Positions 1 through 64,000 of a stretch of 64,000 nt of DNA are shown piece after piece. Source of the stretch: Armatimonadota bacterium (GTDB lineage: Bacteria; Armatimonadota; Fimbriimonadia; Fimbriimonadales; Fimbriimonadaceae); NCBI GenBank assembly GCA_022563855.1, contig JADFMN010000003.1:248001-312000 (forward strand), read 5' to 3'. The position numbers were made by a program, and so were the translations under genes. The notes under the pieces were generated by a model. The model saw nothing but the letters and a program-made list of their open reading frames with translations, was not told the origin of the DNA and made no database searches. The first letter of the stretch is position 1. Each line of letters begins with the position of its first letter.

Positions 1-2
1 TT

Positions 3-476
3 CGCTACGTCCTCCATTTTGTCGGCGACGCGCACCAGCCGCTGCACAACGTGGCCAGGGACACAGAGAGATATCCGAACGGCGACCGAGGTGGCAACGA
101 ATTTGCGATCAAGCCTGGGAACGGGCTACCGAGCTGGACGACTAACCTTCATCGGGTTTGGGATTCGGGATGCGGAGCGTTCGCGCTGCCGATGAGGGCG
201 GGGGAAGAAGGCTTCGTCGAACGAGCGGAAGAGTTGGCGGACGTCCTCGCCGGATTTCATGCTCGCGAGGACCTCGATGCGGACGTACGAAACCTCGATC
301 CGAAGGCTTGGATTCGCGTAGGCTCGGCGATTGCGATTACGTCGGCGTACGTCACGGAGGAGGGCGGTACGCCAAGCACTCTGTATCTCAGGAGCGGACA
401 GAGAATCTGTATGCGCCGAGCGGCGTTGGCGGCGTATCGCCTAGCGGAAATCTTAAATATCGCGCTTGCGGATTAA
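3..476 (+). CDS. S1/P1-type nuclease, C-terminal part (cut by window start)
   Basis: The frame is open from base 3, so the gene begins before the window; 157 residues are visible. The first residues contain HFVGDAHQPLHN, the zinc-binding signature of the S1/P1 nuclease family, followed by GGNEF and NLHRVWDSG, which are also family hallmarks. Members are secreted zinc-dependent enzymes that cleave single-stranded nucleic acid and release 5'-nucleotides. The C-terminal helix ending RLAEILNIAL matches the usual end of these proteins, so the 3' end looks complete. The stop overlaps the stop of the convergent murQ gene by four bases. The N-terminal signal peptide and first zinc ligands cannot be judged. 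Confidence 0.85.
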   Translation, partial: RYVLHFVGDAHQPLHNVARDTERYPNGDRGGNEFAIKPGNGLPSWTTNLHRVWDSGCGAFALPMRAGEEGFVERAEELADVLAGFHAREDLDADVRNLDPKAWIRVGSAIAITSAYVTEEGGTPSTLYLRSGQRICMRRAALAAYRLAEILNIALAD

Positions 477-1294
477 ACCGGCGCTTGAATTTTTCGGACG
501 GCGGCGAGAACATCTCTGACGTTCCAGTTGTGTCGCTCCAACAGTCGCCGCGCTTCCTGATCCGAGAGCGTCGAGAGATCTCTCACAATTCGAACACAGC
601 GCTCTTTCAGCTTGGCGTTCGTCGGTGCGACGTCGACCATCAGGTTTTCGATCACTTTGCCGCTCAGAACCATGGCGATCGTGCTGATCCGGTTGAGGGC
701 GAGTTTTTGGGCGGTGCCCGCCATCAGCCGCGTCGAGCCGGTCAGAATCTCCGGTCCCGTGTCGAGAAAGACGCCGAGATCGACGATCTCGAATATCGGC
801 GTCCCGGAGTTGTTCGCAATCCCGCAGGTGCGGACGCCTTTCTGTTTTGCGTGCCTTAGGGCAGCGAGCACAAAGGGGGTTCGGCCACTCGCGGCGATGC
901 CGATGACGAGGTCCTTCGGGCTAAGGTCGAGCGCGTTGAGCGCTTGAATCGCAGTGTGCTCGATGTCTTCAGACGATTCAGCAGGCATTTTGCCCGCTTC
1001 CGGTCCTCCTGCAACGATTGCGATAAACCGGTCGTCAGGGACGCCGAAAGTCGGGGGCATCTCTGCTGCGTCGGTTGCGGCGATTCTTCCGCTAGTACCC
1101 GCACCCACGTAGATCACGCGACCGCCAGACTGATACGCTTTCGCCGCCCACTCGGCCGCCTTGGCAATCGCGTCTTCGGCCTTGTTGAGAGCACGGATGA
1201 CTGTGCGCTCCTCTTCGTTCATTAGCCGCACCACTTCTAGAGCAGTCATTTTGTCCAGGCCGATCGATCGTGGGTGTCTTGATTCAGTACTCAT
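473..1294 (-). CDS. murQ: N-acetylmuramic acid 6-phosphate etherase
   Basis: This 273-residue SIS-domain enzyme cleaves the lactyl ether of MurNAc-6-phosphate to give GlcNAc-6-phosphate and D-lactate in cytoplasmic peptidoglycan recycling. The phosphosugar-binding loop GAGTSGRIAATDAAEMPP (about residues 64-81) and the signature LTGSTRLMAGTAQK are both intact, and the C-terminal helix LLERHNWNVRDVL is typical. It is slightly shorter than the usual ~300 residues. Its start overlaps the stop of the upstream kinase by four bases (ATGA), so the two are translationally coupled. No MurNAc phosphotransferase system is visible, which fits phosphorylation by the neighbouring kinase. Confidence 0.93.
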   Translation of the reverse strand: MSTESRHPRSIGLDKMTALEVVRLMNEEERTVIRALNKAEDAIAKAAEWAAKAYQSGGRVIYVGAGTSGRIAATDAAEMPPTFGVPDDRFIAIVAGGPEAGKMPAESSEDIEHTAIQALNALDLSPKDLVIGIAASGRTPFVLAALRHAKQKGVRTCGIANNSGTPIFEIVDLGVFLDTGPEILTGSTRLMAGTAQKLALNRISTIAMVLSGKVIENLMVDVAPTNAKLKERCVRIVRDLSTLSDQEARRLLERHNWNVRDVLAAVRKIQAPV

Positions 1295-2181
1295 TGCGTC
1301 ATCTTCATGGCTATTTTGACCGCGCCCGTGACGGGCTCATTTGTCACAACGCCTAACTCGTATTCTCGGTTCCTTGAGGCCAGTTTGTCCCGGAATATTT
1401 GCTGGAGCAAACGATCCGTTTTCCACACTCCGCCAGCTAGTGCAACCACAACTTTCGTTCGGTCTGCGAGATGCTCGTCGCAATGCTCGTCGAGGTTTGC
1501 GGCGAGGCCTCCGAGCGACTCGTTGATGCTCGAGAGCGCGTACTCCCAGCCTTCGGCTGCGTCAGCTGCGATCGTGCCCGCGAGCCCTGAGAGCGCTGAT
1601 CCTGGCAATGGCACTGCGTAGAGCACCGCTATTACTTCAGACGCCTCGCGATGCCCAAACTGTTCCTCGACGCTTCGCCAAAAGGCCTCTGACGCAGGCA
1701 TCTTTTTCGCAGTGATCATGGTTAGCCTCAACGCCGCGCGGCCGATCGCAGCGGCAGATCCTGCGTCACAAAGCAAGTAGCCGCCGGCGCTGGACTTCAC
1801 TAGATTCCCATCGACTTCGGAGCAGATCACCACTCCCGTCCCTGCGATCACGAGAACGTCGGTTCCTTCTGGCGCAGCCTCCCAGCCCGCATGGTAGTCC
1901 GGCCTGACTTCGTAACGCTTCGCGTTGACGAACTGTTTGAGGTTTTGGAGTGCGCGCTCCTTGGACGCCTGCGACAGAAGGCCGGCGAAGCAACCGCAGG
2001 CGGAGTCAACGTCCGGCGAGCCTGCCAGCGCTTCCTTCATGTGCTCGGCAACTAATTCAGCATCTGTTGAGGCCACGTTCGCCGAACCGGAAAGCCCTTC
2101 AAACACCTGGTTGCCCTCTTCGTCGCACACGAGCGCCCGCGTCGTCGAGCCTCCGCAATCTAGTCCTAGATACAGTGGCAT
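1291..2181 (-). CDS. BadF/BadG-family amino-sugar kinase, probably MurNAc/GlcNAc kinase
   Basis: The 296-residue protein is an ASKHA-fold ATPase of the BadF/BadG/BcrA family. It has the N-terminal phosphate-1 motif LGLDCGGSTTRA, a central VIAGTGVVI motif and ALAGGVW near the C-terminus. The family contains N-acetylglucosamine kinases and MurNAc kinases. It is the first gene of a two-gene operon and overlaps murQ by four bases. The most economical role is therefore phosphorylation of cytoplasmic MurNAc (and perhaps GlcNAc) to feed MurQ, as MurK does in clostridia. The substrate is inferred from context only. Confidence 0.82.
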   Translation of the reverse strand: MPLYLGLDCGGSTTRALVCDEEGNQVFEGLSGSANVASTDAELVAEHMKEALAGSPDVDSACGCFAGLLSQASKERALQNLKQFVNAKRYEVRPDYHAGWEAAPEGTDVLVIAGTGVVICSEVDGNLVKSSAGGYLLCDAGSAAAIGRAALRLTMITAKKMPASEAFWRSVEEQFGHREASEVIAVLYAVPLPGSALSGLAGTIAADAAEGWEYALSSINESLGGLAANLDEHCDEHLADRTKVVVALAGGVWKTDRLLQQIFRDKLASRNREYELGVVTNEPVTGAVKIAMKMTQ

Positions 2182-2238
2182 TTAGCCGATGCGTAACTTA
2201 CCTGATTCGGAGACGGAGTTGCGCTAAACTGTCGTCCG

Positions 2239-3246
2239 ATGAAGCGATACACCGGTGCGGGGGTCTCCGAGGGGTCACGGATCGCCGTGATTACGAATGA
2301 CGCGCTCGGAAACTTTGTCGTCGCAACCCCGCTCTTTCAGATGTTGCGCAGCGAACTAAGCCCCCAATGCATCGACTACTTCGGCGGGACGAGAATCGCA
2401 GAGCTTGCGCTAGGCTCCGATCTCATCGATCGCTTCGTTCCTCTGCACGGCGAATCGCCAAGGGGGTTCGCAGATGCCTTGACCGAGCCGTACGATCTCG
2501 TCGTGAACGTCGAGTGGACGACGTGGGCGAAGAGCGCTGCTGCGATGCTTGTAGGAGAGAACGGCTACGTCTGCGGGCCGTGCCTCGACGAAGAAGGCCG
2601 GGCCGACCTGCCGTTCGCCGAAGACGACCGCGGCGACTTGTGGCGGGACCAAGAGTGGGTCAGCCCTGAAGTCACGACCCGCTATCCGTTCTTGAGCACG
2701 GGGTTCATCAGCGAGATCTTTTGTCGATTGGCTTACCTGGGTGGATCAATCCCCGCGTACCGCGTGCGGCAACAAGACCCGGGGGGCACGGTTCCCGACG
2801 TCTTGATAGCCGCAAGCGCAAGCCTGCAAGACAAACTGTGGACCGTGGAGAATTGGACGGCCGTCGTCGAGACCATGATCAAGTCTGGTACGACGGTGGG
2901 GTTGCTCGGCGCGCCTCCGAAGAGCCAAAAGAAGTACTGGCTTGGAGCAGACGAAGAGCTGGCCATCGTCAGCGCCGGCGCGATCGATTTGCGCGGCGCG
3001 TTCACTCTTCCGGAGGTGGTCGGTGCGCTGGAGCGCTGCAAACTGGCCCTGACTCTCGACAACGGAATCCTGCACCTAGCGTGCGCCGCCGGAGCGCCGA
3101 CGATCGGGCTGTACAGGCACGGCATCAGGCGGCTGTGGGCTCCCCCGCACCCAGGTCTTCAGGTCTTGGAGGCACAGGCTGGCGAAACGGTCGCCTCCAT
3201 CTCGCTAGCAGCCGTGCAAGCAGAAGTTGAGAAATTCTGGCACTGA
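2239..3246 (+). CDS. Glycosyltransferase family 9 (heptosyltransferase-like)
   Basis: This 335-residue protein has the GT-B layout of family 9 enzymes: the N-terminal segment NDALGNFVVATPLFQML and a C-terminal nucleotide-sugar site LTLDNGILHLACAAGAPTIG with the conserved D-x-G-x-x-H. GT9 members transfer heptose or related sugars to lipopolysaccharide core or other glycoconjugates. The acceptor cannot be told here. There is no Shine-Dalgarno sequence; a TAAACT box ends eight bases before the ATG, pointing to a leaderless message. It is divergent from the amino-sugar kinase. Confidence 0.82.
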   Translation: MKRYTGAGVSEGSRIAVITNDALGNFVVATPLFQMLRSELSPQCIDYFGGTRIAELALGSDLIDRFVPLHGESPRGFADALTEPYDLVVNVEWTTWAKSAAAMLVGENGYVCGPCLDEEGRADLPFAEDDRGDLWRDQEWVSPEVTTRYPFLSTGFISEIFCRLAYLGGSIPAYRVRQQDPGGTVPDVLIAASASLQDKLWTVENWTAVVETMIKSGTTVGLLGAPPKSQKKYWLGADEELAIVSAGAIDLRGAFTLPEVVGALERCKLALTLDNGILHLACAAGAPTIGLYRHGIRRLWAPPHPGLQVLEAQAGETVASISLAAVQAEVEKFWH

Positions 3247-3258
3247 TATACTCAGAGC

Positions 3259-3744
3259 GTGGGGAAGAAACGAAGAGTCTGGTGGGTCGCTGGCGGGGTG
3301 GGGCTCGTCGTGCTGTTCACGTTCACGATGCTTGCGATGCATGTGAACTCCGCCGATGCGCGGATGGACGCGACGCTCGAAGATATCGCCCTGCGGTATA
3401 GCTTGGACGTTGAACACACGGGGGAGACATTCCGCTCCGGGTCAACGAGTTTCGTCAGAACTTGGGAGTCGAGCGAGCTGACCGCAGCAGACATGGAGCA
3501 GATACTGAGAACGATTGACGCCGCCTGCAAGAACTGCACGGCTGATCCCAGCGACCGAGAGTTCGGCGAGGCCGGAGCGGTCTTTTTCCAACCCGGTGAC
3601 GAGTACGACCAAACGTTCCTGATCATTGTTGCCGATGGACGTGTTGCCTACGACGTCTGGGGCGGCACTCTCACAAGAGGCATCATGGTAGTCAGGATCA
3701 ATCGTCCGTTCTGGGTGCGGGTAACAGATTGGTGGCCCTGGTGA
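3259..3744 (+). CDS. Hypothetical protein with one N-terminal membrane segment
   Basis: The 161-residue product starts with a basic stretch (GKKRRVWW) and a hydrophobic segment of about 20 residues, which suggests a single-pass membrane or secreted protein. The rest is soluble and includes a CKNC pair. I do not recognise a family. The GTG start is favoured because TATACT ends six bases upstream, directly after the stop of the GT9 gene. The protein would thus be translated from its own leaderless transcript although the genes are only 12 bases apart. Confidence 0.6.
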   Translation: MGKKRRVWWVAGGVGLVVLFTFTMLAMHVNSADARMDATLEDIALRYSLDVEHTGETFRSGSTSFVRTWESSELTAADMEQILRTIDAACKNCTADPSDREFGEAGAVFFQPGDEYDQTFLIIVADGRVAYDVWGGTLTRGIMVVRINRPFWVRVTDWWPW

Positions 3745-3804
3745 GAGAGCTTGTGCTCGAACTGACCCACTTTCGAGATTCTTAGTCAAGACTTAAGATT
3801 TCTT

Positions 3805-3850
3805 AGGATTTTGGCCTATACGGCCATGAATCATCACGTATAGTGTGATT
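3805..3850 (+). promoter_or_regulatory. Candidate promoter/operator of the DUF2089-DUF4097 pair
   Basis: A short hairpin (GGCC-TATAC-GGCC, 3813-3825) is followed by an imperfect palindrome reading AATCATCAC...GTGTGATT around a TATAGT hexamer at 3839-3844. The hexamer could be a -10 box and the palindrome an operator, possibly autoregulatory because the first gene encodes a DNA-binding-like protein. No good -35 is evident. Confidence 0.35.
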
Positions 3851-3875
3851 GGAACACAGATTTCCGAGAAGCCGT

Positions 3876-4289
3876 ATGCCAAACGATGAACTTCCTGACA
3901 TCCCGACCGAGTGCCCGGTCAGTGGAAAGCCGTTGCACGTGACAGAGCTCACGTGCGAGGAGAGCGGCGTCATCATCCGCGGCAAGTTCCGGCTGCCGGA
4001 CGGCGCAGAGATGGCCGACGAACAGCGGAAGTTCCTGAGCGTGTTCATCCGAGCGCGGGGAGTGATCAGCACGGTCGAACGAGAGCTCGGTTTGAGCTAT
4101 CCGACGGTGCGATCAAAGTTGGACAACCTCCTGAAAGCGATGAATCTAGCTCCTATCAAGGAGGACGTGAAGAAGAGCGACGACAAGAAGAAGACGGCGG
4201 CAAAGAAGAGAAAGATTTTGAAGGATCTAGAAGACGAGAAGATTACTGCGGCGCAAGCGAAGAAGAAGCTACAGGGACTGAAAGAGTAA
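3876..4289 (+). CDS. DUF2089-family protein with helix-turn-helix
   Basis: The product (137 residues from this ATG) has the DUF2089 layout: an N-terminal region normally forming a zinc ribbon, the block FRLPDGAEMADEQRKFL, an HTH-like segment VISTVERELGLSYPTVRSKL, a Lys-rich linker and a C-terminal helix ILKDLEDEKITAAQAKKKL. That last helix resembles the short amphipathic motif at the start of the next protein. Two of the four expected zinc-ribbon cysteines appear to be replaced by serine (CPVSG and CEESG), so metal binding is doubtful. The alternative TTG at 3849 would add nine residues; I prefer the ATG because the family block begins just after it. Its stop overlaps the next start by one base (TAATG). 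Confidence 0.78.
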   Translation: MPNDELPDIPTECPVSGKPLHVTELTCEESGVIIRGKFRLPDGAEMADEQRKFLSVFIRARGVISTVERELGLSYPTVRSKLDNLLKAMNLAPIKEDVKKSDDKKKTAAKKRKILKDLEDEKITAAQAKKKLQGLKE

Positions 4290-5515
4290 TGAAAGACGAA
4301 GTCAGACGAATCATGCAGATGGTGAAAGACGGGAAGCTCAGCCCGGATGACGCCGCGGAGCTGATTGAAGCTTTTCAGGGCTCCGAGGGTTCGGAGCGTG
4401 TGGAAGGAGGAAACGACAGTGGGGCCCAAGCCCAACCTCAGGAGGAGCAGGCGTCGGAGGAGGAGCCTGCCTCTAAGGATGATCGACTGTCCGGCTTCGT
4501 AGCCCAACTGGAGAAGATGGGCAAAGAGGTCGCGGACTCGGTCAACTGGCACGACGTTGCCAAGCAAGTGCGTCATGGCGTCAACAAAGGCGTTGATGCG
4601 ATACGCAAGGCGACGGACGACATGAGGAAGGGCAAGGGCCCGCTAGCGGTGTTCGGCGCGCACGAGTCGAAGACCGTGGAGCTCCCGCTCGATGTTCCCG
4701 AAGGCAAGATTCTGAGGATCGAGGGCGAGGCCGGCGACATCAAGATTACGGGCGGCAAGAAGATCGGAAAGATAGTCGCAACGGCGACTTTCCGCGGTCA
4801 CAACGAGGAAGAAGCTCGGGCCAAGGCGGAGGGTTACATCCCTGTGCTCGAGGAGAGCGAGCAGTTCGTTCTGCTTCGCCAGCCCGACGGCAGCGACTTT
4901 TCAGTCGATCTTGAGATCTCGGTCGCAAAGGGGGTTCCGGTCGAACTGCGCGTTCAATCGGGCGATATCCGCGTCGTGGACACCCGCAGTTCGTGCAGGG
5001 TGACGAGCCGAAGCGGCGACGTTTACCTGCGCGGTATGGACGGTACGATCGACGTCTCGCTGTACTCCGGCGACGTGAAGATCGAAGACAGCAAGTCGTC
5101 GGTCATGACCGTTGAAACGAAGTCCGGAGACGTAACGTTGACAGATGTGAAGGGCGTGATGAACCTTCGGACTAGCAGCGGCGACGTCCGCATCACCCGC
5201 GCGGCCGGTCGGACTCTTTCGGTCGAGGCCGCGAGCGGAGACGTTTCGATCGACGTGCGAGAGCCGGTCCAGGGCGCGATCAACGTTCGTACGGTCACGG
5301 GCGACGCGAGAGTCGACATTGCCGGTGGCAGCGACGCACAAGTGATGTTGTCGACCCTGCGAGGAGCTGTATCCAGCGGCGTGGAGCTGGATGATCTTCA
5401 GCAAGAGGGCCTCAAGATCACGGGCAAGCTGGGGAAGGGCAATGGCTCGATCGATATCAGCTCGGTCAACGGCGACGTACACCTCGGCCTTCGCGACTCC
5501 GGCGCAGACGGTTAG
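4289..5515 (+). CDS. DUF4097 adhesin-like protein with LiaX/YvlB-type N-terminus
   Basis: The 408-residue protein begins with RRIMQMVKDGKLSPDDAAEL, the short helical motif found at the N-terminus of YvlB/LiaX-like proteins. An acidic, Gln/Glu-rich linker follows to about residue 65. From about residue 125 there is a right-handed beta-solenoid of the DUF4097 type, recognisable by recurring SGDV/SGDI turns (at least seven). There is no signal peptide, so it may act at the inner face of the membrane or leave by a non-classical route. The one-base overlap with the DUF2089 gene shows co-translation. LiaX-type proteins take part in envelope stress sensing in Firmicutes; transferring that role here is inference. 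The stop overlaps that of pgk by four bases. Confidence 0.78.
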   Translation: MKDEVRRIMQMVKDGKLSPDDAAELIEAFQGSEGSERVEGGNDSGAQAQPQEEQASEEEPASKDDRLSGFVAQLEKMGKEVADSVNWHDVAKQVRHGVNKGVDAIRKATDDMRKGKGPLAVFGAHESKTVELPLDVPEGKILRIEGEAGDIKITGGKKIGKIVATATFRGHNEEEARAKAEGYIPVLEESEQFVLLRQPDGSDFSVDLEISVAKGVPVELRVQSGDIRVVDTRSSCRVTSRSGDVYLRGMDGTIDVSLYSGDVKIEDSKSSVMTVETKSGDVTLTDVKGVMNLRTSSGDVRITRAAGRTLSVEAASGDVSIDVREPVQGAINVRTVTGDARVDIAGGSDAQVMLSTLRGAVSSGVELDDLQQEGLKITGKLGKGNGSIDISSVNGDVHLGLRDSGADG

Positions 5516-6690
5516 CGATCCTGCAGCGCTGAGATAGCCGGCAAGCTCCTGCCTTCGAGCAGTTCCAGGCTCGCGCCTCCACCGGTGCTGACGTGGCTCA
5601 CCCTGTCGGCCAGTCCAAACTTCGCGATCGCCGCCGCGCTGTCCCCGCCACCTACGACCGTGACACCCTCCGACTCCGCCATCGCCTCGGCGATCCGCCT
5701 AGTACCGTGCGAGAACTGCTCGATTTCGAACACCCCCATCGGCCCGTTCCAGAACACCGTCTTCGCCGTGCGAACGGTTTTGTAGAACATATCTTGAGTT
5801 TCAACTCCGATATCTCCACCGTACTGGTTGGGGTCGATGTCGTCGGCGGGCACAGTGCGTGTTGCGGTCCCTGCGGTCAATTCGGGCGCGATCACGACGT
5901 CGACAGGCAAGGCGATCTTATCGGCAAAGTTGCCGAGCGCCTGCTCTGCGAACGGAAGGTTTGATTCGTCCAGCAGCGACTTGCCGATCTCCTTTCCCTC
6001 GGCTTTGAGAAAGGTGAAAGCCATCGCGCCGCCGATCAACAGCTTGTCGACCATTGGCGCAAGGTTTTCGATGACCAGGATCTTGTCTGATACTTTAGCG
6101 CCGCCGAGCACGGCGACGAACGGACGCTGCGGCTCGTGCAAAATGCCGCCTAAAAACTCAATCTCCTTTTCGATCAGCAGCCCCGCGACGGACGGGAGGA
6201 ACTGCGCAACTCCGACCGTAGAGGCGTGCGCGCGATGCGCCGTGCCGAAAGCATCATTGACAAAAAGATCTGCCAGTCGCGAAAGGCTCTTGGCGAATCG
6301 CGGGTCGTTTGCTTCCTCTTCCGGATGGAACCGAACGTTTTCTAACATCACGACCTGGCCAGGCGCCATGGCGTCGGCAGCGTGCTCGACCGCAGTCCCG
6401 ACGCAATCGGGCAAGATCGGAACCTGCGTCTCCAACAGCTCTGCCAGCCTCTGCGCGACCGAAGCGAGCGATAGGTCAGCGACGACAGCGCCCTTCGGTC
6501 GCCCCAGATGGCTGCAAACGACGATCGACGCGCCGTGGTCCAGCAAGTAGTTGATCGTCGGCAGCGCGGCGACGATCCGTGTGTCGTCGGCGACCGCCTG
6601 GCCGTCGAGAGGGACGTTGAAGTCACACCGGAGAAGGATCCTCTTTCCGCTGACATCCACGTCGCGAACCGTCTGCTTGTTCAATCGCAT
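5512..6690 (-). CDS. pgk: Phosphoglycerate kinase
   Basis: This 392-residue enzyme transfers phosphate from 1,3-bisphosphoglycerate to ADP in glycolysis. All family motifs are present: LRCDFNVPLDG and SHLGRPKG in the N-domain, GGAKVSDKI in the middle, and FWNGPMGVFE plus VVGGGDSAAAI and STGGGASLE in the nucleotide-binding domain. The open frame runs 45 codons further upstream, but the family normally begins near MRLNKQTVRDVDV, so the ATG at 6690 is chosen. Length and motifs indicate a normal, functional enzyme. It stands alone, without gap or tpi next to it. Confidence 0.96.
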   Translation of the reverse strand: MRLNKQTVRDVDVSGKRILLRCDFNVPLDGQAVADDTRIVAALPTINYLLDHGASIVVCSHLGRPKGAVVADLSLASVAQRLAELLETQVPILPDCVGTAVEHAADAMAPGQVVMLENVRFHPEEEANDPRFAKSLSRLADLFVNDAFGTAHRAHASTVGVAQFLPSVAGLLIEKEIEFLGGILHEPQRPFVAVLGGAKVSDKILVIENLAPMVDKLLIGGAMAFTFLKAEGKEIGKSLLDESNLPFAEQALGNFADKIALPVDVVIAPELTAGTATRTVPADDIDPNQYGGDIGVETQDMFYKTVRTAKTVFWNGPMGVFEIEQFSHGTRRIAEAMAESEGVTVVGGGDSAAAIAKFGLADRVSHVSTGGGASLELLEGRSLPAISALQDR

Positions 6691-6722
6691 TTTTAAGTTG
6701 AGACGAAAGAGTACCGCCGGGA

Positions 6723-8081
6723 TTACCGAGAGCCGCGCACGTTTCGGATCAGCACGGTACTGAGCAGGTATAGAGCTCCAGCCAAGATGATGGCACCCAT
6801 GTATCCGTAGTGCATATTCGGCCATTGGTCGTTTGCCCAGGCTATGACGGTGAACCCGGTGAGCGCCGCGATGATCTGGACCGACGAGATGCTCATCTGC
6901 CAGACCCCCATGTCCGTTCCTGCCGCGTCCTTTGATGGGATGACGTCGCTAACGAGCGCCCAGTCGGCCGAGAGATACAGCCCGTAGCCGAAGCCGAAGC
7001 CGACCGACAGTAGCCACGCAACCGTCAGATCGCGCACGAAAGCGAACGGGATCAACACACAGAACACGATTACGCCTGCGATGTAGATGAACAGCTTGCG
7101 ACCGTGTTTGTCCGCGTACTTCGAGGCGACGAGAGCGCCGATCGCTCCAGTGAGAGCCAGTGTGAGCGCGAGGATCAGCGTCGCATAACCGGCCTGATCC
7201 GCAGGTGCGTCACCCGGTACGGTCCAACCGAACAGCTCATAGGTCGTGTACGCGTCCTTGAGGAAGAACAGAAGGTATTCGACGACCAGGTAGAAGCCGA
7301 GCGCGTTGAGAAACCGCGTGGCCCAGACCCAACGAAAGTCGGAGCTCTTGAACGGCCTCGCCCACCGCTTCCAGAACGGCTCCATCGCCTCTTCTGCAAC
7401 CGCCTTCGCCCTCACGTGTCGGACCGTGATCAGCGTGGCGGTTGCGCACAGGATGTTGACCAGCGCAATGCCGTAGTAGATGGGCTTGATGCCCGCTATC
7501 ACGCTGCCAGTCTTGAGGATGATGACGAGCGCGACGACCCCGGATGAAAGCTGTCCGAGCATCTGAAGCGTGGCCATGATCGAACTAGCGCGCCCGCGTC
7601 GGCTCTCCGGAACGATCTCCGGGACCATGGCGCTGTACGGCCCGGTGCCGACGTCGTCTGAGAACTGCAGAAAGAGGTAACCGACCATCAGCATCCAGAA
7701 CTCGTTGGCTCCTGCGAGATACACGGCGGCCATCGCGGTCAGCGCCGCGCCGATCGCGATGAAGGGCTGGCGGTGGCCCCACTTGCTGCGCAGCCTGTCG
7801 CTCAGGCCTCCGAAGATCGCTGGACCGATCAGAGCCCAGGCAGCGCCGACGCCGAAGACGAGCGCCCATTTCTTTTCGTGGTTATCCTTCGCCCACGCCA
7901 GCGCGTCGGCTTCGTTCAGCCCTAGTTCGCGGATCGCCTCGAGCTTCAGAACCTCGTCGATCTGCGCCGGAAGCAACAGCATCAGCACGACGAACCACTT
8001 GTAGGTCGTGGCGAACCAGTACGCCGAGAACCCTAGGTTCCACAGCCACGTGTCCCTATAGCCTGTCGCAACCTGGTTCAC
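6723..8081 (-). CDS. Major facilitator superfamily transporter
   Basis: The 452-residue protein has about twelve hydrophobic segments. The cytoplasmic loop after the second segment, GGLSDRLRSKWGHRQPF, is the MFS signature region in the form seen in sugar:cation symporters (GPH and SLC45-like groups). The substrate is unknown, but a sugar or glycoside is plausible. The GTG start at 8081 is supported by CATACT ending seven bases upstream on this strand and by the absence of a ribosome-binding site. It ends 32 bases before the pgk start in the same direction, so the two may be cotranscribed. Confidence 0.85.
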   Translation of the reverse strand: MNQVATGYRDTWLWNLGFSAYWFATTYKWFVVLMLLLPAQIDEVLKLEAIRELGLNEADALAWAKDNHEKKWALVFGVGAAWALIGPAIFGGLSDRLRSKWGHRQPFIAIGAALTAMAAVYLAGANEFWMLMVGYLFLQFSDDVGTGPYSAMVPEIVPESRRGRASSIMATLQMLGQLSSGVVALVIILKTGSVIAGIKPIYYGIALVNILCATATLITVRHVRAKAVAEEAMEPFWKRWARPFKSSDFRWVWATRFLNALGFYLVVEYLLFFLKDAYTTYELFGWTVPGDAPADQAGYATLILALTLALTGAIGALVASKYADKHGRKLFIYIAGVIVFCVLIPFAFVRDLTVAWLLSVGFGFGYGLYLSADWALVSDVIPSKDAAGTDMGVWQMSISSVQIIAALTGFTVIAWANDQWPNMHYGYMGAIILAGALYLLSTVLIRNVRGSR

Positions 8082-8300
8082 GAGCTGGAGTATGACAGCC
8101 CAAATTGCCGATTCTCGGCCTCCCAGATTGCGGAACCGCAGGGCTATCGACCTGCTCAGGGTGCCAGCAAATATGCGGGTATTTCGAGTTAGAGCATCCT
8201 TGGATAGCGACCAGGACGCATACTAGTTATGCAAATGGCCCTCGGTGGGCCGTTGTGTGCGCCGGTTTTTTGAGCTGTAGCTGCGTACTGGAGTGGAGCA

Positions 8301-9083
8301 ATGAGACGAATACTTTTAGTTTCGGTCGTAGCCGCCTTGGCCACTGCGTCACAGGCGTTTCCCCTTTTCCCGACGATCTTCGGGCACGATTTCAATTTTG
8401 GGGCGCTAAACTCGCAAGGCCCGGCCGAGTATGCAACCAACGGCGCAGCCCCCGATACGCTCATTTACACGCCGTCTAGCGTCGACACAGAGGTGACGGC
8501 GTACTGGCCGTCGTGGCCCTTGCCTCCCGTCTTCGAGGTTTTCAATGGAGCTGGCGTATTCGGCGGAGACTTTCTCCTGCAAGTGCAGTTTGACGCACAG
8601 GACGCGCCTTACGTCGGTCCTGGCGGCGTAATTGACGTCAGCTTGACAGGCACTGGTATGAACGGCCCGGGTGCGGCTGATTTGGTCATCTTGGGCGCGA
8701 TCCCCGGCATGGGGATTCCGTTCACGTCGCTTTGGGAGATCGACTTACGGGACGTTTCACTGTACGGCGTATCTGGCCATACATCTTATGTGCTCGAGGG
8801 CGCAGGTACGATCGTGGGCGGCTTCATTCCGCTGGAAGTGGCCCCGCATTTGTTGGGTGAGTCCGGCGTGATGCGCGGCAATTTGGATTTCATCGACGCT
8901 CCGGCTGGCTGGATGCCGTCGGAGTACGATCCATTGGACGACGTTGGAAGCTTCGGAATAGAAACGGCATACTCCGGCGAGACTGGATGGGGCGAGCCGG
9001 TGCCAGAGCCTGCTAGCATGATTGCCCTCGGACTCGGCGTTGCAGCGCTCGTCGCGCGTCGTCGAAGAAAGCGCGCAGCGTAA
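8301..9083 (+). CDS. PEP-CTERM sorting-domain protein
   Basis: The 260-residue protein has an N-terminal signal peptide (MRRILLVSVVAALATASQAF). At the C-terminus it has the tripartite PEP-CTERM signal: VPEPAS, a hydrophobic helix (MIALGLGVAALVA) and a basic tail RRRRKRAA. Such proteins are exported, processed by an exosortase and linked to the cell surface or exopolysaccharide. The central region is glycine- and proline-rich with no recognised domain. A GGAG motif lies seven bases before the ATG, so unlike many neighbours this gene has a ribosome-binding site. The 220 bases upstream hold only a short GGCCC/GGGCC hairpin near 8237-8251. No exosortase gene is in the window. Confidence 0.85.
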   Translation: MRRILLVSVVAALATASQAFPLFPTIFGHDFNFGALNSQGPAEYATNGAAPDTLIYTPSSVDTEVTAYWPSWPLPPVFEVFNGAGVFGGDFLLQVQFDAQDAPYVGPGGVIDVSLTGTGMNGPGAADLVILGAIPGMGIPFTSLWEIDLRDVSLYGVSGHTSYVLEGAGTIVGGFIPLEVAPHLLGESGVMRGNLDFIDAPAGWMPSEYDPLDDVGSFGIETAYSGETGWGEPVPEPASMIALGLGVAALVARRRRKRAA

Positions 9084-9109
9084 GCGATCAGCACTCCAGT
9101 TGGTTGTTT

Positions 9110-9140
9110 CTCGGGCTGCGAACGCAGCCCGAGTTTCGTT
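9110..9140 (+). terminator. Rho-independent terminator after the PEP-CTERM gene
   Basis: A perfect 11-bp stem (CTCGGGCTGCG / CGCAGCCCGAG) with a two-base AA loop is followed by TTTCGTT. It lies 27 bases after the stop codon. Confidence 0.88.
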
Positions 9141-9220
9141 GTATCACTTGCTAACCGAAGCTGGGCACGCCTCTAGTGGCTGGGAGGAAGCCGGCGCCGA
9201 TAAAGTAACCTGTTTCCGCG

Positions 9221-11566
9221 ATGCTTGCAGTCTTATTCGCCGCGCAGCTTCAGCAGGACATCAGCCTGTCGCCGGGGATGGTCATCACCCGATCCGCAAC
9301 CGTCATGCTGGCGGTCTACCTGTTCCCGAACGACAACACCGACGCAAGAAGCGGCACGATCACGATCAAGGGCGACAACATTACCGTCGACTTCAGGAAC
9401 GCAACGCTGCGAGGCACTCGGGACACGGTCGATCCCGATGAGCGCGCAGGCACCGGCGTCTTCATCGAGGGCAACAACGTCACGATCAAGAACCTGAACG
9501 TTCACGGGTACAAAGTCGGCCTTGCAGCGCGGGACAGCAAGAACCTGAAAATCATCGACTGCGACTTCAGCTACAACTGGAAACAGCGCCTGATGAGCAC
9601 GCCGGAGCGGGAGGACGGCAGCGACTGGATGAGCTACCACCACAACGAGGAGGACGAGTGGCTCCGCTACGGCGCGGCGATCTACCTGCGCGGCTGCGAC
9701 GATTTCGAGGTGCAGGGGTGCACTGCGCTCGGCGGGCAGAACGGGCTGATGATGACCGAGTGCAACGAGGGGCTGGTTTGGAACAGCAACTTTTCGTTCC
9801 TCAGCTCGATCGGCGTCGGCATGTACCGCTCTAGCAGAAACCGCATCATGCACAACAACATCGACTGGTGCGTGCGCGGCTACTCGCACGGCGTCTACAA
9901 CCGCGGCCAGGACTCAACTGGAATCCTGGTCTACGAGCAGTCGAACGACAACGTGTTCGCCTACAACTCCGTGACCCACGGCGGCGACGGGTTCTTCCTC
10001 TGGGCCGGGCAGACGACGATGGACACGGGCGAGGGCGGCTGCAACGACAACCTACTGTACGGCAACGATTTCAGCCACGCCGTGGCCAACGGCATCGAGG
10101 CGACGTTCAGCCGCAACAACTTCGTCAACAACCTCATCATGGAGTGCTGGCACGGCATCTGGGGTGGGTACTCGTGGGAGAGCAATGTGATCGGCAACAT
10201 CTTCCGGCACAACGCTGAGGGGATCGCCTGGGAGCACGGGCAGGACAACACGTTCGCGGAGAACATCTTCGACCGTGAAAGGATGGCGATCAACATCTGG
10301 CAGAAGGACAGCGAAAACCCGAACTGGGGCTACGCTGAGCAGCGTGACACAGCTAGCCGAGACAACAAATTCGAAAACAATTTCTTCTACGATGTTATCG
10401 GCCCTGTGTTCAGGATAAGTCGATCCGCGAACGTCTCGATATCAGGCAATGTACTGTTGATCGTCGGTCTTTTCATGAATCATGAAAAGGAGATTCCTGG
10501 CATGGCGATCAAAGGAAATGACATTTGGACTTCCGTCGATATGAAGCTTCCTGGAACGCTTGAAGATAACCTGTTCGAGGTTGATGAAAAGCACGCTCCC
10601 GTCGAGATCGCGATGCAATCGAGCGGAAACCTGAATCCTGAAATGGAATCGACCGGAAAAGATTACTTGATGCAGTTCGCATACACTGGCTGGGATCCGT
10701 ATGTCATCGAAACTCCGCCAATAATTTCACCGAAAGACAACGACTTCGCGGTTGCCCTCAGGCCGTACTATGTGAAGCCACTCGAAGGAGGGAAGCGCCC
10801 GTTCCTGAAGCCTGGCTCTGTCCGCGGGCGCAAGAACATCATCATCGACGAGTGGGGTCCATACGACTTCCGTTCGCCGAAGCTCGTGTGGCGCGGCAAA
10901 GACGAGGCTGGACGGCTAAAGTTCGACGTGCTCGGTCCGTTCGGAGCGTGGACGGTGAAGACTCTGCGCGGCGTGAAGTCGATCTCGACCGAAGCCGGTA
11001 ACGTCCCTGGCGAACTGACCGTGGAACTTGAGTCAGGCAAGGCTGCGGACATTCTGGTCGAGCTTGAATTCGTTGGCCTCGAAACGATCGACTACCGAGG
11101 CATCGTCACCGACAAGGGTCGCGCGGTCACATTCAAATACAGCGAGTTCTTCGCGCCGATCGACTGGACGGTGATGTGGTTCAACTACGACCTGAAGACG
11201 CAAGACCCGCGCGAGACCGACGACTGGAAAACCATCATCCTAGGCAAACCAGCGCGCGAGGAGAGCACCGACCGCCTCGCCTACGCCTGGGGCGGATCGC
11301 CGGGCGAGGGTGTGACCGGCAACGCGTTCCTGACCTTGGCCGAAGGTTCGTTCGAGATTCAGCCGGGCGATTACATCTTGGAGCTGACTAGCGACGACGG
11401 CGTGCGCGTTTTCGTCGACGGCAAGGTCGTCCACGAGGACTGGACATGGCACGGGCCAAAGAGCGCGCGCATCTCGCTCTCGCTCGGCGGAAAGCACACG
11501 ATCCGCATCGAACACTTCGAACTCGACGGTTACTCGACGCTGAAGTGCGAGTTGAAGCGGGGGTAG
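9221..11566 (+). CDS. Right-handed beta-helix protein with C-terminal PA14-like domain
   Basis: The 781-residue protein begins with a short hydrophobic leader (MLAVLFAAQLQQ). Residues about 30-480 form a parallel beta-helix, shown by recurrent Asn-rich rungs such as NNVTIKNLNVHG, NLKIIDCDFSYN and NSNFSFL, a pattern of NosD/pectate-lyase-like folds. The last ~110 residues resemble a PA14 domain (FLTLAEGSFEIQPGDYILEL, SDDGVRVFVDGK), often involved in carbohydrate binding. It is probably a secreted polysaccharide-binding or polysaccharide-cleaving protein, but no catalytic residues can be assigned. TAACCT ends nine bases before the ATG. After its stop come the tandem repeats at 11575-11804. Confidence 0.75.
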   Translation: MLAVLFAAQLQQDISLSPGMVITRSATVMLAVYLFPNDNTDARSGTITIKGDNITVDFRNATLRGTRDTVDPDERAGTGVFIEGNNVTIKNLNVHGYKVGLAARDSKNLKIIDCDFSYNWKQRLMSTPEREDGSDWMSYHHNEEDEWLRYGAAIYLRGCDDFEVQGCTALGGQNGLMMTECNEGLVWNSNFSFLSSIGVGMYRSSRNRIMHNNIDWCVRGYSHGVYNRGQDSTGILVYEQSNDNVFAYNSVTHGGDGFFLWAGQTTMDTGEGGCNDNLLYGNDFSHAVANGIEATFSRNNFVNNLIMECWHGIWGGYSWESNVIGNIFRHNAEGIAWEHGQDNTFAENIFDRERMAINIWQKDSENPNWGYAEQRDTASRDNKFENNFFYDVIGPVFRISRSANVSISGNVLLIVGLFMNHEKEIPGMAIKGNDIWTSVDMKLPGTLEDNLFEVDEKHAPVEIAMQSSGNLNPEMESTGKDYLMQFAYTGWDPYVIETPPIISPKDNDFAVALRPYYVKPLEGGKRPFLKPGSVRGRKNIIIDEWGPYDFRSPKLVWRGKDEAGRLKFDVLGPFGAWTVKTLRGVKSISTEAGNVPGELTVELESGKAADILVELEFVGLETIDYRGIVTDKGRAVTFKYSEFFAPIDWTVMWFNYDLKTQDPRETDDWKTIILGKPAREESTDRLAYAWGGSPGEGVTGNAFLTLAEGSFEIQPGDYILELTSDDGVRVFVDGKVVHEDWTWHGPKSARISLSLGGKHTIRIEHFELDGYSTLKCELKRG

Positions 11567-11574
11567 GAAGTTCT

Positions 11575-11632
11575 GGAGTTCGGAAGTTCGGGGGTTCGGG
11601 GGTTCGGATTGGTTCGGATTGGTTCGGGTTTG
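11575..11632. repeat. Degenerate GTTCGG tandem repeat
   Basis: The core GTTCGG recurs about seven times at 8-10-base spacing between the beta-helix gene stop and the heptamer array. Copies differ by short G runs or by GATTG insertions. Confidence 0.75.
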
Positions 11633-11636
11633 CCCC

Positions 11637-11804
11637 TCGGCCCTCGACCCTCGCACCTCAACCCTGAACCTTCGACCCTCGCACCTCGCACCTCGCACCT
11701 CGCACCTCGCACCTCGCACCTCGCACCTCAACCCTGAACCTTCGACCCTCGCACCTCGCACCTCGCACCTCGCACCTCGCACCTCGCACCTCGCACCTCG
11801 CACC
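11637..11804. repeat. 24-unit heptanucleotide tandem array (TCGCACC)
   Basis: The whole 168-base tract keeps a period of seven. After TCGGCCC and TCGACCC comes one TCGCACC. Then follows a 21-base block of three degenerate heptamers (TCAACCC, TGAACCT, TCGACCC), seven perfect TCGCACC units, the same 21-base block again, and eight perfect TCGCACC units. It fills the gap between two convergent genes. The period keeps the tract open in several frames, which creates spurious reading frames. Confidence 0.95.
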
Positions 11805-11811
11805 TCGCGAC

Positions 11812-12636
11812 TTACGTCTTCTTCACATACAACAGCTCGGTCAGCATGATCTGGATGTGGAATTCGCCGATCGCGATCTCGACCGAGCCGTCGGTCTTCG
11901 AGCGCGTGACGAGACCGGTTTCCAAATCGACGATCAGCGCGGTCGAAGCGTTCACGGTCATGACTCCCGAATTGTCGTCAGGTGGGAAGTGCAGATCAAC
12001 GTCCACAACGCCCTGTACCTCGATCGAGATCCGAGCGTGCGGCTTCTTGTTCACCGGCAGCAAATCGACAAGCGTAAACGTCGCCTCAAGGTCGCCGAAC
12101 GGCTGGAAAGCGTTGCCGGCTGGCGCGAAGATCATATCCAAATAGTCGCTCGCCGCAACGGTCTGCGTCCACTGGTGCCCAGTCGGAATCTTCCCCTCGG
12201 GCATGTGCCAGCCGAGGAATCCCAACGACATCATTCCGTTGAGCGTTCGACTTAGTAACGCCCCTAACGGCTGCAAGCCAGGCTGAGACACCTTGTGCTC
12301 GACAACGCCCGCGTTGCCGCGGTTGTCCATGTCAAACCAGACGTCGACCTGCCGCATTCCTTCAGCCGAGTTGTTCGTGCCGGCGTCGAGCCCTTCGTAC
12401 TCCTCCATTTTCATCTTTACGGGGATGCGCCCGTTCTCGGTCGCGCCGAACGTGAACGCCATCTGGCCGGACGCAACGCGTTCGTTGATGTCGTTCGGCG
12501 TGAACGTGGTCACGTTCAGCACGTGGCGGTACCGCACGGTCTCGTCTTCACGCAGCTTGAGCTTCAACTCGACGCTTGCCTGCGCAGGGTGGGGGGCTGA
12601 AAGGAGTGCAACGAGGATCGGGATGACTGTCAACAT
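11812..12636 (-). CDS. Secreted hypothetical protein
   Basis: This 274-residue protein has a clear signal peptide (MLTVIPILVALLSAPHPAQA). The mature part has alternating beta-strand-like segments and no motif I recognise. Phrases such as PEGKIPTGHQWTQTV and LETGLVTRSKTDGSVEI resemble secreted proteins of the DUF6263 kind, but that match is only an impression. TAGAGT ends nine bases before the ATG on this strand, consistent with a leaderless message. The 3' end lies beside the heptamer array. Confidence 0.62.
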   Translation of the reverse strand: MLTVIPILVALLSAPHPAQASVELKLKLREDETVRYRHVLNVTTFTPNDINERVASGQMAFTFGATENGRIPVKMKMEEYEGLDAGTNNSAEGMRQVDVWFDMDNRGNAGVVEHKVSQPGLQPLGALLSRTLNGMMSLGFLGWHMPEGKIPTGHQWTQTVAASDYLDMIFAPAGNAFQPFGDLEATFTLVDLLPVNKKPHARISIEVQGVVDVDLHFPPDDNSGVMTVNASTALIVDLETGLVTRSKTDGSVEIAIGEFHIQIMLTELLYVKKT

Positions 12637-12691
12637 GGCTCTTCAACTCTAGATTACAGCAAAACGCATGCTGAACGGCTAACATATCCGC

Positions 12692-13720
12692 ATGACCCGA
12701 AAAACCAAAATCTCTCGACGCGAGCTCCTGGCTGGTGCGGCAGCCGCTGGAGTCGCCACGGCAGGGCTACCCGCCATCGCCCGTGCCAGGCCAAGGTACG
12801 ACGGTTTCCTCGTCGTCAGCAGCGGCAACGGCATGCGCACGGTGGCTAAGGCGATGGAGCTGATGAAAGAGGGGGTCGATACGCTCGATGCGGCGGTGCA
12901 AGGCGTGAACATCGTCGAGCTCGACCCGAACGACATGAGCGTCGGCTACGGCGGACTGCCGAACGAACAGGGCGTCGTCGAACTGGATTCTTGCGTCATG
13001 CACGGCCCGACGTACAACGCCGGGGGGGTCGCCGCATTGCAGAACATCAAGACGCCGAGCAGCGTCGCGAAGCTCGTTATGGAGCGCACGGACCACTGCC
13101 TGCTCGTTGGGAAAGGCGCCCTGGAGTTCGCGAAGTTCCACGGTTTTGAGGAAGTAGACATGCTCACCGACGCCGCGCGCCAGAGATGGGTGCGGTGGAA
13201 GGAGGGACTGAGCGACATCGACGACTACATCGATCCCGATGAGAGCGAGTTCATCGGTGAGCGCGAGACGGGCACGATCACCTGCCTCTGCCTGAACGAC
13301 ATGGGCGACATCAGCGGCACGACGACCACCAGCGGTTTATCGTTCAAGATTCCGGGTCGCGTTGGCGACTCGCCGCTGATCGGTTGCGGCGTGTACGTCG
13401 ATAACGAAATCGGAGCGTGCGGGTCGACCGGGCGCGGGGAGGCGAACATCTTGATGAACGGATCGCGCATCGTGGTCGAGAACATGCGCCACGGAATGTC
13501 GCCGCAGGACGCGTGCATGGACGTGCTCAACCGAATCTGCGAGCAGACCAAGGAGCAGCGTCTGTTGAGCGAGCCGGGCGTGCCGAACTTCCAGTTGCAG
13601 TTCTACGCGCTGAACAAAGCTGGCGAGCACGCTGGAGGGTGCATCCACGGCAACACCGCTTACTCCGTGCACGATGGCACGAACAGCTTCCGCGGTCGGT
13701 GCCAAGGCGTGTTCGAGTAA
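12692..13720 (+). CDS. Glycosylasparaginase / isoaspartyl peptidase-type Ntn hydrolase, Tat-exported
   Basis: The 342-residue protein starts with a twin-arginine signal (SRRELLAG followed by a hydrophobic stretch ending AIARA). It matches N4-(beta-N-acetylglucosaminyl)-L-asparaginase. These enzymes are made as precursors that cut themselves before a threonine, which becomes the nucleophile. Here the candidate is Thr195 in ETGTITCL, followed by the family's GTTTTSGLSFKIPGRVGDSP and the oxyanion/product site GACGSTGRGE. Family members remove the glycan from N-linked glyco-asparagine. Export suggests it acts on external glycopeptides. TAACAT ends six bases before the ATG. Confidence 0.88.
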   Translation: MTRKTKISRRELLAGAAAAGVATAGLPAIARARPRYDGFLVVSSGNGMRTVAKAMELMKEGVDTLDAAVQGVNIVELDPNDMSVGYGGLPNEQGVVELDSCVMHGPTYNAGGVAALQNIKTPSSVAKLVMERTDHCLLVGKGALEFAKFHGFEEVDMLTDAARQRWVRWKEGLSDIDDYIDPDESEFIGERETGTITCLCLNDMGDISGTTTTSGLSFKIPGRVGDSPLIGCGVYVDNEIGACGSTGRGEANILMNGSRIVVENMRHGMSPQDACMDVLNRICEQTKEQRLLSEPGVPNFQLQFYALNKAGEHAGGCIHGNTAYSVHDGTNSFRGRCQGVFE

Positions 13721-13804
13721 ACCGTCGATGGCCTGAATACCTAGCCATTGCTGGGGCCGCTTGCAACCCGGCGCGACTTCCGGTGGTATTGTGGCAAAAG
13801 CCGT

Positions 13805-14431
13805 ATGGGCTTGTCCGACACCATCAAGCAGGCGTTCGATACTGAAGGGAGCACCATCACTCTTCAGGAGTTCCTCGTCCGTCTTGACGCCCATTCGTTT
13901 GGGGTGCTGCTCGTCGTCGTTTCGCTTCCTTCTCTCATTCCTGCGTTCCCTGGTTTCGCCACGCCGTTCGGTTTCTTGGCGGGCGCGTTGGCGATTCAGA
14001 TGCTGCGCGGTCGTGCTATTCCGTGGTTTCCGAAGAAGGTCTTGAACAGGCCGATGAAGCCGCTCAAACGGAACCGCATCATGAGGGGAGCGCTATGGGT
14101 GCTCAAGAAGATCGAGGTCATCGTGAAACCGCGCGGAGGAGAGCTGATGCAGTCGCGGCGATTTCAGCGGTTCTTGACGTACGTCGTGCTCGCCTGTGCG
14201 ATCTCGATGGCGATGCCAGTTCCGGGAACGAACTCGCTGCCGGCGCTCGGCATCATCCTGATCGGATTGGCGATGACCGAAGAGGACTCGGTAAGCGCGT
14301 ACTTCGGGGTCTTTTGGGCAGTGGTCGGAATTGGTGTCACAACAGCAGTGTTCATCCTCTTGACAAAGTACGGGTTTGCTGGAGCGGAGTCTGCATACGA
14401 GGCGATCAAGGATTGGCTCCTGCGCCGCTAA
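13805..14431 (+). CDS. ExoD family membrane protein
   Basis: The 208-residue product has the exopolysaccharide synthesis ExoD layout: an N-terminal helix (LQEFLVRLDAHSFG), hydrophobic segments around LPSLIPAFPGFATPFG, a cytoplasmic RGRAIPWFPKKVLNRP loop, and three further membrane segments after residue 115. ExoD proteins are linked to exopolysaccharide production and alkali tolerance in rhizobia; the mechanism is unknown. The open frame begins 19 codons earlier, but MGLSDTIKQAF is the natural N-terminus. Its stop overlaps that of the convergent ABC-F gene by four bases. Confidence 0.82.
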   Translation: MGLSDTIKQAFDTEGSTITLQEFLVRLDAHSFGVLLVVVSLPSLIPAFPGFATPFGFLAGALAIQMLRGRAIPWFPKKVLNRPMKPLKRNRIMRGALWVLKKIEVIVKPRGGELMQSRRFQRFLTYVVLACAISMAMPVPGTNSLPALGIILIGLAMTEEDSVSAYFGVFWAVVGIGVTTAVFILLTKYGFAGAESAYEAIKDWLLRR

Positions 14432-16314
14432 CCTTGCCTGGCGAGAAGCTGTTCTAGCGTTCTGGCACAGGTTTCCCACGCTTCGACCTTGCGCTCCAGA
14501 TCTAGCCGCGCCTCGCCGTGCGATTCTGTGAGTGCGACGAGGTTCGCGTCCGGCTCAGGCGCCGCGAGCTGCTGCTCGATTTGCCGAACAAGATCTTCGG
14601 CGCTTTCGACCTCCGCTTCGCAGGAGGCGATGTCCTTCTTCAACTGACGAATCCTCTTGGCCAGTTCGTGGGGCGTCTGCTGATTCGACGTCGCAACGAT
14701 CGTTGCAGCCGAGAGATTACGCTCGATCGGCCGTTCCGCAGCGCGAAACTCTTGGTACGTGCCGAGGAACTGACGGACGCCGTTCTCTCGAATGTGCAGG
14801 ATTCTTTCGACCAGCCGAGACAGGAGCCAGCGATCGTGGGAGACCAGCACGAGCGTTCCAGCGTACTGTCGCAGCACGTCTGAAAGCGCCTCTCGCGAAG
14901 CCATGTCCAAGTGGTTTGTCGGCTCGTCCAGCACGAGCAGGTTCGGTTGTAACTGGGTCAGACGCGCAAGCGCCAACTTGTTCTTCTCGCCTCCGCTCAG
15001 CGTCCTGATTTTACGGAAAACGTCGTCGCCGGTGATCAGGAACTGTCCGAGCAGATCGCGAGCTGCTCCAGCCTCCATCCCGCACTCGTAGCTGAGGAAT
15101 TGCAGCGGAGACTGCTCTTGGTCGAGCTCGACGGAGTCCTGCGAGAAGTATCCGATGTCGACGCTTGGCCCGATGCGCGTCGAACCAGCGAGCGGCTTTA
15201 TCTTCTTGAGCAAAGTCTTGATCAGCGTCGTCTTTCCTGATCCGTTGTCGCCGATCACGCCCCACCGCTCCTGCCACCGGACGGTCCAATTCACATCGCT
15301 GACGACGTGAGCGTCGCCGTAGCCGACGACGAGCGATTCACACGACAGAACAGTATCGCCGGAGCGCTTTGCCTGTCCAAATCCTCGCTTGCTGGTCCGC
15401 TCCCTTTCCGGTGCGCTCACTCTTTCTGCTACCAGCTTCTCCATCCTCTTGCGACGGCCTCTGGCTTGCGCCGTGCGCTGCGTGTTGATGAACCGGCGCA
15501 CGTATTCGTCGAGTTTCGCGATCTCTGCCCCTTGCCGCTTTGCCAGGAGCGATTGCCGCTCATCTCGCTCGTCTCTCAGCCGGATGTACTGGTCGAACCC
15601 GCCTGCGAACGATTCGATTCGGTGGCCGCGCAGCTCAAGGACTCGATCTGCCGTGGCTTGCAAGAACTCTCGGTCGTGGCTGACCATCAGCGCAGCGCCG
15701 CTGTACGACCGAATCCACTCTTCCAACCATTCGCTCGCCTGGATGTCCAAGTAGTTCGTCGGCTCGTCCATGATGAGAAGCTCCGGTCGCTCGAGCAGCA
15801 GCCGCGCCAGGGCCAGCCTCGTCCGCTCTCCGCCGCTCAGGTCGTCAGTGAGCTTGCCGAACTGCGTTTCATCAAACCCCATGCGGATTAGAACCGCGCG
15901 GACGTTGCGTTGTGAAGCGTACGCTTCGACGTCCTTATAGTGCTCCTGGATCAGCGCGTACTCGTCGAGCACCTCTGGCGTGGAAGCGTGCTCGAGCTGC
16001 GCCTCAAGCTCCTCCAGCTTTCGACGGACTTCGAGCTGGCTCGCGATGCCTGCCTCGACCTCCTCCAGAACGGTTCTGCCCGGCGTCACAGAGCTGTCCT
16101 GTCGCAAGTATCCGACGGTCGCTCCCGGCGAGAAGTTGACCGATCCGGCGTCGGGCTCCAGCTCTCCGATCAGGATCGACAGCAGCGTGGTCTTACCGGT
16201 GCCGTTGCGCCCGACCAGGGCGACCTTTTCCCGGCGACCAATCTTGAACGTCGCATCGTCTAGAACAAGGTCGGCGCCGTAGCTTTTTGAAAGGTGCGCG
16301 ACGGATAGGAGCAC
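14428..16314 (-). CDS. ABC-F family ATPase (translation factor type)
   Basis: The 628-residue soluble protein has two ABC ATPase domains. They carry Walker A motifs GRNGTGKTT and GDNGSGKTT, signatures LSGGERTRLALA and LSGGEKNKLALA, and DEPTN in both Walker B regions. A charged linker lies between the domains and a coiled-coil C-terminus spans about the last 90 residues. ABC-F proteins act on the ribosome rather than in transport. An ATG at 16341 is in frame, but the GTG at 16314 gives the typical N-terminus (LLSVAHLSKSYG). It also has TATCCT ending eight bases upstream, so I choose it as a leaderless start. Confidence 0.85.
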   Translation of the reverse strand: MLLSVAHLSKSYGADLVLDDATFKIGRREKVALVGRNGTGKTTLLSILIGELEPDAGSVNFSPGATVGYLRQDSSVTPGRTVLEEVEAGIASQLEVRRKLEELEAQLEHASTPEVLDEYALIQEHYKDVEAYASQRNVRAVLIRMGFDETQFGKLTDDLSGGERTRLALARLLLERPELLIMDEPTNYLDIQASEWLEEWIRSYSGAALMVSHDREFLQATADRVLELRGHRIESFAGGFDQYIRLRDERDERQSLLAKRQGAEIAKLDEYVRRFINTQRTAQARGRRKRMEKLVAERVSAPERERTSKRGFGQAKRSGDTVLSCESLVVGYGDAHVVSDVNWTVRWQERWGVIGDNGSGKTTLIKTLLKKIKPLAGSTRIGPSVDIGYFSQDSVELDQEQSPLQFLSYECGMEAGAARDLLGQFLITGDDVFRKIRTLSGGEKNKLALARLTQLQPNLLVLDEPTNHLDMASREALSDVLRQYAGTLVLVSHDRWLLSRLVERILHIRENGVRQFLGTYQEFRAAERPIERNLSAATIVATSNQQTPHELAKRIRQLKKDIASCEAEVESAEDLVRQIEQQLAAPEPDANLVALTESHGEARLDLERKVEAWETCARTLEQLLARQG

Positions 16315-16468
16315 GGTGCGCCAGGATACCGAAATACGCATGGATGGCCAGAGGCCGCCAGCCCAAAGGCCGACTGGATCTGCGCTTCAGTTGGCGATAG
16401 ATCGCCCAACCGAAATCGAACGACGAACTTAAGAACGGCTAGCCGTCCTGAGTTGTATACTTAAGGCA

Positions 16469-17938
16469 ATGGACCACCAGTCCAGGATTCGCCATCTTCT
16501 GAGGAGATTCGGGCTCGGAGCTACGCTGTCCGAGGTGCGCCATCTCTCCAAAATGGAGCTGTCAGAGGCGTTTGAGTACCTCCTGGACTACGATGAGGTC
16601 AGTGAGCCGTATCCGATCTCTCCGTGGGAGTTCTCGACGAATACGAACAACGATAAGATCAACTCTTCCGGCCGGCTGTTCTCGGATTGGTGGGCGTTGA
16701 AGATGGCGACGACGCGCCGTCCGCTGCAGGAGAAGATCGCGCTCTTTTGGCACGACCACTTCGCCGTCAGCGACATCAAGATCCAGGACGGACGGAAGAT
16801 GATCTCGTACCTTCAGATCTTGCGTCGCAACGCCACCGGTAACTTTCGGACGATGCTGAGGGAAATCAGCAAAGAGCCGGCGATGGTGCTCTTTCTGGAT
16901 TCGCACCGCAACGTCAAGGGTACGCCGAACGAGAACTTTGCGCGCGAGGTGATGGAGCTGTTCACGTTGGGCGAGGGCAACTACGAGGAGAGCGATGTGC
17001 TGGAGGCCGCCAGGGCGTTCACCGGATGGTCGTTCCGTGATACGCTGAACTACAGGGAGCGAGACCGGCTGAATGAGCAGATAAGAGCGAAGGTGAACAA
17101 CGGCGAATCGATTTTTGTTTTTCGCAACATCCCTGGCAGACACGATGTCGGCACGAAAACCATCTTTGGCAAAGAAGGGAACTTCACGGGTGACGACGTT
17201 CTGTCGATGCTGCTCGATCACCCTCAGACAGCTAGGTATATCTGTTACAAGCTGTGGGAGTGGTTCGCGTACCCCAACCCGGACGACGCGCTAGTAGAGC
17301 GACTCGCCAAGGTGTTTCGCGAGAGCGACTATGAGATCAAGCCGGTGTTGCGGGCGATTGCGTTCTCACCGGAGTTCTGGAGCAAAAAGGCTGTGAGGAC
17401 GAAGGTCAAGAGCCCGGTCGACTACACGATCGCGGCGATGCGCCAGTTCAACGCGAGTGCGGTGCTAGCAAAGCGCGACTCGGGCGAACTGGATCAGTTC
17501 ACGCCGATCGACGGCACCGTCCGGCGGTTTGCGTCGATCGTTAACAGAGAGATGCGCCGACAGGGCATGTCGCTGCTCAATCCGCCTTCGGTCGAAGGGT
17601 GGCACTGGAACGAGGAGTGGGTGACTAGCGAAACGATGACGCATCGCATCGATCTGTCGCGCCGCATCTTCGGCAACAGGCGGATCATCGAGCCGTTGAT
17701 CGAGTGGACGGCGCCGGAGCTAGCTGTCGAGCAGGGGGAGGGCGACCACGCGAAGCTCGTCGATCGCCTGTTGGAGCTGCTCGATGTCGAGGTCAGCCGC
17801 GAACAGCGATGGATACTGGTCGGCGCCGCGCGAAGGTACGGCGGCAACGGCGTTATTTATGACACGCGGAAGGCCGTACCGATGCTGCGCGATATGCTCA
17901 AGCTCGTGTTCGCGATGCCAGAGGCTCACATCTGCTAG
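16469..17938 (+). CDS. DUF1800 domain protein
   Basis: The 489-residue protein belongs to the DUF1800 family, abundant in Planctomycetes, Armatimonadota and relatives. Diagnostic blocks are HLLRRFGLGAT at the N-terminus, ALFWHDHFAV, and FAREVMELFTLGEGNY with AARAFTGW. A TATACT box ends seven bases before the ATG and there is no Shine-Dalgarno, so the transcript is probably leaderless. A perfect palindrome ACGGCTAGCCGT lies at 16436-16447, about 20 bases upstream of that box. Many DUF1800 genes sit beside a DUF1501 gene, but none is seen here. The function is unknown. The stop overlaps the convergent phosphoesterase stop (CTAG). Confidence 0.85.
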   Translation: MDHQSRIRHLLRRFGLGATLSEVRHLSKMELSEAFEYLLDYDEVSEPYPISPWEFSTNTNNDKINSSGRLFSDWWALKMATTRRPLQEKIALFWHDHFAVSDIKIQDGRKMISYLQILRRNATGNFRTMLREISKEPAMVLFLDSHRNVKGTPNENFAREVMELFTLGEGNYEESDVLEAARAFTGWSFRDTLNYRERDRLNEQIRAKVNNGESIFVFRNIPGRHDVGTKTIFGKEGNFTGDDVLSMLLDHPQTARYICYKLWEWFAYPNPDDALVERLAKVFRESDYEIKPVLRAIAFSPEFWSKKAVRTKVKSPVDYTIAAMRQFNASAVLAKRDSGELDQFTPIDGTVRRFASIVNREMRRQGMSLLNPPSVEGWHWNEEWVTSETMTHRIDLSRRIFGNRRIIEPLIEWTAPELAVEQGEGDHAKLVDRLLELLDVEVSREQRWILVGAARRYGGNGVIYDTRKAVPMLRDMLKLVFAMPEAHIC

Positions 17939-19488
17939 CGAAACCGGATGACCCGCTGAGCGATATAGACCTGGCCGAACATATCGGTGGTGCGGACTTC
18001 GATCTGGTGCGTCCCGACGGCCCTTGCTCGGTTGTCTGAGCCGTGAAACAGCGTTGCCAGCGGTATTTCCCACAGATGTCTGGACCTCATCGGGGCTGGC
18101 AGACCGCGGTACGGTCGTTCGAGGGATTTGTCGCGCTCATAGGTCTCTGCGTACTCCGGGTCCGCCTTCTCGACCTTCACCATCTTGTGCCAATCGCCAT
18201 CGTCGAGGCGGACCTCTACGATCGACTTTCGAGAGCCGCCGAACACGTTTGCCATGATCAGCGGGTTGGTCGCGTCGGCCAGGTCGACCTCTTCGGGCGC
18301 ATAGATGTTTAGCTGATACGCAGCCGGTGCGCCCGCCGCGCGGAATTCGATCGAGTACTGATGTCCGTCGAACGAGAAAACGGAGTATCCGTTCGGCGCT
18401 CCTCCCCGCATCGTCGTGTGCGGGATTCCGAGTTCGTTCGGCGCTCCGCCCCACCAGCTGCCGCTGACGGTGACCGCGATCATGTGATGGTGCGGCTTGA
18501 TCCCTCGCCATCCGTCGGACTCGTCGATGAACACGTGCGCCTGGTAGTGCGTGTGCCCCGAGACAGACATCACGTAAGGTCGATCTTCTATCAGTCGGTA
18601 CAGTCCTTGGCGGTCTGCGACGTTCACGATCGGGATGTGCATGAGGATCACGACGAGCTGATCGTCTGGGATCAGCGAAAGGTCCTTCTTCACCCAAGCG
18701 AGCTGCTGCTCTCCTATTCCGCCGCGATATCCGTTTCCCAGGTACTCGACGTCGTCGAGCACGATGAAGTGCGTCGGGCCGTAGTCGAACGAGTAGTAGT
18801 TCGGCCCGTACAGGAGCTCGAAAGTCTCGTCGGAGTTTGCGTCGCCTTCAGCGTCGAGGTTTAGGTCGTGATTCCCGACGACGTTGTACCAGGGAATTCC
18901 GATGAGGCCGATCGCTGCGTTGAGCGGGGTGAACACCGACAGATCGTCGAACACGACGTCACCCAGCGTTACGCCGAACGCGGCGTCGACGCCGATCAGA
19001 GACTCGATGACGTCGTGGGCGATGTACTCGGCTTCGCGCACGTCGCGCGGCTGGGTGTCGGCGAATATGATAGCTGTAAACCTGTCCGGCTCCGGTTGCC
19101 GATGAAGCGGAAAGTCTATCGACGCCGGTAGCGGGCCGGTCGGTGCGACGCCTGCAAATCGCGCTCCCTCCGGCGATCCGTTCGGCTTGTGCGAGTAGTA
19201 GAACCGGGGCAGGTTCTCTCCGTTCACCGGCGGCGCCCATCCCCGAGGCTTGATGACGAAGAAGACCGTGTCATCACCAGCCGGCAGTAGCCAGCTGCCC
19301 TGTGAATCCGTGACCGTAATCTGAATTTGGTTGGAGACTTTGATGCCCTGGATGCCTGGTTCGCCTGCGTCTCGCTCGCCGTTTCCGTTCTCGTCGTCGA
19401 ACACGACCCCCCGTGCGGTCTGTTGGGCGCCAGCCGATACGGTTAGCAGCAGCGCCAGCAGCGCTGCAAAGTTCCAAATGCGTCGCAT
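17935..19488 (-). CDS. Secreted calcineurin-like metallophosphoesterase (N- and C-domain type)
   Basis: The 517-residue protein has a signal peptide (MRRIWNFAALLALLLTVSAG). It continues with an SdrD-like N-domain containing a calcium-loop-like DDENGNGERDAGE. The catalytic core follows with FADTQ, LGDVVFD, VVGNHD and SGHTHYQAH, the metal-ligand motifs of calcineurin-like phosphoesterases. A C-domain of the type that often follows this core ends the protein. The open frame runs further upstream, but the ATG at 19488 has TATCTT ending six bases before it and begins the signal peptide. The substrate is unknown. Confidence 0.85.
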   Translation of the reverse strand: MRRIWNFAALLALLLTVSAGAQQTARGVVFDDENGNGERDAGEPGIQGIKVSNQIQITVTDSQGSWLLPAGDDTVFFVIKPRGWAPPVNGENLPRFYYSHKPNGSPEGARFAGVAPTGPLPASIDFPLHRQPEPDRFTAIIFADTQPRDVREAEYIAHDVIESLIGVDAAFGVTLGDVVFDDLSVFTPLNAAIGLIGIPWYNVVGNHDLNLDAEGDANSDETFELLYGPNYYSFDYGPTHFIVLDDVEYLGNGYRGGIGEQQLAWVKKDLSLIPDDQLVVILMHIPIVNVADRQGLYRLIEDRPYVMSVSGHTHYQAHVFIDESDGWRGIKPHHHMIAVTVSGSWWGGAPNELGIPHTTMRGGAPNGYSVFSFDGHQYSIEFRAAGAPAAYQLNIYAPEEVDLADATNPLIMANVFGGSRKSIVEVRLDDGDWHKMVKVEKADPEYAETYERDKSLERPYRGLPAPMRSRHLWEIPLATLFHGSDNRARAVGTHQIEVRTTDMFGQVYIAQRVIRFR

Positions 19489-19548
19489 TAGACGAAGATA
19501 CCCGGCAGGTCGAGAAGTCGATCGACCGCAGTCGTATACTGATCGGCG

Positions 19549-19827
19549 ATGGCACCAGCGAAGGTCAAGACGGGCGGCGGTGCGCCGGGTAGAGGCACGG
19601 TTTTTATGCTGGCGGGTGGGATACTGGTCTTCTTCGGGCTCTTGATGCTGCTGGCGATTCCGGCGGTCCAACACGACGATAGGTTCCGCCAGGAGCGGGC
19701 GGAGGAGCGGGGCGAGCAGTACAATGGAGATACGCCCATACGCGTCTATCGCGCGTCTTTCGGAACAATACTTGCAGGCACCGCGTTCTTGGTGACTGGA
19801 GTCGTTTTGAAACGCCGATCCAGGTAG
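19549..19827 (+). CDS. Small membrane protein, two predicted helices
   Basis: This 92-residue product has a Gly/Lys-rich start, a hydrophobic segment FMLAGGILVFFGLLMLLAIP, a charged loop (DDRFRQERAEERGEQ) and a second segment GTILAGTAFLVTGVVL, ending RRSR. No family is recognised. It is divergent from the phosphoesterase. TATACT ends eight bases before the ATG, so it is probably expressed from a leaderless transcript, which supports it being real despite its size. Confidence 0.6.
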   Translation: MAPAKVKTGGGAPGRGTVFMLAGGILVFFGLLMLLAIPAVQHDDRFRQERAEERGEQYNGDTPIRVYRASFGTILAGTAFLVTGVVLKRRSR

Positions 19828-19848
19828 CCGCGTCAAGAAGAGGCAGAC

Positions 19849-20964
19849 GTGAGGATGATGAAACTCAATCGAATCAACCGATCAGTGGCTTTCCTTGGCG
19901 CGGTGGCGGCCGTCGCGTTGTTTGCATCGGGTTGCGGCGACGACGGCGACGAGGCAAGCGCATCGACGAAGCAGGAAAAGGAGATCGCTGTCGCCCTCAC
20001 GGCCATTGATGCGATTGCGATGCCCGTACCGGATGAGAGCCAAGCTGGGGATCAGGCGTACGTGGACGAGTACAACAAGAACCTCGGCGAAGTTCGGGAA
20101 ACGAGAGGTGATCTCATCAAGTCGTTCTACAAAGAGTATCCAGACCACGAGCGAATTGCAGGGCTGCTCGACTCGCATTGGGGAAGTTACGACACCTTTG
20201 ACCTTGGACCTGAAGAGGCGGATCGACTAGCCAAAGAGCTTGAACAGTTTGCCGATGAGACCGGAAACGACGACGCTCGTCAGAACGCTCGATACTGGCA
20301 GGCGGTGTACCTCTCCATTCGCGATTCAGATCAGGCGCGCGAGATGGTCGCTCACGCGTCGTGGTTCGCCAACGAGTACCCCGAGGACGAGCGAGCCGCC
20401 ATTTTGTTCATGCGCGCGACGACGTCGAGCAAGACTGACTTTGACCTCGTCCGAGAAATGTACGCTCGAGTTTCATCCGACTACCCGCGGACGGGCGCAG
20501 GACAGGACGCGCGGAGGTTGCTCACGTCTATCCAGTACCTAGGCGAGACGTTCAAGTTGGATTTCCCGGATGCGATCACCGGCAAGCGCGTGACGACCGA
20601 GTCGTTGAAGGGCAAGGTCGTCGTTCTCGATTTTTGGGCGACCTGGTGCGATCCTTGCGTCGATGCGGCGCCGTATATGAAGGATCTGTACGAGTACTAC
20701 AAGGATCGCGGGCTTGAAATCGTGGGGCTAAGCCTGGACGATCCTGTGGAGCAGGGCGGTCTGGAGAACGTCAGGTTGTTTGTTGAAGAGTTCGGCATGA
20801 CGTGGCCGCAGTACCACATGAACGACGATCCGACGCTTACGTCCAAGTACGGCATCCAGGAGATTCCGAGGCTGTTCCTGCTCGATAAGGAGGGGCGAAT
20901 TCGTTCGGTCGATGCCACTCTTGGATTGATAGGCGGACTGATTGAAGAGTTGCTCGCTGAGTAG
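19849..20964 (+). CDS. TlpA-like thioredoxin-fold lipoprotein with helical N-domain
   Basis: The 371-residue protein carries a lipoprotein signal (lipobox LFASGC). An Asp/Glu-rich helical region of about 200 residues follows. The C-terminus is an AhpC/TSA or TlpA-type thioredoxin domain with FWATWCDPCVDAAPYMKDLY and the cis-proline segment GIQEIPRLFLLD. The CDPC motif can carry out disulfide exchange. The protein is probably anchored in the periplasm and reduces or isomerises disulfides. Such helical N-domains are common in Bacteroidetes-like TlpA relatives. The GTG start lies two codons before ATG-ATG, so the exact start is uncertain by three residues. Confidence 0.8.
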   Translation: MRMMKLNRINRSVAFLGAVAAVALFASGCGDDGDEASASTKQEKEIAVALTAIDAIAMPVPDESQAGDQAYVDEYNKNLGEVRETRGDLIKSFYKEYPDHERIAGLLDSHWGSYDTFDLGPEEADRLAKELEQFADETGNDDARQNARYWQAVYLSIRDSDQAREMVAHASWFANEYPEDERAAILFMRATTSSKTDFDLVREMYARVSSDYPRTGAGQDARRLLTSIQYLGETFKLDFPDAITGKRVTTESLKGKVVVLDFWATWCDPCVDAAPYMKDLYEYYKDRGLEIVGLSLDDPVEQGGLENVRLFVEEFGMTWPQYHMNDDPTLTSKYGIQEIPRLFLLDKEGRIRSVDATLGLIGGLIEELLAE

Positions 20965-20998
20965 ATCGCGCCTCGGCGAGTTGCTCAGACAAAGCAGG

Positions 20999-21895
20999 AT
21001 GCAGCATCCTGGTCGCAATCCCTGTACCGGTGGGACAGGGTATCTTCGCGACATCGACCTCGCCAGCCTGCCCGACCTCTCCGCCGACTACGATCTGAGC
21101 CAGGAACGGATCGAGCGGTTTTCTCGCGACGGCTTCGCCTTCTTGCCGGGGGTCTGCAACCCGGAGGATCTTCGACCTTACAGTGAGGCGATCGAAGAGG
21201 TAACGATGCGCGGGGCGAGCGACCTCGCTCCGCTCGCGGAGCGCGATACGTACGGCAAGGCGTTTATCCAGATCGGAAACCTCTGGCAGAAGGACGAGCG
21301 GGTCGCAAGGTTCGTGCTGGCCAGGAGGTTTGGCAAGATCGCGGCCGAGCTGCTGGGTGTGGACGGGGTGCGTCTGTACCATGACCAGGCGCTCTTCAAA
21401 GAACCCGGCGGAGGGCCGACGCCGTGGCACCAGGACCAGTTCTACTGGCCGCTCGACGGCGTCAAGACGGTCACGATGTGGATAGCGCTCGTCGACATCC
21501 CTCCGGAAATGATGGGCATGACCTTCGCGAAGGGATCCCACAAGGAGGGTGCGTACACGTCTATGGCGATATCCGACGAGTCGAACCGCTTCTATCGCGA
21601 CCTAATCAAGGAGAGAGGCTTTGGGGTCGTCCAGATAGCAGGAATGAAGGCGGGAGACGCGACGTTTCATACCGGCTGGATCGTTCATGCCGCACCCGGC
21701 AACGCGACCGACCAGATGCGCGCCGCGATGACCGTGATCTACTTCGAGGACGGTGGTCGGATCAGCGAACCGGACCACCCGAACAGGCAGACCGACTTGG
21801 AAAAGTGGTTCCCGGGCCAAGAGCCTGGGGATCTCGCGTCTAGCCCGCTGAACCCGGTCGTCGCGCACAACGTAGCACGGCCATCCTGGCCGTGA
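20999..21895 (+). CDS. Phytanoyl-CoA dioxygenase (PhyH) family oxygenase
   Basis: The product (298 residues from this ATG) is a non-haem Fe(II)/2-oxoglutarate dioxygenase. It has the iron ligands in WHQDQFYW (H-x-D) and a distal histidine in HTGWIVHAAPGN, followed by the 2-oxoglutarate-binding arginine in MRAAMTVIY. The open frame begins at a TTG at 20942 inside the previous gene; ATG 20999 is more plausible. The substrate is unknown. The last residues ARPSWP and the stop codon are encoded by the first hairpin of a repeat element (21872-21975), so the C-terminus was probably altered by repeat insertion. Confidence 0.8.
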   Translation: MQHPGRNPCTGGTGYLRDIDLASLPDLSADYDLSQERIERFSRDGFAFLPGVCNPEDLRPYSEAIEEVTMRGASDLAPLAERDTYGKAFIQIGNLWQKDERVARFVLARRFGKIAAELLGVDGVRLYHDQALFKEPGGGPTPWHQDQFYWPLDGVKTVTMWIALVDIPPEMMGMTFAKGSHKEGAYTSMAISDESNRFYRDLIKERGFGVVQIAGMKAGDATFHTGWIVHAAPGNATDQMRAAMTVIYFEDGGRISEPDHPNRQTDLEKWFPGQEPGDLASSPLNPVVAHNVARPSWP

Positions 21896-21975
21896 GTAGT
21901 TTGGGCATCCTGCCCAAGCCCGCCGGAATTCGGGCAAGATGCCCGAACTACTCATGGGCTTGAAGCCCATGCTAC
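21872..21975. repeat. Three-hairpin repeat element (REP/BIME-like)
   Basis: Three hairpins are stacked. The first is CACGGCCA/TGGCCGTG (21876-21894). The second is a 22-bp imperfect stem from GAGTAGTTTGGGCATCCTG to its complement (21894-21953). The third is CATGGGCT-TGA-AGCCCATG (21953-21971). The outer ends are inverted too (GTAGCAC at the left, ATGCTAC at the right). It overlaps the end of the PhyH gene. Confidence 0.85.
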
Positions 21976-22083
21976 GGGCGCGCAGCAGCACTCTCTCCGC
22001 AGTTTCGAAGGAACGTATCTAGTTGATTTCCAGCAGTTTCTTTGCACTCGTTAGGTCGGCGCTGGCGTAGACTAGGCGGTGAA

Positions 22084-23610
22084 ATGAGCATTACTCGTCG
22101 CACGTTCCTCGGTGCAACTGCCGCCGGTCTCGCAACCGTGGCCAGCGGCGGGAACGCCACGTCCGCCGTCGCCCGCAAGAAAGAGGCGAAGAACATCATC
22201 TTTTGCGTCTCCGACGGTATGGCCGTCACGGTGCCGACGTTGGTCGACTACTACAGCAGGATGACCGATGGGAAGCCGTCGTACTGGGCGGATCTGATGA
22301 GCCAGCCTTACGCGACAAACGGACTGCAGGTCACGCGCTCACTCAGCTCTGTCGTGACGGACTCAGCGGCCGCCGCTGCGGCGTGGGGCTCGGGACGCCT
22401 GCAATGGAACGGTCAGCTGAACATGTTTCCGGACGGGACCAAGCTGCGCCCGCTCACCGACATCGTGATGGAGCAGGGAATGCGCACCGGGCTCGTGACG
22501 ACCACCACGATCACGCACGCGACCCCCGCAGGGTTCAGCGTCAGCATCGACTCGCGCAACGACCAGCCGGGGATCGCCGCGATGTACCTCGACTCCGGAA
22601 TCGACGTGCTGATGGGTGGAGGAGACCCCGTCTTCAGTGCCGAGATGCGAACAGACGGTCGCGACCTGTACGCCGAGTTCGCGCAGAAGGGCTACACCGT
22701 CGTCAAAACCAGGGACGCACTGATCGGCTTGACGTCGAAGCAGGTACTCGGGGTCTTCAGCGCAAGCCATCTGCCATACACGGTGGATCGCGACAACGAC
22801 CCAGAGATCGAGAGCCGCGTGCCCACCCTTGCTGAGATGTCAGAGGTAGCGATCAAGAACCTTGTCGGCACGGCTGACGGCTTCCTCCTGCAGATCGAGG
22901 GCGGCCGCGTCGACCACGGCGCCCACGGTGTTGATCTCGCCGCAATGTTCTTCGACCAGATCGCATTTGAGGACGCCGTCAAGGTCGCGGTAGATTTCGC
23001 GCTCGAGGACGGCGAGACGCTCGTCATAGTCACCTCCGACCACGCGTGCGGCGGGCCTGCGCTCAACGGTGCAGACGGCTCGTTCGGGGGTAGCTACTTC
23101 GATTCGACCGAGGGTCTGCTTACCTTACAGAACATGAAGGCCAGTTATGGAGTCATGGCACAGAAGTTTTCTGCGAGCCCGGACGCAGCTAATATGCAGG
23201 ACGTTGTCGAGGAGTATCTGGGAATCAAGCTAAGTACGGAAGAGGCACAGGCCGTCATGGACTCTGCTGCAGGCGACCACCCGCTCGGAATCAGCGAATT
23301 CCACAGAAGTTCGTCGGCGACTTTGGCCTCGGTGCTCGGCAACCACACGAAGGTCAACTGGACGAGCGGCAACCACACTGCGGATCACGTTCTCGTGACG
23401 GCGGTCGGCCCGGGCAGCGAGCAGGTCGGGGCCTTGGTGGAGAACACGCAGTTCTTCGACATGATGCTCGGCATGCGCGGGATCGAGTACAGCAATCCGA
23501 CTATGAGCTACGACGAGGCCGTCGGGCATCTGAGGGGCCTCGAAGAGAGGCTCTCAGCCCAGAACCAGCCTGGCATTGAGGAGATTCAGTCCGAGTACCT
23601 CCTCGCCTAA
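22084..23610 (+). CDS. Alkaline phosphatase, Tat-exported
   Basis: The 508-residue protein has a twin-arginine signal (SITRRTFLGATAAG...) and the PhoA-type catalytic block VTDSAAAAAAWGSG, where Ser94 is the predicted phosphoryl acceptor. Metal ligands appear in FCVSDGM, in QIEGGRVDHGAHGVD, in TSDHACGG and in GNHTADHV. It hydrolyses phosphomonoesters in the periplasm. The ATG at 22084 starts the Tat signal and follows AGGCGG; TAGACT ends ten bases upstream. No phosphate-starvation box was recognised. The end of the gene is followed by repeats. Confidence 0.9.
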   Translation: MSITRRTFLGATAAGLATVASGGNATSAVARKKEAKNIIFCVSDGMAVTVPTLVDYYSRMTDGKPSYWADLMSQPYATNGLQVTRSLSSVVTDSAAAAAAWGSGRLQWNGQLNMFPDGTKLRPLTDIVMEQGMRTGLVTTTTITHATPAGFSVSIDSRNDQPGIAAMYLDSGIDVLMGGGDPVFSAEMRTDGRDLYAEFAQKGYTVVKTRDALIGLTSKQVLGVFSASHLPYTVDRDNDPEIESRVPTLAEMSEVAIKNLVGTADGFLLQIEGGRVDHGAHGVDLAAMFFDQIAFEDAVKVAVDFALEDGETLVIVTSDHACGGPALNGADGSFGGSYFDSTEGLLTLQNMKASYGVMAQKFSASPDAANMQDVVEEYLGIKLSTEEAQAVMDSAAGDHPLGISEFHRSSSATLASVLGNHTKVNWTSGNHTADHVLVTAVGPGSEQVGALVENTQFFDMMLGMRGIEYSNPTMSYDEAVGHLRGLEERLSAQNQPGIEEIQSEYLLA

Positions 23611-23972
23611 GACCTCCGCCGGAGGGTGGTGCTCCAGCGACACCGCGCTCTGGTGCTGTTCGTTTCTTTCTGCGCAAAGGACTTTGTCCGATGCGCCCCC
23701 TCACCCTGCCTCTCCCTCGAGGGGAGAGGGGACGGTCGCAACATTGTGTTGGAGGGTGGCGCTCCCGCGACACCGCGCCTGCGGGTGGCTTGCGCAGTCC
23801 GGCGGCGCAGGCCAAAGGACGTGTCGACCGCAAGCTAAGGTCGCCCAGGAGGACGACCCTCCATCTGCAGTTCGAAAGTCCCGAGTCCTAAGCCAACCCG
23901 AACGTTCCCCATCTGCCGAACACCGCGGTCAAGCCCGAGGATTTGTCCGTGTTCTCTTGATTTCGCCTAGGT
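23611..23972. repeat. Intergenic gap filled with dispersed hairpin repeats
   Basis: No gene is seen. A partial GGAGGGTGG element lies at 23621-23650. A CCTCTCCC/GGGAGAGG hairpin sits near 23709-23730. A nearly complete element runs from 23750 to about 23890, with inverted ends TGGAGGGTGGCGC-like and its complement CCCTCCA. A degenerate CACCGCGGTCAAGCCCGA hairpin is at 23921-23951. The 23750 element and the last hairpin have close relatives at 52818-52939 and 52590-52813. Confidence 0.8.
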
Positions 23973-24761
23973 CTAGGACTTAGAGTACGGATTTGGGCCG
24001 CTGGGCGGGGGCTGCGGCGTCGGGGGAGCGCTCTGGCCGGGTGCTGGCGTTTGTTGTTGCGGAACCGGCGGCGGAGCGACGTAGTGTCCAGTAAATCTGT
24101 TGTAAAGGTGCACTTGAGCGACGAACATGAAGGGCAGGGTGAACGCGGCGCCGATGGGCTCGACGAACGCGCCCAGCCCTGCGATCATGCCGAGTACCAG
24201 ATAGAGCACCGCGCCCAGCAGCCACTCATGCTTGAGCATTGCCCAACTCATGCTGACCGCCAGTGAACCGGAGACGTTCGTATCGACCTTGAGCGGATAC
24301 GCGAACATCATCAGCCCTCCAGTGACATAGGCACCGATGATACAGAGAATCAGCCCGAGGAAGGAGACGAACCCCGAGAGAACGGCGGTCCACAGGTATG
24401 CGAACGGGTGGCGGAAGCCTTCCCAAATGTGCGCCATGTCGGGTGCGTTCCCGCGCGTCACGTTGAGGGTGTACTTCGTGACTCCGAAGCACATGAGAGG
24501 GGTGACGATCAGCGTCGGAAGGAACAAAAGCACCTGCACGGTCAAGAGCACCGCGAAGTCGTATTTGAAACCAGAAAAACCGATCTCTGTGGGGGAGGGA
24601 ACAAGGTCGGCGAGCGCGACCGGCAGCGAGACGCCGATCATCACGACTCCGGCGGTCAAATATGCCTGCCAGTGCGCGATGATCGTGTTGAACGAGTCGG
24701 TGATGACCGCAAAGTCGATGCTCGTCTTAGGGGCGTTCGGCCCGGCGGCGACGTATGCCAC
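23973..24761 (-). CDS. Polytopic membrane protein, paralogue 1 of a tandem triplet
   Basis: The 262-residue protein has about six hydrophobic segments. It opens with IDFAVITDSFNTIIAHWQAY, carries a central TLNVTRGNAPDMAHIWEGF motif, and ends in a proline/glutamine-rich cytoplasm-like tail. The same three features occur in the next two genes, so these are tandem duplicates. I do not recognise a named family; DUF975-like membrane proteins are a possibility. It lies four bases downstream of paralogue 2 and is surely cotranscribed with it. Confidence 0.7.
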   Translation of the reverse strand: MAYVAAGPNAPKTSIDFAVITDSFNTIIAHWQAYLTAGVVMIGVSLPVALADLVPSPTEIGFSGFKYDFAVLLTVQVLLFLPTLIVTPLMCFGVTKYTLNVTRGNAPDMAHIWEGFRHPFAYLWTAVLSGFVSFLGLILCIIGAYVTGGLMMFAYPLKVDTNVSGSLAVSMSWAMLKHEWLLGAVLYLVLGMIAGLGAFVEPIGAAFTLPFMFVAQVHLYNRFTGHYVAPPPVPQQQTPAPGQSAPPTPQPPPSGPNPYSKS

Positions 24762-24764
24762 GCC

Positions 24765-25574
24765 TCACTCCCTGTGCGGCGAATCGTCCATCGGCGGTCT
24801 GGGCGGCTCTTCTTGCGGCTGTGTGGGCGGTGTGCCATAGCCCGGCTGGCCGGGGCGCGGATAGGGCGACACGGACTGCTGGGACTGTTGAGGGACGTAG
24901 CCGACGTACCCGTTGTACAAGATCGCCGCGGCGATGTACTGGAATGAGAACGTAAAGGCGTAGCCGACGCAACATGCCAAAAGGCCAAGCGCCGAGATTA
25001 GGCTGATAACAAAGAAGAAGACCGCCGCCATCGCCCATTCACCCTTGAGCATATGCCAGCTTTGCACGACTGCGTCTGACGCGGTCACATTGCGATCAAC
25101 CTTGATCGCATACACGCACATCATCAGCCCCATCGTGACGAATACGCCGATGATGCACCCGATGAGTCCGAGGAGCCCCACGATTCCGGATAGGATCATC
25201 AGCCAAATGTAGCCCAGCGGATCCCGAAACCCGGCCCAGATGTCGCTTGGCGAAGCCGGCAGGCCACGGATCACGTTCAGCGTGAACAGCGTGACGCCGA
25301 CGGCCATCAGCGCATCGAAGACGTAGGCCATGAACGAAAGCGGGTAGGTCAGCAACATCACTGACTCGCTGGTCCATGCACTCGACTCAATGAGGCCCGC
25401 GTCGGCGAACACCGGCAAGACGCCGATTAACTGCCCGGGCAGGGCGGCAAGCAAGGCGACGACCCCAGCCGTGGCGTACACCTTCCAGTGCTGCCCCAGC
25501 AGGGCGAACGCCTCTGAGACGATCGCAAAGTCGATCCCTCCCCGCGGCGAATACGTGGGCGCTCCGTAGCTCAT
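24765..25574 (-). CDS. Polytopic membrane protein, paralogue 2 of a tandem triplet
   Basis: This 269-residue protein shares with its neighbours the N-terminal GIDFAIVSEAFALLGQHWKVY, the central FTLNVIRGLPASPSDIWAGF and a Pro/Gln/Tyr-rich tail containing PYPRPGQPGYGTPP. Hydrophobic segments are about six. It starts a two-gene operon with paralogue 1, and a CGAGG motif lies shortly before the ATG. The function is unknown. Divergence among the three copies suggests they now do different jobs or form a hetero-oligomer; this is inference. Confidence 0.7.
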   Translation of the reverse strand: MSYGAPTYSPRGGIDFAIVSEAFALLGQHWKVYATAGVVALLAALPGQLIGVLPVFADAGLIESSAWTSESVMLLTYPLSFMAYVFDALMAVGVTLFTLNVIRGLPASPSDIWAGFRDPLGYIWLMILSGIVGLLGLIGCIIGVFVTMGLMMCVYAIKVDRNVTASDAVVQSWHMLKGEWAMAAVFFFVISLISALGLLACCVGYAFTFSFQYIAAAILYNGYVGYVPQQSQQSVSPYPRPGQPGYGTPPTQPQEEPPRPPMDDSPHRE

Positions 25575-25667
25575 GCTGCCTCGCTCGGCATGTGTGCGAA
25601 GATACCTTAGAGACGCTTAGGCCGCCACGAACGGAGCCAAGCTTTCGCTCACAACTTGTGAACAGCC

Positions 25668-25720
25668 AGCCTCCGTATCGACGCTGAGCGGATACGCGAA
25701 CATCGTCAGCCGCTTAGTGC
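25668..25720 (-). pseudogene. Relic of a further copy of the tandem membrane-protein family
   Basis: Bases 25675-25711 match the segment of paralogue 1 that encodes MFAYPLKVDT with only three differences in 37 bases. Read on the minus strand the relic gives LTMFAYPLSVDTEAG, but there is no open frame around it. It lies between paralogues 2 and 3, where a fourth gene would be expected. Confidence 0.65.
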
Positions 25721-25752
25721 GAATTTGGAGATGGGCTCGCGTAGGTCACGTC

Positions 25753-26559
25753 TTACTCTGCTTTCGGTGGTTCGCCCGTCGGCGGTCCAGGTGCTTCTTC
25801 TGGCCCTGCGGGCGGTTCGCCGTATCCTTCAGGGCCAGCGCGAGGATAGGGGCTAGCGGAGGGCGTGGGCTGAATCGGCGCCAGCCACTTTGCATAGACC
25901 ATGGCCGGGATCATGTATGTGAGCGGGAGTGTCAAGAAAATCCCGACGTAACATGCGCCCACCCCTACGGAAGCAACGAGGCTTGCGACGAACGCCAGGC
26001 CGATCGCAGCCCAGAAGTGCGGCTTCAGCCGCTCATAGCTCTCGCGGATCGCGTTCGATGGGGAGAGGTCTTCGTGCGCCATGATCGGTATCGCCATAAA
26101 GAGGAGCCCGAGGACAACGATCTGCCCAACGCCGCAGGCGAGCGCTCCCAGGAAGTTCCACATGTACGTCAACAGTCCGAGCACGAACCACTTGCCGGCT
26201 CTGCTCCACTCGCCCCAGAAGTCGCTCATCGACGCGTCGCCAGTCCTGACGAGTTTTAAGGTGTACGAACACATGCCTCCATAAAACGGATACGCTAGAA
26301 TCAAGGTCAAAAAGATGACCGGATACATCAGCAGCATCATGCCGAACATCGACGCATCAGGCATCGAACTAGGTGAGGCGAACACAGCCGATGCCATGAA
26401 GCCGAAGAAGTAGATGACCATTACGAGCGCTGGCAGCAGGGCACTGATGAATCCCATCAGCAAGTACTCCTGCCACCGGCTGAACAGCAAGGTGAACGAT
26501 TCCCCAATGACGGCGAAGTCGAGCGTCCCCGACGGACGATGCGGTTGACTGTAGGACAT
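25753..26559 (-). CDS. Polytopic membrane protein, paralogue 3 of a tandem triplet
   Basis: The 268-residue protein has the family features LDFAVIGESFTLLFSRWQEY, the central YTLKLVRTGDASMSDFWGEW and a Pro-rich tail with SPYPRAGPEGYGEPP. It is more diverged than the other two, and about 180 bases containing a relic separate it from paralogue 2. An AGAGG motif lies just before the ATG, so this copy appears to have a ribosome-binding site. Confidence 0.7.
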   Translation of the reverse strand: MSYSQPHRPSGTLDFAVIGESFTLLFSRWQEYLLMGFISALLPALVMVIYFFGFMASAVFASPSSMPDASMFGMMLLMYPVIFLTLILAYPFYGGMCSYTLKLVRTGDASMSDFWGEWSRAGKWFVLGLLTYMWNFLGALACGVGQIVVLGLLFMAIPIMAHEDLSPSNAIRESYERLKPHFWAAIGLAFVASLVASVGVGACYVGIFLTLPLTYMIPAMVYAKWLAPIQPTPSASPYPRAGPEGYGEPPAGPEEAPGPPTGEPPKAE

Positions 26560-26771
26560 CCTCTCTGCCCGACATTATCCTACAAAAGGAACGCGTGAGG
26601 CTTTGCAGGACGGAGTTTTTCAGCCATCTAGCAGGCCGATCGCGCCGGCGTGGGTGGGCGGGCAGCCATGAGACAGGGGCATCGAGCGGGAATGGACCCT
26701 CCACACTGCGAGTATGGAGGGATATCGTCTGTCAGCCATCGGCGACGCTCTGCCTGACCGGCCAGGGTTTT

Positions 26772-26880
26772 CTAGTTGTCGAACAGATCGACCGTGCCGG
26801 GCTTCTTCGCTTTTGCGACCGACTTTCGCATCTCTACTTCATCGACCATTCTCAGGCGGTCGGTCGGCCCAATGGTGTCA
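26772..26880 (-). pseudogene. Relic of a gyrA-type 3' end
   Basis: The minus strand reads MVDEVEMRKSVAKAKKPG followed by TVDLFDN and a stop. The true GyrA tail is [18 protein letters not shown] followed by PVDLFDN and a stop. About 80 bases upstream of the stop are similar, while sequence beyond the stop is not. Upstream the reading quality fades (RGETDTIGPTDRLR). It is a truncated paralogue or duplicated tail. Confidence 0.75.
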
Positions 26881-26938
26881 GTTTCCCTGCCACTGTCGTT
26901 AGGATGTTTGTGCGTAACAGCATTGCGTTCCCAAAAAC

Positions 26939-26986
26939 GGAGCGCGGACTCTTAGTCCGCATCCCGGCCTGTGGACTCTCAGTCCA
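26939..26986. repeat. Double-hairpin repeat, copy 1
   Basis: Two hairpins, GCGGACT-CTT-AGTCCGC and TGGACT-CTC-AGTCCA, are separated by ATCCCGGCCTG. The same arrangement with the same GGAGCG start is found at 52630-52679. Confidence 0.85.
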
Positions 26987-27135
26987 CATACGCGCGACCG
27001 ACAGGGCGCGGCACAGATGGCGTCAAGCCGCCTGACTTGCACCGAGCCTCAGCGCCCGAAAAGCGCCATCGAACTGGCGCACTCCCAAAATGGAGCGTGT
27101 GCCAGGAACGAGAGTCAGCAAGACGCGAGACGCCT

Positions 27136-29622
27136 CTAGTTGTCGAACAGATCGACCGGGCCGGGCTTTTTCGTCTCTGCGACGGACTTTTGCATCTCGT
27201 CCTCATCGACCAGCCTCGCGATCGATGCGATCTGATCGCCTTCCTTCAGGTTGATGAGCTTGACGCCCTGGGCGATGCGGCCGACGAGCCGGATGTCCTT
27301 GACCTTCATGCGGATGCCCTTGCCTTTCACTGTCAGGACGAGCAGTTTGTCCTTGTCGTCCACCTTGTGCGAGCCGACGATCTTGCCGGTTTTTGCGGTG
27401 CAGTTCATGGTTAAGATTCCGCTGCCGCCGCGACGTTGCACGCGGTACTCGCTGATCTTGGTCCGCTTGCCGTATCCGTTCTCTCCGACGACCAGCAGCG
27501 TTGCCTCGTCGTCTGCAAGGTCGGCACTGACGATGTGATCTTTACCTTTCAATCTGATGGCCCTGACGCCTCCGGCTGTGCGTGACCGGTCGCGCACGTC
27601 GGTCTCGCGGAATCGGATCGACTGGCCGTTGTGCGTGACGATCATGATGTCGCCTTGGCCGTCGCTCTCCAGCACCCAGCCCAGTTCGTCTCCCGGCTCG
27701 ATGTCGAATGTGATCAGGCCGTTGCTGCGCAGGTTCTGGTACTTGGCGAGGGCGGTGCGCTTGATCTCTCCAAATTTCGTGATCATCGTGAGGTAACCCT
27801 CGCCTTTGTGATCCCGCACGTTGATCGTCGCCGTGACGCGCTCGTCCGACTCTATCGCGATGTAGTTGATCACCGGCATTCCGCGCGCGTACCGGCTGGA
27901 TTCTGGAATGTCGTACGCACGGAGCTTGTAAGCCTTGCCGCGGTTTGTGAAGAACAGGATGTAGTCGTGCGTGTTGACCTGGAAGACGTTCTCCGGCTCG
28001 TCCTCGGACTTCTGCACGTTCTTCATGCCCTTGCCGCCGCGCTTCTGTTGGCGATACGCGTCGATGCTGATCCGTTTGATGTACCCGTCGCGCGAGATGG
28101 CGAGGATGCACTCCTCTTCTGGTATGAGGTCTTCCTCGCTAAACTCACCGACCTCGCGGGCGATGATTTTGGTGCGCCGCTCGTCGCCGTGCTTGTCGCG
28201 CAGCATCTCGATCTCCGACCGGACGACGTTTTTCAATCGCAGTGCGCTGGTCAGGATGTCCATCAGGTCTTGCGCCTTTCGCAGCGCGTCCTTGTACGTC
28301 TGCTCCAGCTCTTCTTGCGCGAGCTGCGTCAACCGACGGAGCGGCATCGCCAAGATCGCGGCGGCTTGGAACGGCGACAGCTCGAACTCTCGCACGAGTC
28401 GCACCCTCGCCTCGCCGACGTCCCTGGACGCTCGGATCGCCTTGATGATCGCGTCGAGGTTCCGTCGCACGATCTGATACCCCTCGTTGAGATGCACTTC
28501 TTCGAGCGAGCGCATCAGTTCGTATCGGCTGCGGCGTTCGACGACCTCCGTTCTGTGCTTTAGGAACTCATCCAGGATCATCAACACCGGCGACACCCTT
28601 GGCGCACCGTCGACGAGAGCCAGCATGATCGTTCCGAACGTCGTTCTGAGCTGTGTCTTCTTGAGCAGGTAGTTCAGCGCCTTGTTGGGGTTGACGTCTC
28701 GGCGCAGATCGATTTCGATTCGCATACCGCGCTTGTCCGAGTAATCCTGCACGTCAGTGATGCCGTCGAACTTCTTCTGCTTGGCGAGGTCCGCGATGTT
28801 CTTGACGAGGTTCTGCTTGTTGACCTGGTACGGAAGCTCGGTGATGATGATCGACGATTTGCCTCCTTCTTTCGGCTCGATCATCGTCTTTGCCTGCATG
28901 ACGATCGAACCTCGGCCTGTCTCGTACGCGCTCCGGATTCCCTGCTTGCCCATGATCAGCCCATAGGTGGGGAAGTCCGGCCCGGGCATGATCTCCATGA
29001 TCTCGTCGAGCGAGCACTTTGGGTTGTCCTGGCGGTAAAGAGCGGCGTTGCAAACCTCCGTCAGGTTGTGTGGCGGGAGCGACGTCGCCATGCCGACGGC
29101 GATGCCCTGTCCGCCGTTGCAGAGCAGGTTTGGGAAACCGGCGGGAAGAACCGTCGGCTCGTTGATCGTCTGAAGGTAGTTCGGCGTCCAGTCGACGGTC
29201 TCTCGGTCGAGGTCTTCGAGCATCGTCATCGCGATCGGCGACAACCGGCACTCCGTGTAGCGCATGGCAGCTGGAGAGTCGCCGTCGACTGAGCCGAAGT
29301 TCCCTTGGCCGAAGATCAGCGGATACCGCATGCTGAAGTCTTGCGCCATGCGGACCAAGGTCGGGTACACGACCTCGTTGCCGTGCGGGTGGAAGTCGGC
29401 GGTCGTTTCGCCGGTCACCTTGGAGCATTTCGTCGTGGGGTTGGTCGGCGTCAGATTGAGCCGGTGCATCGCGTAGAGGATGCGTCTCTGGACCGGTTTC
29501 AGTCCGTCGCGCACGTCCGGCAGAGCGCGTGCAATGATGACCGACATCGCGTAGTTGACGTAGCTGCGCGACAGCTCCTCTTCGATCTCTACGATCTCTA
29601 TTACGTTTGCTTCTTCAGGCAA
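27136..29622 (-). CDS. gyrA: DNA gyrase subunit A
   Basis: The 828-residue protein is the breakage-reunion subunit of gyrase, which introduces negative supercoils. The catalytic tyrosine is Tyr122 in [11 protein letters not shown]. The C-terminal beta-pinwheel contains the GyrA box QKRGGKGM, which separates gyrase from ParC. The quinolone-determining loop reads [12 protein letters not shown] rather than the common HPHGDSAVYDTI, so positions 82, 83 and 87 are Asn, Glu and Pro. The start is a TTG, because an in-frame stop lies two codons upstream and no other early start exists. gyrB is not in the window. Confidence 0.96.
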
Positions 29623-29758
29623 TTCTTAACCCCGGACACAGCAGGCCGCGCGTACTCGCGCATGGCCCTATTCGGACCCGGTTATTTTACCCGCGATTAG
29701 GTTCAAAATCTGGCTGTTCTAGGGCTTCTCAAAGCCCCGTTTTCCACCTCTGATGCGC

Positions 29759-29784
29759 CTTATAAGACCTATAGGTCTCATAAG
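29759..29784. repeat. 26-base near-perfect palindrome in the gyrA upstream region
   Basis: The centre AGACCTATAGGTCT is perfectly self-complementary, and the flanks extend it to 26 bases with one mismatch. It lies between the divergent gyrA and tricorn-protease genes. A GGGCTT/AAGCCC hairpin is nearby at 29722-29737. It could be an operator or a dispersed repeat. Confidence 0.7.
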
Positions 29785-29855
29785 TCCTATCCAGCTTCTG
29801 CCTCGGCGCCAGAAAAGCACCTTGGACTTAGAGTAAAACGGCGTGAGAGGAACCT

Positions 29856-32800
29856 ATGTTCACAGCCAGTCTTCTCGCGATTGCTCTCACACAACAAGAT
29901 TCCCAGCCGTTCATGCGCTGGGCCGACATCCACGGCGACCAAGTCGTATTCACGTCCGAGGGCGACCTCTGGCTCGGCGACCGGACGACCGGGAAGGCGC
30001 ACCGTTTGACCAACGACGCAGGCACCGAGTACTTCGCACGCTTCTCGCCAGACGGCTCGCAGATCGCCTTCATGGGCGAGTACGACGGCGCGCGCGAGGC
30101 GTACGTCATGCCGAGCGCTGGCGGCACTCCGAAGCGGCTGACGTACCACTACATCTACGCGACGGTGCAGGACTGGACCGCCGACGGCAAGAACGTCATC
30201 TACCGCACGCGCGGCTACCCTGAGAGCTACCAGATCAAGATGGTGCCGGCGGCAGGCGGGGCGCCGGTCGATCTGCCGCTCGAATGGGCGGTGAACGTCG
30301 GCTTCGCGCCGAGCGGCGACCGCTACGCGTTCACGCGCTTCAACCGCGCTACCAACGCATGGTTCCACTACATCGGCGGGATGCAGAACCAGATATGGGT
30401 CGGCGACCTGGGAGGGACGAAGTTCGCGCAGATCACCGACATCGAAGGCACGAACGAGTTCCCCGTGTGGGCGGGCGACAACGTCTACTTCGCCAACATG
30501 GTCGGCAACACGTTCACTGTGATGAGCACGCCTGCAGACGGCGGCGACGCGAAGAAAGTCGCCGGCCCCTATGATCTCGAAGTGCGCGACCTCAACACCG
30601 ACGGCAAGACGCTGATCTATCAGAAGGGGCGCAACGTCGAGACCGTCGACCTTGCCACGGGTGAAATCTCAAATCTCAGATTTGAAATGGTCTCCGACCT
30701 CATGCACATGCGGCCGATCTATATCGCTGCGGACAAGAACGTGCTGGCAGCGAGCATTTCGAAGACCGGCAAGCGCGTGTTCGTCGAGACGCGCGGGCAG
30801 ATCGTGTCGCTGCCAGTCGGCGATGGCGAGGCGAGGCTTTGGAAGGCAGAGAACGGCGTAAGATTGCGGCTGCCGAAGATGTCTCCAGACGCCAAGAAGA
30901 TCGCTTTCCTGAGCGACAAGGGTGGGGAGCAACAGCTGTACGTCGCAGACGCAGACGGATCGAACGAGAAGCAGGTCACGAAGAAGATCGCGCACCGGAT
31001 CGTCAACTACGAATGGTCGCCGGACGGAAAGAAAATCGCCTACAACGACAGCGACATGCTCTTGCGTGTCGTGGACGTCGCAAGCAGCGACGACCGCGAG
31101 ATCACGCGCGCTTATGCGAACTGGGATGGCACGAAGTTCGGCTTCTCGCCGGACTCCAAATGGATCGTCTACAGCCAAGTCCACCACATCACGCAGATGG
31201 GCCGCCTCGTGCTGTACGAGATCGCGACGGACCAGCGGAAGTTCTTCGGCGGAACGATGACCGACGACCAGTCGCCGGTTTTCAGCACCGACGGCAAGTA
31301 CATCGTGTTCCTCAGTCGCCGCAACTTCACGGTGTCGAACGACGCGGTGTTCAACCAGCTCAACACGACGAAGGTCATGGTTCCGTGCCTGTTGCTTCTG
31401 ACGAAAGACCAGAAGTCGCCGCTGGCCCTGAAAGACGCGACGGAGGTCGTGCCGCCGAAAGAGGAGGAAGACAAGAAGGATGAAGAGAAGAAGGATGAAG
31501 AGAAGAAGGATGAAGAGAAGAAGGATGAGAGCACGAAGATCGACCTCGACGGTCTGTACCAACGTCTCGTCCAGCTTCCGGTCGCTGCAGGCGCTTACAC
31601 GAGCGTCCGCGCGATCGGCGACCGTCTCTTGTTGCAGGAAGGCGCAGCGATTACTTTCTTCGACATTTCGAAGAAGTCCGGCGGCACTTTGACCTCGGGC
31701 TCGATGACAGACGTTTCGGCGGACGGCAAGAAGCTGCTGGTCTCGAACCTCCGCGTCGTCGACGTGAGCGGCAAGGACGTTCCGACGACTAAAGGCAAAG
31801 TCAGCTTCGGAGGCCTCAGGATCCGTATCGACCCCCCGGCGGAGTGGAGGCAGATGTACTGGGACGCCTGGCGCCACCTGCGCGACTACTTCTACGTTGC
31901 GAACATGCACGGCAACGACTGGGACGCGATCGGCGCGAAGTACGAGAAGTACCTGCCGGACGTGCGATCCCGCGACGAACTGGACGAGCTGATCCGCTGG
32001 ATGCAGGCCGAACTCGGCTCCTCGCACCAGTACCTCCGACCCGGCGACATGCAGAGCATCAAGCCGATGACCCCAGGCGCGTCGCTCGGCATCGACCTCG
32101 AGCCAGATGCGTCGGGCTACTACAAGATCAAGCGCATCTTGCGCGGCGACGGGGTTCTTTCCAACGAAATGTCCCCCCTCGCAGCGCCGGGTCTCGGCGT
32201 GAAGGACGGCGACTTCCTGATCGCGGTCGGCGGAGTGCCCGCAAAAGTCGGCAGCGACTTTCTCGGCTCTCTCGCAGGCCGCGCTGGGCAGATTGTTTCG
32301 GTGAAAGTCAACTCCGAACCGACGACGGAGGGCGCCAGGACGGTCTTCGTCAAACCTGTCGCAAACGAGACTAGGATGCGGCTCGTCGATTGGGTCGCAA
32401 AGCAGCGCGAATACGTCAGCCGAAAGACCAACGGCGAGATCGGCTACATCTACCTCGCTGCGATGGGCAACGGCGACGTCAGCGACTTCATCCGCCAGTA
32501 CTATCCGCAGCGCAACAAGAAGGCGCTCGTCATCGACACGCGCTACAACAACGGCGGATGGGTGCAGTCGATCATCCTCGACATCCTCGACGAGAAGCTA
32601 GGCGCGTACTTCAACATGCGCGGCAGCACCGGCCCGTGGACGAGGCAGTCCGACTACTTCGCTGGGCCGATGGCGTGCCTGATCAACGAGTTCAACGTCT
32701 CGAACGGCGAGGAGTTTCCGCACCGCTGGAGGGGACTCGACCTAGGCCCCCTCATCGGGCGCCGCACCTACGGCGGCGAGGTCGGCTCCTCACCGGGCTG

Positions 32801-33056
32801 GCCGTTGATCGATGGCGGCGTCGTGCAGGTGCCGAACTACGGCATGTACACGCTTGAGGACGGCTGGGTGGTCGAGGGCGCGGGCGTCAGCCCCGACATC
32901 GACGTCCCGAGTGACCCGAACCTCTTCGTCAAAGGCATCGACCCGCAGCTTGACCGCGCGATCGCGTATTTGCAGGAGCAGGTGAAAAAGAACCCCGCGC
33001 CGCAGATCAAAGACCCGAAGGACAGGGTTCGCGTTGGAGGTGGCGGCAGCCGTTAG
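29856..33056 (+). CDS. Tricorn-type protease (beta-propeller, PDZ, S41 domain)
   Basis: This 1066-residue protein begins with a short hydrophobic leader. Two beta-propeller regions follow (PD40-type repeats such as RFSPDGSQIAFMGEYDG, and others to about residue 550). They are interrupted by a highly charged tract of KKDEE repeats encoded by 15-bp tandem units (31474-31529). Residues about 660-780 form the tricorn core, a PDZ-like segment follows, and the C-terminal S41 peptidase domain carries the likely nucleophile serine in EFNVSNGEEF (near residue 949) and GRRTYGGEVG. Homologues degrade oligopeptides. AGAGGA precedes the ATG. The stop overlaps the next convergent gene by four bases. Confidence 0.9.
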   Translation: MFTASLLAIALTQQDSQPFMRWADIHGDQVVFTSEGDLWLGDRTTGKAHRLTNDAGTEYFARFSPDGSQIAFMGEYDGAREAYVMPSAGGTPKRLTYHYIYATVQDWTADGKNVIYRTRGYPESYQIKMVPAAGGAPVDLPLEWAVNVGFAPSGDRYAFTRFNRATNAWFHYIGGMQNQIWVGDLGGTKFAQITDIEGTNEFPVWAGDNVYFANMVGNTFTVMSTPADGGDAKKVAGPYDLEVRDLNTDGKTLIYQKGRNVETVDLATGEISNLRFEMVSDLMHMRPIYIAADKNVLAASISKTGKRVFVETRGQIVSLPVGDGEARLWKAENGVRLRLPKMSPDAKKIAFLSDKGGEQQLYVADADGSNEKQVTKKIAHRIVNYEWSPDGKKIAYNDSDMLLRVVDVASSDDREITRAYANWDGTKFGFSPDSKWIVYSQVHHITQMGRLVLYEIATDQRKFFGGTMTDDQSPVFSTDGKYIVFLSRRNFTVSNDAVFNQLNTTKVMVPCLLLLTKDQKSPLALKDATEVVPPKEEEDKKDEEKKDEEKKDEEKKDESTKIDLDGLYQRLVQLPVAAGAYTSVRAIGDRLLLQEGAAITFFDISKKSGGTLTSGSMTDVSADGKKLLVSNLRVVDVSGKDVPTTKGKVSFGGLRIRIDPPAEWRQMYWDAWRHLRDYFYVANMHGNDWDAIGAKYEKYLPDVRSRDELDELIRWMQAELGSSHQYLRPGDMQSIKPMTPGASLGIDLEPDASGYYKIKRILRGDGVLSNEMSPLAAPGLGVKDGDFLIAVGGVPAKVGSDFLGSLAGRAGQIVSVKVNSEPTTEGARTVFVKPVANETRMRLVDWVAKQREYVSRKTNGEIGYIYLAAMGNGDVSDFIRQYYPQRNKKALVIDTRYNNGGWVQSIILDILDEKLGAYFNMRGSTGPWTRQSDYFAGPMACLINEFNVSNGEEFPHRWRGLDLGPLIGRRTYGGEVGSSPGWPLIDGGVVQVPNYGMYTLEDGWVVEGAGVSPDIDVPSDPNLFVKGIDPQLDRAIAYLQEQVKKNPAPQIKDPKDRVRVGGGGSR

Positions 33057-33463
33057 CGCGCTAGCTGCGGGCTGTTGGAAAGCCGGGTGAAAAACGCGCG
33101 GCAATCCTGTTGCTGATCGACGTACCAGGGCAGGGCGAGTATGGCGTTCGACTTTGGCGACCACGATCCGTCTAGCAAGCCTGAAAGGTCGAATGGCTCG
33201 GTTACGGCCGTGGCTTCGCTGGAAACGATGAGCAACTTAAAATGCGCCGAGTCGCCATGTATTGCGGCGAGCACGATCTCTTCGATCTGCTGGCAGTCCG
33301 ATTCGATTGCGCTAGGCTCGGGCTCGTGAAGCTGTGCCGTGACCGCTGGATGATCGACTTCCGCTGTCGCCGCAACGGGGATTGCGGGGCTGGGCGTCAC
33401 GTTCGCTGCTAGCGCCGCGAGCGCCGTCAAAAGCGATGCGGCTAATTTGGCGAGAAATTCCAT
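33053..33463 (-). CDS. Small secreted hypothetical protein
   Basis: The 136-residue product has a signal peptide (MEFLAKLAASLLTALAALAA) and a mature part rich in Ala and acidic residues with two cysteines that could pair. No family is recognised. It is convergent with the tricorn-type protease, with exactly shared stop bases (TTAG). A TANNNT box is not evident upstream. Confidence 0.5.
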   Translation of the reverse strand: MEFLAKLAASLLTALAALAANVTPSPAIPVAATAEVDHPAVTAQLHEPEPSAIESDCQQIEEIVLAAIHGDSAHFKLLIVSSEATAVTEPFDLSGLLDGSWSPKSNAILALPWYVDQQQDCRAFFTRLSNSPQLAR

Positions 33464-33554
33464 TGTTCAGTCCCTGCGAGCGGTCTGTAAGGACAACGTT
33501 TCTCGCTGTGGCGATGTTCCGCACTAGGGCCCTTAGACCTGGTGCTAGCCGCAG

Positions 33555-34082
33555 TTAGCTCTTCAGCAGCTTCTCGATCGTCTTTTCAAACTGCTTCTTC
33601 GATGGTGGGCCGAACCCGACTTCGACGGTGTCGATCTTGCCGTCCCGGTCGATGAAGACGAAAGTGGGCAGGCCTTCGACGCCCCACTCGTCGACAAGCT
33701 TTTGGTTGTCGTGCGTGATCACGTAGCTGTAGCCGTGCTCGTCCCTGTACGCGGTTGCGGCGACTCCCTCTGCATCCTCGCCGGTGTTAGCTCCGATTAC
33801 GACGAGCCCTTGGTCGCCGTACCTTTCATGCAGCTCCTGCATGAAAGGCGACGCCGTTCTGCAAGGCGGGCACCACGATGCCCAGAAATCCACCAGCACG
33901 ACCCGGCCTTTCAAGTCCTTGCTCGAAAACTCCTCACCGTCGATCGAGGTCATGGTCCACTCCGGGATCTTCTTACCAACGGCCTGTTCGATATCTGATG
34001 TGGACAGCGCAGACGCAACGATTGCGATTACAAGCCCCGCAGCGCCGAACAGTACCAGCTTTTTGACTAAGTCGATATTCAT
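33555..34082 (-). CDS. TlpA-like membrane-anchored thioredoxin
   Basis: The 175-residue protein has a single N-terminal hydrophobic anchor (residues ~8-28) and a TlpA/ResA-type thioredoxin domain. The active site is FWASWCPPCRTASPF and the cis-proline loop is VEGLPTFVFIDRDG. Proteins of this type reduce disulfides on the outer face of the cytoplasmic membrane, for instance in cytochrome c maturation. No cytochrome biogenesis genes lie nearby, so the partner is unknown. Confidence 0.85.
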   Translation of the reverse strand: MNIDLVKKLVLFGAAGLVIAIVASALSTSDIEQAVGKKIPEWTMTSIDGEEFSSKDLKGRVVLVDFWASWCPPCRTASPFMQELHERYGDQGLVVIGANTGEDAEGVAATAYRDEHGYSYVITHDNQKLVDEWGVEGLPTFVFIDRDGKIDTVEVGFGPPSKKQFEKTIEKLLKS

Positions 34083-34167
34083 GGTCGTTCTCTACCTATT
34101 CTAATGCCTCGGAGGATCGAATCGTTTCCATCACCTGTCAACTGTGTGCCCTTCGGTATATTCACGA

Positions 34168-35544
34168 GTGTTGAAGCGGTGGTTGCCTTGGCTGGTCGTC
34201 GTGGTCGCAGTGTGCGCGTTGGTTTACGCGGGCAAGGCGACCTCATCCATGCTCCTTCAGGACACGGATACCGTCGCGCTTCTGAACAGAATCCGCGAGG
34301 TTAAAGACCCGATGGCGTGGTTCAAAGGCGACTGGCCTCTGCAGAACCACTTCTACCGCCCGATTTCGACTCTGACCTTCGAGTGGGACAACGCGCGTTT
34401 CGGCGACGATGCCGCAGGGTACGGGCGGACCAACGCAATCATCGCAGTCGTTTGCATCGTGCTGCTTTTCTGGCTGTTGCGCGAGCTGACCGATTCGCCC
34501 TGGCTCGCCGGCGTTTCAACTGTGCTGTTCGGGGTCTGGCACCTCGGCAGTTCCTACTTCAGCCTTCTTGCGACTGCTCTCTTGTGGCTCGCGCCGCTCT
34601 GTCTCTTGGGAGTGTTGCGGGGAGGGAAGCAGAAGATCGCTCCGTGTGCGGTCGCTGCGCTTGGGTGCCTCTTTCTGTCGTCGCAGCTGCTTCCGGTCGA
34701 GCCGTTCTCCGAACGCATCCTCGACTGGCTTCCTGGCCGCACCGCGTCGGTCATGACGGTATTCGCGCTGATCTCGATGGCGGCGTTTGCGCGGTACGTG
34801 CGGCTGTCAGGAAAACGCGCGCCGATGAAAGCGTCTGTCGACGATGTTCCGGATTCGAAGCACGCGCCATCGCCGGTCGAGCCGTCGAAGTTCGTCTGGC
34901 TATGGGTCTTGGTCGCGCTTGCGGGAGTCGTTCTCGCTCTCGGCAGCTACGAGCAGGCAGTCATGCTCCCTGCGGCAATGGTCGGCGTCGCGATCCTGTT
35001 CGCCGTGCGCGGGCAGAGGTCGGCGTTCTGGCCCCACGTCTGCTTCTGGCTGTTGATCGTCGGCTATTACTTCCTGCGCTTACAAGTTTTGCCGGCTGAG
35101 AGTTCGGGGTATCAGGATCAGCAATTTAGATCAGGCTCGGGGATGTTCATCATCCTCGGCGAGTATGCCTTGCCCGGTATCTTCGCTCTTTACATGACCC
35201 TCCCCGGCCTTTTCGCAGGCCCTGCGATACTGCTGACCGGTTCGTTCTGGATGCCCGTGCTGACGGCCGTCGGCAACTTCACGACTTACTGGCGCGCGTG
35301 GGGAGACAGGAACCTGCGGTGGCTGGTTTTCGGTTTTCTCAGCCTTTCGTTCGTCACTTATCTGCCGATGGCGTGGCTGAAGGACTTCGGGCACTACCAC
35401 TACTGGCCTTCTGCGTTGCGCGCGCCGTTCGTGGTTCTGCTGTTCGTGCTGGTGATGAAGCTCGTGGCTAGCGCAGCTTCGCTCCCAGAGCTTCGAGCGC
35501 CTGCACGGCGGCGTCCCGCACCTGGTTCGCTTCTTCGTCCGTGA
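34168..35544 (+). CDS. GT-C type polytopic membrane protein
   Basis: The 458-residue product has about ten hydrophobic segments. The first luminal loop reads QNHFYRPISTLTFEWDNARF, followed by a GRTNAII segment. This pattern is typical of GT-C glycosyltransferase-like proteins (RPLT...YHLTNLLLH in relatives). They use lipid-linked sugars, but the substrate cannot be inferred. An earlier GTG at 34144 is in frame; GTG 34168 is preferred because TATATT ends five bases before it. The last 25 codons overlap the end of pheT on the other strand by 77 bases. Confidence 0.7.
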   Translation: MLKRWLPWLVVVVAVCALVYAGKATSSMLLQDTDTVALLNRIREVKDPMAWFKGDWPLQNHFYRPISTLTFEWDNARFGDDAAGYGRTNAIIAVVCIVLLFWLLRELTDSPWLAGVSTVLFGVWHLGSSYFSLLATALLWLAPLCLLGVLRGGKQKIAPCAVAALGCLFLSSQLLPVEPFSERILDWLPGRTASVMTVFALISMAAFARYVRLSGKRAPMKASVDDVPDSKHAPSPVEPSKFVWLWVLVALAGVVLALGSYEQAVMLPAAMVGVAILFAVRGQRSAFWPHVCFWLLIVGYYFLRLQVLPAESSGYQDQQFRSGSGMFIILGEYALPGIFALYMTLPGLFAGPAILLTGSFWMPVLTAVGNFTTYWRAWGDRNLRWLVFGFLSLSFVTYLPMAWLKDFGHYHYWPSALRAPFVVLLFVLVMKLVASAASLPELRAPARRRPAPGSLLRP

Positions 35545-37504
35545 AGTTCTCGCCCTGCTTGCGGAGCTGCAGCGCGATCGCGAGGCTGTGCGACCCCTCG
35601 GGGATGCCCTTGCCCTCGTAGACGTCGAACAGCCACTGCTTCTCGAGAACTTCGCCACACGCTTCTCCGACGGCAATTTCCAAATCTGCGAAGGAGACGC
35701 TCTTTTCGACCACTACCGCGATGTCGCGGCGGGTTGCCGGGTTTCGGCTGACGCGCTTAAGGTGCCGCTCGGTCGCGTTCCGCTCAGAGAGAGTCGAGAG
35801 GTCGATCTCGGCGATCACCGTCTCTTTCGGCAGGTCTGTCTGTTCTGCGACGGTCGGGTGAATCTGTCCGAACACCCCGACGCGCTCGCCATCGACCGTC
35901 AGGACTGCTTGCCTGGTGGGGTGCATGCGCAGGTCTGGCTGCTCTGGCGCTGTGATTTCCGCCGTCGCGTCGATGCTCGCGCAGACACGCTCGACGACGC
36001 CCTTCATGCTGTAGAAGTCTGCGGTCGGCGACTGCTCTTTCTGCCAGTCCTCGTGCGGGTCTCCTCCGGTCGATAGGATCGCGAGGTCGAAGTGCTCGCG
36101 GTCCGGACTGAACACCTTACCGATCTCGAAGAGGTGCAGGTTCTGGTTGCCGTTCTTGTTCGCCGCGTCCGCGACAGAGGGCAGGTTGCTGTTGCGCAGA
36201 AAGGCGATCTCAGGCGAGTGCGGGTTGCGGACCTTAAGCCGTTCGCCAGGTGCGTCGAGCGGGTGGACGTTGCGCAAGCTGTGACTGATCGTCTGCGTCA
36301 GGCCACACCTGAGAAGCTCTTCTCGCACTCGGTCGATCTTCGCGTCCGCGCCGAACACTCCGCCGCGCGTCGTCTCGCCCTTCGGCAGAATCTCGGGGAT
36401 CTTCTCATAGCCGTGGATGCGGCCGATCTCCTCGACAAGGTCGTCCTCGCGCAGGATGTCGATGCGCCAGGTTGGTGCCGTGCACACCAGGCTGCTGTCG
36501 CTCTGTTCGACCTCGAAGCCGAGCTTTTTCAGGTAGCCGGTGGCCTCATCCTGCGCTACGTCCATTCCTAAAACCTTCGCGACGCGGCTCATGCGGACGA
36601 TGATCGGCTCGGGCTTCGGTGGGCGCGGGTACACGTCGATGATTCCGCGCACGGACCAGTCGCCGGTCGCCTCCTCATAAAGCTCAGTGAACCGGTTCAG
36701 CGCGGCGACGACTTGCTCTGGGTCGACGTACCTCTCGAACCGGTAGCTCGCCTCGCTCGATATGCCGAGCCTCGTGCGCGTGTTCCGCACAGATTTGTGG
36801 TCGAAGCTCGCGCTCTCCAAGAGCATCGTTTTCGTCGTGTCGCCGACTTCGCTCTCCATCCCACCCATCACGCCCGCGATCGCGACGGGGCACGACGCAT
36901 CGCAGATCATCATGTCTTTCGTGGTGATCGTCCGCTTCTCCTCGTCGAGCGTCGTGAACGTTTTCTCCTTTGCATCCGCTTGCCGCACGACGATCCTTTT
37001 TCCTTCCAGCTTGTCCAGATCGAAAGCGTGCAGCGGCTGACCGGTCTCGAACATCACGTAGTTCGTCAGATCGACGAGCAGCGAGATGGGGCGCTGACCG
37101 ATCTGCCTGAGCCGGTCTTGGATCCAGCCGGGCGTAGGGCTGTTCTTGACGTCCTCGAATACCCGGCAGCCGTATCTGTTGCAGCGGTCGGTCTCGATCT
37201 CGACGCTGGTCAGCTTGCTCGCCTCGTCGGCCATCTGGTCGCCGGCCTCGAAACGGACTTGCGCCCTTTCGTAGAGCGCCTTCGGCTTGGCGCTCGCGTC
37301 CTTGGCGAGCAGTTCGCGCGCGACCCCGATCACGCTCGGCCCGTCTCCGCGGTTCGCCATGATGTTGACGTCCAGCACGTTCTCGCCCTCGACCACCGCG
37401 ATCCCCTCGATCTCGAACCCGGTCATAGTCAGTAGGTCGCCGATCTCCTCGACGGAGAGCGGCGTGTCCACGTAGTCCCGGAGCATGGATTCGGTCAGCT
37501 TCAC
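35468..37504 (-). CDS. pheT: Phenylalanine-tRNA ligase beta subunit, short form
   Basis: The 678-residue protein is the tRNA-recognising beta chain of the heterotetrameric PheRS. It contains the B1 start (LRDYVDTPLSVEEIGDLLTM), the B3/B4 editing region (NYVMFETGQPLHAFD), the B5 region and a C-terminal FDX-ACB anticodon-binding domain (VSRNPATRRDIAVVVEKSV). The usual ~100-residue tRNA-binding OB domain (B2) between GFEIEGI and LDVNIMANRGD is missing, which explains the length versus the common ~800. It is separated from pheS by a transposase gene. Confidence 0.93.
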   Translation of the reverse strand: MKLTESMLRDYVDTPLSVEEIGDLLTMTGFEIEGIAVVEGENVLDVNIMANRGDGPSVIGVARELLAKDASAKPKALYERAQVRFEAGDQMADEASKLTSVEIETDRCNRYGCRVFEDVKNSPTPGWIQDRLRQIGQRPISLLVDLTNYVMFETGQPLHAFDLDKLEGKRIVVRQADAKEKTFTTLDEEKRTITTKDMMICDASCPVAIAGVMGGMESEVGDTTKTMLLESASFDHKSVRNTRTRLGISSEASYRFERYVDPEQVVAALNRFTELYEEATGDWSVRGIIDVYPRPPKPEPIIVRMSRVAKVLGMDVAQDEATGYLKKLGFEVEQSDSSLVCTAPTWRIDILREDDLVEEIGRIHGYEKIPEILPKGETTRGGVFGADAKIDRVREELLRCGLTQTISHSLRNVHPLDAPGERLKVRNPHSPEIAFLRNSNLPSVADAANKNGNQNLHLFEIGKVFSPDREHFDLAILSTGGDPHEDWQKEQSPTADFYSMKGVVERVCASIDATAEITAPEQPDLRMHPTRQAVLTVDGERVGVFGQIHPTVAEQTDLPKETVIAEIDLSTLSERNATERHLKRVSRNPATRRDIAVVVEKSVSFADLEIAVGEACGEVLEKQWLFDVYEGKGIPEGSHSLAIALQLRKQGENFTDEEANQVRDAAVQALEALGAKLR

Positions 37505-37539
37505 GGCACGGCTATTCTACTTAGTTCTGTTTTTGGGTG

Positions 37540-37568
37540 GCATGGGTGACCTACTGGATCACCCATGC
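37540..37568. repeat. Hairpin downstream of the RAYT gene
   Basis: The 10-bp stem GCATGGGTGA / TCACCCATGC has a nine-base loop. It is followed at once by the small palindrome CGGCTTCAGCCG. It lies between the transposase stop and the pheT start and may be a REP substrate or a terminator. Confidence 0.75.
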
Positions 37569-37587
37569 GGCTTCAGCCGGGATTGGA

Positions 37588-38079
37588 CTAAACTTTCGCA
37601 TAATCCGGCTTGATCAGTCCTGACTCTCTGTCCTGGTACCACTTTGCTGATGACCACAAGTAGTCAGACGGACTACTGCAAAGACCTGCCTTGACAGGGT
37701 TCATATGGATATAGTCGATACTTGCTTGCGTCGCCTTCGTGGTGAAAAGATTTCGGTCATACCCACCACCTTTTTGCCAGACTCTCGGCTGATTGCAACG
37801 TGCGAGTTTGATCATCTGGCGAGAGAACGGTTGCTTGATAGACTTGAGTATCTCTGCGACCTTTGCGCCCTCTGTTCCCGGCCACACAAGCAGGTGGACG
37901 TGCTGGGGCATCAAGACGTATGCCCACAGTTCAAACTTCTGGCGCTCTCTCGCTTGACCAAGGTATTGCAGGAACAGTCTGCAGTTCTTGTCGATGCGGA
38001 AGTACTGGACGTTCTTGTATGTGCTGAACGTCAGTTCGTGCGCGTGTCCAGGCTCATCGTAGGAGATACGGTGTCCCAT
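37588..38079 (-). CDS. REP-associated tyrosine transposase (RAYT, IS200-like Y1)
   Basis: The 163-residue protein has the TnpA-REP fold signatures: the HUH motif in MPQHVHLLVW (His60, His62) and the catalytic tyrosine in IDYIHMNPVKAGL (Tyr123). Typical IS200 ends are absent. RAYTs are single-copy domesticated HUH nucleases that act on short palindromes called REPs. This one sits between pheS and pheT in the same direction, and hairpins flank it on both sides (37540-37568 and 38124-38150). The ATG at 38079 gives the usual family N-terminus. The gene appears intact. Confidence 0.9.
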   Translation of the reverse strand: MGHRISYDEPGHAHELTFSTYKNVQYFRIDKNCRLFLQYLGQARERQKFELWAYVLMPQHVHLLVWPGTEGAKVAEILKSIKQPFSRQMIKLARCNQPRVWQKGGGYDRNLFTTKATQASIDYIHMNPVKAGLCSSPSDYLWSSAKWYQDRESGLIKPDYAKV

Positions 38080-38123
38080 TGTTGAACTGCATTGTACATG
38101 GATGTGCTCACTGGCTAGCGCCA

Positions 38124-38150
38124 CAGGGGCAATGCGGTTGCTTGCCCCTG
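38124..38150. repeat. Hairpin upstream of the RAYT gene
   Basis: A perfect nine-bp stem CAGGGGCAA / TTGCCCCTG with a nine-base loop lies in the gap between pheS and the transposase start. Confidence 0.75.
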
Positions 38151-38168
38151 CCACCCACGCTGCGGCGA

Positions 38169-39164
38169 TTACCCGAACTGCTCCAGGAACCGGATGTCGT
38201 TGTCCATGAAGTAACGCAGGTCGTCGACGCCGTACGCCATCATCGGGACGCGCTCGACTCCGAGGCCGAACGCAAACCCGCTGTACCGCTCCGTGTCGAT
38301 GCCGTAGGCGTCCAGGATGTTCGCGTGGATCATCCCCGCGCCGCCGAGCTCGACCCACTTGCCGTCGAACAGCTTCGGCGTCGAGATTGAGTAGTCCACC
38401 CCCGGCTCGACGAACGGGAAGAAGTCCGGTCGGAATCGCACCTTAGCACCTTCGCCAAACATATCGGAGGCGAAAGCCCGCAGCGTCCCCTTAAGGTGCG
38501 CCATCGAAATCCCTTCGTCGACCATGAACGCATCGACCTGGTGGAACGTGTGGCCGTGCGTGCGATCGACCGCCTCGTTGCGGAAGCAGCGCCCGACAGT
38601 GAAGAACCGGAAGGGCGGTTTGAACTCCTCGAAGATCCGACCCTGGAACGCCGTGCCCTGCGTGCGAAGAAGGTGCGTGTCGTCCACGTAGAACGTGTCC
38701 TGGTCGTCCATCGCGGGGTGGTTGGGCGGGTAGTTCAGCGCCTCGAAGTTGTACTTGAACTCCTCCAGCTCCAGCCCTTCGTAGTAGGTGAAGCCGAGGG
38801 ACGACAAGGTTTTCTTGATCTTGTTCGTCGCTTGCTGCAACACGTGCTCGAGCCCAGCCTGCGGCGGGCGAGACGGCATCGTCACATCGATCCGCTCCGC
38901 ATCGAACTGCGAGGCAAGCTCGCCTGACTTCAAATCCCCCACGCGAGAGTCGATCAGCGACTGCAACCGCGCCGTCGCCTCGTTCACCCCCGCCCCGAAC
39001 TTCGGCCTTTCTTCCTTGGAAAGAGACCCGATGGAGCGCATCAAGCCGGTGAGTTCGCCGTGCTTGCCCAGGTACTTCAGCTCTAGCTCGCGCAGCTCGG
39101 CGGTCGTAGCCGCGGCCGCAACCGCAGAACGCGCTGCTGACTCCAGTTCGGCGATCTGCTCCAT
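38169..39164 (-). CDS. pheS: Phenylalanine-tRNA ligase alpha subunit
   Basis: The 331-residue protein is the catalytic chain of PheRS. The N-terminal coiled coil is followed by class II motifs: motif 2 in FRFFTVGRCFRNEAVDRTHG, and motif 3 in GFAFGLGVERVPMMAYGVDDLR. The segment HTFHQVDAFMVDEG is also diagnostic. It charges tRNA-Phe. It would be the first gene of a pheS-RAYT-pheT unit. The 114-base upstream region, shared with the divergent FliL-like gene, shows no T-box or attenuator that I can recognise. Confidence 0.95.
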   Translation of the reverse strand: MEQIAELESAARSAVAAAATTAELRELELKYLGKHGELTGLMRSIGSLSKEERPKFGAGVNEATARLQSLIDSRVGDLKSGELASQFDAERIDVTMPSRPPQAGLEHVLQQATNKIKKTLSSLGFTYYEGLELEEFKYNFEALNYPPNHPAMDDQDTFYVDDTHLLRTQGTAFQGRIFEEFKPPFRFFTVGRCFRNEAVDRTHGHTFHQVDAFMVDEGISMAHLKGTLRAFASDMFGEGAKVRFRPDFFPFVEPGVDYSISTPKLFDGKWVELGGAGMIHANILDAYGIDTERYSGFAFGLGVERVPMMAYGVDDLRYFMDNDIRFLEQFG

Positions 39165-39278
39165 CTGACGGACAGTTTGAAGCTAAGGCGCACCCAGAAG
39201 CAAGCTGGCGGGCCTTCCGAGCCGAACCGTGTGAAATTTGCCTGGGAATGCGGAATGTACAGGTTGGAGTTCGTGTAA

Positions 39279-40268
39279 ATGGCGGAAGAGCAGGTAAGGC
39301 GAAGAATTGAGGATAGGGAGGAGGAGCCGGTCGAGGCCGCAAAGCCGAAGAAGAAGCTGAGCCCGAAGGCCAGGAAGAAGGCTGCCCTAAAAGCCAAGAA
39401 ACAGGCCAAGCTCGACAAGAAGCAAGCCAAGCTGGACAAAAAGGCCGCTCGGCTAGAAGCGAAGAAGGGCAAAGCCGGAAAGAAGGCGAAGAAGGCCAAG
39501 GTTGAAGAGGTTCCGAAGGACAGCGAGGCCGCAGAGAAGCCGAAGAGGGACAAGGTTGAAGAAGGCCCGATCGACCGCGGTGCCAGAGAGAGACCTAACG
39601 AGGCCAAGAACGAAGAACGCCCGGCGGACAGCGATGCCGGAGAGAAACCGAAGAAGGCCAAGAAAGGCAAGAAGGACAAGAAGGCCAAGAAGGGCAAGAA
39701 GGCCAAGAAGGGTGAAGAAGACGCCAAGGGCGGCAAGAAAAAAGGAAAGCTGCCGATCATCGCCGCGATCGTCGTCGTCTTAGGCGCTGGCGGCTTTTTC
39801 GGTCTCAAGATGGCGAACGGCCCTGCTGAGGAGCCCGAAATCGAGCTCGGCGAAATGATGCAGCTCGGCGAATTCATCGTCAATCTCAGCGGCGGAAAAT
39901 ACTATTTGCAAGCTGAGATAACGCTGCACCTGTTTGAAGGGTACGAGCACGGCGGCGGCGGGCACGGCGGGGAGGAGGAAGGCGCCGATGGACTATCTCC
40001 TGTACGCGACGCGATCATCACCGTGATGTCGAGCGCAACGCTGGAGGAGGTCTTGACCACCGCTGGCAAGGAGCAGCTCAAGCGTGATCTTGCCGAGGCG
40101 ATCAACAAGGCGATGCTGGCCGCCAGCCACGACGATAGCGCGGACTCTCACGACGAGGACGGAGCAGAAGGAGAAGAGGAAGAGCCGAAGCACCCTGAAT
40201 GGCACTCGCAAGAAGGGCCGGTGCTCATGGTGTACTTCGACAAGTTTGCTGTTCAGCCGATGCGTTGA
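39279..40268 (+). CDS. FliL-like protein with long lysine-rich cytoplasmic tail
   Basis: This 329-residue protein has a very basic N-terminus of about 155 residues (Lys/Ala/Glu repeats such as KKAKKGKKDKKAKKGKKAKK), a single membrane helix at about 158-177, and a periplasmic FliL domain. That domain is recognised by MMQLGEFIVNLSGGKYYLQ, VRDAIITVMSSATLEEV and VLMVYFDKFAVQ. FliL supports flagellar stator function. The basic tail is far longer than in normal FliL. No flagellar genes are nearby. GGAG lies 11 bases before the ATG. It overlaps the convergent GT-C gene by 16 bases. Confidence 0.72.
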   Translation: MAEEQVRRRIEDREEEPVEAAKPKKKLSPKARKKAALKAKKQAKLDKKQAKLDKKAARLEAKKGKAGKKAKKAKVEEVPKDSEAAEKPKRDKVEEGPIDRGARERPNEAKNEERPADSDAGEKPKKAKKGKKDKKAKKGKKAKKGEEDAKGGKKKGKLPIIAAIVVVLGAGGFFGLKMANGPAEEPEIELGEMMQLGEFIVNLSGGKYYLQAEITLHLFEGYEHGGGGHGGEEEGADGLSPVRDAIITVMSSATLEEVLTTAGKEQLKRDLAEAINKAMLAASHDDSADSHDEDGAEGEEEEPKHPEWHSQEGPVLMVYFDKFAVQPMR

Positions 40269-41602
40269 TGAGGCTTCGAGCCCGTAGTTTGGGCGGCGAC
40301 CAAGCTTCGCGACGCCAACACGAGCAGCCAAGCAGCGTGCATGCAGATGAACGGCAGCACCGGAAACGCGAATCGCGGATTGCCGAAGAACACCATCGAC
40401 AGTAGCGCCGTGTACGCGATGAGTACCAGTCCGGTAACCGGAAGCCTGAGTCGATCCGCACCCTTAAATCTCAGAATAAGTGAGCCAAGAAGCGAGCCCA
40501 AGAACAGCAACATAACAGCTCCGTGATACCATCGGGTGTACCGTTTCGAGAACTTGTACAAGGGGCGATCGACGCCAGTGCCCGGCACGTTGACGACCTC
40601 CTTCACCTTTTGAAACGCCCAGTACGGCCCATCGCTGGAGTAGCCGAACGTGTGCCACAGCTTGCTTGGCAAGAGCCGCAGGGTAACCCCAGGATTATCG
40701 CGAGCGTAAGTCAGCGCCTCGCTTCTGGCCCGTTTATCGCGCTCGAACTCAGATTCGCCGGGCGCTGTAGGCAACGCCTCTTCCGGCGGCATGTACCGCC
40801 CTGTGGCGGCGGGGTTGTTTCCTATGAGCAGGTTGTCGCCCATGTTCGTGCTGACAATGATGGGCTCGCCGAGTACGGAAACGTTGCGCGCCGCCCAGGG
40901 CACGACGACGAGCAGCAGCCCGACGTACGCGGCGCGGATGGACGGCCAGATCTTGTGCGACTCGGGGTTGCCCGAGTCGCGTCTTGCCCAAAGCAGCGCG
41001 AGCAGTGGCAAAAGGATCGCTTGCGGCCTCACCAATGTCGCCATGCCGAACACAAGGCCGACCAGGAACGACCGTTTGCGATTGCCAGGAGCATCCAACG
41101 ACCAGTAAACTCCGACGAGTGAAAGGAGCGTGTACAGCGGTTCGGCGGCCAAGATTCCTGAGTAAGCGATCCAGCTGAAGTGAAACGACAAGAGCAACGT
41201 CGCAACGACGGCGATGGCGTTGGATCGAAACAGACGGTGCGCCAGTCGGAACGTGACGACCAGCGACAGCATCACGAGCAGGAGGTTCAGACCCTTCGCC
41301 AGTGTGATGGCTGGCTTGATCGCCATGAAGAACGGGCTCAAGAACAGCGAATAACCGGGAGGCCAGTAGGCAGTAGGCTCGCCGTTCACCGCGTATCCGT
41401 TGCCGGTTGAAAGGGAGACTGCGCGCTCGAAGTACCACCAGTAGTCCGTGACCGGCATCGTGTTGACCTTCCAAAGCCACAGAGCGCGGACAAGCAGAGA
41501 AACGAGCAGCACTGCGGCGAGCGCTTTCCACGACCAAGGCCCCGCGTCCACAGATCCTATCGGACGAGTGGTGAGTCGAAATTTGCTCGGTTCCAGGCTC
41601 AT
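40253..41602 (-). CDS. GT39/ArnT-like glycosyltransferase, polytopic
   Basis: The 449-residue protein has about ten hydrophobic segments and the family's first luminal loop with acidic residues (MPVTDYWWYFERAVSLSTGNGYAV region), then AYWPPGYSLFLSP and GLVFGMATLVRPQ. This is the pattern of dolichyl/undecaprenyl-phosphate sugar transferases of the GT39/GT83 clan. Such enzymes add a sugar from a lipid carrier to protein or lipid at the periplasmic face. The acceptor is unknown. The gene is divergent from ubiX, with 54 bases between the two starts. Confidence 0.8.
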   Translation of the reverse strand: MSLEPSKFRLTTRPIGSVDAGPWSWKALAAVLLVSLLVRALWLWKVNTMPVTDYWWYFERAVSLSTGNGYAVNGEPTAYWPPGYSLFLSPFFMAIKPAITLAKGLNLLLVMLSLVVTFRLAHRLFRSNAIAVVATLLLSFHFSWIAYSGILAAEPLYTLLSLVGVYWSLDAPGNRKRSFLVGLVFGMATLVRPQAILLPLLALLWARRDSGNPESHKIWPSIRAAYVGLLLVVVPWAARNVSVLGEPIIVSTNMGDNLLIGNNPAATGRYMPPEEALPTAPGESEFERDKRARSEALTYARDNPGVTLRLLPSKLWHTFGYSSDGPYWAFQKVKEVVNVPGTGVDRPLYKFSKRYTRWYHGAVMLLFLGSLLGSLILRFKGADRLRLPVTGLVLIAYTALLSMVFFGNPRFAFPVLPFICMHAAWLLVLASRSLVAAQTTGSKPHQRIG

Positions 41603-41656
41603 CTTTTGTCCTACAAGCGGACGGTAGCGCTGCCCGTGCCGTACACTGCTGGTCGG

Positions 41657-42259
41657 ATGTCAACGGGCAAGTTGGTAGTCGGTGTCACGGGTGCCAGCGG
41701 CGCAGCGTACGCCCGGCGTTTTTTGCGGGTCGCTGCGCCGATCTGGTCGGAAGTGTATCTCATGATGACCGACCAAGCGTTCGACGTTGCCAGAATCGAG
41801 CTAGGCGTGGCGCCAGACCGAGAGAACTTCCGAACGGACGAGTGGCTCGGCGAAGCGTTCGACAACGTGAGGCTGTGCGGTACGCGAGACTTCTTCACGT
41901 CGCCGGCGTCTGGCTCGTTCCGACACGACGGCATGGTGATCGTGCCGTGCTCGATGGGCACCGCCGGTCGGATCGCGAACGGCGTGAGCAACGACCTTTT
42001 GACGCGTGCCGCCGACGTCTGCCTCAAGGAAGGCCGGAAGCTGATACTCGTACCGAGGGAGATGCCGTGGAGCTTGATCATGCTGCGCAACATGACCCAG
42101 TTGGCGGAGGCCGGCGCGACGATACTGCCAGCATCGCCGGCTTGGTACAACGGTCCGAAGACGCTCGACGACCTTGTCGATACCGTCGTTGCGCGGATCT
42201 TGCAAAACCTCGGCGTCGAACACGACATTGTTGGGCAGTGGATGGTAGACGACGAATGA
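41657..42259 (+). CDS. ubiX: Flavin prenyltransferase UbiX
   Basis: The 200-residue protein makes prenylated FMN, the cofactor of UbiD-type decarboxylases. The motifs VGVTGASGAAYARRF (phosphate and flavin binding) and VPCSMGTAGRIANGVSNDLLTRAADV are intact, and REMPWSLIMLRNM is also diagnostic. The upstream part of the open frame is rejected, because ATG 41657 starts the family sequence and TACACT ends nine bases before it. A UbiD partner is not in the window. The stop overlaps the next gene's start (ATGA), so the two are cotranslated. Confidence 0.92.
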   Translation: MSTGKLVVGVTGASGAAYARRFLRVAAPIWSEVYLMMTDQAFDVARIELGVAPDRENFRTDEWLGEAFDNVRLCGTRDFFTSPASGSFRHDGMVIVPCSMGTAGRIANGVSNDLLTRAADVCLKEGRKLILVPREMPWSLIMLRNMTQLAEAGATILPASPAWYNGPKTLDDLVDTVVARILQNLGVEHDIVGQWMVDDE

Positions 42260-43191
42260 CGGGCGGTCGCATCGTCATCGCGGGAGGCACCGGGCTGATC
42301 GGGCGAGCGTTGGCGGGGAAGTGGTCGAGCGACGGTGTAGAAGTCGTCGTGCTCTCTCGCGGCCTCATTGAGGTGGCGGGTGCTCGTCGCGTTACTTGGG
42401 ATGCCCAAAGTGCTGGCGAATGGGTCTCAGTTATCGACGGTGCGTCCGCCGTGATCAATCTGTCGGGTTTCCCCGTGATCCACAGGTGGACCGCAGATAA
42501 CAAGAGAATCATGCGCGACTCCAGGGTGCTGTCGACTCGTGCGATCGGGGAGGCGATCGCTGCTTGTCAGGCTCCTCCTCAGACATGGATCAACGCGAGC
42601 GCAGTCGGTTACTACGGCGATACAGGCGCGAGGGAGGTTTCAGAGGCAACGCGTGCCGGTGAGGGCTTCCTGCCGGAGATGTGCCAGGAGTGGGAGCAAG
42701 AGGTAGATGACGCCGATGTGGGTGAGACTCGTCGCGTGAAGCTGCGGATCGGAGTTGTGCTGGCAAGAGACGGGGCGTTCGTCAAGCAGTTGTCGTCGAT
42801 AACAAAGGCGTTCTTGGGGTCTGCCGTCGGGAGCGGCGAGCAGTACATTAGCTGGATTCACATCGATGACGTCGTTCGCATCATTGACTGGTGCTTGGAG
42901 TCCGGTCTGTCTGGAGCGCTCAACGCGGTCGCCCCTGAGCCGGTCACGAACGCTGCGATGATGGCGGAGTTTCGGCGGATACTGAAAAGGCGGGCACTTC
43001 CGAAGCCGCCAACACCGGTGATTCGAGCCGTGGCTTGGCTCAGGCGGATGGAGCCAGAGCTGTTGCTCACCGGGCAAAAAGTTCGTTCAGAGATCGCCCT
43101 GGCCAACGGCTTCAGGTTCAAATTCGCGTCCCTGAGGCTGGCGCTTGAAGACCTCCTGGCCGTGCCGGAGACGGTGCCGACCGGCAACTGA
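42256..43191 (+). CDS. TIGR01777-type SDR epimerase
   Basis: The 311-residue protein is an extended short-chain dehydrogenase of the TIGR01777/YfcH group. It starts with RIVIAGGTGLIGRAL (NAD(P)-binding) and carries the diagnostic SAVGYYGDTG and YISWIHIDDVVRIIDW, with a C-terminal DUF1731-like part (ALPKPPTPVIRAVAWL). The substrate of this group is unknown. ATG 42256 overlaps the ubiX stop. The pairing with ubiX may be chance. Confidence 0.88.
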   Translation: MTGGRIVIAGGTGLIGRALAGKWSSDGVEVVVLSRGLIEVAGARRVTWDAQSAGEWVSVIDGASAVINLSGFPVIHRWTADNKRIMRDSRVLSTRAIGEAIAACQAPPQTWINASAVGYYGDTGAREVSEATRAGEGFLPEMCQEWEQEVDDADVGETRRVKLRIGVVLARDGAFVKQLSSITKAFLGSAVGSGEQYISWIHIDDVVRIIDWCLESGLSGALNAVAPEPVTNAAMMAEFRRILKRRALPKPPTPVIRAVAWLRRMEPELLLTGQKVRSEIALANGFRFKFASLRLALEDLLAVPETVPTGN

Positions 43192-43240
43192 CGGCGGCCC
43201 TGAACGCCCAGCAGTGCTTGGGTAGACTCGTTTACTTCCG

Positions 43241-44656
43241 ATGAGTACTGAGCCCAGCTCGGAGATGCAAATTTCTCGCGATGACCTGAATCCGTGTACA
43301 GTCGTGCTCGAAGTCGTCTGTTCCGCCAAGCAGGTTGAAACAGCGTTCAAGCGGGTACTCAAGGAGTACGGGAAGCGGGTTCGAATCCCGGGTTTCAGAG
43401 CTGGCCAGGCACCGTCGGCGATGATCGAGAAGGCGGTGCCCCTCGGCGATCTGGAAGGTGCGGCTATGGAAGAGGCGATCCGCGCAAGCTTGCGCAAGGC
43501 GCTCACCGACGAGTCGCTGAACGCCGTTGCCCAGCCGGCGGTCGATCTCAAGAAGTTCACGCGAGAGCCCCCAGAGTGCGAGTACACGGCCAAAGTTCCG
43601 CTCGCGCCGCAGGTCGAGCTAGGCGAGTACGAGGGTCTGCAAGCGGAAAAGTACAGGATCGAAGTCACCGAAGCCGATATCGAGCGCCAGATCGACGAAT
43701 TGAGGTCCAGAAGCGGCCAGCGCAAGGAGGTGGCCGACCGTGGTTTGCAAGCAGGGGACAACGCGCTCGTCAACATCAAGATCGAGGGGGACGAGGGGGA
43801 CGGTCGCAACTTTGTCGTCGTGGCCGGCCAGACGTTCGAGGGCCTCGATACTGCCCTCATGGGTATGCAGCTCGACGACATCAAGTCCGTCGACCTCACC
43901 TTTCCGGAGGCGTTCGAGGAGCAGGATTTGGCCGGTCAGACCGAGAAGTGCACCGTCACGCTTCGATCGCTGAGCGCGATAGAACTTCCTGCGCTCGATG
44001 ACGATTTCGCCAAGAGCCTGAGCCTAGAAGACGTGTCCGAACTGCGCGCACGGGTCGAGACTCGCATTCGAGAGGTCAGGCAACAGCTTTCCGAAGAGAT
44101 GGTGCACGAGCGAATCATCGAGCAGTTGCATGCGGCGAGCACCGTTCACGTTGCAGATAACCTTTGGGAGGCCGTGGCGGAGCGTCGCCTCAGCAACATC
44201 AAGGAGCAGTTGAAGGAGAAGGGCACCGACCTCGGAGCTTACGTGCAGCAGAACGGGATGACGGAAGAGCAGTTCGTAAAGGCGCAGCGGCAGGAGGCGA
44301 AGACGCACGTCGAGCGAGCAGCGATCATAGACTCAGTTTTCAAGCAGGAGGGGTTGGCGATCACCAACGAGGACACGAACGCCCAGTTCTTGAAAATCGC
44401 ATATGAAAACAACGTACTGCCGGAAAAAATGACCGAGTTCGCAAAGGAGTTCGGCCCTCAAATCCAGGATGAAATCGTGAACAGAACGATGTACGCCAAA
44501 GTGCTGGGGCTCCTGACCGAAAAGGCTAAAATAACCGAGGTGGACCCGCCGGTCGGGCCGACGGGAGATCAGGTTCAAAGCGACACTGCGATAGAGGCAC
44601 GGGATATCGAGCGATCTCCTGCCCGACAGGAGAATGACTTGGAGAGTAAAAAGTAA
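43241..44656 (+). CDS. tig: Trigger factor
   Basis: The 471-residue chaperone binds the ribosome tunnel exit. The ribosome-binding signature IPGFRAGQAPSAMIEK is in the N-domain. A PPIase-like central domain spans residues about 160-250 and the helical substrate-binding C-domain follows. A polar tail of about 30 residues ends the protein. The order tig-clpP-clpX is the classical one. TAGACT lies 12 bases and TTTACT four bases before the ATG, so the transcript start is uncertain. Confidence 0.94.
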   Translation: MSTEPSSEMQISRDDLNPCTVVLEVVCSAKQVETAFKRVLKEYGKRVRIPGFRAGQAPSAMIEKAVPLGDLEGAAMEEAIRASLRKALTDESLNAVAQPAVDLKKFTREPPECEYTAKVPLAPQVELGEYEGLQAEKYRIEVTEADIERQIDELRSRSGQRKEVADRGLQAGDNALVNIKIEGDEGDGRNFVVVAGQTFEGLDTALMGMQLDDIKSVDLTFPEAFEEQDLAGQTEKCTVTLRSLSAIELPALDDDFAKSLSLEDVSELRARVETRIREVRQQLSEEMVHERIIEQLHAASTVHVADNLWEAVAERRLSNIKEQLKEKGTDLGAYVQQNGMTEEQFVKAQRQEAKTHVERAAIIDSVFKQEGLAITNEDTNAQFLKIAYENNVLPEKMTEFAKEFGPQIQDEIVNRTMYAKVLGLLTEKAKITEVDPPVGPTGDQVQSDTAIEARDIERSPARQENDLESKK

Positions 44657-44659
44657 GCT

Positions 44660-45331
44660 ATGTCGAACCTGAAAACAGGGCCAGGATCGCCCGATAACCA
44701 TAACGGTCCAGGAGTTTCCAACGTATCCATGAGTAACGTGACAGCAGGAGTTCCGTTCGTCATCGAGCAGACGGCCCGTGGTGAGCGCACATACGATATA
44801 TGGTCTCGGCTGCTCAAGGACAGAATCGTCTTCCTCGGAACCCCGATCGACGACTACGTGGCGAACCTAATCATCGCCCAGTTGCTGTTCTTGGAGAAGG
44901 AAGATCCGGACAAGGACATAGATTTCTACATCCACACAGCGGGCGGCTCCGTGAGCGCGGGCCTCGCCATATTCGACACAATGGAGATGATCAAGCCGGA
45001 TGTCGCGACGATCTGTGTCGGGCAGGCAGCCTCGATGGGAGCAGTGTTGCTCGCTGGCGGAGCCAAGAAGAAGCGGTACGGCTTGCAGAACAGCCGGATA
45101 ATGATCCACCAGGTCTCTGGAGGAACCCAAGGCTCTGTCGCAGACATGAAGATCGCGATCGCTGAGGCAGACCGGTACATGGAGACCCTGATAGGTATTC
45201 TCAGCAAGGCGAGCGGAAAGAAGGTCGAACAGGTTCGAAAGGACAGTGATCGGGATTACTTCATGTCAGCTCAAGAAGCGTTGGACTACGGATTGATTGA
45301 CGAGGTATTGAAGCCGGGTGCGAAGAAGTAA
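44660..45331 (+). CDS. clpP: ATP-dependent Clp protease proteolytic subunit
   Basis: The 223-residue serine peptidase forms the ClpP barrel. The catalytic residues lie in [13 protein letters not shown] (Ser), [11 protein letters not shown] (His) and [13 protein letters not shown] (Asp). The N-terminus is about 30 residues longer than usual and Gly/Asn/Ser-rich. A second ATG at 44729 ([15 protein letters not shown]) would give the standard length, so the start is open. It begins three bases after the tig stop. Confidence 0.95.
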
Positions 45332-45342
45332 GGAATTGATTG

Positions 45343-46656
45343 ATGGCGCGAATAGACGAAACGAATCGGTGTTGCCTCTGCGGAAAGACGAAGGATCCGG
45401 CCGAAGGCGGTCGAAAGATCATCGTCGGATTGCACGGGGCCGTCTGTTCGGATTGCGTCAACCTTTGCAACGATATCCTGACTACCGGCGAAGACCTCCC
45501 GATTGGAGGTTTGGCAGACGAGTCAGGCTTTGGCGAGACGTCGTTCAAATCAGTCGGGTCTGAGCCGAAGACCGTGCCGAAGCCGAAAGAGATAGTCGGC
45601 TATCTTGAGAACTACGTCATCGGCCAAGAACACGCGAAGCGTTCGCTGTCTGTCGCGATCTACAACCACTACAAGAGGGTCTCGAGCGACCGGGCGGACG
45701 ACGACGTCGAACTGCAAAAGAGCAACATCCTCATGGTCGGACCGACCGGATCGGGCAAGACGCTGCTGGCTCAGACCCTGGCTCGAATGCTCGAAGTGCC
45801 GTTCGCCATGACCGACGCGACGGCGCTGACCGAGGCAGGGTACGTCGGCGAAGACGTCGAGAACATCCTGCTCAAGCTGTACCAGTCCGCTGAGCAGCTG
45901 GACTCATCGAACGCGCAGTCGCTGTGTGAGAAAGGGATTATCTACGTCGATGAGATCGACAAGATCGGTCGAAAGAGCGACAACCCGTCGATCACGCGCG
46001 ACGTCAGCGGCGAAGGCGTTCAACAGGCGCTGCTCAAGATTCTGGAGGGTACGGTCGCCAACGTTCCCCCGCAAGGTGGTCGCAAGCACCCGCAGCAAGA
46101 GTACATCCCCATCGATACGACGAACATTCTGTTCATCTGCGGCGGGGCATTTGAAGGGCTTTCAGATATTATCATGCGCCGACAGAAGGAGAACGTGCTC
46201 GGGTTCCGCGCCAATCCATCGAGCAAGGCCGAGCGCAAGAAGGACATACTCCGCAACGTCCTTCCCGAAGACCTTCTAAAGTACGGCCTCATTCCGGAGT
46301 TCATCGGTCGATTGCCTGTGATTACTACCCTCGAGGAACTCGATGAAGAGGCGCTTATCAGGATTCTGACAGAGCCGAAGAACGCGATTACGAAGCAGTA
46401 CAAGAAGTTCTTCGAACTGGACAACGTTGAACTGGAGTTCGAGGAAGGGGTGCTCAAGGAGATCGCGGCGGAGGCGATGAAAAGGAAGACCGGCGCACGA
46501 GCGCTGCGAGCGATCTTGGAGAACATCATGCTCGAGGTGATGTACGAGGTGCCGAGCAACGACGACATCAAGAAAGTGATCGTTCCGGTGGGCTCCGTAG
46601 CTGGCACGGCTGAACCACAGTTGCTGACAGAGGCGGAAGCGAAGGAGGCCAGCTAG
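45343..46656 (+). CDS. clpX: ATP-dependent Clp protease ATPase subunit
   Basis: The unfoldase (437 residues from this ATG; another ATG lies one codon earlier) has a treble-clef zinc finger (CCLCGK and CSDCVNLC). The AAA+ core has GPTGSGKT as Walker A, the pore loop GYVG and sensor region [12 protein letters not shown]. It recognises tagged substrates and feeds them to ClpP. It closes the tig-clpP-clpX operon, and a strong terminator follows 43 bases after its stop. Confidence 0.96.
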
Positions 46657-46698
46657 GCTACTGGCCGGTAAGTTCACTGCTGGCAACAAAACCGTATA

Positions 46699-46731
46699 CG
46701 CTCGCACCCTGTTAAGAGTGCGAGCGTTTTC
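46699..46731 (+). terminator. Rho-independent terminator of the tig-clpPX operon
   Basis: A perfect nine-bp stem CGCTCGCAC / GTGCGAGCG with a ten-base loop is followed by TTTTC. Confidence 0.93.
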
Positions 46732-46812
46732 ATGTGGCGAATGTTGAATAAATGGGTTGTCGAGTCGCCTCGGATGTGACTTGGCTAATCTGAAAAGGCT
46801 GAAATTGCGGTT

Positions 46813-47160
46813 ATGTATTTGATTTCTTGGAATCCCGGCAAGCGCCAGATTGAGGCGAGTTTTGGTGGCTACATCACGAACGGCGAGGCGAAAGTGTTTC
46901 TGGAGGAGATGACTGAGTACCTTCGGATGCACAGCGACGAACCGTTCAGCATCCTGATCGACTATGCGACTGTCCGGCGGATGGACGACGGGGTTTTGAC
47001 GTCGTTCGAGAACGCGCGAGAGGCTGGCCAGTTCGCCGGCGCGGAGAAAGTGACGTTCGTCGCACGCACCGACGACGAGGCAGAAGACCTCACCGACAGC
47101 AGATTACAACAGGTCCTGGAAGGCCAGGAAGAGTACGTCGCTTATCGGCTGGCCGGCTAA
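46813..47160 (+). CDS. Hypothetical protein, SpoIIAA/STAS-like in appearance
   Basis: The 115-residue soluble protein reads like an alternating alpha/beta domain: MYLISWNPGKRQIEASFGGY, a helix FLEEMTEYLRMH, a strand FSILIDYATVRR, and a strand KVTFVAR. This resembles SpoIIAA-like or STAS-like proteins, but the match is by pattern only. It follows the clpX terminator and precedes the tRNA gene. No Shine-Dalgarno is clear. Confidence 0.6.
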   Translation: MYLISWNPGKRQIEASFGGYITNGEAKVFLEEMTEYLRMHSDEPFSILIDYATVRRMDDGVLTSFENAREAGQFAGAEKVTFVARTDDEAEDLTDSRLQQVLEGQEEYVAYRLAG

Positions 47161-47207
47161 GCGAGAACAAGGCGAACGGTCCGAAGACCGAGTACCCGTT
47201 GCAAAAC

Positions 47208-47246
47208 TGGGGCAACTCTGCCAATATGAACGGCGGAGTTGCCCCA
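47208..47246. repeat. Inverted repeat overlapping the tRNA-Gln 5' end
   Basis: The arms TGGGGCAACTC (47208-47218) and GAGTTGCCCCA (47236-47246) are perfect complements. The right arm contains the whole 5' acceptor strand of tRNA-Gln. The left arm includes TGGGGCA, the same as the tRNA's 3' acceptor strand. A TTGCAA-17-CAATAT pair (47199-47227) could be the tRNA promoter. Confidence 0.7.
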
Positions 47247-47313
47247 TCGTCTAATGGTAGGACAGCGGTCTCTGGTACCGTAGGTTGGGGTTCGAATCCC
47301 TGTGGGGCAGCCA
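47240..47313 (+). tRNA. tRNA-Gln (anticodon CTG), CCA encoded
   Basis: A full cloverleaf can be folded. The acceptor stem is TGCCCCA/TGGGGCA, the D arm GTCT...GGAC, and the anticodon stem GCGGT/ACCGT with loop CTCTGGT and anticodon CTG. The T arm is TGGGG-TTCGAAT-CCCTG. The discriminator is G and CCA is encoded in the DNA. Confidence 0.95.
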
Positions 47314-47369
47314 AGAAAAGTCGTTCGCATCGATCGCTCGCCGTCCAGTATCGAAGAGCGTTCAAGACG

Positions 47370-47813
47370 TTAGGTGCTGGCCCAGGGGTCGTTGGGGTCG
47401 TACAGGTCCGCTACCCCTAGATACTCTTTCAGCTCTTTCTCTGCCGCTACTTTGAGGGGATCGGGCTTCGGCTCGTTCGGGCGCGTCGCAACTGGGCCAC
47501 GATTCATTGCCGACGCGAACCGTGCTAATAGAGGGGCTTGCGGAGTCTGCACGGACGGCAGCCGATCTCGCTCGGGGTGTGTCCCTCTTTGGTTTCTCGC
47601 TGGATCGGATCGGCCGGCGCGGCCAGCTAAAGCCGCTAGCGCGTTCATCTGTTGCTGAAACTGGTAGCAGTTTCGGGCGTCTTCCGGACCGAGAACGAAC
47701 CGCTGTCGAGGAGCTTGCTGACCCAAGCCTAGCCCGATCAGGTTATCCAAACTCAGCCCGATCATGTCGCCCCAGTCCGGTACGAGCATGTTCTGTCCTG
47801 ACATCGGATCCAA
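47370..47813 (-). CDS. Hypothetical protein
   Basis: The 147-residue product has no recognised family. Its first third contains WGDMIGLSLDNLIGLGLGQQ; the middle is Gln/Asn/Ala-rich (CYQFQQQMNALAAL). The C-terminus has KVAAEKELKEYLGVADLYDPNDPW. The TTG start at 47813 has TAAAAT ending five bases upstream; an ATG three codons later is the alternative. It is convergent with the tRNA gene. Confidence 0.5.
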   Translation of the reverse strand: MDPMSGQNMLVPDWGDMIGLSLDNLIGLGLGQQAPRQRFVLGPEDARNCYQFQQQMNALAALAGRAGRSDPARNQRGTHPERDRLPSVQTPQAPLLARFASAMNRGPVATRPNEPKPDPLKVAAEKELKEYLGVADLYDPNDPWAST

Positions 47814-47848
47814 GATTCATTTTACCAGACCAAATTGCCCGAGCGACC

Positions 47849-47889
47849 GTGTGGCATGGTTGTCCCGATATCCGTGCGGGGCAGCCATG
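47849..47889. repeat. GTGTGGCATGG hairpin repeat, copy 1
   Basis: A hairpin with a 13-bp stem (CATGGTTGTCCCG against CGGGGCAGCCATG, with two G-T type mismatches) and a short loop. The reverse complement of 50025-50065 matches it nearly throughout. In one frame it encodes WHGCPDIRAGQPC, which also appears in false N-terminal extensions elsewhere in the window. Confidence 0.9.
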
Positions 47890-47892
47890 TTC

Positions 47893-48036
47893 TCAGCTCG
47901 TCTTTTCGAGCTGATTCACGACTTCTTCGTGGCTGTTTTCGCGAGCGTAGTCCAGCGCTGTCTTGCCTTCTTTGTCTCGGAGCGACCTGTCGGCGCCGCA
48001 AGGCAAGTCGACGCCCGCACTGAGCTGTTCGCGCAT
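47893..48036 (-). pseudogene. Ankyrin-repeat fragment
   Basis: The frame reads LSAGVDLPCGADRSLRDKEG followed by KTALDYARENSHEEVVNQL, which matches about one and a half ankyrin repeats. From an internal ATG it gives 47 residues, too short for a working ankyrin protein. It lies 14 bases after the stop of the membrane-protein gene in a different frame, and a hairpin repeat abuts its stop. It is probably the tail of a decayed gene. Confidence 0.6.
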
Positions 48037-48050
48037 CAACTGTGGGCACT

Positions 48051-48473
48051 TCAAGCCTCTCTGTAGATCCATGCGCCTACAAGTGTCGAAAGCATCAGGC
48101 CGACGAGCGTTATGACCGCCCACAGAGCGAGCATGGTTGTCGGGAAGAGCCCCAGCATGCCGTAGCCCACTACTGCCAGGAAAGCACCGCCAAGCCAGAA
48201 CATGAAGCCAACGAGAGCGGCGGTCTTCGGGCCCGGACCGTACCTCGACCTGGCCGCCGTGTAAAACCAGAGAGCGACGAAACCCCAAGTGAACCGCATG
48301 AGGCAGAACACCGCCAACGAAGCGAGACTTTGCGGAGGCGAGAACTGGTGAGCGTCTAGTATGGCGAACATCTCGTCCACATAGAGGCCGGTCGAGAGCA
48401 GTTGTACTGCAATCATCACCACCCCGGCCGCCAGGCCACCCAGCACGAACCGTCCACGGTTGATACGCGCCAT
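48051..48473 (-). CDS. Small membrane protein, four predicted helices
   Basis: The 140-residue product has four hydrophobic stretches (LGGLAAGVVMIAVQLLSTGL, LASLAVFCLMRFTWGFVAL, TAALVGFMFWLGGAFLAVVG and MLALWAVITLVGLMLSTLVG). No family is known to me. The ATG at 48473 follows the sulfatase stop by two bases; a TTG two codons earlier is the alternative. It is probably cotranscribed with the sulfatase. Confidence 0.62.
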   Translation of the reverse strand: MARINRGRFVLGGLAAGVVMIAVQLLSTGLYVDEMFAILDAHQFSPPQSLASLAVFCLMRFTWGFVALWFYTAARSRYGPGPKTAALVGFMFWLGGAFLAVVGYGMLGLFPTTMLALWAVITLVGLMLSTLVGAWIYREA

Positions 48474-48475
48474 TC

Positions 48476-49978
48476 TCAATCTCGTCCGCTATCATACATC
48501 GAGTTAAAGCAACCGTCAACGACAGCGGAATCAAGTTTGCGCCGCTCGACTTGTCTAGCACTGCATTTGCAGTGCGATGAGCTCAAGCCGCCCTTTCCAG
48601 GGGGTTGCACGAGGATGAACTCGTGGTCGTAACGCTCTGCGTTGTTCTTCAGCCAGAACGGGGAAGTGCGGAAGCGTGGGTACTGTAGCGTCGCTTCCCA
48701 CGCGAACAGTTTCTTGAACAGCTCGCGCGCCTTTTCTGGTCGCTTCCACAGCAGGTTGTTCTGCTCGCTGATGTCTTCGGCGAGGTTGAACAGCATCGGC
48801 GGTCGGTCCGGCAGCCGGATCAGTTTCCAGTCTCCATCGCGGATGGCAGCGCCGAAGCCCAATCGCCAGTACAGCGTCTCGTGCGGTTCGCCATCTGCTG
48901 CTCCATTGAGAAAAGGCATTAGATCGAGACCGTCGAGCTTCGTGTCTTCTTCGGCAGGCAGTGATCCACCGCCAGCGATGATCGATGTTGTCATGATGTC
49001 GAGCGAGATCACGGGCAGGTCGTACGTTGTGCCCGGAGCGACGTGGCCCGGCCACTTCAGACAGAACGCGACGCGAACCCCGCCTTCGAGGAACGTGCCC
49101 TTCATGCCGTTCAGCGGAGCGTTGATCGCGCCTGCGTCGGTTTGTCCGCCGTTGTCGTTGAGGAAGATCACGATCGTGTTCTCCTCGACGCCCTGCTCGC
49201 GCAGCGTTCGCAGAACCTCGCCGACCTGCTGATCCATCGAGTCGACCATCGCGCAGTAAGTCCTGCGCCGTCTGTTCTCGATCCACTCGTATTTGGCGAG
49301 GTCTTCGTCCTTGGCTTGCAGCGGTGTGTGCGGGGCGCTGAAGCTCAAGTACAGGAAGAACGGGTCGTCTGCGTTGCGCTCGATAAACCTGCACGCCGCC
49401 TGCCCAAGGTCGTCGGTCAGATATGTGACAGGCCGCACCGGGCCCGGATTCGCCTCGAGCCTCGTCCTGCGATTGCCCTCGATCTCCCAGTACGAGCGGC
49501 TCCCGCCACGAAAGAAGTACCACTCGTCGAATCCCCGCTCCCTCGGATGAAAGTGGTCTTCTATACCGAGATGCCACTTGCCGATCACTCCGGTCGTATA
49601 GCCGAGATCCTTCATGTAGTCGGCAAACGTCAACTGCTCAAGCGGCAGGCCGATCATCTCGGGGATATCGCCCGGCTGGGCTTCGGTGACCCCTGCGTTG
49701 AACTCGTGTCCGAACCGCTGTTGGTACTTGCCGGTGAGCAGGCCGGCGCGCGACGGGCTGCAGACTGCGGCGCTGACATAACCCTGCGTGAAGATCACTC
49801 CGTTCGCCGCGATCGAGTCGATGTTCGGAGTCTCGATCTGCAGCGAGCCGGTGAATCCAAAGTCGCCATACCCCGCGTCGTCGCTGAAGATCAGGACGAT
49901 GTTGGGCTTCTCTTGAGCGATCGCGAAGGCGGTGCCGACGACGAGCAACCCCGACAGAACAGAGCGAACTGCGCGCAT
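48476..49978 (-). CDS. Secreted sulfatase (type I, formylglycine-dependent)
   Basis: The 500-residue protein has a signal peptide (MRAVRSVLSGLLVVGTAFAIA). The motif CSPSRAGLLTG carries Cys73, which is the residue converted to formylglycine in active type I sulfatases. Metal and substrate motifs (LIFSDDAGYGDFG, GKWHLG) are present. The upstream part of the open frame comes from a hairpin repeat and is rejected. TAACCT ends seven bases before the ATG. Divergent to the rhamnosidase, it may desulfate a sulfated rhamnose-containing glycan (inference). The C-terminal ~40 residues include sequence from a GCACTGCA/TGCAGTGC palindrome (48557-48574). Confidence 0.88.
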   Translation of the reverse strand: MRAVRSVLSGLLVVGTAFAIAQEKPNIVLIFSDDAGYGDFGFTGSLQIETPNIDSIAANGVIFTQGYVSAAVCSPSRAGLLTGKYQQRFGHEFNAGVTEAQPGDIPEMIGLPLEQLTFADYMKDLGYTTGVIGKWHLGIEDHFHPRERGFDEWYFFRGGSRSYWEIEGNRRTRLEANPGPVRPVTYLTDDLGQAACRFIERNADDPFFLYLSFSAPHTPLQAKDEDLAKYEWIENRRRRTYCAMVDSMDQQVGEVLRTLREQGVEENTIVIFLNDNGGQTDAGAINAPLNGMKGTFLEGGVRVAFCLKWPGHVAPGTTYDLPVISLDIMTTSIIAGGGSLPAEEDTKLDGLDLMPFLNGAADGEPHETLYWRLGFGAAIRDGDWKLIRLPDRPPMLFNLAEDISEQNNLLWKRPEKARELFKKLFAWEATLQYPRFRTSPFWLKNNAERYDHEFILVQPPGKGGLSSSHCKCSARQVERRKLDSAVVDGCFNSMYDSGRD

Positions 49979-50024
49979 AGGCGGCAGGTTACCTACGGGA
50001 TCGGGTAAATCGGTTCTGGCTCGA

Positions 50025-50065
50025 CATGGCTGCCCCGCACGGGCATCGGGACAACCATGCCACAC
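50025..50065. repeat. GTGTGGCATGG hairpin repeat, copy 2 (inverted)
   Basis: This is the reverse complement of the repeat at 47849-47889 with very few changes. It sits between the divergent sulfatase and rhamnosidase genes and ends only seven bases before the rhamnosidase ATG. Confidence 0.9.
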
Positions 50066-50072
50066 GACGCTG

Positions 50073-52577
50073 ATGTTGCGCATTGCCGACGGCTCTCTTC
50101 GCTGCAATCTGCTTGTCGATCCGCTTGCGATCGCGGACGAACGGCCGATCCTGTCGTGGGTGCTTGATGGCGACGTTCGCCAGGTGGCTTACCGGATCGT
50201 CGTGTCGTCGCGCGCCGGTGGAGAGCCTGATCTTTGGGATTCCGGTCGAGTGGAATCCGACCAGACGTTCGGCATCGCTTATGGCGGCTTGCCTTTGCAA
50301 CCGTTGCAAGTCGCGTTCTGGCGGGTGATGGTCTGCGACGGGGAGTGGAGCACGGAGGCGCAGTGGAAGCGAGCGCCGGACGGTTGGTGCGCTGAGTGGA
50401 TCGGTTGGGACGAGCCTATTCGTCAAGAGTGCTCCGATCTCTTCCTTCCACCGCCGAGGTGTCTGCGAACCGAGTTTTCCGTCGAAAGGCCGATACAGTG
50501 CGCGACGCTTTACGCGACAGCGCTTGGGATTTTCGAAACAGAGATCAACGGTCGCCGCGTCGGGCAGGAGTGGTTTGCTCCCGGCTGGACGGATTACACC
50601 AAGCGCGTCCACTATCGCGCCTACGATGTGACATCGCTCATCACAAAGGGCGAAAACGCGATCGGGGCCACTTTGATGGACGGGTGGTATGCCGGGTATC
50701 TAGGATTCAAGCCGGAGCGCGACCAGTACGGAGACCAGACGCGCTTTTCGTGCATGCTCGTTCTGGAGTATCGCGATGGCGAAGTCGAAAGAGTTGTGAC
50801 GAGCGCGGATTGGCGCGCGAGCGTCGGGCCGCTGCATCACTCCGACTTTCTGATGGGCGAGTCGCTTGTCGAGTGCGAGCAGATGGACAGCTGGTCGTCG
50901 CCAGGGTTTGACGACTCAGCGTGGTCAGCAGTCGATGCAGGCACGGACTTGCAACCTTTGATCGAGCCGTATCCGATGAATCCGTGCGTTTGCTTTGAAG
51001 TTGTCAAGCCGGTTTCGGTGCGCAGGATCAGCTCGCGCAAGCACATCTATGATTTCGGGCAGAACCTCTCCGGAGTCGTCGTTGCGAGGCTGCGCAAGGC
51101 CAGAGCCACGATTCGTCACGGAGAGGCGCTCGATTCGGAGGGGAATCTGTACACGGACAACTTGCGCACGGCGCAGGCGATCGATAAGTTCTCGGTTTTG
51201 GAAAAAGGCAGAGAGTATTCTCCCAGCGGCACGTTTCACGGGTTTAGATACGCTCAAGCGACCGGCGCGAAGCTGGCGAGCATCAAGGCGAAGGCGTTGA
51301 GCAATATCGACAAGCTCGCCAGCACGTTCGAGTGCTCCGATGAGCGGCTGAACCGGCTGTGGTCGAACATCGTCTGGACGCAGCGCGCGAACTTCATCGA
51401 GGTGCCCACGGACTGCCCGCAGCGCGACGAGCGACTTGGTTGGACAGGGGACATTCAGATATATGCGCGCACGGCTTGTCTCGTCGCGGACGTGCAGGCG
51501 TTCCTGCGGAAGTGGCTCGTCGACCTTGCGGACGCGCAGCGCGACGACGGGCAGTATCCGATGGTCGCTCCGCTGAAAGTTGCGGGCGACGACGGCGGCC
51601 CGGCATGGTCAGACGCCGGCGTAATCGTGCCTTGGGCTCTGTACCAAGTCTACGAGGATCGCGCGATCTTAGACCAGCAGTACGAATCCATGAAGCGATT
51701 TCTGCAGTTCTGCGAATCGCGCTCTACCGAGGAAGGGCTTCCTCCCGACGAGTACCACTGCTTCGGAGATTGGTTGAACGTCGAAGTTGACACGCCGCAC
51801 GACGTGATCTACACGGCGTACTTTGCACACGCAGCCGATCTCATGTCGCGGATAGCCGCTGTCCTCGAGTGTCCACAAGACGAGGTGAAATACCACGCTC
51901 TGTTCGCAAAGTTGCGGTCTTCGTTTGCGCGAGCGTACGTATCGGATGAAGGAGTCGTGGCCGGGGACTCGCAAACCGGTTACGCCCTTGCACTGGCGTT
52001 CGGTCTGCTCGACGAACCGCTTCGATCGCTGGCTGTCGAACAGTTGGTCGTAAACGTTGAGCGGCACGGTCACTTGACGACGGGGTTCGTCGGCACGAAG
52101 GATTTGATGCTGGTGCTTCGCGACATCGGTCGCACAGATATTGCGTATACGATTCTCCTGAGCGACGAGTATCCCGGCTGGCTGTTCAGCGTGAAGCACG
52201 GTGCAACGACGATCTGGGAACGGTGGAACGGGTGGACGCCGGAAGACGGGTTTGCGGACCCGGCGATGAACTCGTTGTCGCACTACGCCTACGGTGCAGT
52301 CGGGCAGTTCATGATGGAGACGATCGGCGGGATTCGTCTGTTGGAGCCTGGGTACAAGCGCGTCTTGATCGCTCCCGAGCCAGGACCGCTGACGCACGGC
52401 AGCGCGACATACGATTCTGTTCGCGGTCGGATCACTACTGACTGGAGAATCGCGGACGGTCAATTCACGCTCAAGCTGTCAATTCCGCCGAGCATCGAAG
52501 CAGTCGTGCGTCTCCCGAGTGGGGAAGAAGCAATCGTCGGTGCGGGTACTTGGGATTACGAGGAACAAGATTCTTAA
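50073..52577 (+). CDS. Alpha-L-rhamnosidase, GH78 family
   Basis: The 834-residue protein has the GH78 layout: N-terminal beta domains with the signature FAPGWTDYTKRVHYRAYDVT, the concanavalin-like domain, and an (alpha/alpha)6 barrel with ECSDERLNRLWSNIVWTQRA, VPTDCPQRDERLGWTGDIQI and ERWNGWTPEDGF. The acidic residues in DCPQRDERLGWTGD and near WERWNGW form the active site in the family. No signal peptide is seen, so it acts inside the cell. The upstream frame is repeat-derived; the ATG at 50073 (MLRIADGSL) begins the family sequence. Confidence 0.92.
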   Translation: MLRIADGSLRCNLLVDPLAIADERPILSWVLDGDVRQVAYRIVVSSRAGGEPDLWDSGRVESDQTFGIAYGGLPLQPLQVAFWRVMVCDGEWSTEAQWKRAPDGWCAEWIGWDEPIRQECSDLFLPPPRCLRTEFSVERPIQCATLYATALGIFETEINGRRVGQEWFAPGWTDYTKRVHYRAYDVTSLITKGENAIGATLMDGWYAGYLGFKPERDQYGDQTRFSCMLVLEYRDGEVERVVTSADWRASVGPLHHSDFLMGESLVECEQMDSWSSPGFDDSAWSAVDAGTDLQPLIEPYPMNPCVCFEVVKPVSVRRISSRKHIYDFGQNLSGVVVARLRKARATIRHGEALDSEGNLYTDNLRTAQAIDKFSVLEKGREYSPSGTFHGFRYAQATGAKLASIKAKALSNIDKLASTFECSDERLNRLWSNIVWTQRANFIEVPTDCPQRDERLGWTGDIQIYARTACLVADVQAFLRKWLVDLADAQRDDGQYPMVAPLKVAGDDGGPAWSDAGVIVPWALYQVYEDRAILDQQYESMKRFLQFCESRSTEEGLPPDEYHCFGDWLNVEVDTPHDVIYTAYFAHAADLMSRIAAVLECPQDEVKYHALFAKLRSSFARAYVSDEGVVAGDSQTGYALALAFGLLDEPLRSLAVEQLVVNVERHGHLTTGFVGTKDLMLVLRDIGRTDIAYTILLSDEYPGWLFSVKHGATTIWERWNGWTPEDGFADPAMNSLSHYAYGAVGQFMMETIGGIRLLEPGYKRVLIAPEPGPLTHGSATYDSVRGRITTDWRIADGQFTLKLSIPPSIEAVVRLPSGEEAIVGAGTWDYEEQDS

Positions 52578-52629
52578 CCGGTTGAAGGTGTGCCACGGTC
52601 AGGCCCGAAGGGTTTGTCCGTGATTTCAT

Positions 52630-52679
52630 GGAGCGCGGACTCTCCAGTCCGCATCCCGGCTCTTGGACTCTTAGTCCAA
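52630..52679. repeat. Double-hairpin repeat, copy 2
   Basis: The start GGAGCGCGGACTCT and the linker ATCCCGGC are shared with the copy at 26939-26986; the two stems GCGGACT/AGTCCGC and TGGACT/AGTCCA are conserved while the loops vary. Confidence 0.88.
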
Positions 52680-52817
52680 GTCCCGCGAAGCCCCCTCCTA
52701 ACCTCCCCCGGCCACAAAGAGCAACAGGCGATCGTCAGCCAGCAGGCCGGGGGAGGGATTTGGTGATGGGCTAGCGGCGTGCCACGGTCAGGCCCGAAGG
52801 GTTTGTCCGTGATCCGG

Positions 52818-52939
52818 TGGAGGGTGGCGCTTCTGCGACACCGCACCTGCGACCGACTCCCGCTATGTCCGAGTCCAGCGCGACAGGTCGAATGATGATC
52901 AGATCGAATGCTAAGGTCGCCCAGGAGGACGAACCTCCA
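52818..52939. repeat. Inverted-end element related to 23750-23863
   Basis: Both copies begin TGGAGGGTGGCGCT and end with GTCGCCCAGGAGGACGA followed by CCTCCA. The ends are imperfect inverted repeats of about 22 bases, while the ~75-base centre is not conserved between copies. This is a MITE-like or large-hairpin plan. Confidence 0.75.
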
Positions 52940-53196
52940 CGGGGAAGTCGAGAGTCGAAAGTTCTCAGTCCAAATGCTGCTAGGCCCCCACCTTCCACGT
53001 CGAACTCTCCACTGGAGAGTTCTTTGGCGGACCCTCTCCCCCGGCCTCGTAGGCACTCGGCGAGCGTCAGGCTGCAGGCCGGGGGAGGGACTTGCAGCTA
53101 AGTTCGGCCCTACGAGCCATTCGATGGCGCGGTAAAATGTCTGTTATGGTTTGCACAGGATCTCGTTGCGGAGTATGGGAGGACTAGGATAACGTC

Positions 53197-54189
53197 ATGG
53201 CTCTTGCTCTTCCTGTGATTGAAGACTGCGACCTTTCCCCGGGGCGCCTGGCTGAGCTTCAGGAAGAAATTCGAACGCTCGCCCAGGATCGCAACGCGAT
53301 CATCCTGGCCCATAACTACCAGCGGCCAGAGGTGCAGGACGTCGCGGATTTCGTAGGGGATTCGCTTGGACTATCGCGGCAAGTAGCCGCTACGGACGCC
53401 GACGTCATCGTCTTTTGCGGCGTGCACTTCATGGCGGAGACGGCAGCTATTCTCTCTCCGCAAAAGCGGGTGTTGCTGCCTGACATGAGAGCGGGCTGCT
53501 CCTTGGCGGCGACGATTACGGCGGAGGACGTGCGCCGCTGGAGAGCGGAGTTCCCCGACTATATCGCAGTGGGGTACGTGAACACGACCGCAGAAGTCAA
53601 GGCAGAGCTGGACTACTGTTGCACGAGCGGGAACGCGCTTGCGGTCATCGACGCCATTCCCGAGGATCGCGGCGTTCTCTTCCTGCCGGACTTTTTCCTC
53701 GGCGCGCACATGAAGCGGATGAGGCCCGACCGCCGGATCGAGGTGTGGATGGGCGAATGCCACGTGCACAAGAACATCCAGGCGCGGACAGTGAACGAGC
53801 GCCGAAAGGAGTTTCCTGATGCCGAGGTGCTGGTGCATCCGGAATGTGGATGTGCCGGCCAGCTCATATACGAGATGGGGCTGGGCGAGATCGAGTCGAA
53901 CGGCGTGCACATCGCCTCTACTGAGGGGATGACGCGTTTGGCCAAGTCGAGTCCCGCGTCCACGTTCATCGTGGCGACGGAAGTGGGAATCCTTCACCGC
54001 ATGAAGAAGGTTGCGCCCGACAAGCAGTTCGTCGCCGCAGACCCCGAAGCTGTCTGCGCGTACATGAAAACGATCACGCTTGAGCGAACGCGAGACTCTC
54101 TCCTTCATGACCAGCACGTCGTAACTGTCCCGCCAGACATCAGAGCCAAAGCGCGCGCGGCTATCGATCGGATGGTCAGCATCGGCTAG
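53197..54189 (+). CDS. nadA: Quinolinate synthase
   Basis: The 330-residue enzyme condenses iminoaspartate with dihydroxyacetone phosphate to quinolinate using a [4Fe-4S] cluster. Motifs are AIILAHNYQRPEVQDVAD, FCGVHFMAETAAILSP with the first cluster cysteine region, DMRAGCSLA, VYHPECG-like VLVHPECGC, and GILHRMKK. TAGGAT ends six bases before the ATG, with no Shine-Dalgarno. nadC follows seven bases after its stop. nadB is not present nearby. Confidence 0.95.
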   Translation: MALALPVIEDCDLSPGRLAELQEEIRTLAQDRNAIILAHNYQRPEVQDVADFVGDSLGLSRQVAATDADVIVFCGVHFMAETAAILSPQKRVLLPDMRAGCSLAATITAEDVRRWRAEFPDYIAVGYVNTTAEVKAELDYCCTSGNALAVIDAIPEDRGVLFLPDFFLGAHMKRMRPDRRIEVWMGECHVHKNIQARTVNERRKEFPDAEVLVHPECGCAGQLIYEMGLGEIESNGVHIASTEGMTRLAKSSPASTFIVATEVGILHRMKKVAPDKQFVAADPEAVCAYMKTITLERTRDSLLHDQHVVTVPPDIRAKARAAIDRMVSIG

Positions 54190-54196
54190 AGGTACC

Positions 54197-55075
54197 GTGC
54201 GCAGATCAGTCACCGACGAACGCCTGTCCGACCTGGCTGCGGACTCCAGGAGGGTGGCGGAGCTCGCCCTATCTGAAGACGGTGATGTTGACATAACGAG
54301 CGAACTCACCGTCGCGCTGGAAACACGGGCCACCGGTGTCATCGAATTTCGACAAGAGGGTGTCGTTGCCGGCACCGCCTACGCCGATGCCGTCGTTGCC
54401 CTGTGCGGTGGATCGACGGAGTGGCTGGTAGATGACGGTGCGTCTGTTTCTTGCGGCGCCCATATCGGCTCTGTTCGAGGCGACCTCGCCGGAATCCTTC
54501 GCGCGGAGCGGCCGCTGCTCAATATTCTTCAGCGGGCGTGCGGAATCGCAACCGCCACACGGGAGTACGCGCGTGCAGTGGCGGGAACGAAGTGTCGAAT
54601 CCTGCACACGCGGAAAACCGCACCAGGTCTCCGCGGTCTTGACGTCAGGGCGGTCCTGTCCGGCGGCGGAGAACCCCACCGCATCGATTTGGAACAGGCG
54701 GTAATGATAAAGGACAACCACTGGTCAGCGATGGAGCGTGAAGGGACGGACCTGAGCACGGTGTGCCAGGCCGCGCGATCAAGGGGCGTGACCGACATAT
54801 ACGTCGAAGTCGAAACGCTCGCTCAGGTGAAGGAGGCCTTGAAAGCCGGAGCCACCCGGCTCCTTGTGGACAACCAGTCTCCGCAGAGCTTTGGCCAGTT
54901 TGTCGATACAGCGCGCAGTATCATGCCTGACGTCGAGATTGAGGCGACCGGCGGTATCACGCTCGAAAACGTGCGGGAGTATGCCGTGAGCGGCGCTGAC
55001 TTCGCTTCTATTGGCGCGTTGACTCACAGCGTGACTTCGGTGGATCTGGCGCTGGAAGTCACGGAGATCGAGTAG
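54197..55075 (+). CDS. nadC: Nicotinate-nucleotide diphosphorylase (carboxylating)
   Basis: The 292-residue enzyme converts quinolinate and PRPP to nicotinate mononucleotide. Diagnostic segments are EDGDVDITSELT, LLNILQRACGIATATREY, HTRKTAPGLRGLDVRAVLSGGGEPHR in two blocks, and IEATGGITLENVREYA. GTG is the start. The gene is the second of the nadA-nadC operon. It is convergent with the aldolase gene 41 bases away; a weak CCTCTC/GAGAGG hairpin lies in the gap. Confidence 0.95.
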   Translation: MRRSVTDERLSDLAADSRRVAELALSEDGDVDITSELTVALETRATGVIEFRQEGVVAGTAYADAVVALCGGSTEWLVDDGASVSCGAHIGSVRGDLAGILRAERPLLNILQRACGIATATREYARAVAGTKCRILHTRKTAPGLRGLDVRAVLSGGGEPHRIDLEQAVMIKDNHWSAMEREGTDLSTVCQAARSRGVTDIYVEVETLAQVKEALKAGATRLLVDNQSPQSFGQFVDTARSIMPDVEIEATGGITLENVREYAVSGADFASIGALTHSVTSVDLALEVTEIE

Positions 55076-55116
55076 CTTCGCAGCCCCTCTCCCTGGACGA
55101 TACCGAGAGGAAGAAC

Positions 55117-55866
55117 TCAGTCCTCCCAGATCTTGCTCTGTCGGAAGTGCTCATCGGTCCAATTTTGGATTTTCGAGACCTCTTCCTGAGAAAGTGCTAC
55201 CGGATCGCGGGCAGTGTTGAAAACGGAAGCCGCCTTGTCCATCATCATCGTCGCGCTCAGAGCTTCCTTGGTCTTCTGGCCGAGAGCGATCAGCCCGTGG
55301 TTTTGCAAGAGGATCGTCTTCGGTTGGAGCCCGGTCTCCTCGGTGTACTTCTGGCACTGAGATCGTATCTCCTGTGCCAATCTTAAGCCAGGTGCGACGT
55401 ATTTCACGAACACAGAGCGCGGTCCGCACATGGCGATTTGGTCGGGGAAGTAGCGGTTGTCGGCGAATTCCTGGGCGCGCGGACCGCACATGATCCCAAG
55501 CGTCGTGGTCGGGTGCGTGTGCGATACAAACTTTACGGCCGGCAGTGTCAGCAACCACGCGTGCATGTACGTTTCGGTCGATGGATAGCCGTCTCGCTCC
55601 GGATCGACACGCGCATCGTTCAATCGTCGCCGCAACTGATCGTCGGATAAGTCGTATAAGTCCAATACGTCCAATATGGGTTGCGTGGCGACCTGCGAGA
55701 AACCGGACGCGTCGATGTCAGCCATCGAATGACCGCTGGCTTTGACCCATAGCGTCTCGCCGTCCCTGGCTGACGTGTTGCCTTCGCCGAGGATGACGAA
55801 CCGGTTGTCCGCAAGCTGCCGAGTCAGTGTTATCAGATCAGCAAGGACGGTTGTGTCTTTCTTCAC
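55117..55866 (-). CDS. Class II aldolase/adducin family protein
   Basis: The 249-residue protein has the zinc aldolase fold: ILGEGNTSARDGETLWVKAS and KFVSHTHPTTTLG with metal-binding histidines, and LLQNHGLIALG. The family includes fuculose- and rhamnulose-1-phosphate aldolases. It is the last gene of the sugar ABC operon, overlapping the permease by four bases. A 9-bp tandem repeat of four units (55643-55678) encodes ILDVLDLYDLSD, a leucine/aspartate-rich insert. The substrate is inferred as a deoxyhexulose phosphate. Confidence 0.85.
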   Translation of the reverse strand: MKKDTTVLADLITLTRQLADNRFVILGEGNTSARDGETLWVKASGHSMADIDASGFSQVATQPILDVLDLYDLSDDQLRRRLNDARVDPERDGYPSTETYMHAWLLTLPAVKFVSHTHPTTTLGIMCGPRAQEFADNRYFPDQIAMCGPRSVFVKYVAPGLRLAQEIRSQCQKYTEETGLQPKTILLQNHGLIALGQKTKEALSATMMMDKAASVFNTARDPVALSQEEVSKIQNWTDEHFRQSKIWED

Positions 55867-56816
55867 TTAGTCCTCCTGTGCCGCACCTGGTCGAGCGCGA
55901 CGGCGATCACTATGATCGCGCCCGTCACGATCTGTTGCACCCAGGTCGGCCATGCAAGCGCGCTGGATCCAGTCCGGATCGTCTCCATGATCAACACTCC
56001 GAGCAGCGTCCCGCCAATCGAGCCGGTGCCGCCGGCCAAAGACGCACCGCCGATCACGACGGCAGCGATCACCTGGAGCTCGAGACCTACTTGGATAGTC
56101 GGGTCGCCACCGGTCAGCAGCGACACTTGCACCAGCCCTGCGAGGGCAGCGCAAGCTCCGACAAGTCCGTACACTGCGATCTTGACGCGACCGACGGGCA
56201 CACCGCAGAGGCGCGCGGCCTGTTCGTTCGATCCGACAGCGACGGTGTGCCGGCCGAACCGTGTGTAGCGCAGAGCGACCGACGCGAGCACTGCCACGAC
56301 GATCAGCGCCCAAACGCCAGGTGGGACGCTCAGCGCATCGTCGGCCTTCGTTCGCATCAGCGGCTCGACCCAGCCGGTGTCGTCGGGATAGACGGGACGT
56401 TCGTCGGCAAGCCCTTTCGCCGCACCGCGCAATACCAAGAGCGTCCCCAAAGTCACGATGAAAGGAGTGACCCGCAGGCCGACGATCAGCGCTCCATTGA
56501 GCAGACCGGCGCCGACGCCGGCGAGCAGGGCCCAGCACGACGCCATCGCCATTCCCGCGCCACGGTCGAGCGCAACGGCGAACACGACGGTCACGAACGC
56601 GACCATCGAACCGACCGACAAGTCGATCCCGGCAGAGACGATCACATAGGTCATACCGACCGCGACCAGCCCTACGATCGTGCTGTTCTTCAGCATATTC
56701 TCGAGCGTGCGCATGCTCGTGAAGTTCTCCCCGATCAGTATCGCGAAAACTGTGTACAGCACCGCCAGCGCGACCAAAAGGCCGATCGTGTTCTTGAGCG
56801 CGCTGAATCTCTTCAT
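55863..56816 (-). CDS. Ribose-type ABC transporter permease
   Basis: The 317-residue polytopic protein belongs to the RbsC/BPD_transp_2 family. Markers are NSTIVGLVAVGMTYVIVSAG followed by IDLSVGS, and GGASLAGGTGSIGGTLLGV. The open frame continues upstream over the ATPase gene, but ATG 56816 overlaps the ATPase stop by one base and starts the family sequence. It works with the ATPase and binding protein next to it. Confidence 0.92.
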   Translation of the reverse strand: MKRFSALKNTIGLLVALAVLYTVFAILIGENFTSMRTLENMLKNSTIVGLVAVGMTYVIVSAGIDLSVGSMVAFVTVVFAVALDRGAGMAMASCWALLAGVGAGLLNGALIVGLRVTPFIVTLGTLLVLRGAAKGLADERPVYPDDTGWVEPLMRTKADDALSVPPGVWALIVVAVLASVALRYTRFGRHTVAVGSNEQAARLCGVPVGRVKIAVYGLVGACAALAGLVQVSLLTGGDPTIQVGLELQVIAAVVIGGASLAGGTGSIGGTLLGVLIMETIRTGSSALAWPTWVQQIVTGAIIVIAVALDQVRHRRTK

Positions 56817-58279
56817 CAGTGGCCCACCGCCTCTTGCATCAGTTCTTCTTGCGACCACTCGCCGACTGGCCGCGCCGCACCCAGCTTGCCGCGCGACATC
56901 ACCGCGATGCGGTCGCACACACCGAGCAGTTCGGGCAGATAGCTGCTGACCATCAGCACCGCCTTGCCCTGTCGGGCGACCTCGTCGATGAGCCTGTAGA
57001 TCTGCTCTTTGCTGGCCACGTCGATCCCTCGCGTCGGCTCGTCCAAGAGATAGAGGTCGGCGTCGTGGATGAGCAGACGCGCGAGCGCGACCTTCTGCTG
57101 GTTGCCCCCGCTGAGCGACTGCACAGGCTGGTGCGGTCCTTCTGTCCTGATGCCGAGCCGGTCGATCGCCGCCTGTGCGCTCCGCGACTCCCAAGCCGGC
57201 GACACCCAGACCGGCATCGTCGTCAGAAGCGTGTTCTCCGCGACGGACATTCCTGGGACGAGCCCCTCCCTCACGCGGTCTTCGCTCAACATCCCCACGC
57301 CCTGCGCCCACCTTCTCGCTGGGCTGGCAGGGCCAACGTGAGCGAGGACCTTCAGTTCGCCGCGAACAACGGGGTCGAGACCGAACACGGCGCGAATCAG
57401 CTCTGTGCGACCGGCCCCCGCGAGACCCGCGATTCCGACGACCTCACCTGCCCGCACCTCGATCGTGGCGTCGGAGGGCTTCAACACGCCTGCCACTTCA
57501 GTGACAGAGAGCACGACTTCGCCAAGACGCCGCTCGCCGCGAGGATAGAGGTCGGCGATCTCCCGTCCGACCATCATGGAGATGATCCGATCGTCGCTGA
57601 ACTGTTCGGTGGCGCCCGCGCCGGCGATCTGCCCGTCGCGCAGGACGGTAAAACGGTCGGAGACGCGCCGGACCTCGTCGAAGAAGTGAGAGATATAGAC
57701 GATCGCGCGTCCATCCGCCTTCAGCGAGTCGATGATCTCGAAAAGGCGCTCCGCGTCGCTGTGCGTCAGGCTGCTGGTCGGCTCATCGAACACGATCACC
57801 CGGCACCCGATTGCAAGTGCGCGAGCGATCTCGATCGCCTGGCGTGTAGAGATGGGGAACGAACCGGTGAGTGCCTGAAGATCGATGTCAGCGTGTCCGA
57901 GACGGCCCAAAGCCTCTCGCGCGATCTGATCCTGCTCATGGCCGTCGAGCCAACCGAGCCGCGTTCTCTCCATCCCGAGAAGGACGTTGTCGACCACCGA
58001 GAGATGGTCGCAAAGAGACAGCTCCTGGTGGATCATCGCGACGCCGGAAAGTCGCGCGTGACCGGGGTCGCGAGGCTCGAAGGATTCGCCGTCCAAGAAT
58101 AGCTCGCCGCTGTCGCGCCGGACCGCCCCGGCGAGCACGCGCATCAGCGTCGATTTGCCAGAACCGTTCTCCCCGACCAGAGCGTGGACCTCTCCCGTAT
58201 CAACGGTGAAGTCCACGCCGTCCAAAGCGATGGTCGCCCCGAACCGTTTACTGATTCCGCGAAGTTCGACGAACGCCAT
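56816..58279 (-). CDS. Sugar ABC transporter ATPase (two ABC domains, RbsA type)
   Basis: The 487-residue protein has two ABC domains. The first is complete: GENGSGKSTLMRVLAG as Walker A and VIVFDEPTSSLTHSDAERLF as Walker B. The second carries a degenerate Walker A, GIAGLAGAGRTELIRAV, as usual in this family, with LSGGNQQKVALARLL as signature. It energises uptake of a monosaccharide, probably rhamnose or a related sugar by context. It lies three bases after the binding-protein stop. Confidence 0.93.
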   Translation of the reverse strand: MAFVELRGISKRFGATIALDGVDFTVDTGEVHALVGENGSGKSTLMRVLAGAVRRDSGELFLDGESFEPRDPGHARLSGVAMIHQELSLCDHLSVVDNVLLGMERTRLGWLDGHEQDQIAREALGRLGHADIDLQALTGSFPISTRQAIEIARALAIGCRVIVFDEPTSSLTHSDAERLFEIIDSLKADGRAIVYISHFFDEVRRVSDRFTVLRDGQIAGAGATEQFSDDRIISMMVGREIADLYPRGERRLGEVVLSVTEVAGVLKPSDATIEVRAGEVVGIAGLAGAGRTELIRAVFGLDPVVRGELKVLAHVGPASPARRWAQGVGMLSEDRVREGLVPGMSVAENTLLTTMPVWVSPAWESRSAQAAIDRLGIRTEGPHQPVQSLSGGNQQKVALARLLIHDADLYLLDEPTRGIDVASKEQIYRLIDEVARQGKAVLMVSSYLPELLGVCDRIAVMSRGKLGAARPVGEWSQEELMQEAVGH

Positions 58280-58282
58280 TCG

Positions 58283-59257
58283 CTAACCGAGCGGGTTGAG
58301 AAGCTTCTGGATTGCGTCAGAATCGATGTTCTCACTCGTGACGAGGGTCGATCCGGTGTCTGTCAAGGGCTCGACGCTTTCACCGTTCAGGTGCGCGACG
58401 ATCGTCTTGACCGTGATGTAGCCCATGTTGAACGGGTCTTGCAGGATTAGCCCGTCTACATCGCCGTTGCGCAATCCATCGAGCAGCTTCTCGTTCGAGT
58501 CGAAACCGAAGAACGCGACCGTACCCGCGACGCCCGCTTCCTGCATGGCCAGCAGCATCCCGAAGGCCGATGACTCGTTCGGACAGAAGACGCCGTCGAT
58601 CGTCAGTCGGTTGCCGGAGATGAACCGCTGGAGAAGGCGTCCGCCGTTTTGGCGGGCCTCTTCCGAAGACGCGCCAGCGTACTGTTCATCGCTGAGAACC
58701 TCGAGACCGCCGGCACGGACCGCTGCGAGGAACCCCTCTTCGCGCTCATTGGTGCTGGCGGAGCCCTCTTGATACCGCAGGACGATGACCGTTCCACTGC
58801 CGCCCAGTTTTTCGACCATCGCTTCGCCCGCCTTTGCGCCCGCTGCTCGGTTGTCGGTCGCGACGAACGAGACGATCTTGCTGTCCTCGATGCTGGAGTC
58901 GAAGATGATGACGGGCGTTCCGGCTTCGTTCGCCGATTTCACAGGGCCGCGAAGACCCTTGCTGTCCAAAGGCGCGAGCGCGATCGCGTCGACGACGCCG
59001 ACGAAGTCGTTCACGATCTGAATCTGCTGGTTCCTCTCGTCTTCGGTCGCCGTACCCTTCCACGTCAGGTCGACGTTCAATTCATCTGCGGCCTTGCGCG
59101 CACCGGCCTCGACAGTCTTCCAGAACTCGTGCGACGTCCCCTTCGGGATCATCGCTATCTTATAGCCCTTCGAGTCTCCGTTCGATGACCGCTGGCCACC
59201 GTTACAGCCCACGAGTACAGCAAGCGCTGCCAGACCCAAGATCGATCCAATTCGCAT
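58283..59257 (-). CDS. Sugar-binding lipoprotein of a ribose-type ABC transporter
   Basis: The 324-residue periplasmic-binding protein (PBP1 fold, RbsB-like) has a lipoprotein signal with lipobox LVGC. Family features are KIAMIPKGTSHEFWKTVEAG and IALAPLDSKGLRGPV. It is the first gene of the four-gene operon. TACGCT ends seven bases before the ATG on this strand, so the operon message is probably leaderless at its start. Confidence 0.92.
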   Translation of the reverse strand: MRIGSILGLAALAVLVGCNGGQRSSNGDSKGYKIAMIPKGTSHEFWKTVEAGARKAADELNVDLTWKGTATEDERNQQIQIVNDFVGVVDAIALAPLDSKGLRGPVKSANEAGTPVIIFDSSIEDSKIVSFVATDNRAAGAKAGEAMVEKLGGSGTVIVLRYQEGSASTNEREEGFLAAVRAGGLEVLSDEQYAGASSEEARQNGGRLLQRFISGNRLTIDGVFCPNESSAFGMLLAMQEAGVAGTVAFFGFDSNEKLLDGLRNGDVDGLILQDPFNMGYITVKTIVAHLNGESVEPLTDTGSTLVTSENIDSDAIQKLLNPLG

Positions 59258-59319
59258 AATCGGGAGCGTACCACTGCGGTCGTGGGATCGGCTAGCTTGC
59301 GGCAGTTCATAATCCAGAT

Positions 59320-61938
59320 ATGGTGCTCGCCGTCTTGCTAGTGTCGCTCCTGCTAGCCCCGTCGGCCGATTCCATCAGGTTCGACTGGGACGACGTGCCG
59401 GATCGAACTTGGATCGGCGAGGACTGGTGGGCGAACGCGATCCAGGATTGGGAGGTGGCGGACGGCCGCGTAGTCTGCACGGAGGGGCGAGACAACTTTC
59501 CGCTTCGCACCGCGCAGTTGCTCACGACGTATCTGGCGGGAGATTCTGGCTCGTTCAGTATTGCTGTCACGGTCGGAACGGGCGATGGAACGAAACTGCG
59601 AGATGGCGGATTGGTCGGGGTGATTTTCGGCCACGGCGGGGACGGCGTCGATCACCGCATCTCTTGTTTGGTACACCACAAACCGGCAGAAGATGGTGGC
59701 ATGCTTGCTGCTGTTGATCACACAGGGCGCGTGCAGCTGCGCGATTTTTCTACTCCTGTCGAGGGCGGTTACTCTTGGTCGCTGTCGGGAGCGACCAGCC
59801 CAGACCTGATGCCCGAGTACGAGCCAATTCGCGAAGCGCATGTTGACAAAGCAGAGTTCAAGCCGCTCCGCCTTTCAATTAATGTAAGTCCGAACGGGGA
59901 CAACTACAATGTGCGGCTTTCCGCGTCTGAAACAGCCACTGGCGGGGTGATCAGCATGGCATGGTACGAGGGGATTCCGGCGCACCAAGTGGAGGGCGGA
60001 ATCGGCCTAGTCTCGCACTTGGGGCCGGACTCGGGGTCGTCAGTCTGGTTCGACGACTTTTACGTCAGCGGTCCGAAGGTTCGCACGGAGGAACGGCGGG
60101 CGTTCGGACCCGTGATCAGCGCGATGCACACGGTCAGCGCCGGCATGATGAAGATGACGGTACAGATGCCGCCGCTTGGCGACAGGGATCGCCAGACTGC
60201 ACAGTTGCAGATCATGATTGGCAATCAGGCGATCGTAGCTGATACGGCGCTCCTCGATGAGGACTCGTATACGTTTCGGTTCTTCGTCGGCAATTGGGAC
60301 GCCAGCCGCGACATGCCGTACCGAATCATCTACAACGACAAGCAAGCGTGGAACGGAACGATTCGGGCCGAGCCGAAAGAGGAAGACGAGTTCGTGATAG
60401 CGGCTTTCACGGGGCACAAGAGCTTCGTCGGGCCGCTGCGATGGAACTCGACCGGTATCTGGACGCCGCACCAAGAGGTCGTCGACGCGGTAACTTACCA
60501 TGACCCCGACCTGCTGTTCTTCTCCGGCGATCAGATTTACGAGGGCGACCTAACTCCAGCGCGCCGCAACCCGCCCGAGGACGTGTACCTCGACTACCTG
60601 CACAAGTGGTACAGGTTTCTGTGGGCTTACCGCGACCTGATGCGCGACATCCCGACCGTGTGCTTGCCGGACGACCACGACGTTTATCACGGAAACATCT
60701 GGGGAGCGGGCGGTCGCAAGGCTGTTGCACATGAGGGGATGACGGCGCAGGACAGCGGTGGCTACACGCTGCCAGCTTCGGTCGTGAACGCGATCCACCG
60801 TTCGCAGGTCAGCCACCTGCCAGATCCGTTCGACCCAGAGTCGATCGAGCAAAGGATCAGCGTGTACTACACGGCGATTCGTTACGGAGGAGTTAGTTTT
60901 GCTGTGATCGGCGACAGGATGTTCAAGGACTCCCCGACTCCGACAGTGCCTGCGGGGCAGTTCAAGAACGGGTGGCCGCTGGCCGATGGTTTTGATGCAC
61001 GCGACGCGGATGTTCCCGGCGCGATCCTTCTTGGAGAACGGCAAGAGGAATTTCTAGATCATTGGGCGGACGACTGGAGCGGCGGCACTTGGATGAAGGT
61101 GCTGCTCTCTCAAACGCCGCTTGTGAACGTCGCTACCCTGCCTGCAAGCGCGAACAACGACGGCGTGGTTCCGCAGTTGCCGATCTATGCGGTCGGGGGT
61201 TATCCGCCGGACGATCAGCCCGCGAGCGATGCCGATAGCAACGGTTGGCCGCAGACCCCGCGCGACCGCGCGGTCAGGATCATCCGCAAGGCGTTCGCGC
61301 TGCACATAAATGGCGACCAGCACTTAGCCAGCGTTGTGCAGTACGGCGTTGACGAATGGCGCGACGCTGGGTACAGCTTCTGCGTTCCGGCAGTGGGGAA
61401 CACCTGGCCGCGCCGCTGGATGCCTCTGGTCGCTGGTCTCAATCAGGTTCCTGGCGCACCTCGGTACACCGGCGACTACTTCGATGGATTTGGAAATCTA
61501 ATGACGGTTTGGGCCGTCGCAAATCCGTTCCAGACGGGGTACCTGCCTTCTAATTTGTACGACCGCGTGCCCGGTTACGGCATCGTCCGTCTCAACCGTT
61601 CGACGCGAGACATCACGATGGAGTGCTGGCCTCGCTGGGTGTCGCAGCCCGCCGCGAACGCGGAGCAGTACCGTGGCTGGCCGATTACGATCAACCAGCT
61701 CGACAACTACCCGAGGCGACGGTTCGGATACCTGCCGCCGATCATCTCGGCAAGCGCATACGACCCGGTCGTGCAGGTCGTGAACGAAGCGACTCGCGAG
61801 GTCCTCTATACAGTCCGCATCATCGGTCGGTCGATCCGCCCGTGGGTGTTCGAAGATGGCACCTACACAGTGTGGTTCGGCGAACCCGGCACGACGTCTT
61901 GGACGCGAATACGGGGTCTGCGCCCTACTGTCGATTGA
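59320..61938 (+). CDS. PhoD-like alkaline phosphatase with N-terminal extra domain
   Basis: The 872-residue protein has a signal peptide (MVLAVLLVSLLLAPSA). A beta-rich N-domain of about 280 residues follows. A PhoD-type metallophosphatase core comes next: LFFSGDQIYEGD, YRDLMRDIPTVCLPDDHDVY with the metal ligands, and LHINGDQHLASV. PhoD enzymes hydrolyse phosphodiesters or monoesters outside the cell. CATAAT ends six bases before the ATG. It is divergent from the ABC operon. Confidence 0.85.
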   Translation: MVLAVLLVSLLLAPSADSIRFDWDDVPDRTWIGEDWWANAIQDWEVADGRVVCTEGRDNFPLRTAQLLTTYLAGDSGSFSIAVTVGTGDGTKLRDGGLVGVIFGHGGDGVDHRISCLVHHKPAEDGGMLAAVDHTGRVQLRDFSTPVEGGYSWSLSGATSPDLMPEYEPIREAHVDKAEFKPLRLSINVSPNGDNYNVRLSASETATGGVISMAWYEGIPAHQVEGGIGLVSHLGPDSGSSVWFDDFYVSGPKVRTEERRAFGPVISAMHTVSAGMMKMTVQMPPLGDRDRQTAQLQIMIGNQAIVADTALLDEDSYTFRFFVGNWDASRDMPYRIIYNDKQAWNGTIRAEPKEEDEFVIAAFTGHKSFVGPLRWNSTGIWTPHQEVVDAVTYHDPDLLFFSGDQIYEGDLTPARRNPPEDVYLDYLHKWYRFLWAYRDLMRDIPTVCLPDDHDVYHGNIWGAGGRKAVAHEGMTAQDSGGYTLPASVVNAIHRSQVSHLPDPFDPESIEQRISVYYTAIRYGGVSFAVIGDRMFKDSPTPTVPAGQFKNGWPLADGFDARDADVPGAILLGERQEEFLDHWADDWSGGTWMKVLLSQTPLVNVATLPASANNDGVVPQLPIYAVGGYPPDDQPASDADSNGWPQTPRDRAVRIIRKAFALHINGDQHLASVVQYGVDEWRDAGYSFCVPAVGNTWPRRWMPLVAGLNQVPGAPRYTGDYFDGFGNLMTVWAVANPFQTGYLPSNLYDRVPGYGIVRLNRSTRDITMECWPRWVSQPAANAEQYRGWPITINQLDNYPRRRFGYLPPIISASAYDPVVQVVNEATREVLYTVRIIGRSIRPWVFEDGTYTVWFGEPGTTSWTRIRGLRPTVD

Positions 61939-62038
61939 TCGCCTCATCAGCCAAACAAGGCACGGTGGATGCGAGTGATTTCGAGGGAATGTTCATCGTG
62001 CGGTGCCCTACAGCTCGCCAGTAAGGTAACAAAGAACG

Positions 62039-64000
62039 ATGACCAGGCTTCTCACTGTCGCGTCAGTTCTAGCTGCGCTCTTCGTCACCACAATCTGCGT
62101 TGCCCAACCGCTTCCCGAGGCGAAGACGGGGCTGAGCATTGAGCGGCTGTACGATTTTCCTATCGTCAACGGTCGCAGCCCGGCTGGCGAAAAGATGTCG
62201 CCCGACGGTTCGAAGATCGTTTACGGATGGAACAAGACCGGCGAGCGACGGCGCGACGTTTGGGTGATGGACTTTCCGAGTGGACGGTCCCGGATGATCC
62301 TCGATACGAGCACGATCGAGCGGCCGTACCGACAGGACGACGAACGAACGGACCTGCAAAAGGAGGAAGAGGCGCTCTACGATTCCGGACTTGCGAGTTT
62401 CCAGTGGTCGCCGGATGGGCGCGAGATCATGACCGGTTCGTATCGCGGCCGCGTTTGGCTGATGAAGCCTGACGGAAGCGACCTCCGCCCGTTGTTCGAC
62501 ACGAACGAACAGGTCAGCGGCGCGGGTTATTCGCCGGATGGGCTGTACATCGGTTTCGTCCGCAGCAACAACGTGTTCACCTACCATCGTGAATCCGGCC
62601 AGGTGAAGCAGATCACGTTCATCAGCAAGTCCGGCACGACGATCGGCGGGTTCAAGTGGTCGTCGGACTCGAAGAACATCGCCGTCGATTGGTCGGACAG
62701 CAGCAAGCTCGGCAAGCACGTGATGATGGACTTCAGCAAAGACCGCGCAGAGGTCGTCAACATCACGCGCATGTGGCACGGGGACAAAAGCTGGAACGCC
62801 CAAACGGGAATCGTGCCGGTCGAGGGTGGCGAGATCAAGTGGCTGTCGGACATCCCGCGCTACAACTGGAAGGTCGCCGAAGAGTGGTCGCCGGACGGAA
62901 AGATGTACGCGATCGGCTGGATCAGCGACGACTTTCAGGAGTACACGATCTCCGTCGTCCACGTCAAAGGCATGCTGTTCTACAACGCCTACAAAGAGAC
63001 CGCGCCGAAGAACTACATCCCGGACTTTCGAAAGCTGCTGTGGTCGCGCGACAGCAAGCGGATTCTTTTCACCACCGATATCCAAGACGGGGAGTTCATC
63101 AACCGTTCGCTGTTTTCGATGAACGCGTTTGGGAGGAACATCGAGCCGGTGTACGCCGAGGATCACGACATCGCTGGCGTCGCGCGGGCGAAGGACAGCG
63201 ACCGGATCGTCCTGGTGACGCAAGCGCGCAGTCCGCTGACTACCGAGATCACGATCATCGAGCAGGACGGCTCGCGCACCGTGCACATCCCGATGGAGAA
63301 CGGCGTCGGCACGCGTGTGGGATTCGACGACTGCTCGCCTCCTCTGATCAGCGAAGACGGCACACGGATCGCGACCATGGCCAGTTCGCCGACCCAGCCT
63401 TGGGAGCTGTACGCGGTCGAGCCGCGCGCGAAGAAACTCACAACCAGTCCGCTGCCGGAGTTCGACAAGATCGATTGGGCGGACTACAAGCAGGTGACGT
63501 TCGAAGCCGAGGACGGGCGCACGATATACGGCCTGCTCGTGACGCCGAAGCACATGGATGCGAGCAAGAAGCACTCGGCCTTCCTGGGCAGCATGTACGC
63601 CAACAGCGCGAAGATGGCGTGGATGGGGTACTTCTCCAACTACGCGGCGGAAGAGCTGGGGATGGTGACGCTCTTCGTGGACTTTGCGTCGAGCTGGGGC
63701 CAGGGCGGCGAGCGCAACAGCGAGTACTACAAGTCGATGGGCGTGATCGATACGCGCGAGGCAGTGGCGGCGAAGGGTTATCTGGATTCGCTTGGATTCG
63801 TTAGAGAGGATCGTGTCGGCGTGTGGGGCTGGAGCTACGGGGGCTTCCTCACAAACATGATCATGCTCACCGCGCCGGGCGTCTTCGATACGGGAGTCGC
63901 GGTCGCGCCGGTCACCGATTGGTTCACCTACAACGAGTGGTACACGCGCCGTCGGCTCGGGATGCAAGAGGACGACGAGGAGATCTACAAGACGACTTCG
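62039..64000 (+). CDS. S9-family prolyl oligopeptidase-like peptidase (cut by window end)
   Basis: The frame is open from an ATG at 62039 to the last base, giving 654 residues without a stop. It starts with a signal peptide (MTRLLTVASVLAALFVTTIC...). PD40-type propeller blades follow (SPDGSKIVYGWNKTG, QWSPDGREIMTGSYRG). An alpha/beta-hydrolase domain then shows the nucleophile elbow GVWGWSYGGFLTNM (about residue 598) and VAPVTDWFTYNEWYT. These are DPP IV/prolyl oligopeptidase features. The catalytic Asp and His lie beyond the window. Confidence 0.92.
   Translation, partial: MTRLLTVASVLAALFVTTICVAQPLPEAKTGLSIERLYDFPIVNGRSPAGEKMSPDGSKIVYGWNKTGERRRDVWVMDFPSGRSRMILDTSTIERPYRQDDERTDLQKEEEALYDSGLASFQWSPDGREIMTGSYRGRVWLMKPDGSDLRPLFDTNEQVSGAGYSPDGLYIGFVRSNNVFTYHRESGQVKQITFISKSGTTIGGFKWSSDSKNIAVDWSDSSKLGKHVMMDFSKDRAEVVNITRMWHGDKSWNAQTGIVPVEGGEIKWLSDIPRYNWKVAEEWSPDGKMYAIGWISDDFQEYTISVVHVKGMLFYNAYKETAPKNYIPDFRKLLWSRDSKRILFTTDIQDGEFINRSLFSMNAFGRNIEPVYAEDHDIAGVARAKDSDRIVLVTQARSPLTTEITIIEQDGSRTVHIPMENGVGTRVGFDDCSPPLISEDGTRIATMASSPTQPWELYAVEPRAKKLTTSPLPEFDKIDWADYKQVTFEAEDGRTIYGLLVTPKHMDASKKHSAFLGSMYANSAKMAWMGYFSNYAAEELGMVTLFVDFASSWGQGGERNSEYYKSMGVIDTREAVAAKGYLDSLGFVREDRVGVWGWSYGGFLTNMIMLTAPGVFDTGVAVAPVTDWFTYNEWYTRRRLGMQEDDEEIYKTTS

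What the first reader, a model, noticed from the sequence alone, without database searches (positions are those of the whole stretch)
37540..38150. RAYT transposase inserted between pheS and pheT with flanking hairpins
A complete HUH/Y1 RAYT gene (37588-38079) lies between the two PheRS subunit genes, in their direction, with a hairpin on each side (37540-37568, 38124-38150). pheS and pheT usually sit next to each other. Transcription through the transposase may tie RAYT dosage to an essential operon, or the hairpins may uncouple pheT. RAYTs are known to act on REP palindromes, and the window contains many palindromic repeats.
Basis: partly seen in the sequence, partly recalled or inferred. 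Interest (0 to 1): 0.78.

Follow-up and report, generated by a model that had tools for sequence, protein, structure and literature searches.

The report
REP-flanked transposase gene between pheS and pheT
A small single-strand-DNA transposase gene, bracketed by the two short hairpin repeats it probably acts on, sits between the two genes of an essential enzyme in an Armatimonadota bacterium; it is a real but ordinary example of a known kind of element, and the location looks incidental because its relatives keep these two genes apart or put other genes there.

Summary
The hairpins are an inverted pair of REPs. Both carry the head GGGTGG, whose last four bases, GTGG, are a GT[AG]G guide at the hairpin foot. 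Both fold as 9 bp, a bulged A, 2 bp and a 4-nt loop, with compensatory differences. So this is a canonical REPtron. The host is a Fimbriimonadaceae (Armatimonadota) genome. That genome holds only one further copy of this REP, so it is not an abundant population. The same-genus genome has about eight more copies (E<=0.05), and its best-matching RAYT is a broken pseudogene elsewhere. Among RAYTs of relatives, 16 of 31 have GGGTG[GC]C heads facing inward on both sides, far above background. pheS and pheT are loosely linked in this family: adjacent, separated by assorted genes, or apart. No other examined pheS locus has a RAYT there, and the gene is AT-rich for its surroundings. This fits a recent, incidental insertion into a pheST with a spacer of about 42 nt. 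I found no evidence for dosage coupling, and the hairpins are not terminator-like. It is a new member of a known kind, of modest interest.

The parts
38169..39164 (-). pheS, phenylalanine--tRNA ligase alpha subunit, 331 aa, upstream neighbour
   Evidence: TIGR00468 287.5 bits, cut-off 237
38124..38156 (-). upstream REP: GGGTGG + hairpin CAGGGGCAA-GC-AACC-GC-A-TTGCCCCTG; GTGG guide at the foot
   Evidence: DNA fold -11.6 kcal/mol, z -3.4; model R1 53.9 bits; near-copy at G000:C10:87457-87489
37588..38079 (-). RAYT (TnpA_REP), 163 aa, HUH motif H60-V-H62, catalytic Tyr123 in YIHMNP; GC 51.6% against 62-63% for its neighbours
   Evidence: NF047646 98.5 bits; 4er8 E. coli TnpA_REP E 1.4e-8; alignment A1; composition
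37535..37568 (+). downstream REP, inverted relative to the upstream one: GGGTGG + hairpin CATGGGTGA-CC-TACT-GG-A-TCACCCATG(C)
   Evidence: DNA fold -12.5 kcal/mol, z -4.6; model R1 51.6 bits
35468..37504 (-). pheT, phenylalanine--tRNA ligase beta subunit, 678 aa, downstream neighbour, GTG start
   Evidence: TIGR00472 552 bits

Best explanation
This is a REPtron: a single-copy RAYT (TnpA_REP, a Y1/HUH single-strand endonuclease) with its two cognate REPs in inverted orientation. By analogy with E. coli TnpA_REP, the enzyme recognises the single-stranded REP hairpin together with the GTGG guide at its foot, cleaves nearby through Tyr123, and so moves or copies REPs rather than its own gene. The whole unit, from REP to REP, sits between pheS and pheT and leaves only 12 + 30 nt of other sequence, so it most likely arrived as a unit in a compact pheST spacer. 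Being co-directional, the gene may be read from pheS transcripts, but nothing shows that this position is selected. Shown here: the gene, the inverted REPs, their compensatory divergence, dispersed copies in this genome and in the same-genus genome, and uniqueness of the location. Inferred: cleavage, mobility, arrival as a unit, read-through.
For: RAYT model above curated cut-off and homology to solved TnpA_REP 4er8. HUH, WQ, Tyr and YxxxNP motifs intact. Both hairpins share the head GGGTGG and the 9-bp/bulged A/2-bp/4-nt-loop fold. With the C10 copy, 4 of 11 pairs change on both sides and all cells are paired; across 11 REPs from the two congeneric genomes 94% of cells are paired, with 13 double changes and 0/500 shuffles as good. 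In 31 RAYT loci with full flanks, an inward head lies upstream in 19, downstream in 22 and on both sides in 16, against 7 and 3 outward and a background of 0.075 per 260-nt strand. The CM finds 3 strong copies in this genome and 8 at E<=0.05 in the same-genus genome. GC and GC3 of the RAYT are far below its neighbours. None of about 60 fully or partly readable pheS loci of relatives has a RAYT there.
Against: Only 3 strong copies of this REP type are in the genome, far fewer than the >100 usual for REP populations (PMC2817692), so current activity is doubtful. The two flanking REPs differ from each other more than is usual for one REPtron. The guide-contacting residue R104 of E. coli TnpA_REP has no obvious match after the clade's GGGYDRN segment (by eye). 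No close strain with an empty site was found; the congener's pheS is absent from its 68%-complete assembly and only the 3' end of its pheT is present.
Confidence: 0.86

Rival explanations
1. Coupling: the RAYT is kept between pheS and pheT because co-transcription ties its dosage to an essential operon, or because the hairpins tune pheT expression.
For: Co-directional, and the REP-to-REP unit fills nearly the whole interval.
Against: Not seen in any other examined relative. pheS-pheT spacing and linkage vary freely in the family, including VOC-family, RNR-like and antisense genes in the gap, or pheT 26 kb away or on another contig. No terminator-like site and a promoter-like count within chance. 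The RAYT looks compositionally recent.
Confidence: 0.07
2. The hairpins are pheST leader, attenuator or processing elements that have nothing to do with the RAYT.
For: They lie in spacers that are probably transcribed; aminoacyl-tRNA synthetase operons often carry RNA regulators (general knowledge).
Against: No Rfam match in the pheST region. The same element with the same GGGTGG head lies elsewhere in this genome and at several places in the congener. Such heads flank RAYTs of relatives at unrelated loci.
Confidence: 0.03
3. It is an autonomous IS200/IS605-type insertion sequence that moves as a unit.
For: Y1 transposase domain and flanking hairpins.
Against: NF033573 (IS200) was not reported for this protein, whereas NF047646 passes. 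The Y motif is YIHMNP (class 2), not Y[IV]ENQ. It is single copy: the nearest genomic homologue is 37% identical. REP copies occur without the gene.
Confidence: 0.04

Closest known systems
REPtron / RAYT-REP units of gammaproteobacteria (Nunvar 2010, PMC2817692; E. coli TnpA_REP, PDB 4er8)
   Same: Single-copy Y1/HUH gene with two inverted REPs; GT[AG]G at the hairpin foot; imperfect stem; compensatory divergence of the REPs
   Different: Armatimonadota host; extended GGGTGG head; only 3 strong REP copies; the two flanking REPs differ in sequence; a GGGYDRN segment after the WQ motif; located between pheS and pheT
TnpA_Y1 class 2 subclasses with long canonical REPs, e.g. 2.7 (Quentin 2018, PMC6006769)
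   Same: Y---NP signature, WQ motif, HVH, canonical GT[AG]G REPs
   Different: QHVH and YIHMNP instead of [ND]HVH and YI[LR][NQ]NP; subclass assignment not tested by tree
REPINs / BIMEs (Bertels and Rainey 2011, PMC3116915)
   Same: Inverted REP pairs; other REP families in this genome form such pairs (G000:C8:114794-115042, C1:538698-538892)
   Different: The pheST REP pair encloses the RAYT itself; no REPIN of this REP type was found in this genome

Membership tests
RAYT (TnpA_REP) | Curated RAYT profile above cut-off | tested here: met
   NF047646 98.5 bits, cut-off 80
RAYT (TnpA_REP) | HUH pair, catalytic Tyr and class-2 Y---NP signature | tested here: met
   H60-V-H62, Y123-IHMNP, alignment A1; signature from PMC6006769
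RAYT (TnpA_REP) | Low intragenomic copy number, no near-identical copies | tested here: met
   Nearest genomic homologue 37% identical
[quoted passage not shown]
   37535-37568 (+) and 38124-38156 (-)
REPtron | GT[AG]G tetranucleotide at the hairpin foot | tested here: met
   GTGG directly before the stem in both; rule in PMC2817692 and PMC6006769
REP population | Cognate REPs abundant in the genome (usually >100) | tested here: not met
   3 strong matches in 3.18 Mb; 8 at E<=0.05 in the congener
REP population | REP copies outside the RAYT locus | tested here: met
   C10:87457-87489 in this genome; several contigs of G001
RAYT (TnpA_REP) | Cleaves and rejoins single-stranded REP DNA | not testable with these tools
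   Needs biochemistry
IS200/IS605 insertion sequence | IS200-type transposase profile and several near-identical copies | tested here: not met
   NF033573 not reported for this protein; single copy

The most novel reading that the evidence does not exclude
Fimbriimonadales carry their own class of RAYT/REP pairs: RAYTs with a WQxGGGYDRN segment paired with REPs whose head is GGGTGG or GGGTGC. The guide would have shifted (GTGG or GTGC) between REP families of the same genome, with REP families persisting after their RAYT dies.
Probability: 0.4. Interest if true: 0.4.

Novelty: new member of a known kind. Interest (0 to 1): 0.27.

Why it matters
It documents low-copy RAYT/REP units in Armatimonadota, a phylum for which I found no description in the papers searched. 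It gives a pair of congeneric genomes (intact RAYT with few REPs; broken RAYT with more REPs) for asking how REPs persist. It also shows that an element between two subunit genes need not be a regulatory device: pheST linkage in this family is simply loose.

Tried and rejected
Exact-stem searches for each hairpin gave only the window copies; the shared head and the structure model were needed to see the family. The BLAST query had a few mistyped bases at its 5' end, which did not affect the matches (aligned from base 4). Family-wide pattern counts are noisy: many relatives' hits look like chance, as the reversed controls show, so they were not used for counting. A terminator reading was rejected, and so was an RNA-family reading. 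The other RAYTs of the genome were examined as possible close duplicates and rejected: they are 25-37% identical, and of them only L002 has the GGGTG-type inverted pair. Phage and plasmid origins were checked: no phage match, only distant plasmid matches. A Pfam comparison of relatives' PheT failed on coordinates and was not repeated.

Full report
Observation. The minus strand reads pheS (38169-39164), RAYT (37588-38079), pheT (35468-37504). The profiles are pheS TIGR00468, pheT TIGR00472 and RAYT NF047646, all above their cut-offs. The RAYT is intact: H60-V-H62, W101-Q102, and Tyr123 in YIHMNP. Its only solved relative found by sequence is E. coli TnpA_REP, 4er8, E 1.4e-8. The two hairpins are at the stated positions. 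They are two of eight hairpins with stems of 9 or more in the window, where controls give 2-4.

The hairpins are REPs. Read outward to inward, both begin GGGTGG: GGGTGGCAGGGGCAAGCAACCGCATTGCCCCTG on the minus strand at 38156-38124, and GGGTGGCATGGGTGACCTACTGGATCACCCATG on the plus strand at 37535-37567. As single-stranded DNA both fold into the same shape: 9 bp, a bulged A, 2 bp, and a 4-nt loop. A third copy at G000:C10:87457-87489 differs from the upstream one by a compensatory change at one pair, in a place with no long open frame. Across the three, 4 of 11 pairs change on both sides and all remain paired. GTGG stands directly at the hairpin foot, which is the GT[AG]G guide that defines REPs of RAYTs (PMC2817692, PMC6006769).

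Copies and relatives. A covariance model of the three copies finds, in 41 genomes, three strong matches in this genome and eight at E<=0.05 (a ninth at 0.33) in the same-genus genome G001. Those of G001 have the same shape, mostly with GGGGTGA stems. Eleven aligned REPs give 94% paired cells, 13 double changes and no shuffle as good; the alignment is fitted to the model, so it leans towards the structure. G001 has no intact close RAYT. Its best match is a frameshifted, stop-containing fragment ending after the HUH region at another locus, with REP-like sequence just upstream. G001 is only 68% complete, so an intact RAYT could be missing from the assembly.

Generality. In 31 RAYT loci of the order with full flanks (including the window's own), GGGTG[GC]C heads face inward upstream in 19, downstream in 22 and on both sides in 16. 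Outward heads occur in 7 and 3, and the background is 0.075 per 260-nt strand. Some loci are near-duplicates, and part of the set had been looked at before the head was defined, so they are not fully independent. The genome also holds other REP families with heads GGGTGGCA or GGGTGCCA: CATGGTTGTCC, CACGGTCTG and CACGGGTTG types. The last flanks RAYT L002 on both sides, with a tandem array downstream. Some of the CATGGTTGTCC type form inverted pairs like REPINs.

The pheST context. Named relatives place the host in Fimbriimonadaceae, Armatimonadota. In relatives pheS and pheT are adjacent (about 0-60 nt), separated by about 140-1900 nt that in several cases holds VOC-family, RNR-like or antisense genes (names by eye from the translations), divergent, or far apart. 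pheT is 26 kb away in G017 and on another contig in G011. No relative has a RAYT in the interval. Taking the REP-to-REP unit away would leave 12 + 30 = 42 nt between pheS and pheT, a normal compact spacing. The RAYT has GC 51.6% and GC3 63%, against 62-63% and 84-86% for pheS and pheT, and lies in the lowest 1% of the window. This fits late arrival as a unit, but no empty-site strain was available.

Mechanism. By homology the protein binds single-stranded REP hairpins with the GTGG guide, cleaves through Tyr123 and moves REPs. This is inferred. Low REP numbers suggest little current activity or a young or declining system. Coupling to pheST is not excluded but has no positive support: no terminator-like site, one promoter-like site against 0.6 expected, no Rfam element in the pheST region, and no conservation of the arrangement.

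Verdict. A correctly spotted, canonical REPtron in an under-described phylum; the location is unusual but probably incidental.

Noticed in passing
35468-37504: PheT is 678 aa; the bacterial PheT profile matches only from position 158 and Pfam shows no N-terminal tRNA-binding domain. Relatives whose pheT starts 2-12 nt after pheS begin at the same residue, so this seems a lineage trait, not damage by the RAYT.
   Followed up: partly
L002 (G000:C5:110388-110997): Another RAYT of this genome is flanked by inverted GGGTGC-headed REPs, with a tandem array of about seven 23-nt partial REP units downstream.
   Followed up: partly
G000:C1:538698-538892 and G000:C8:114794-115042: Inverted pairs of CATGGTTGTCC-type REPs resembling REPINs; no RAYT homologue was listed near them.
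   Followed up: no
L007 (G000:C6:166175-166498 and flanks): A more distant RAYT homologue with three near-identical CCCTCCACACT...AGTGTGGAGGG hairpins around it, a different head type.
   Followed up: no
L245 (G001:C41): Broken RAYT of the same-genus genome: frameshift and stop, truncated after the HUH motif, with REP-like sequence upstream.
   Followed up: yes
39279-40268: Gene upstream of pheS, on the other strand, encodes a very Lys/Ala-rich N-terminal half before a membrane segment and a FliL-like C-terminal part (FliL-like by eye, not tested).
   Followed up: no
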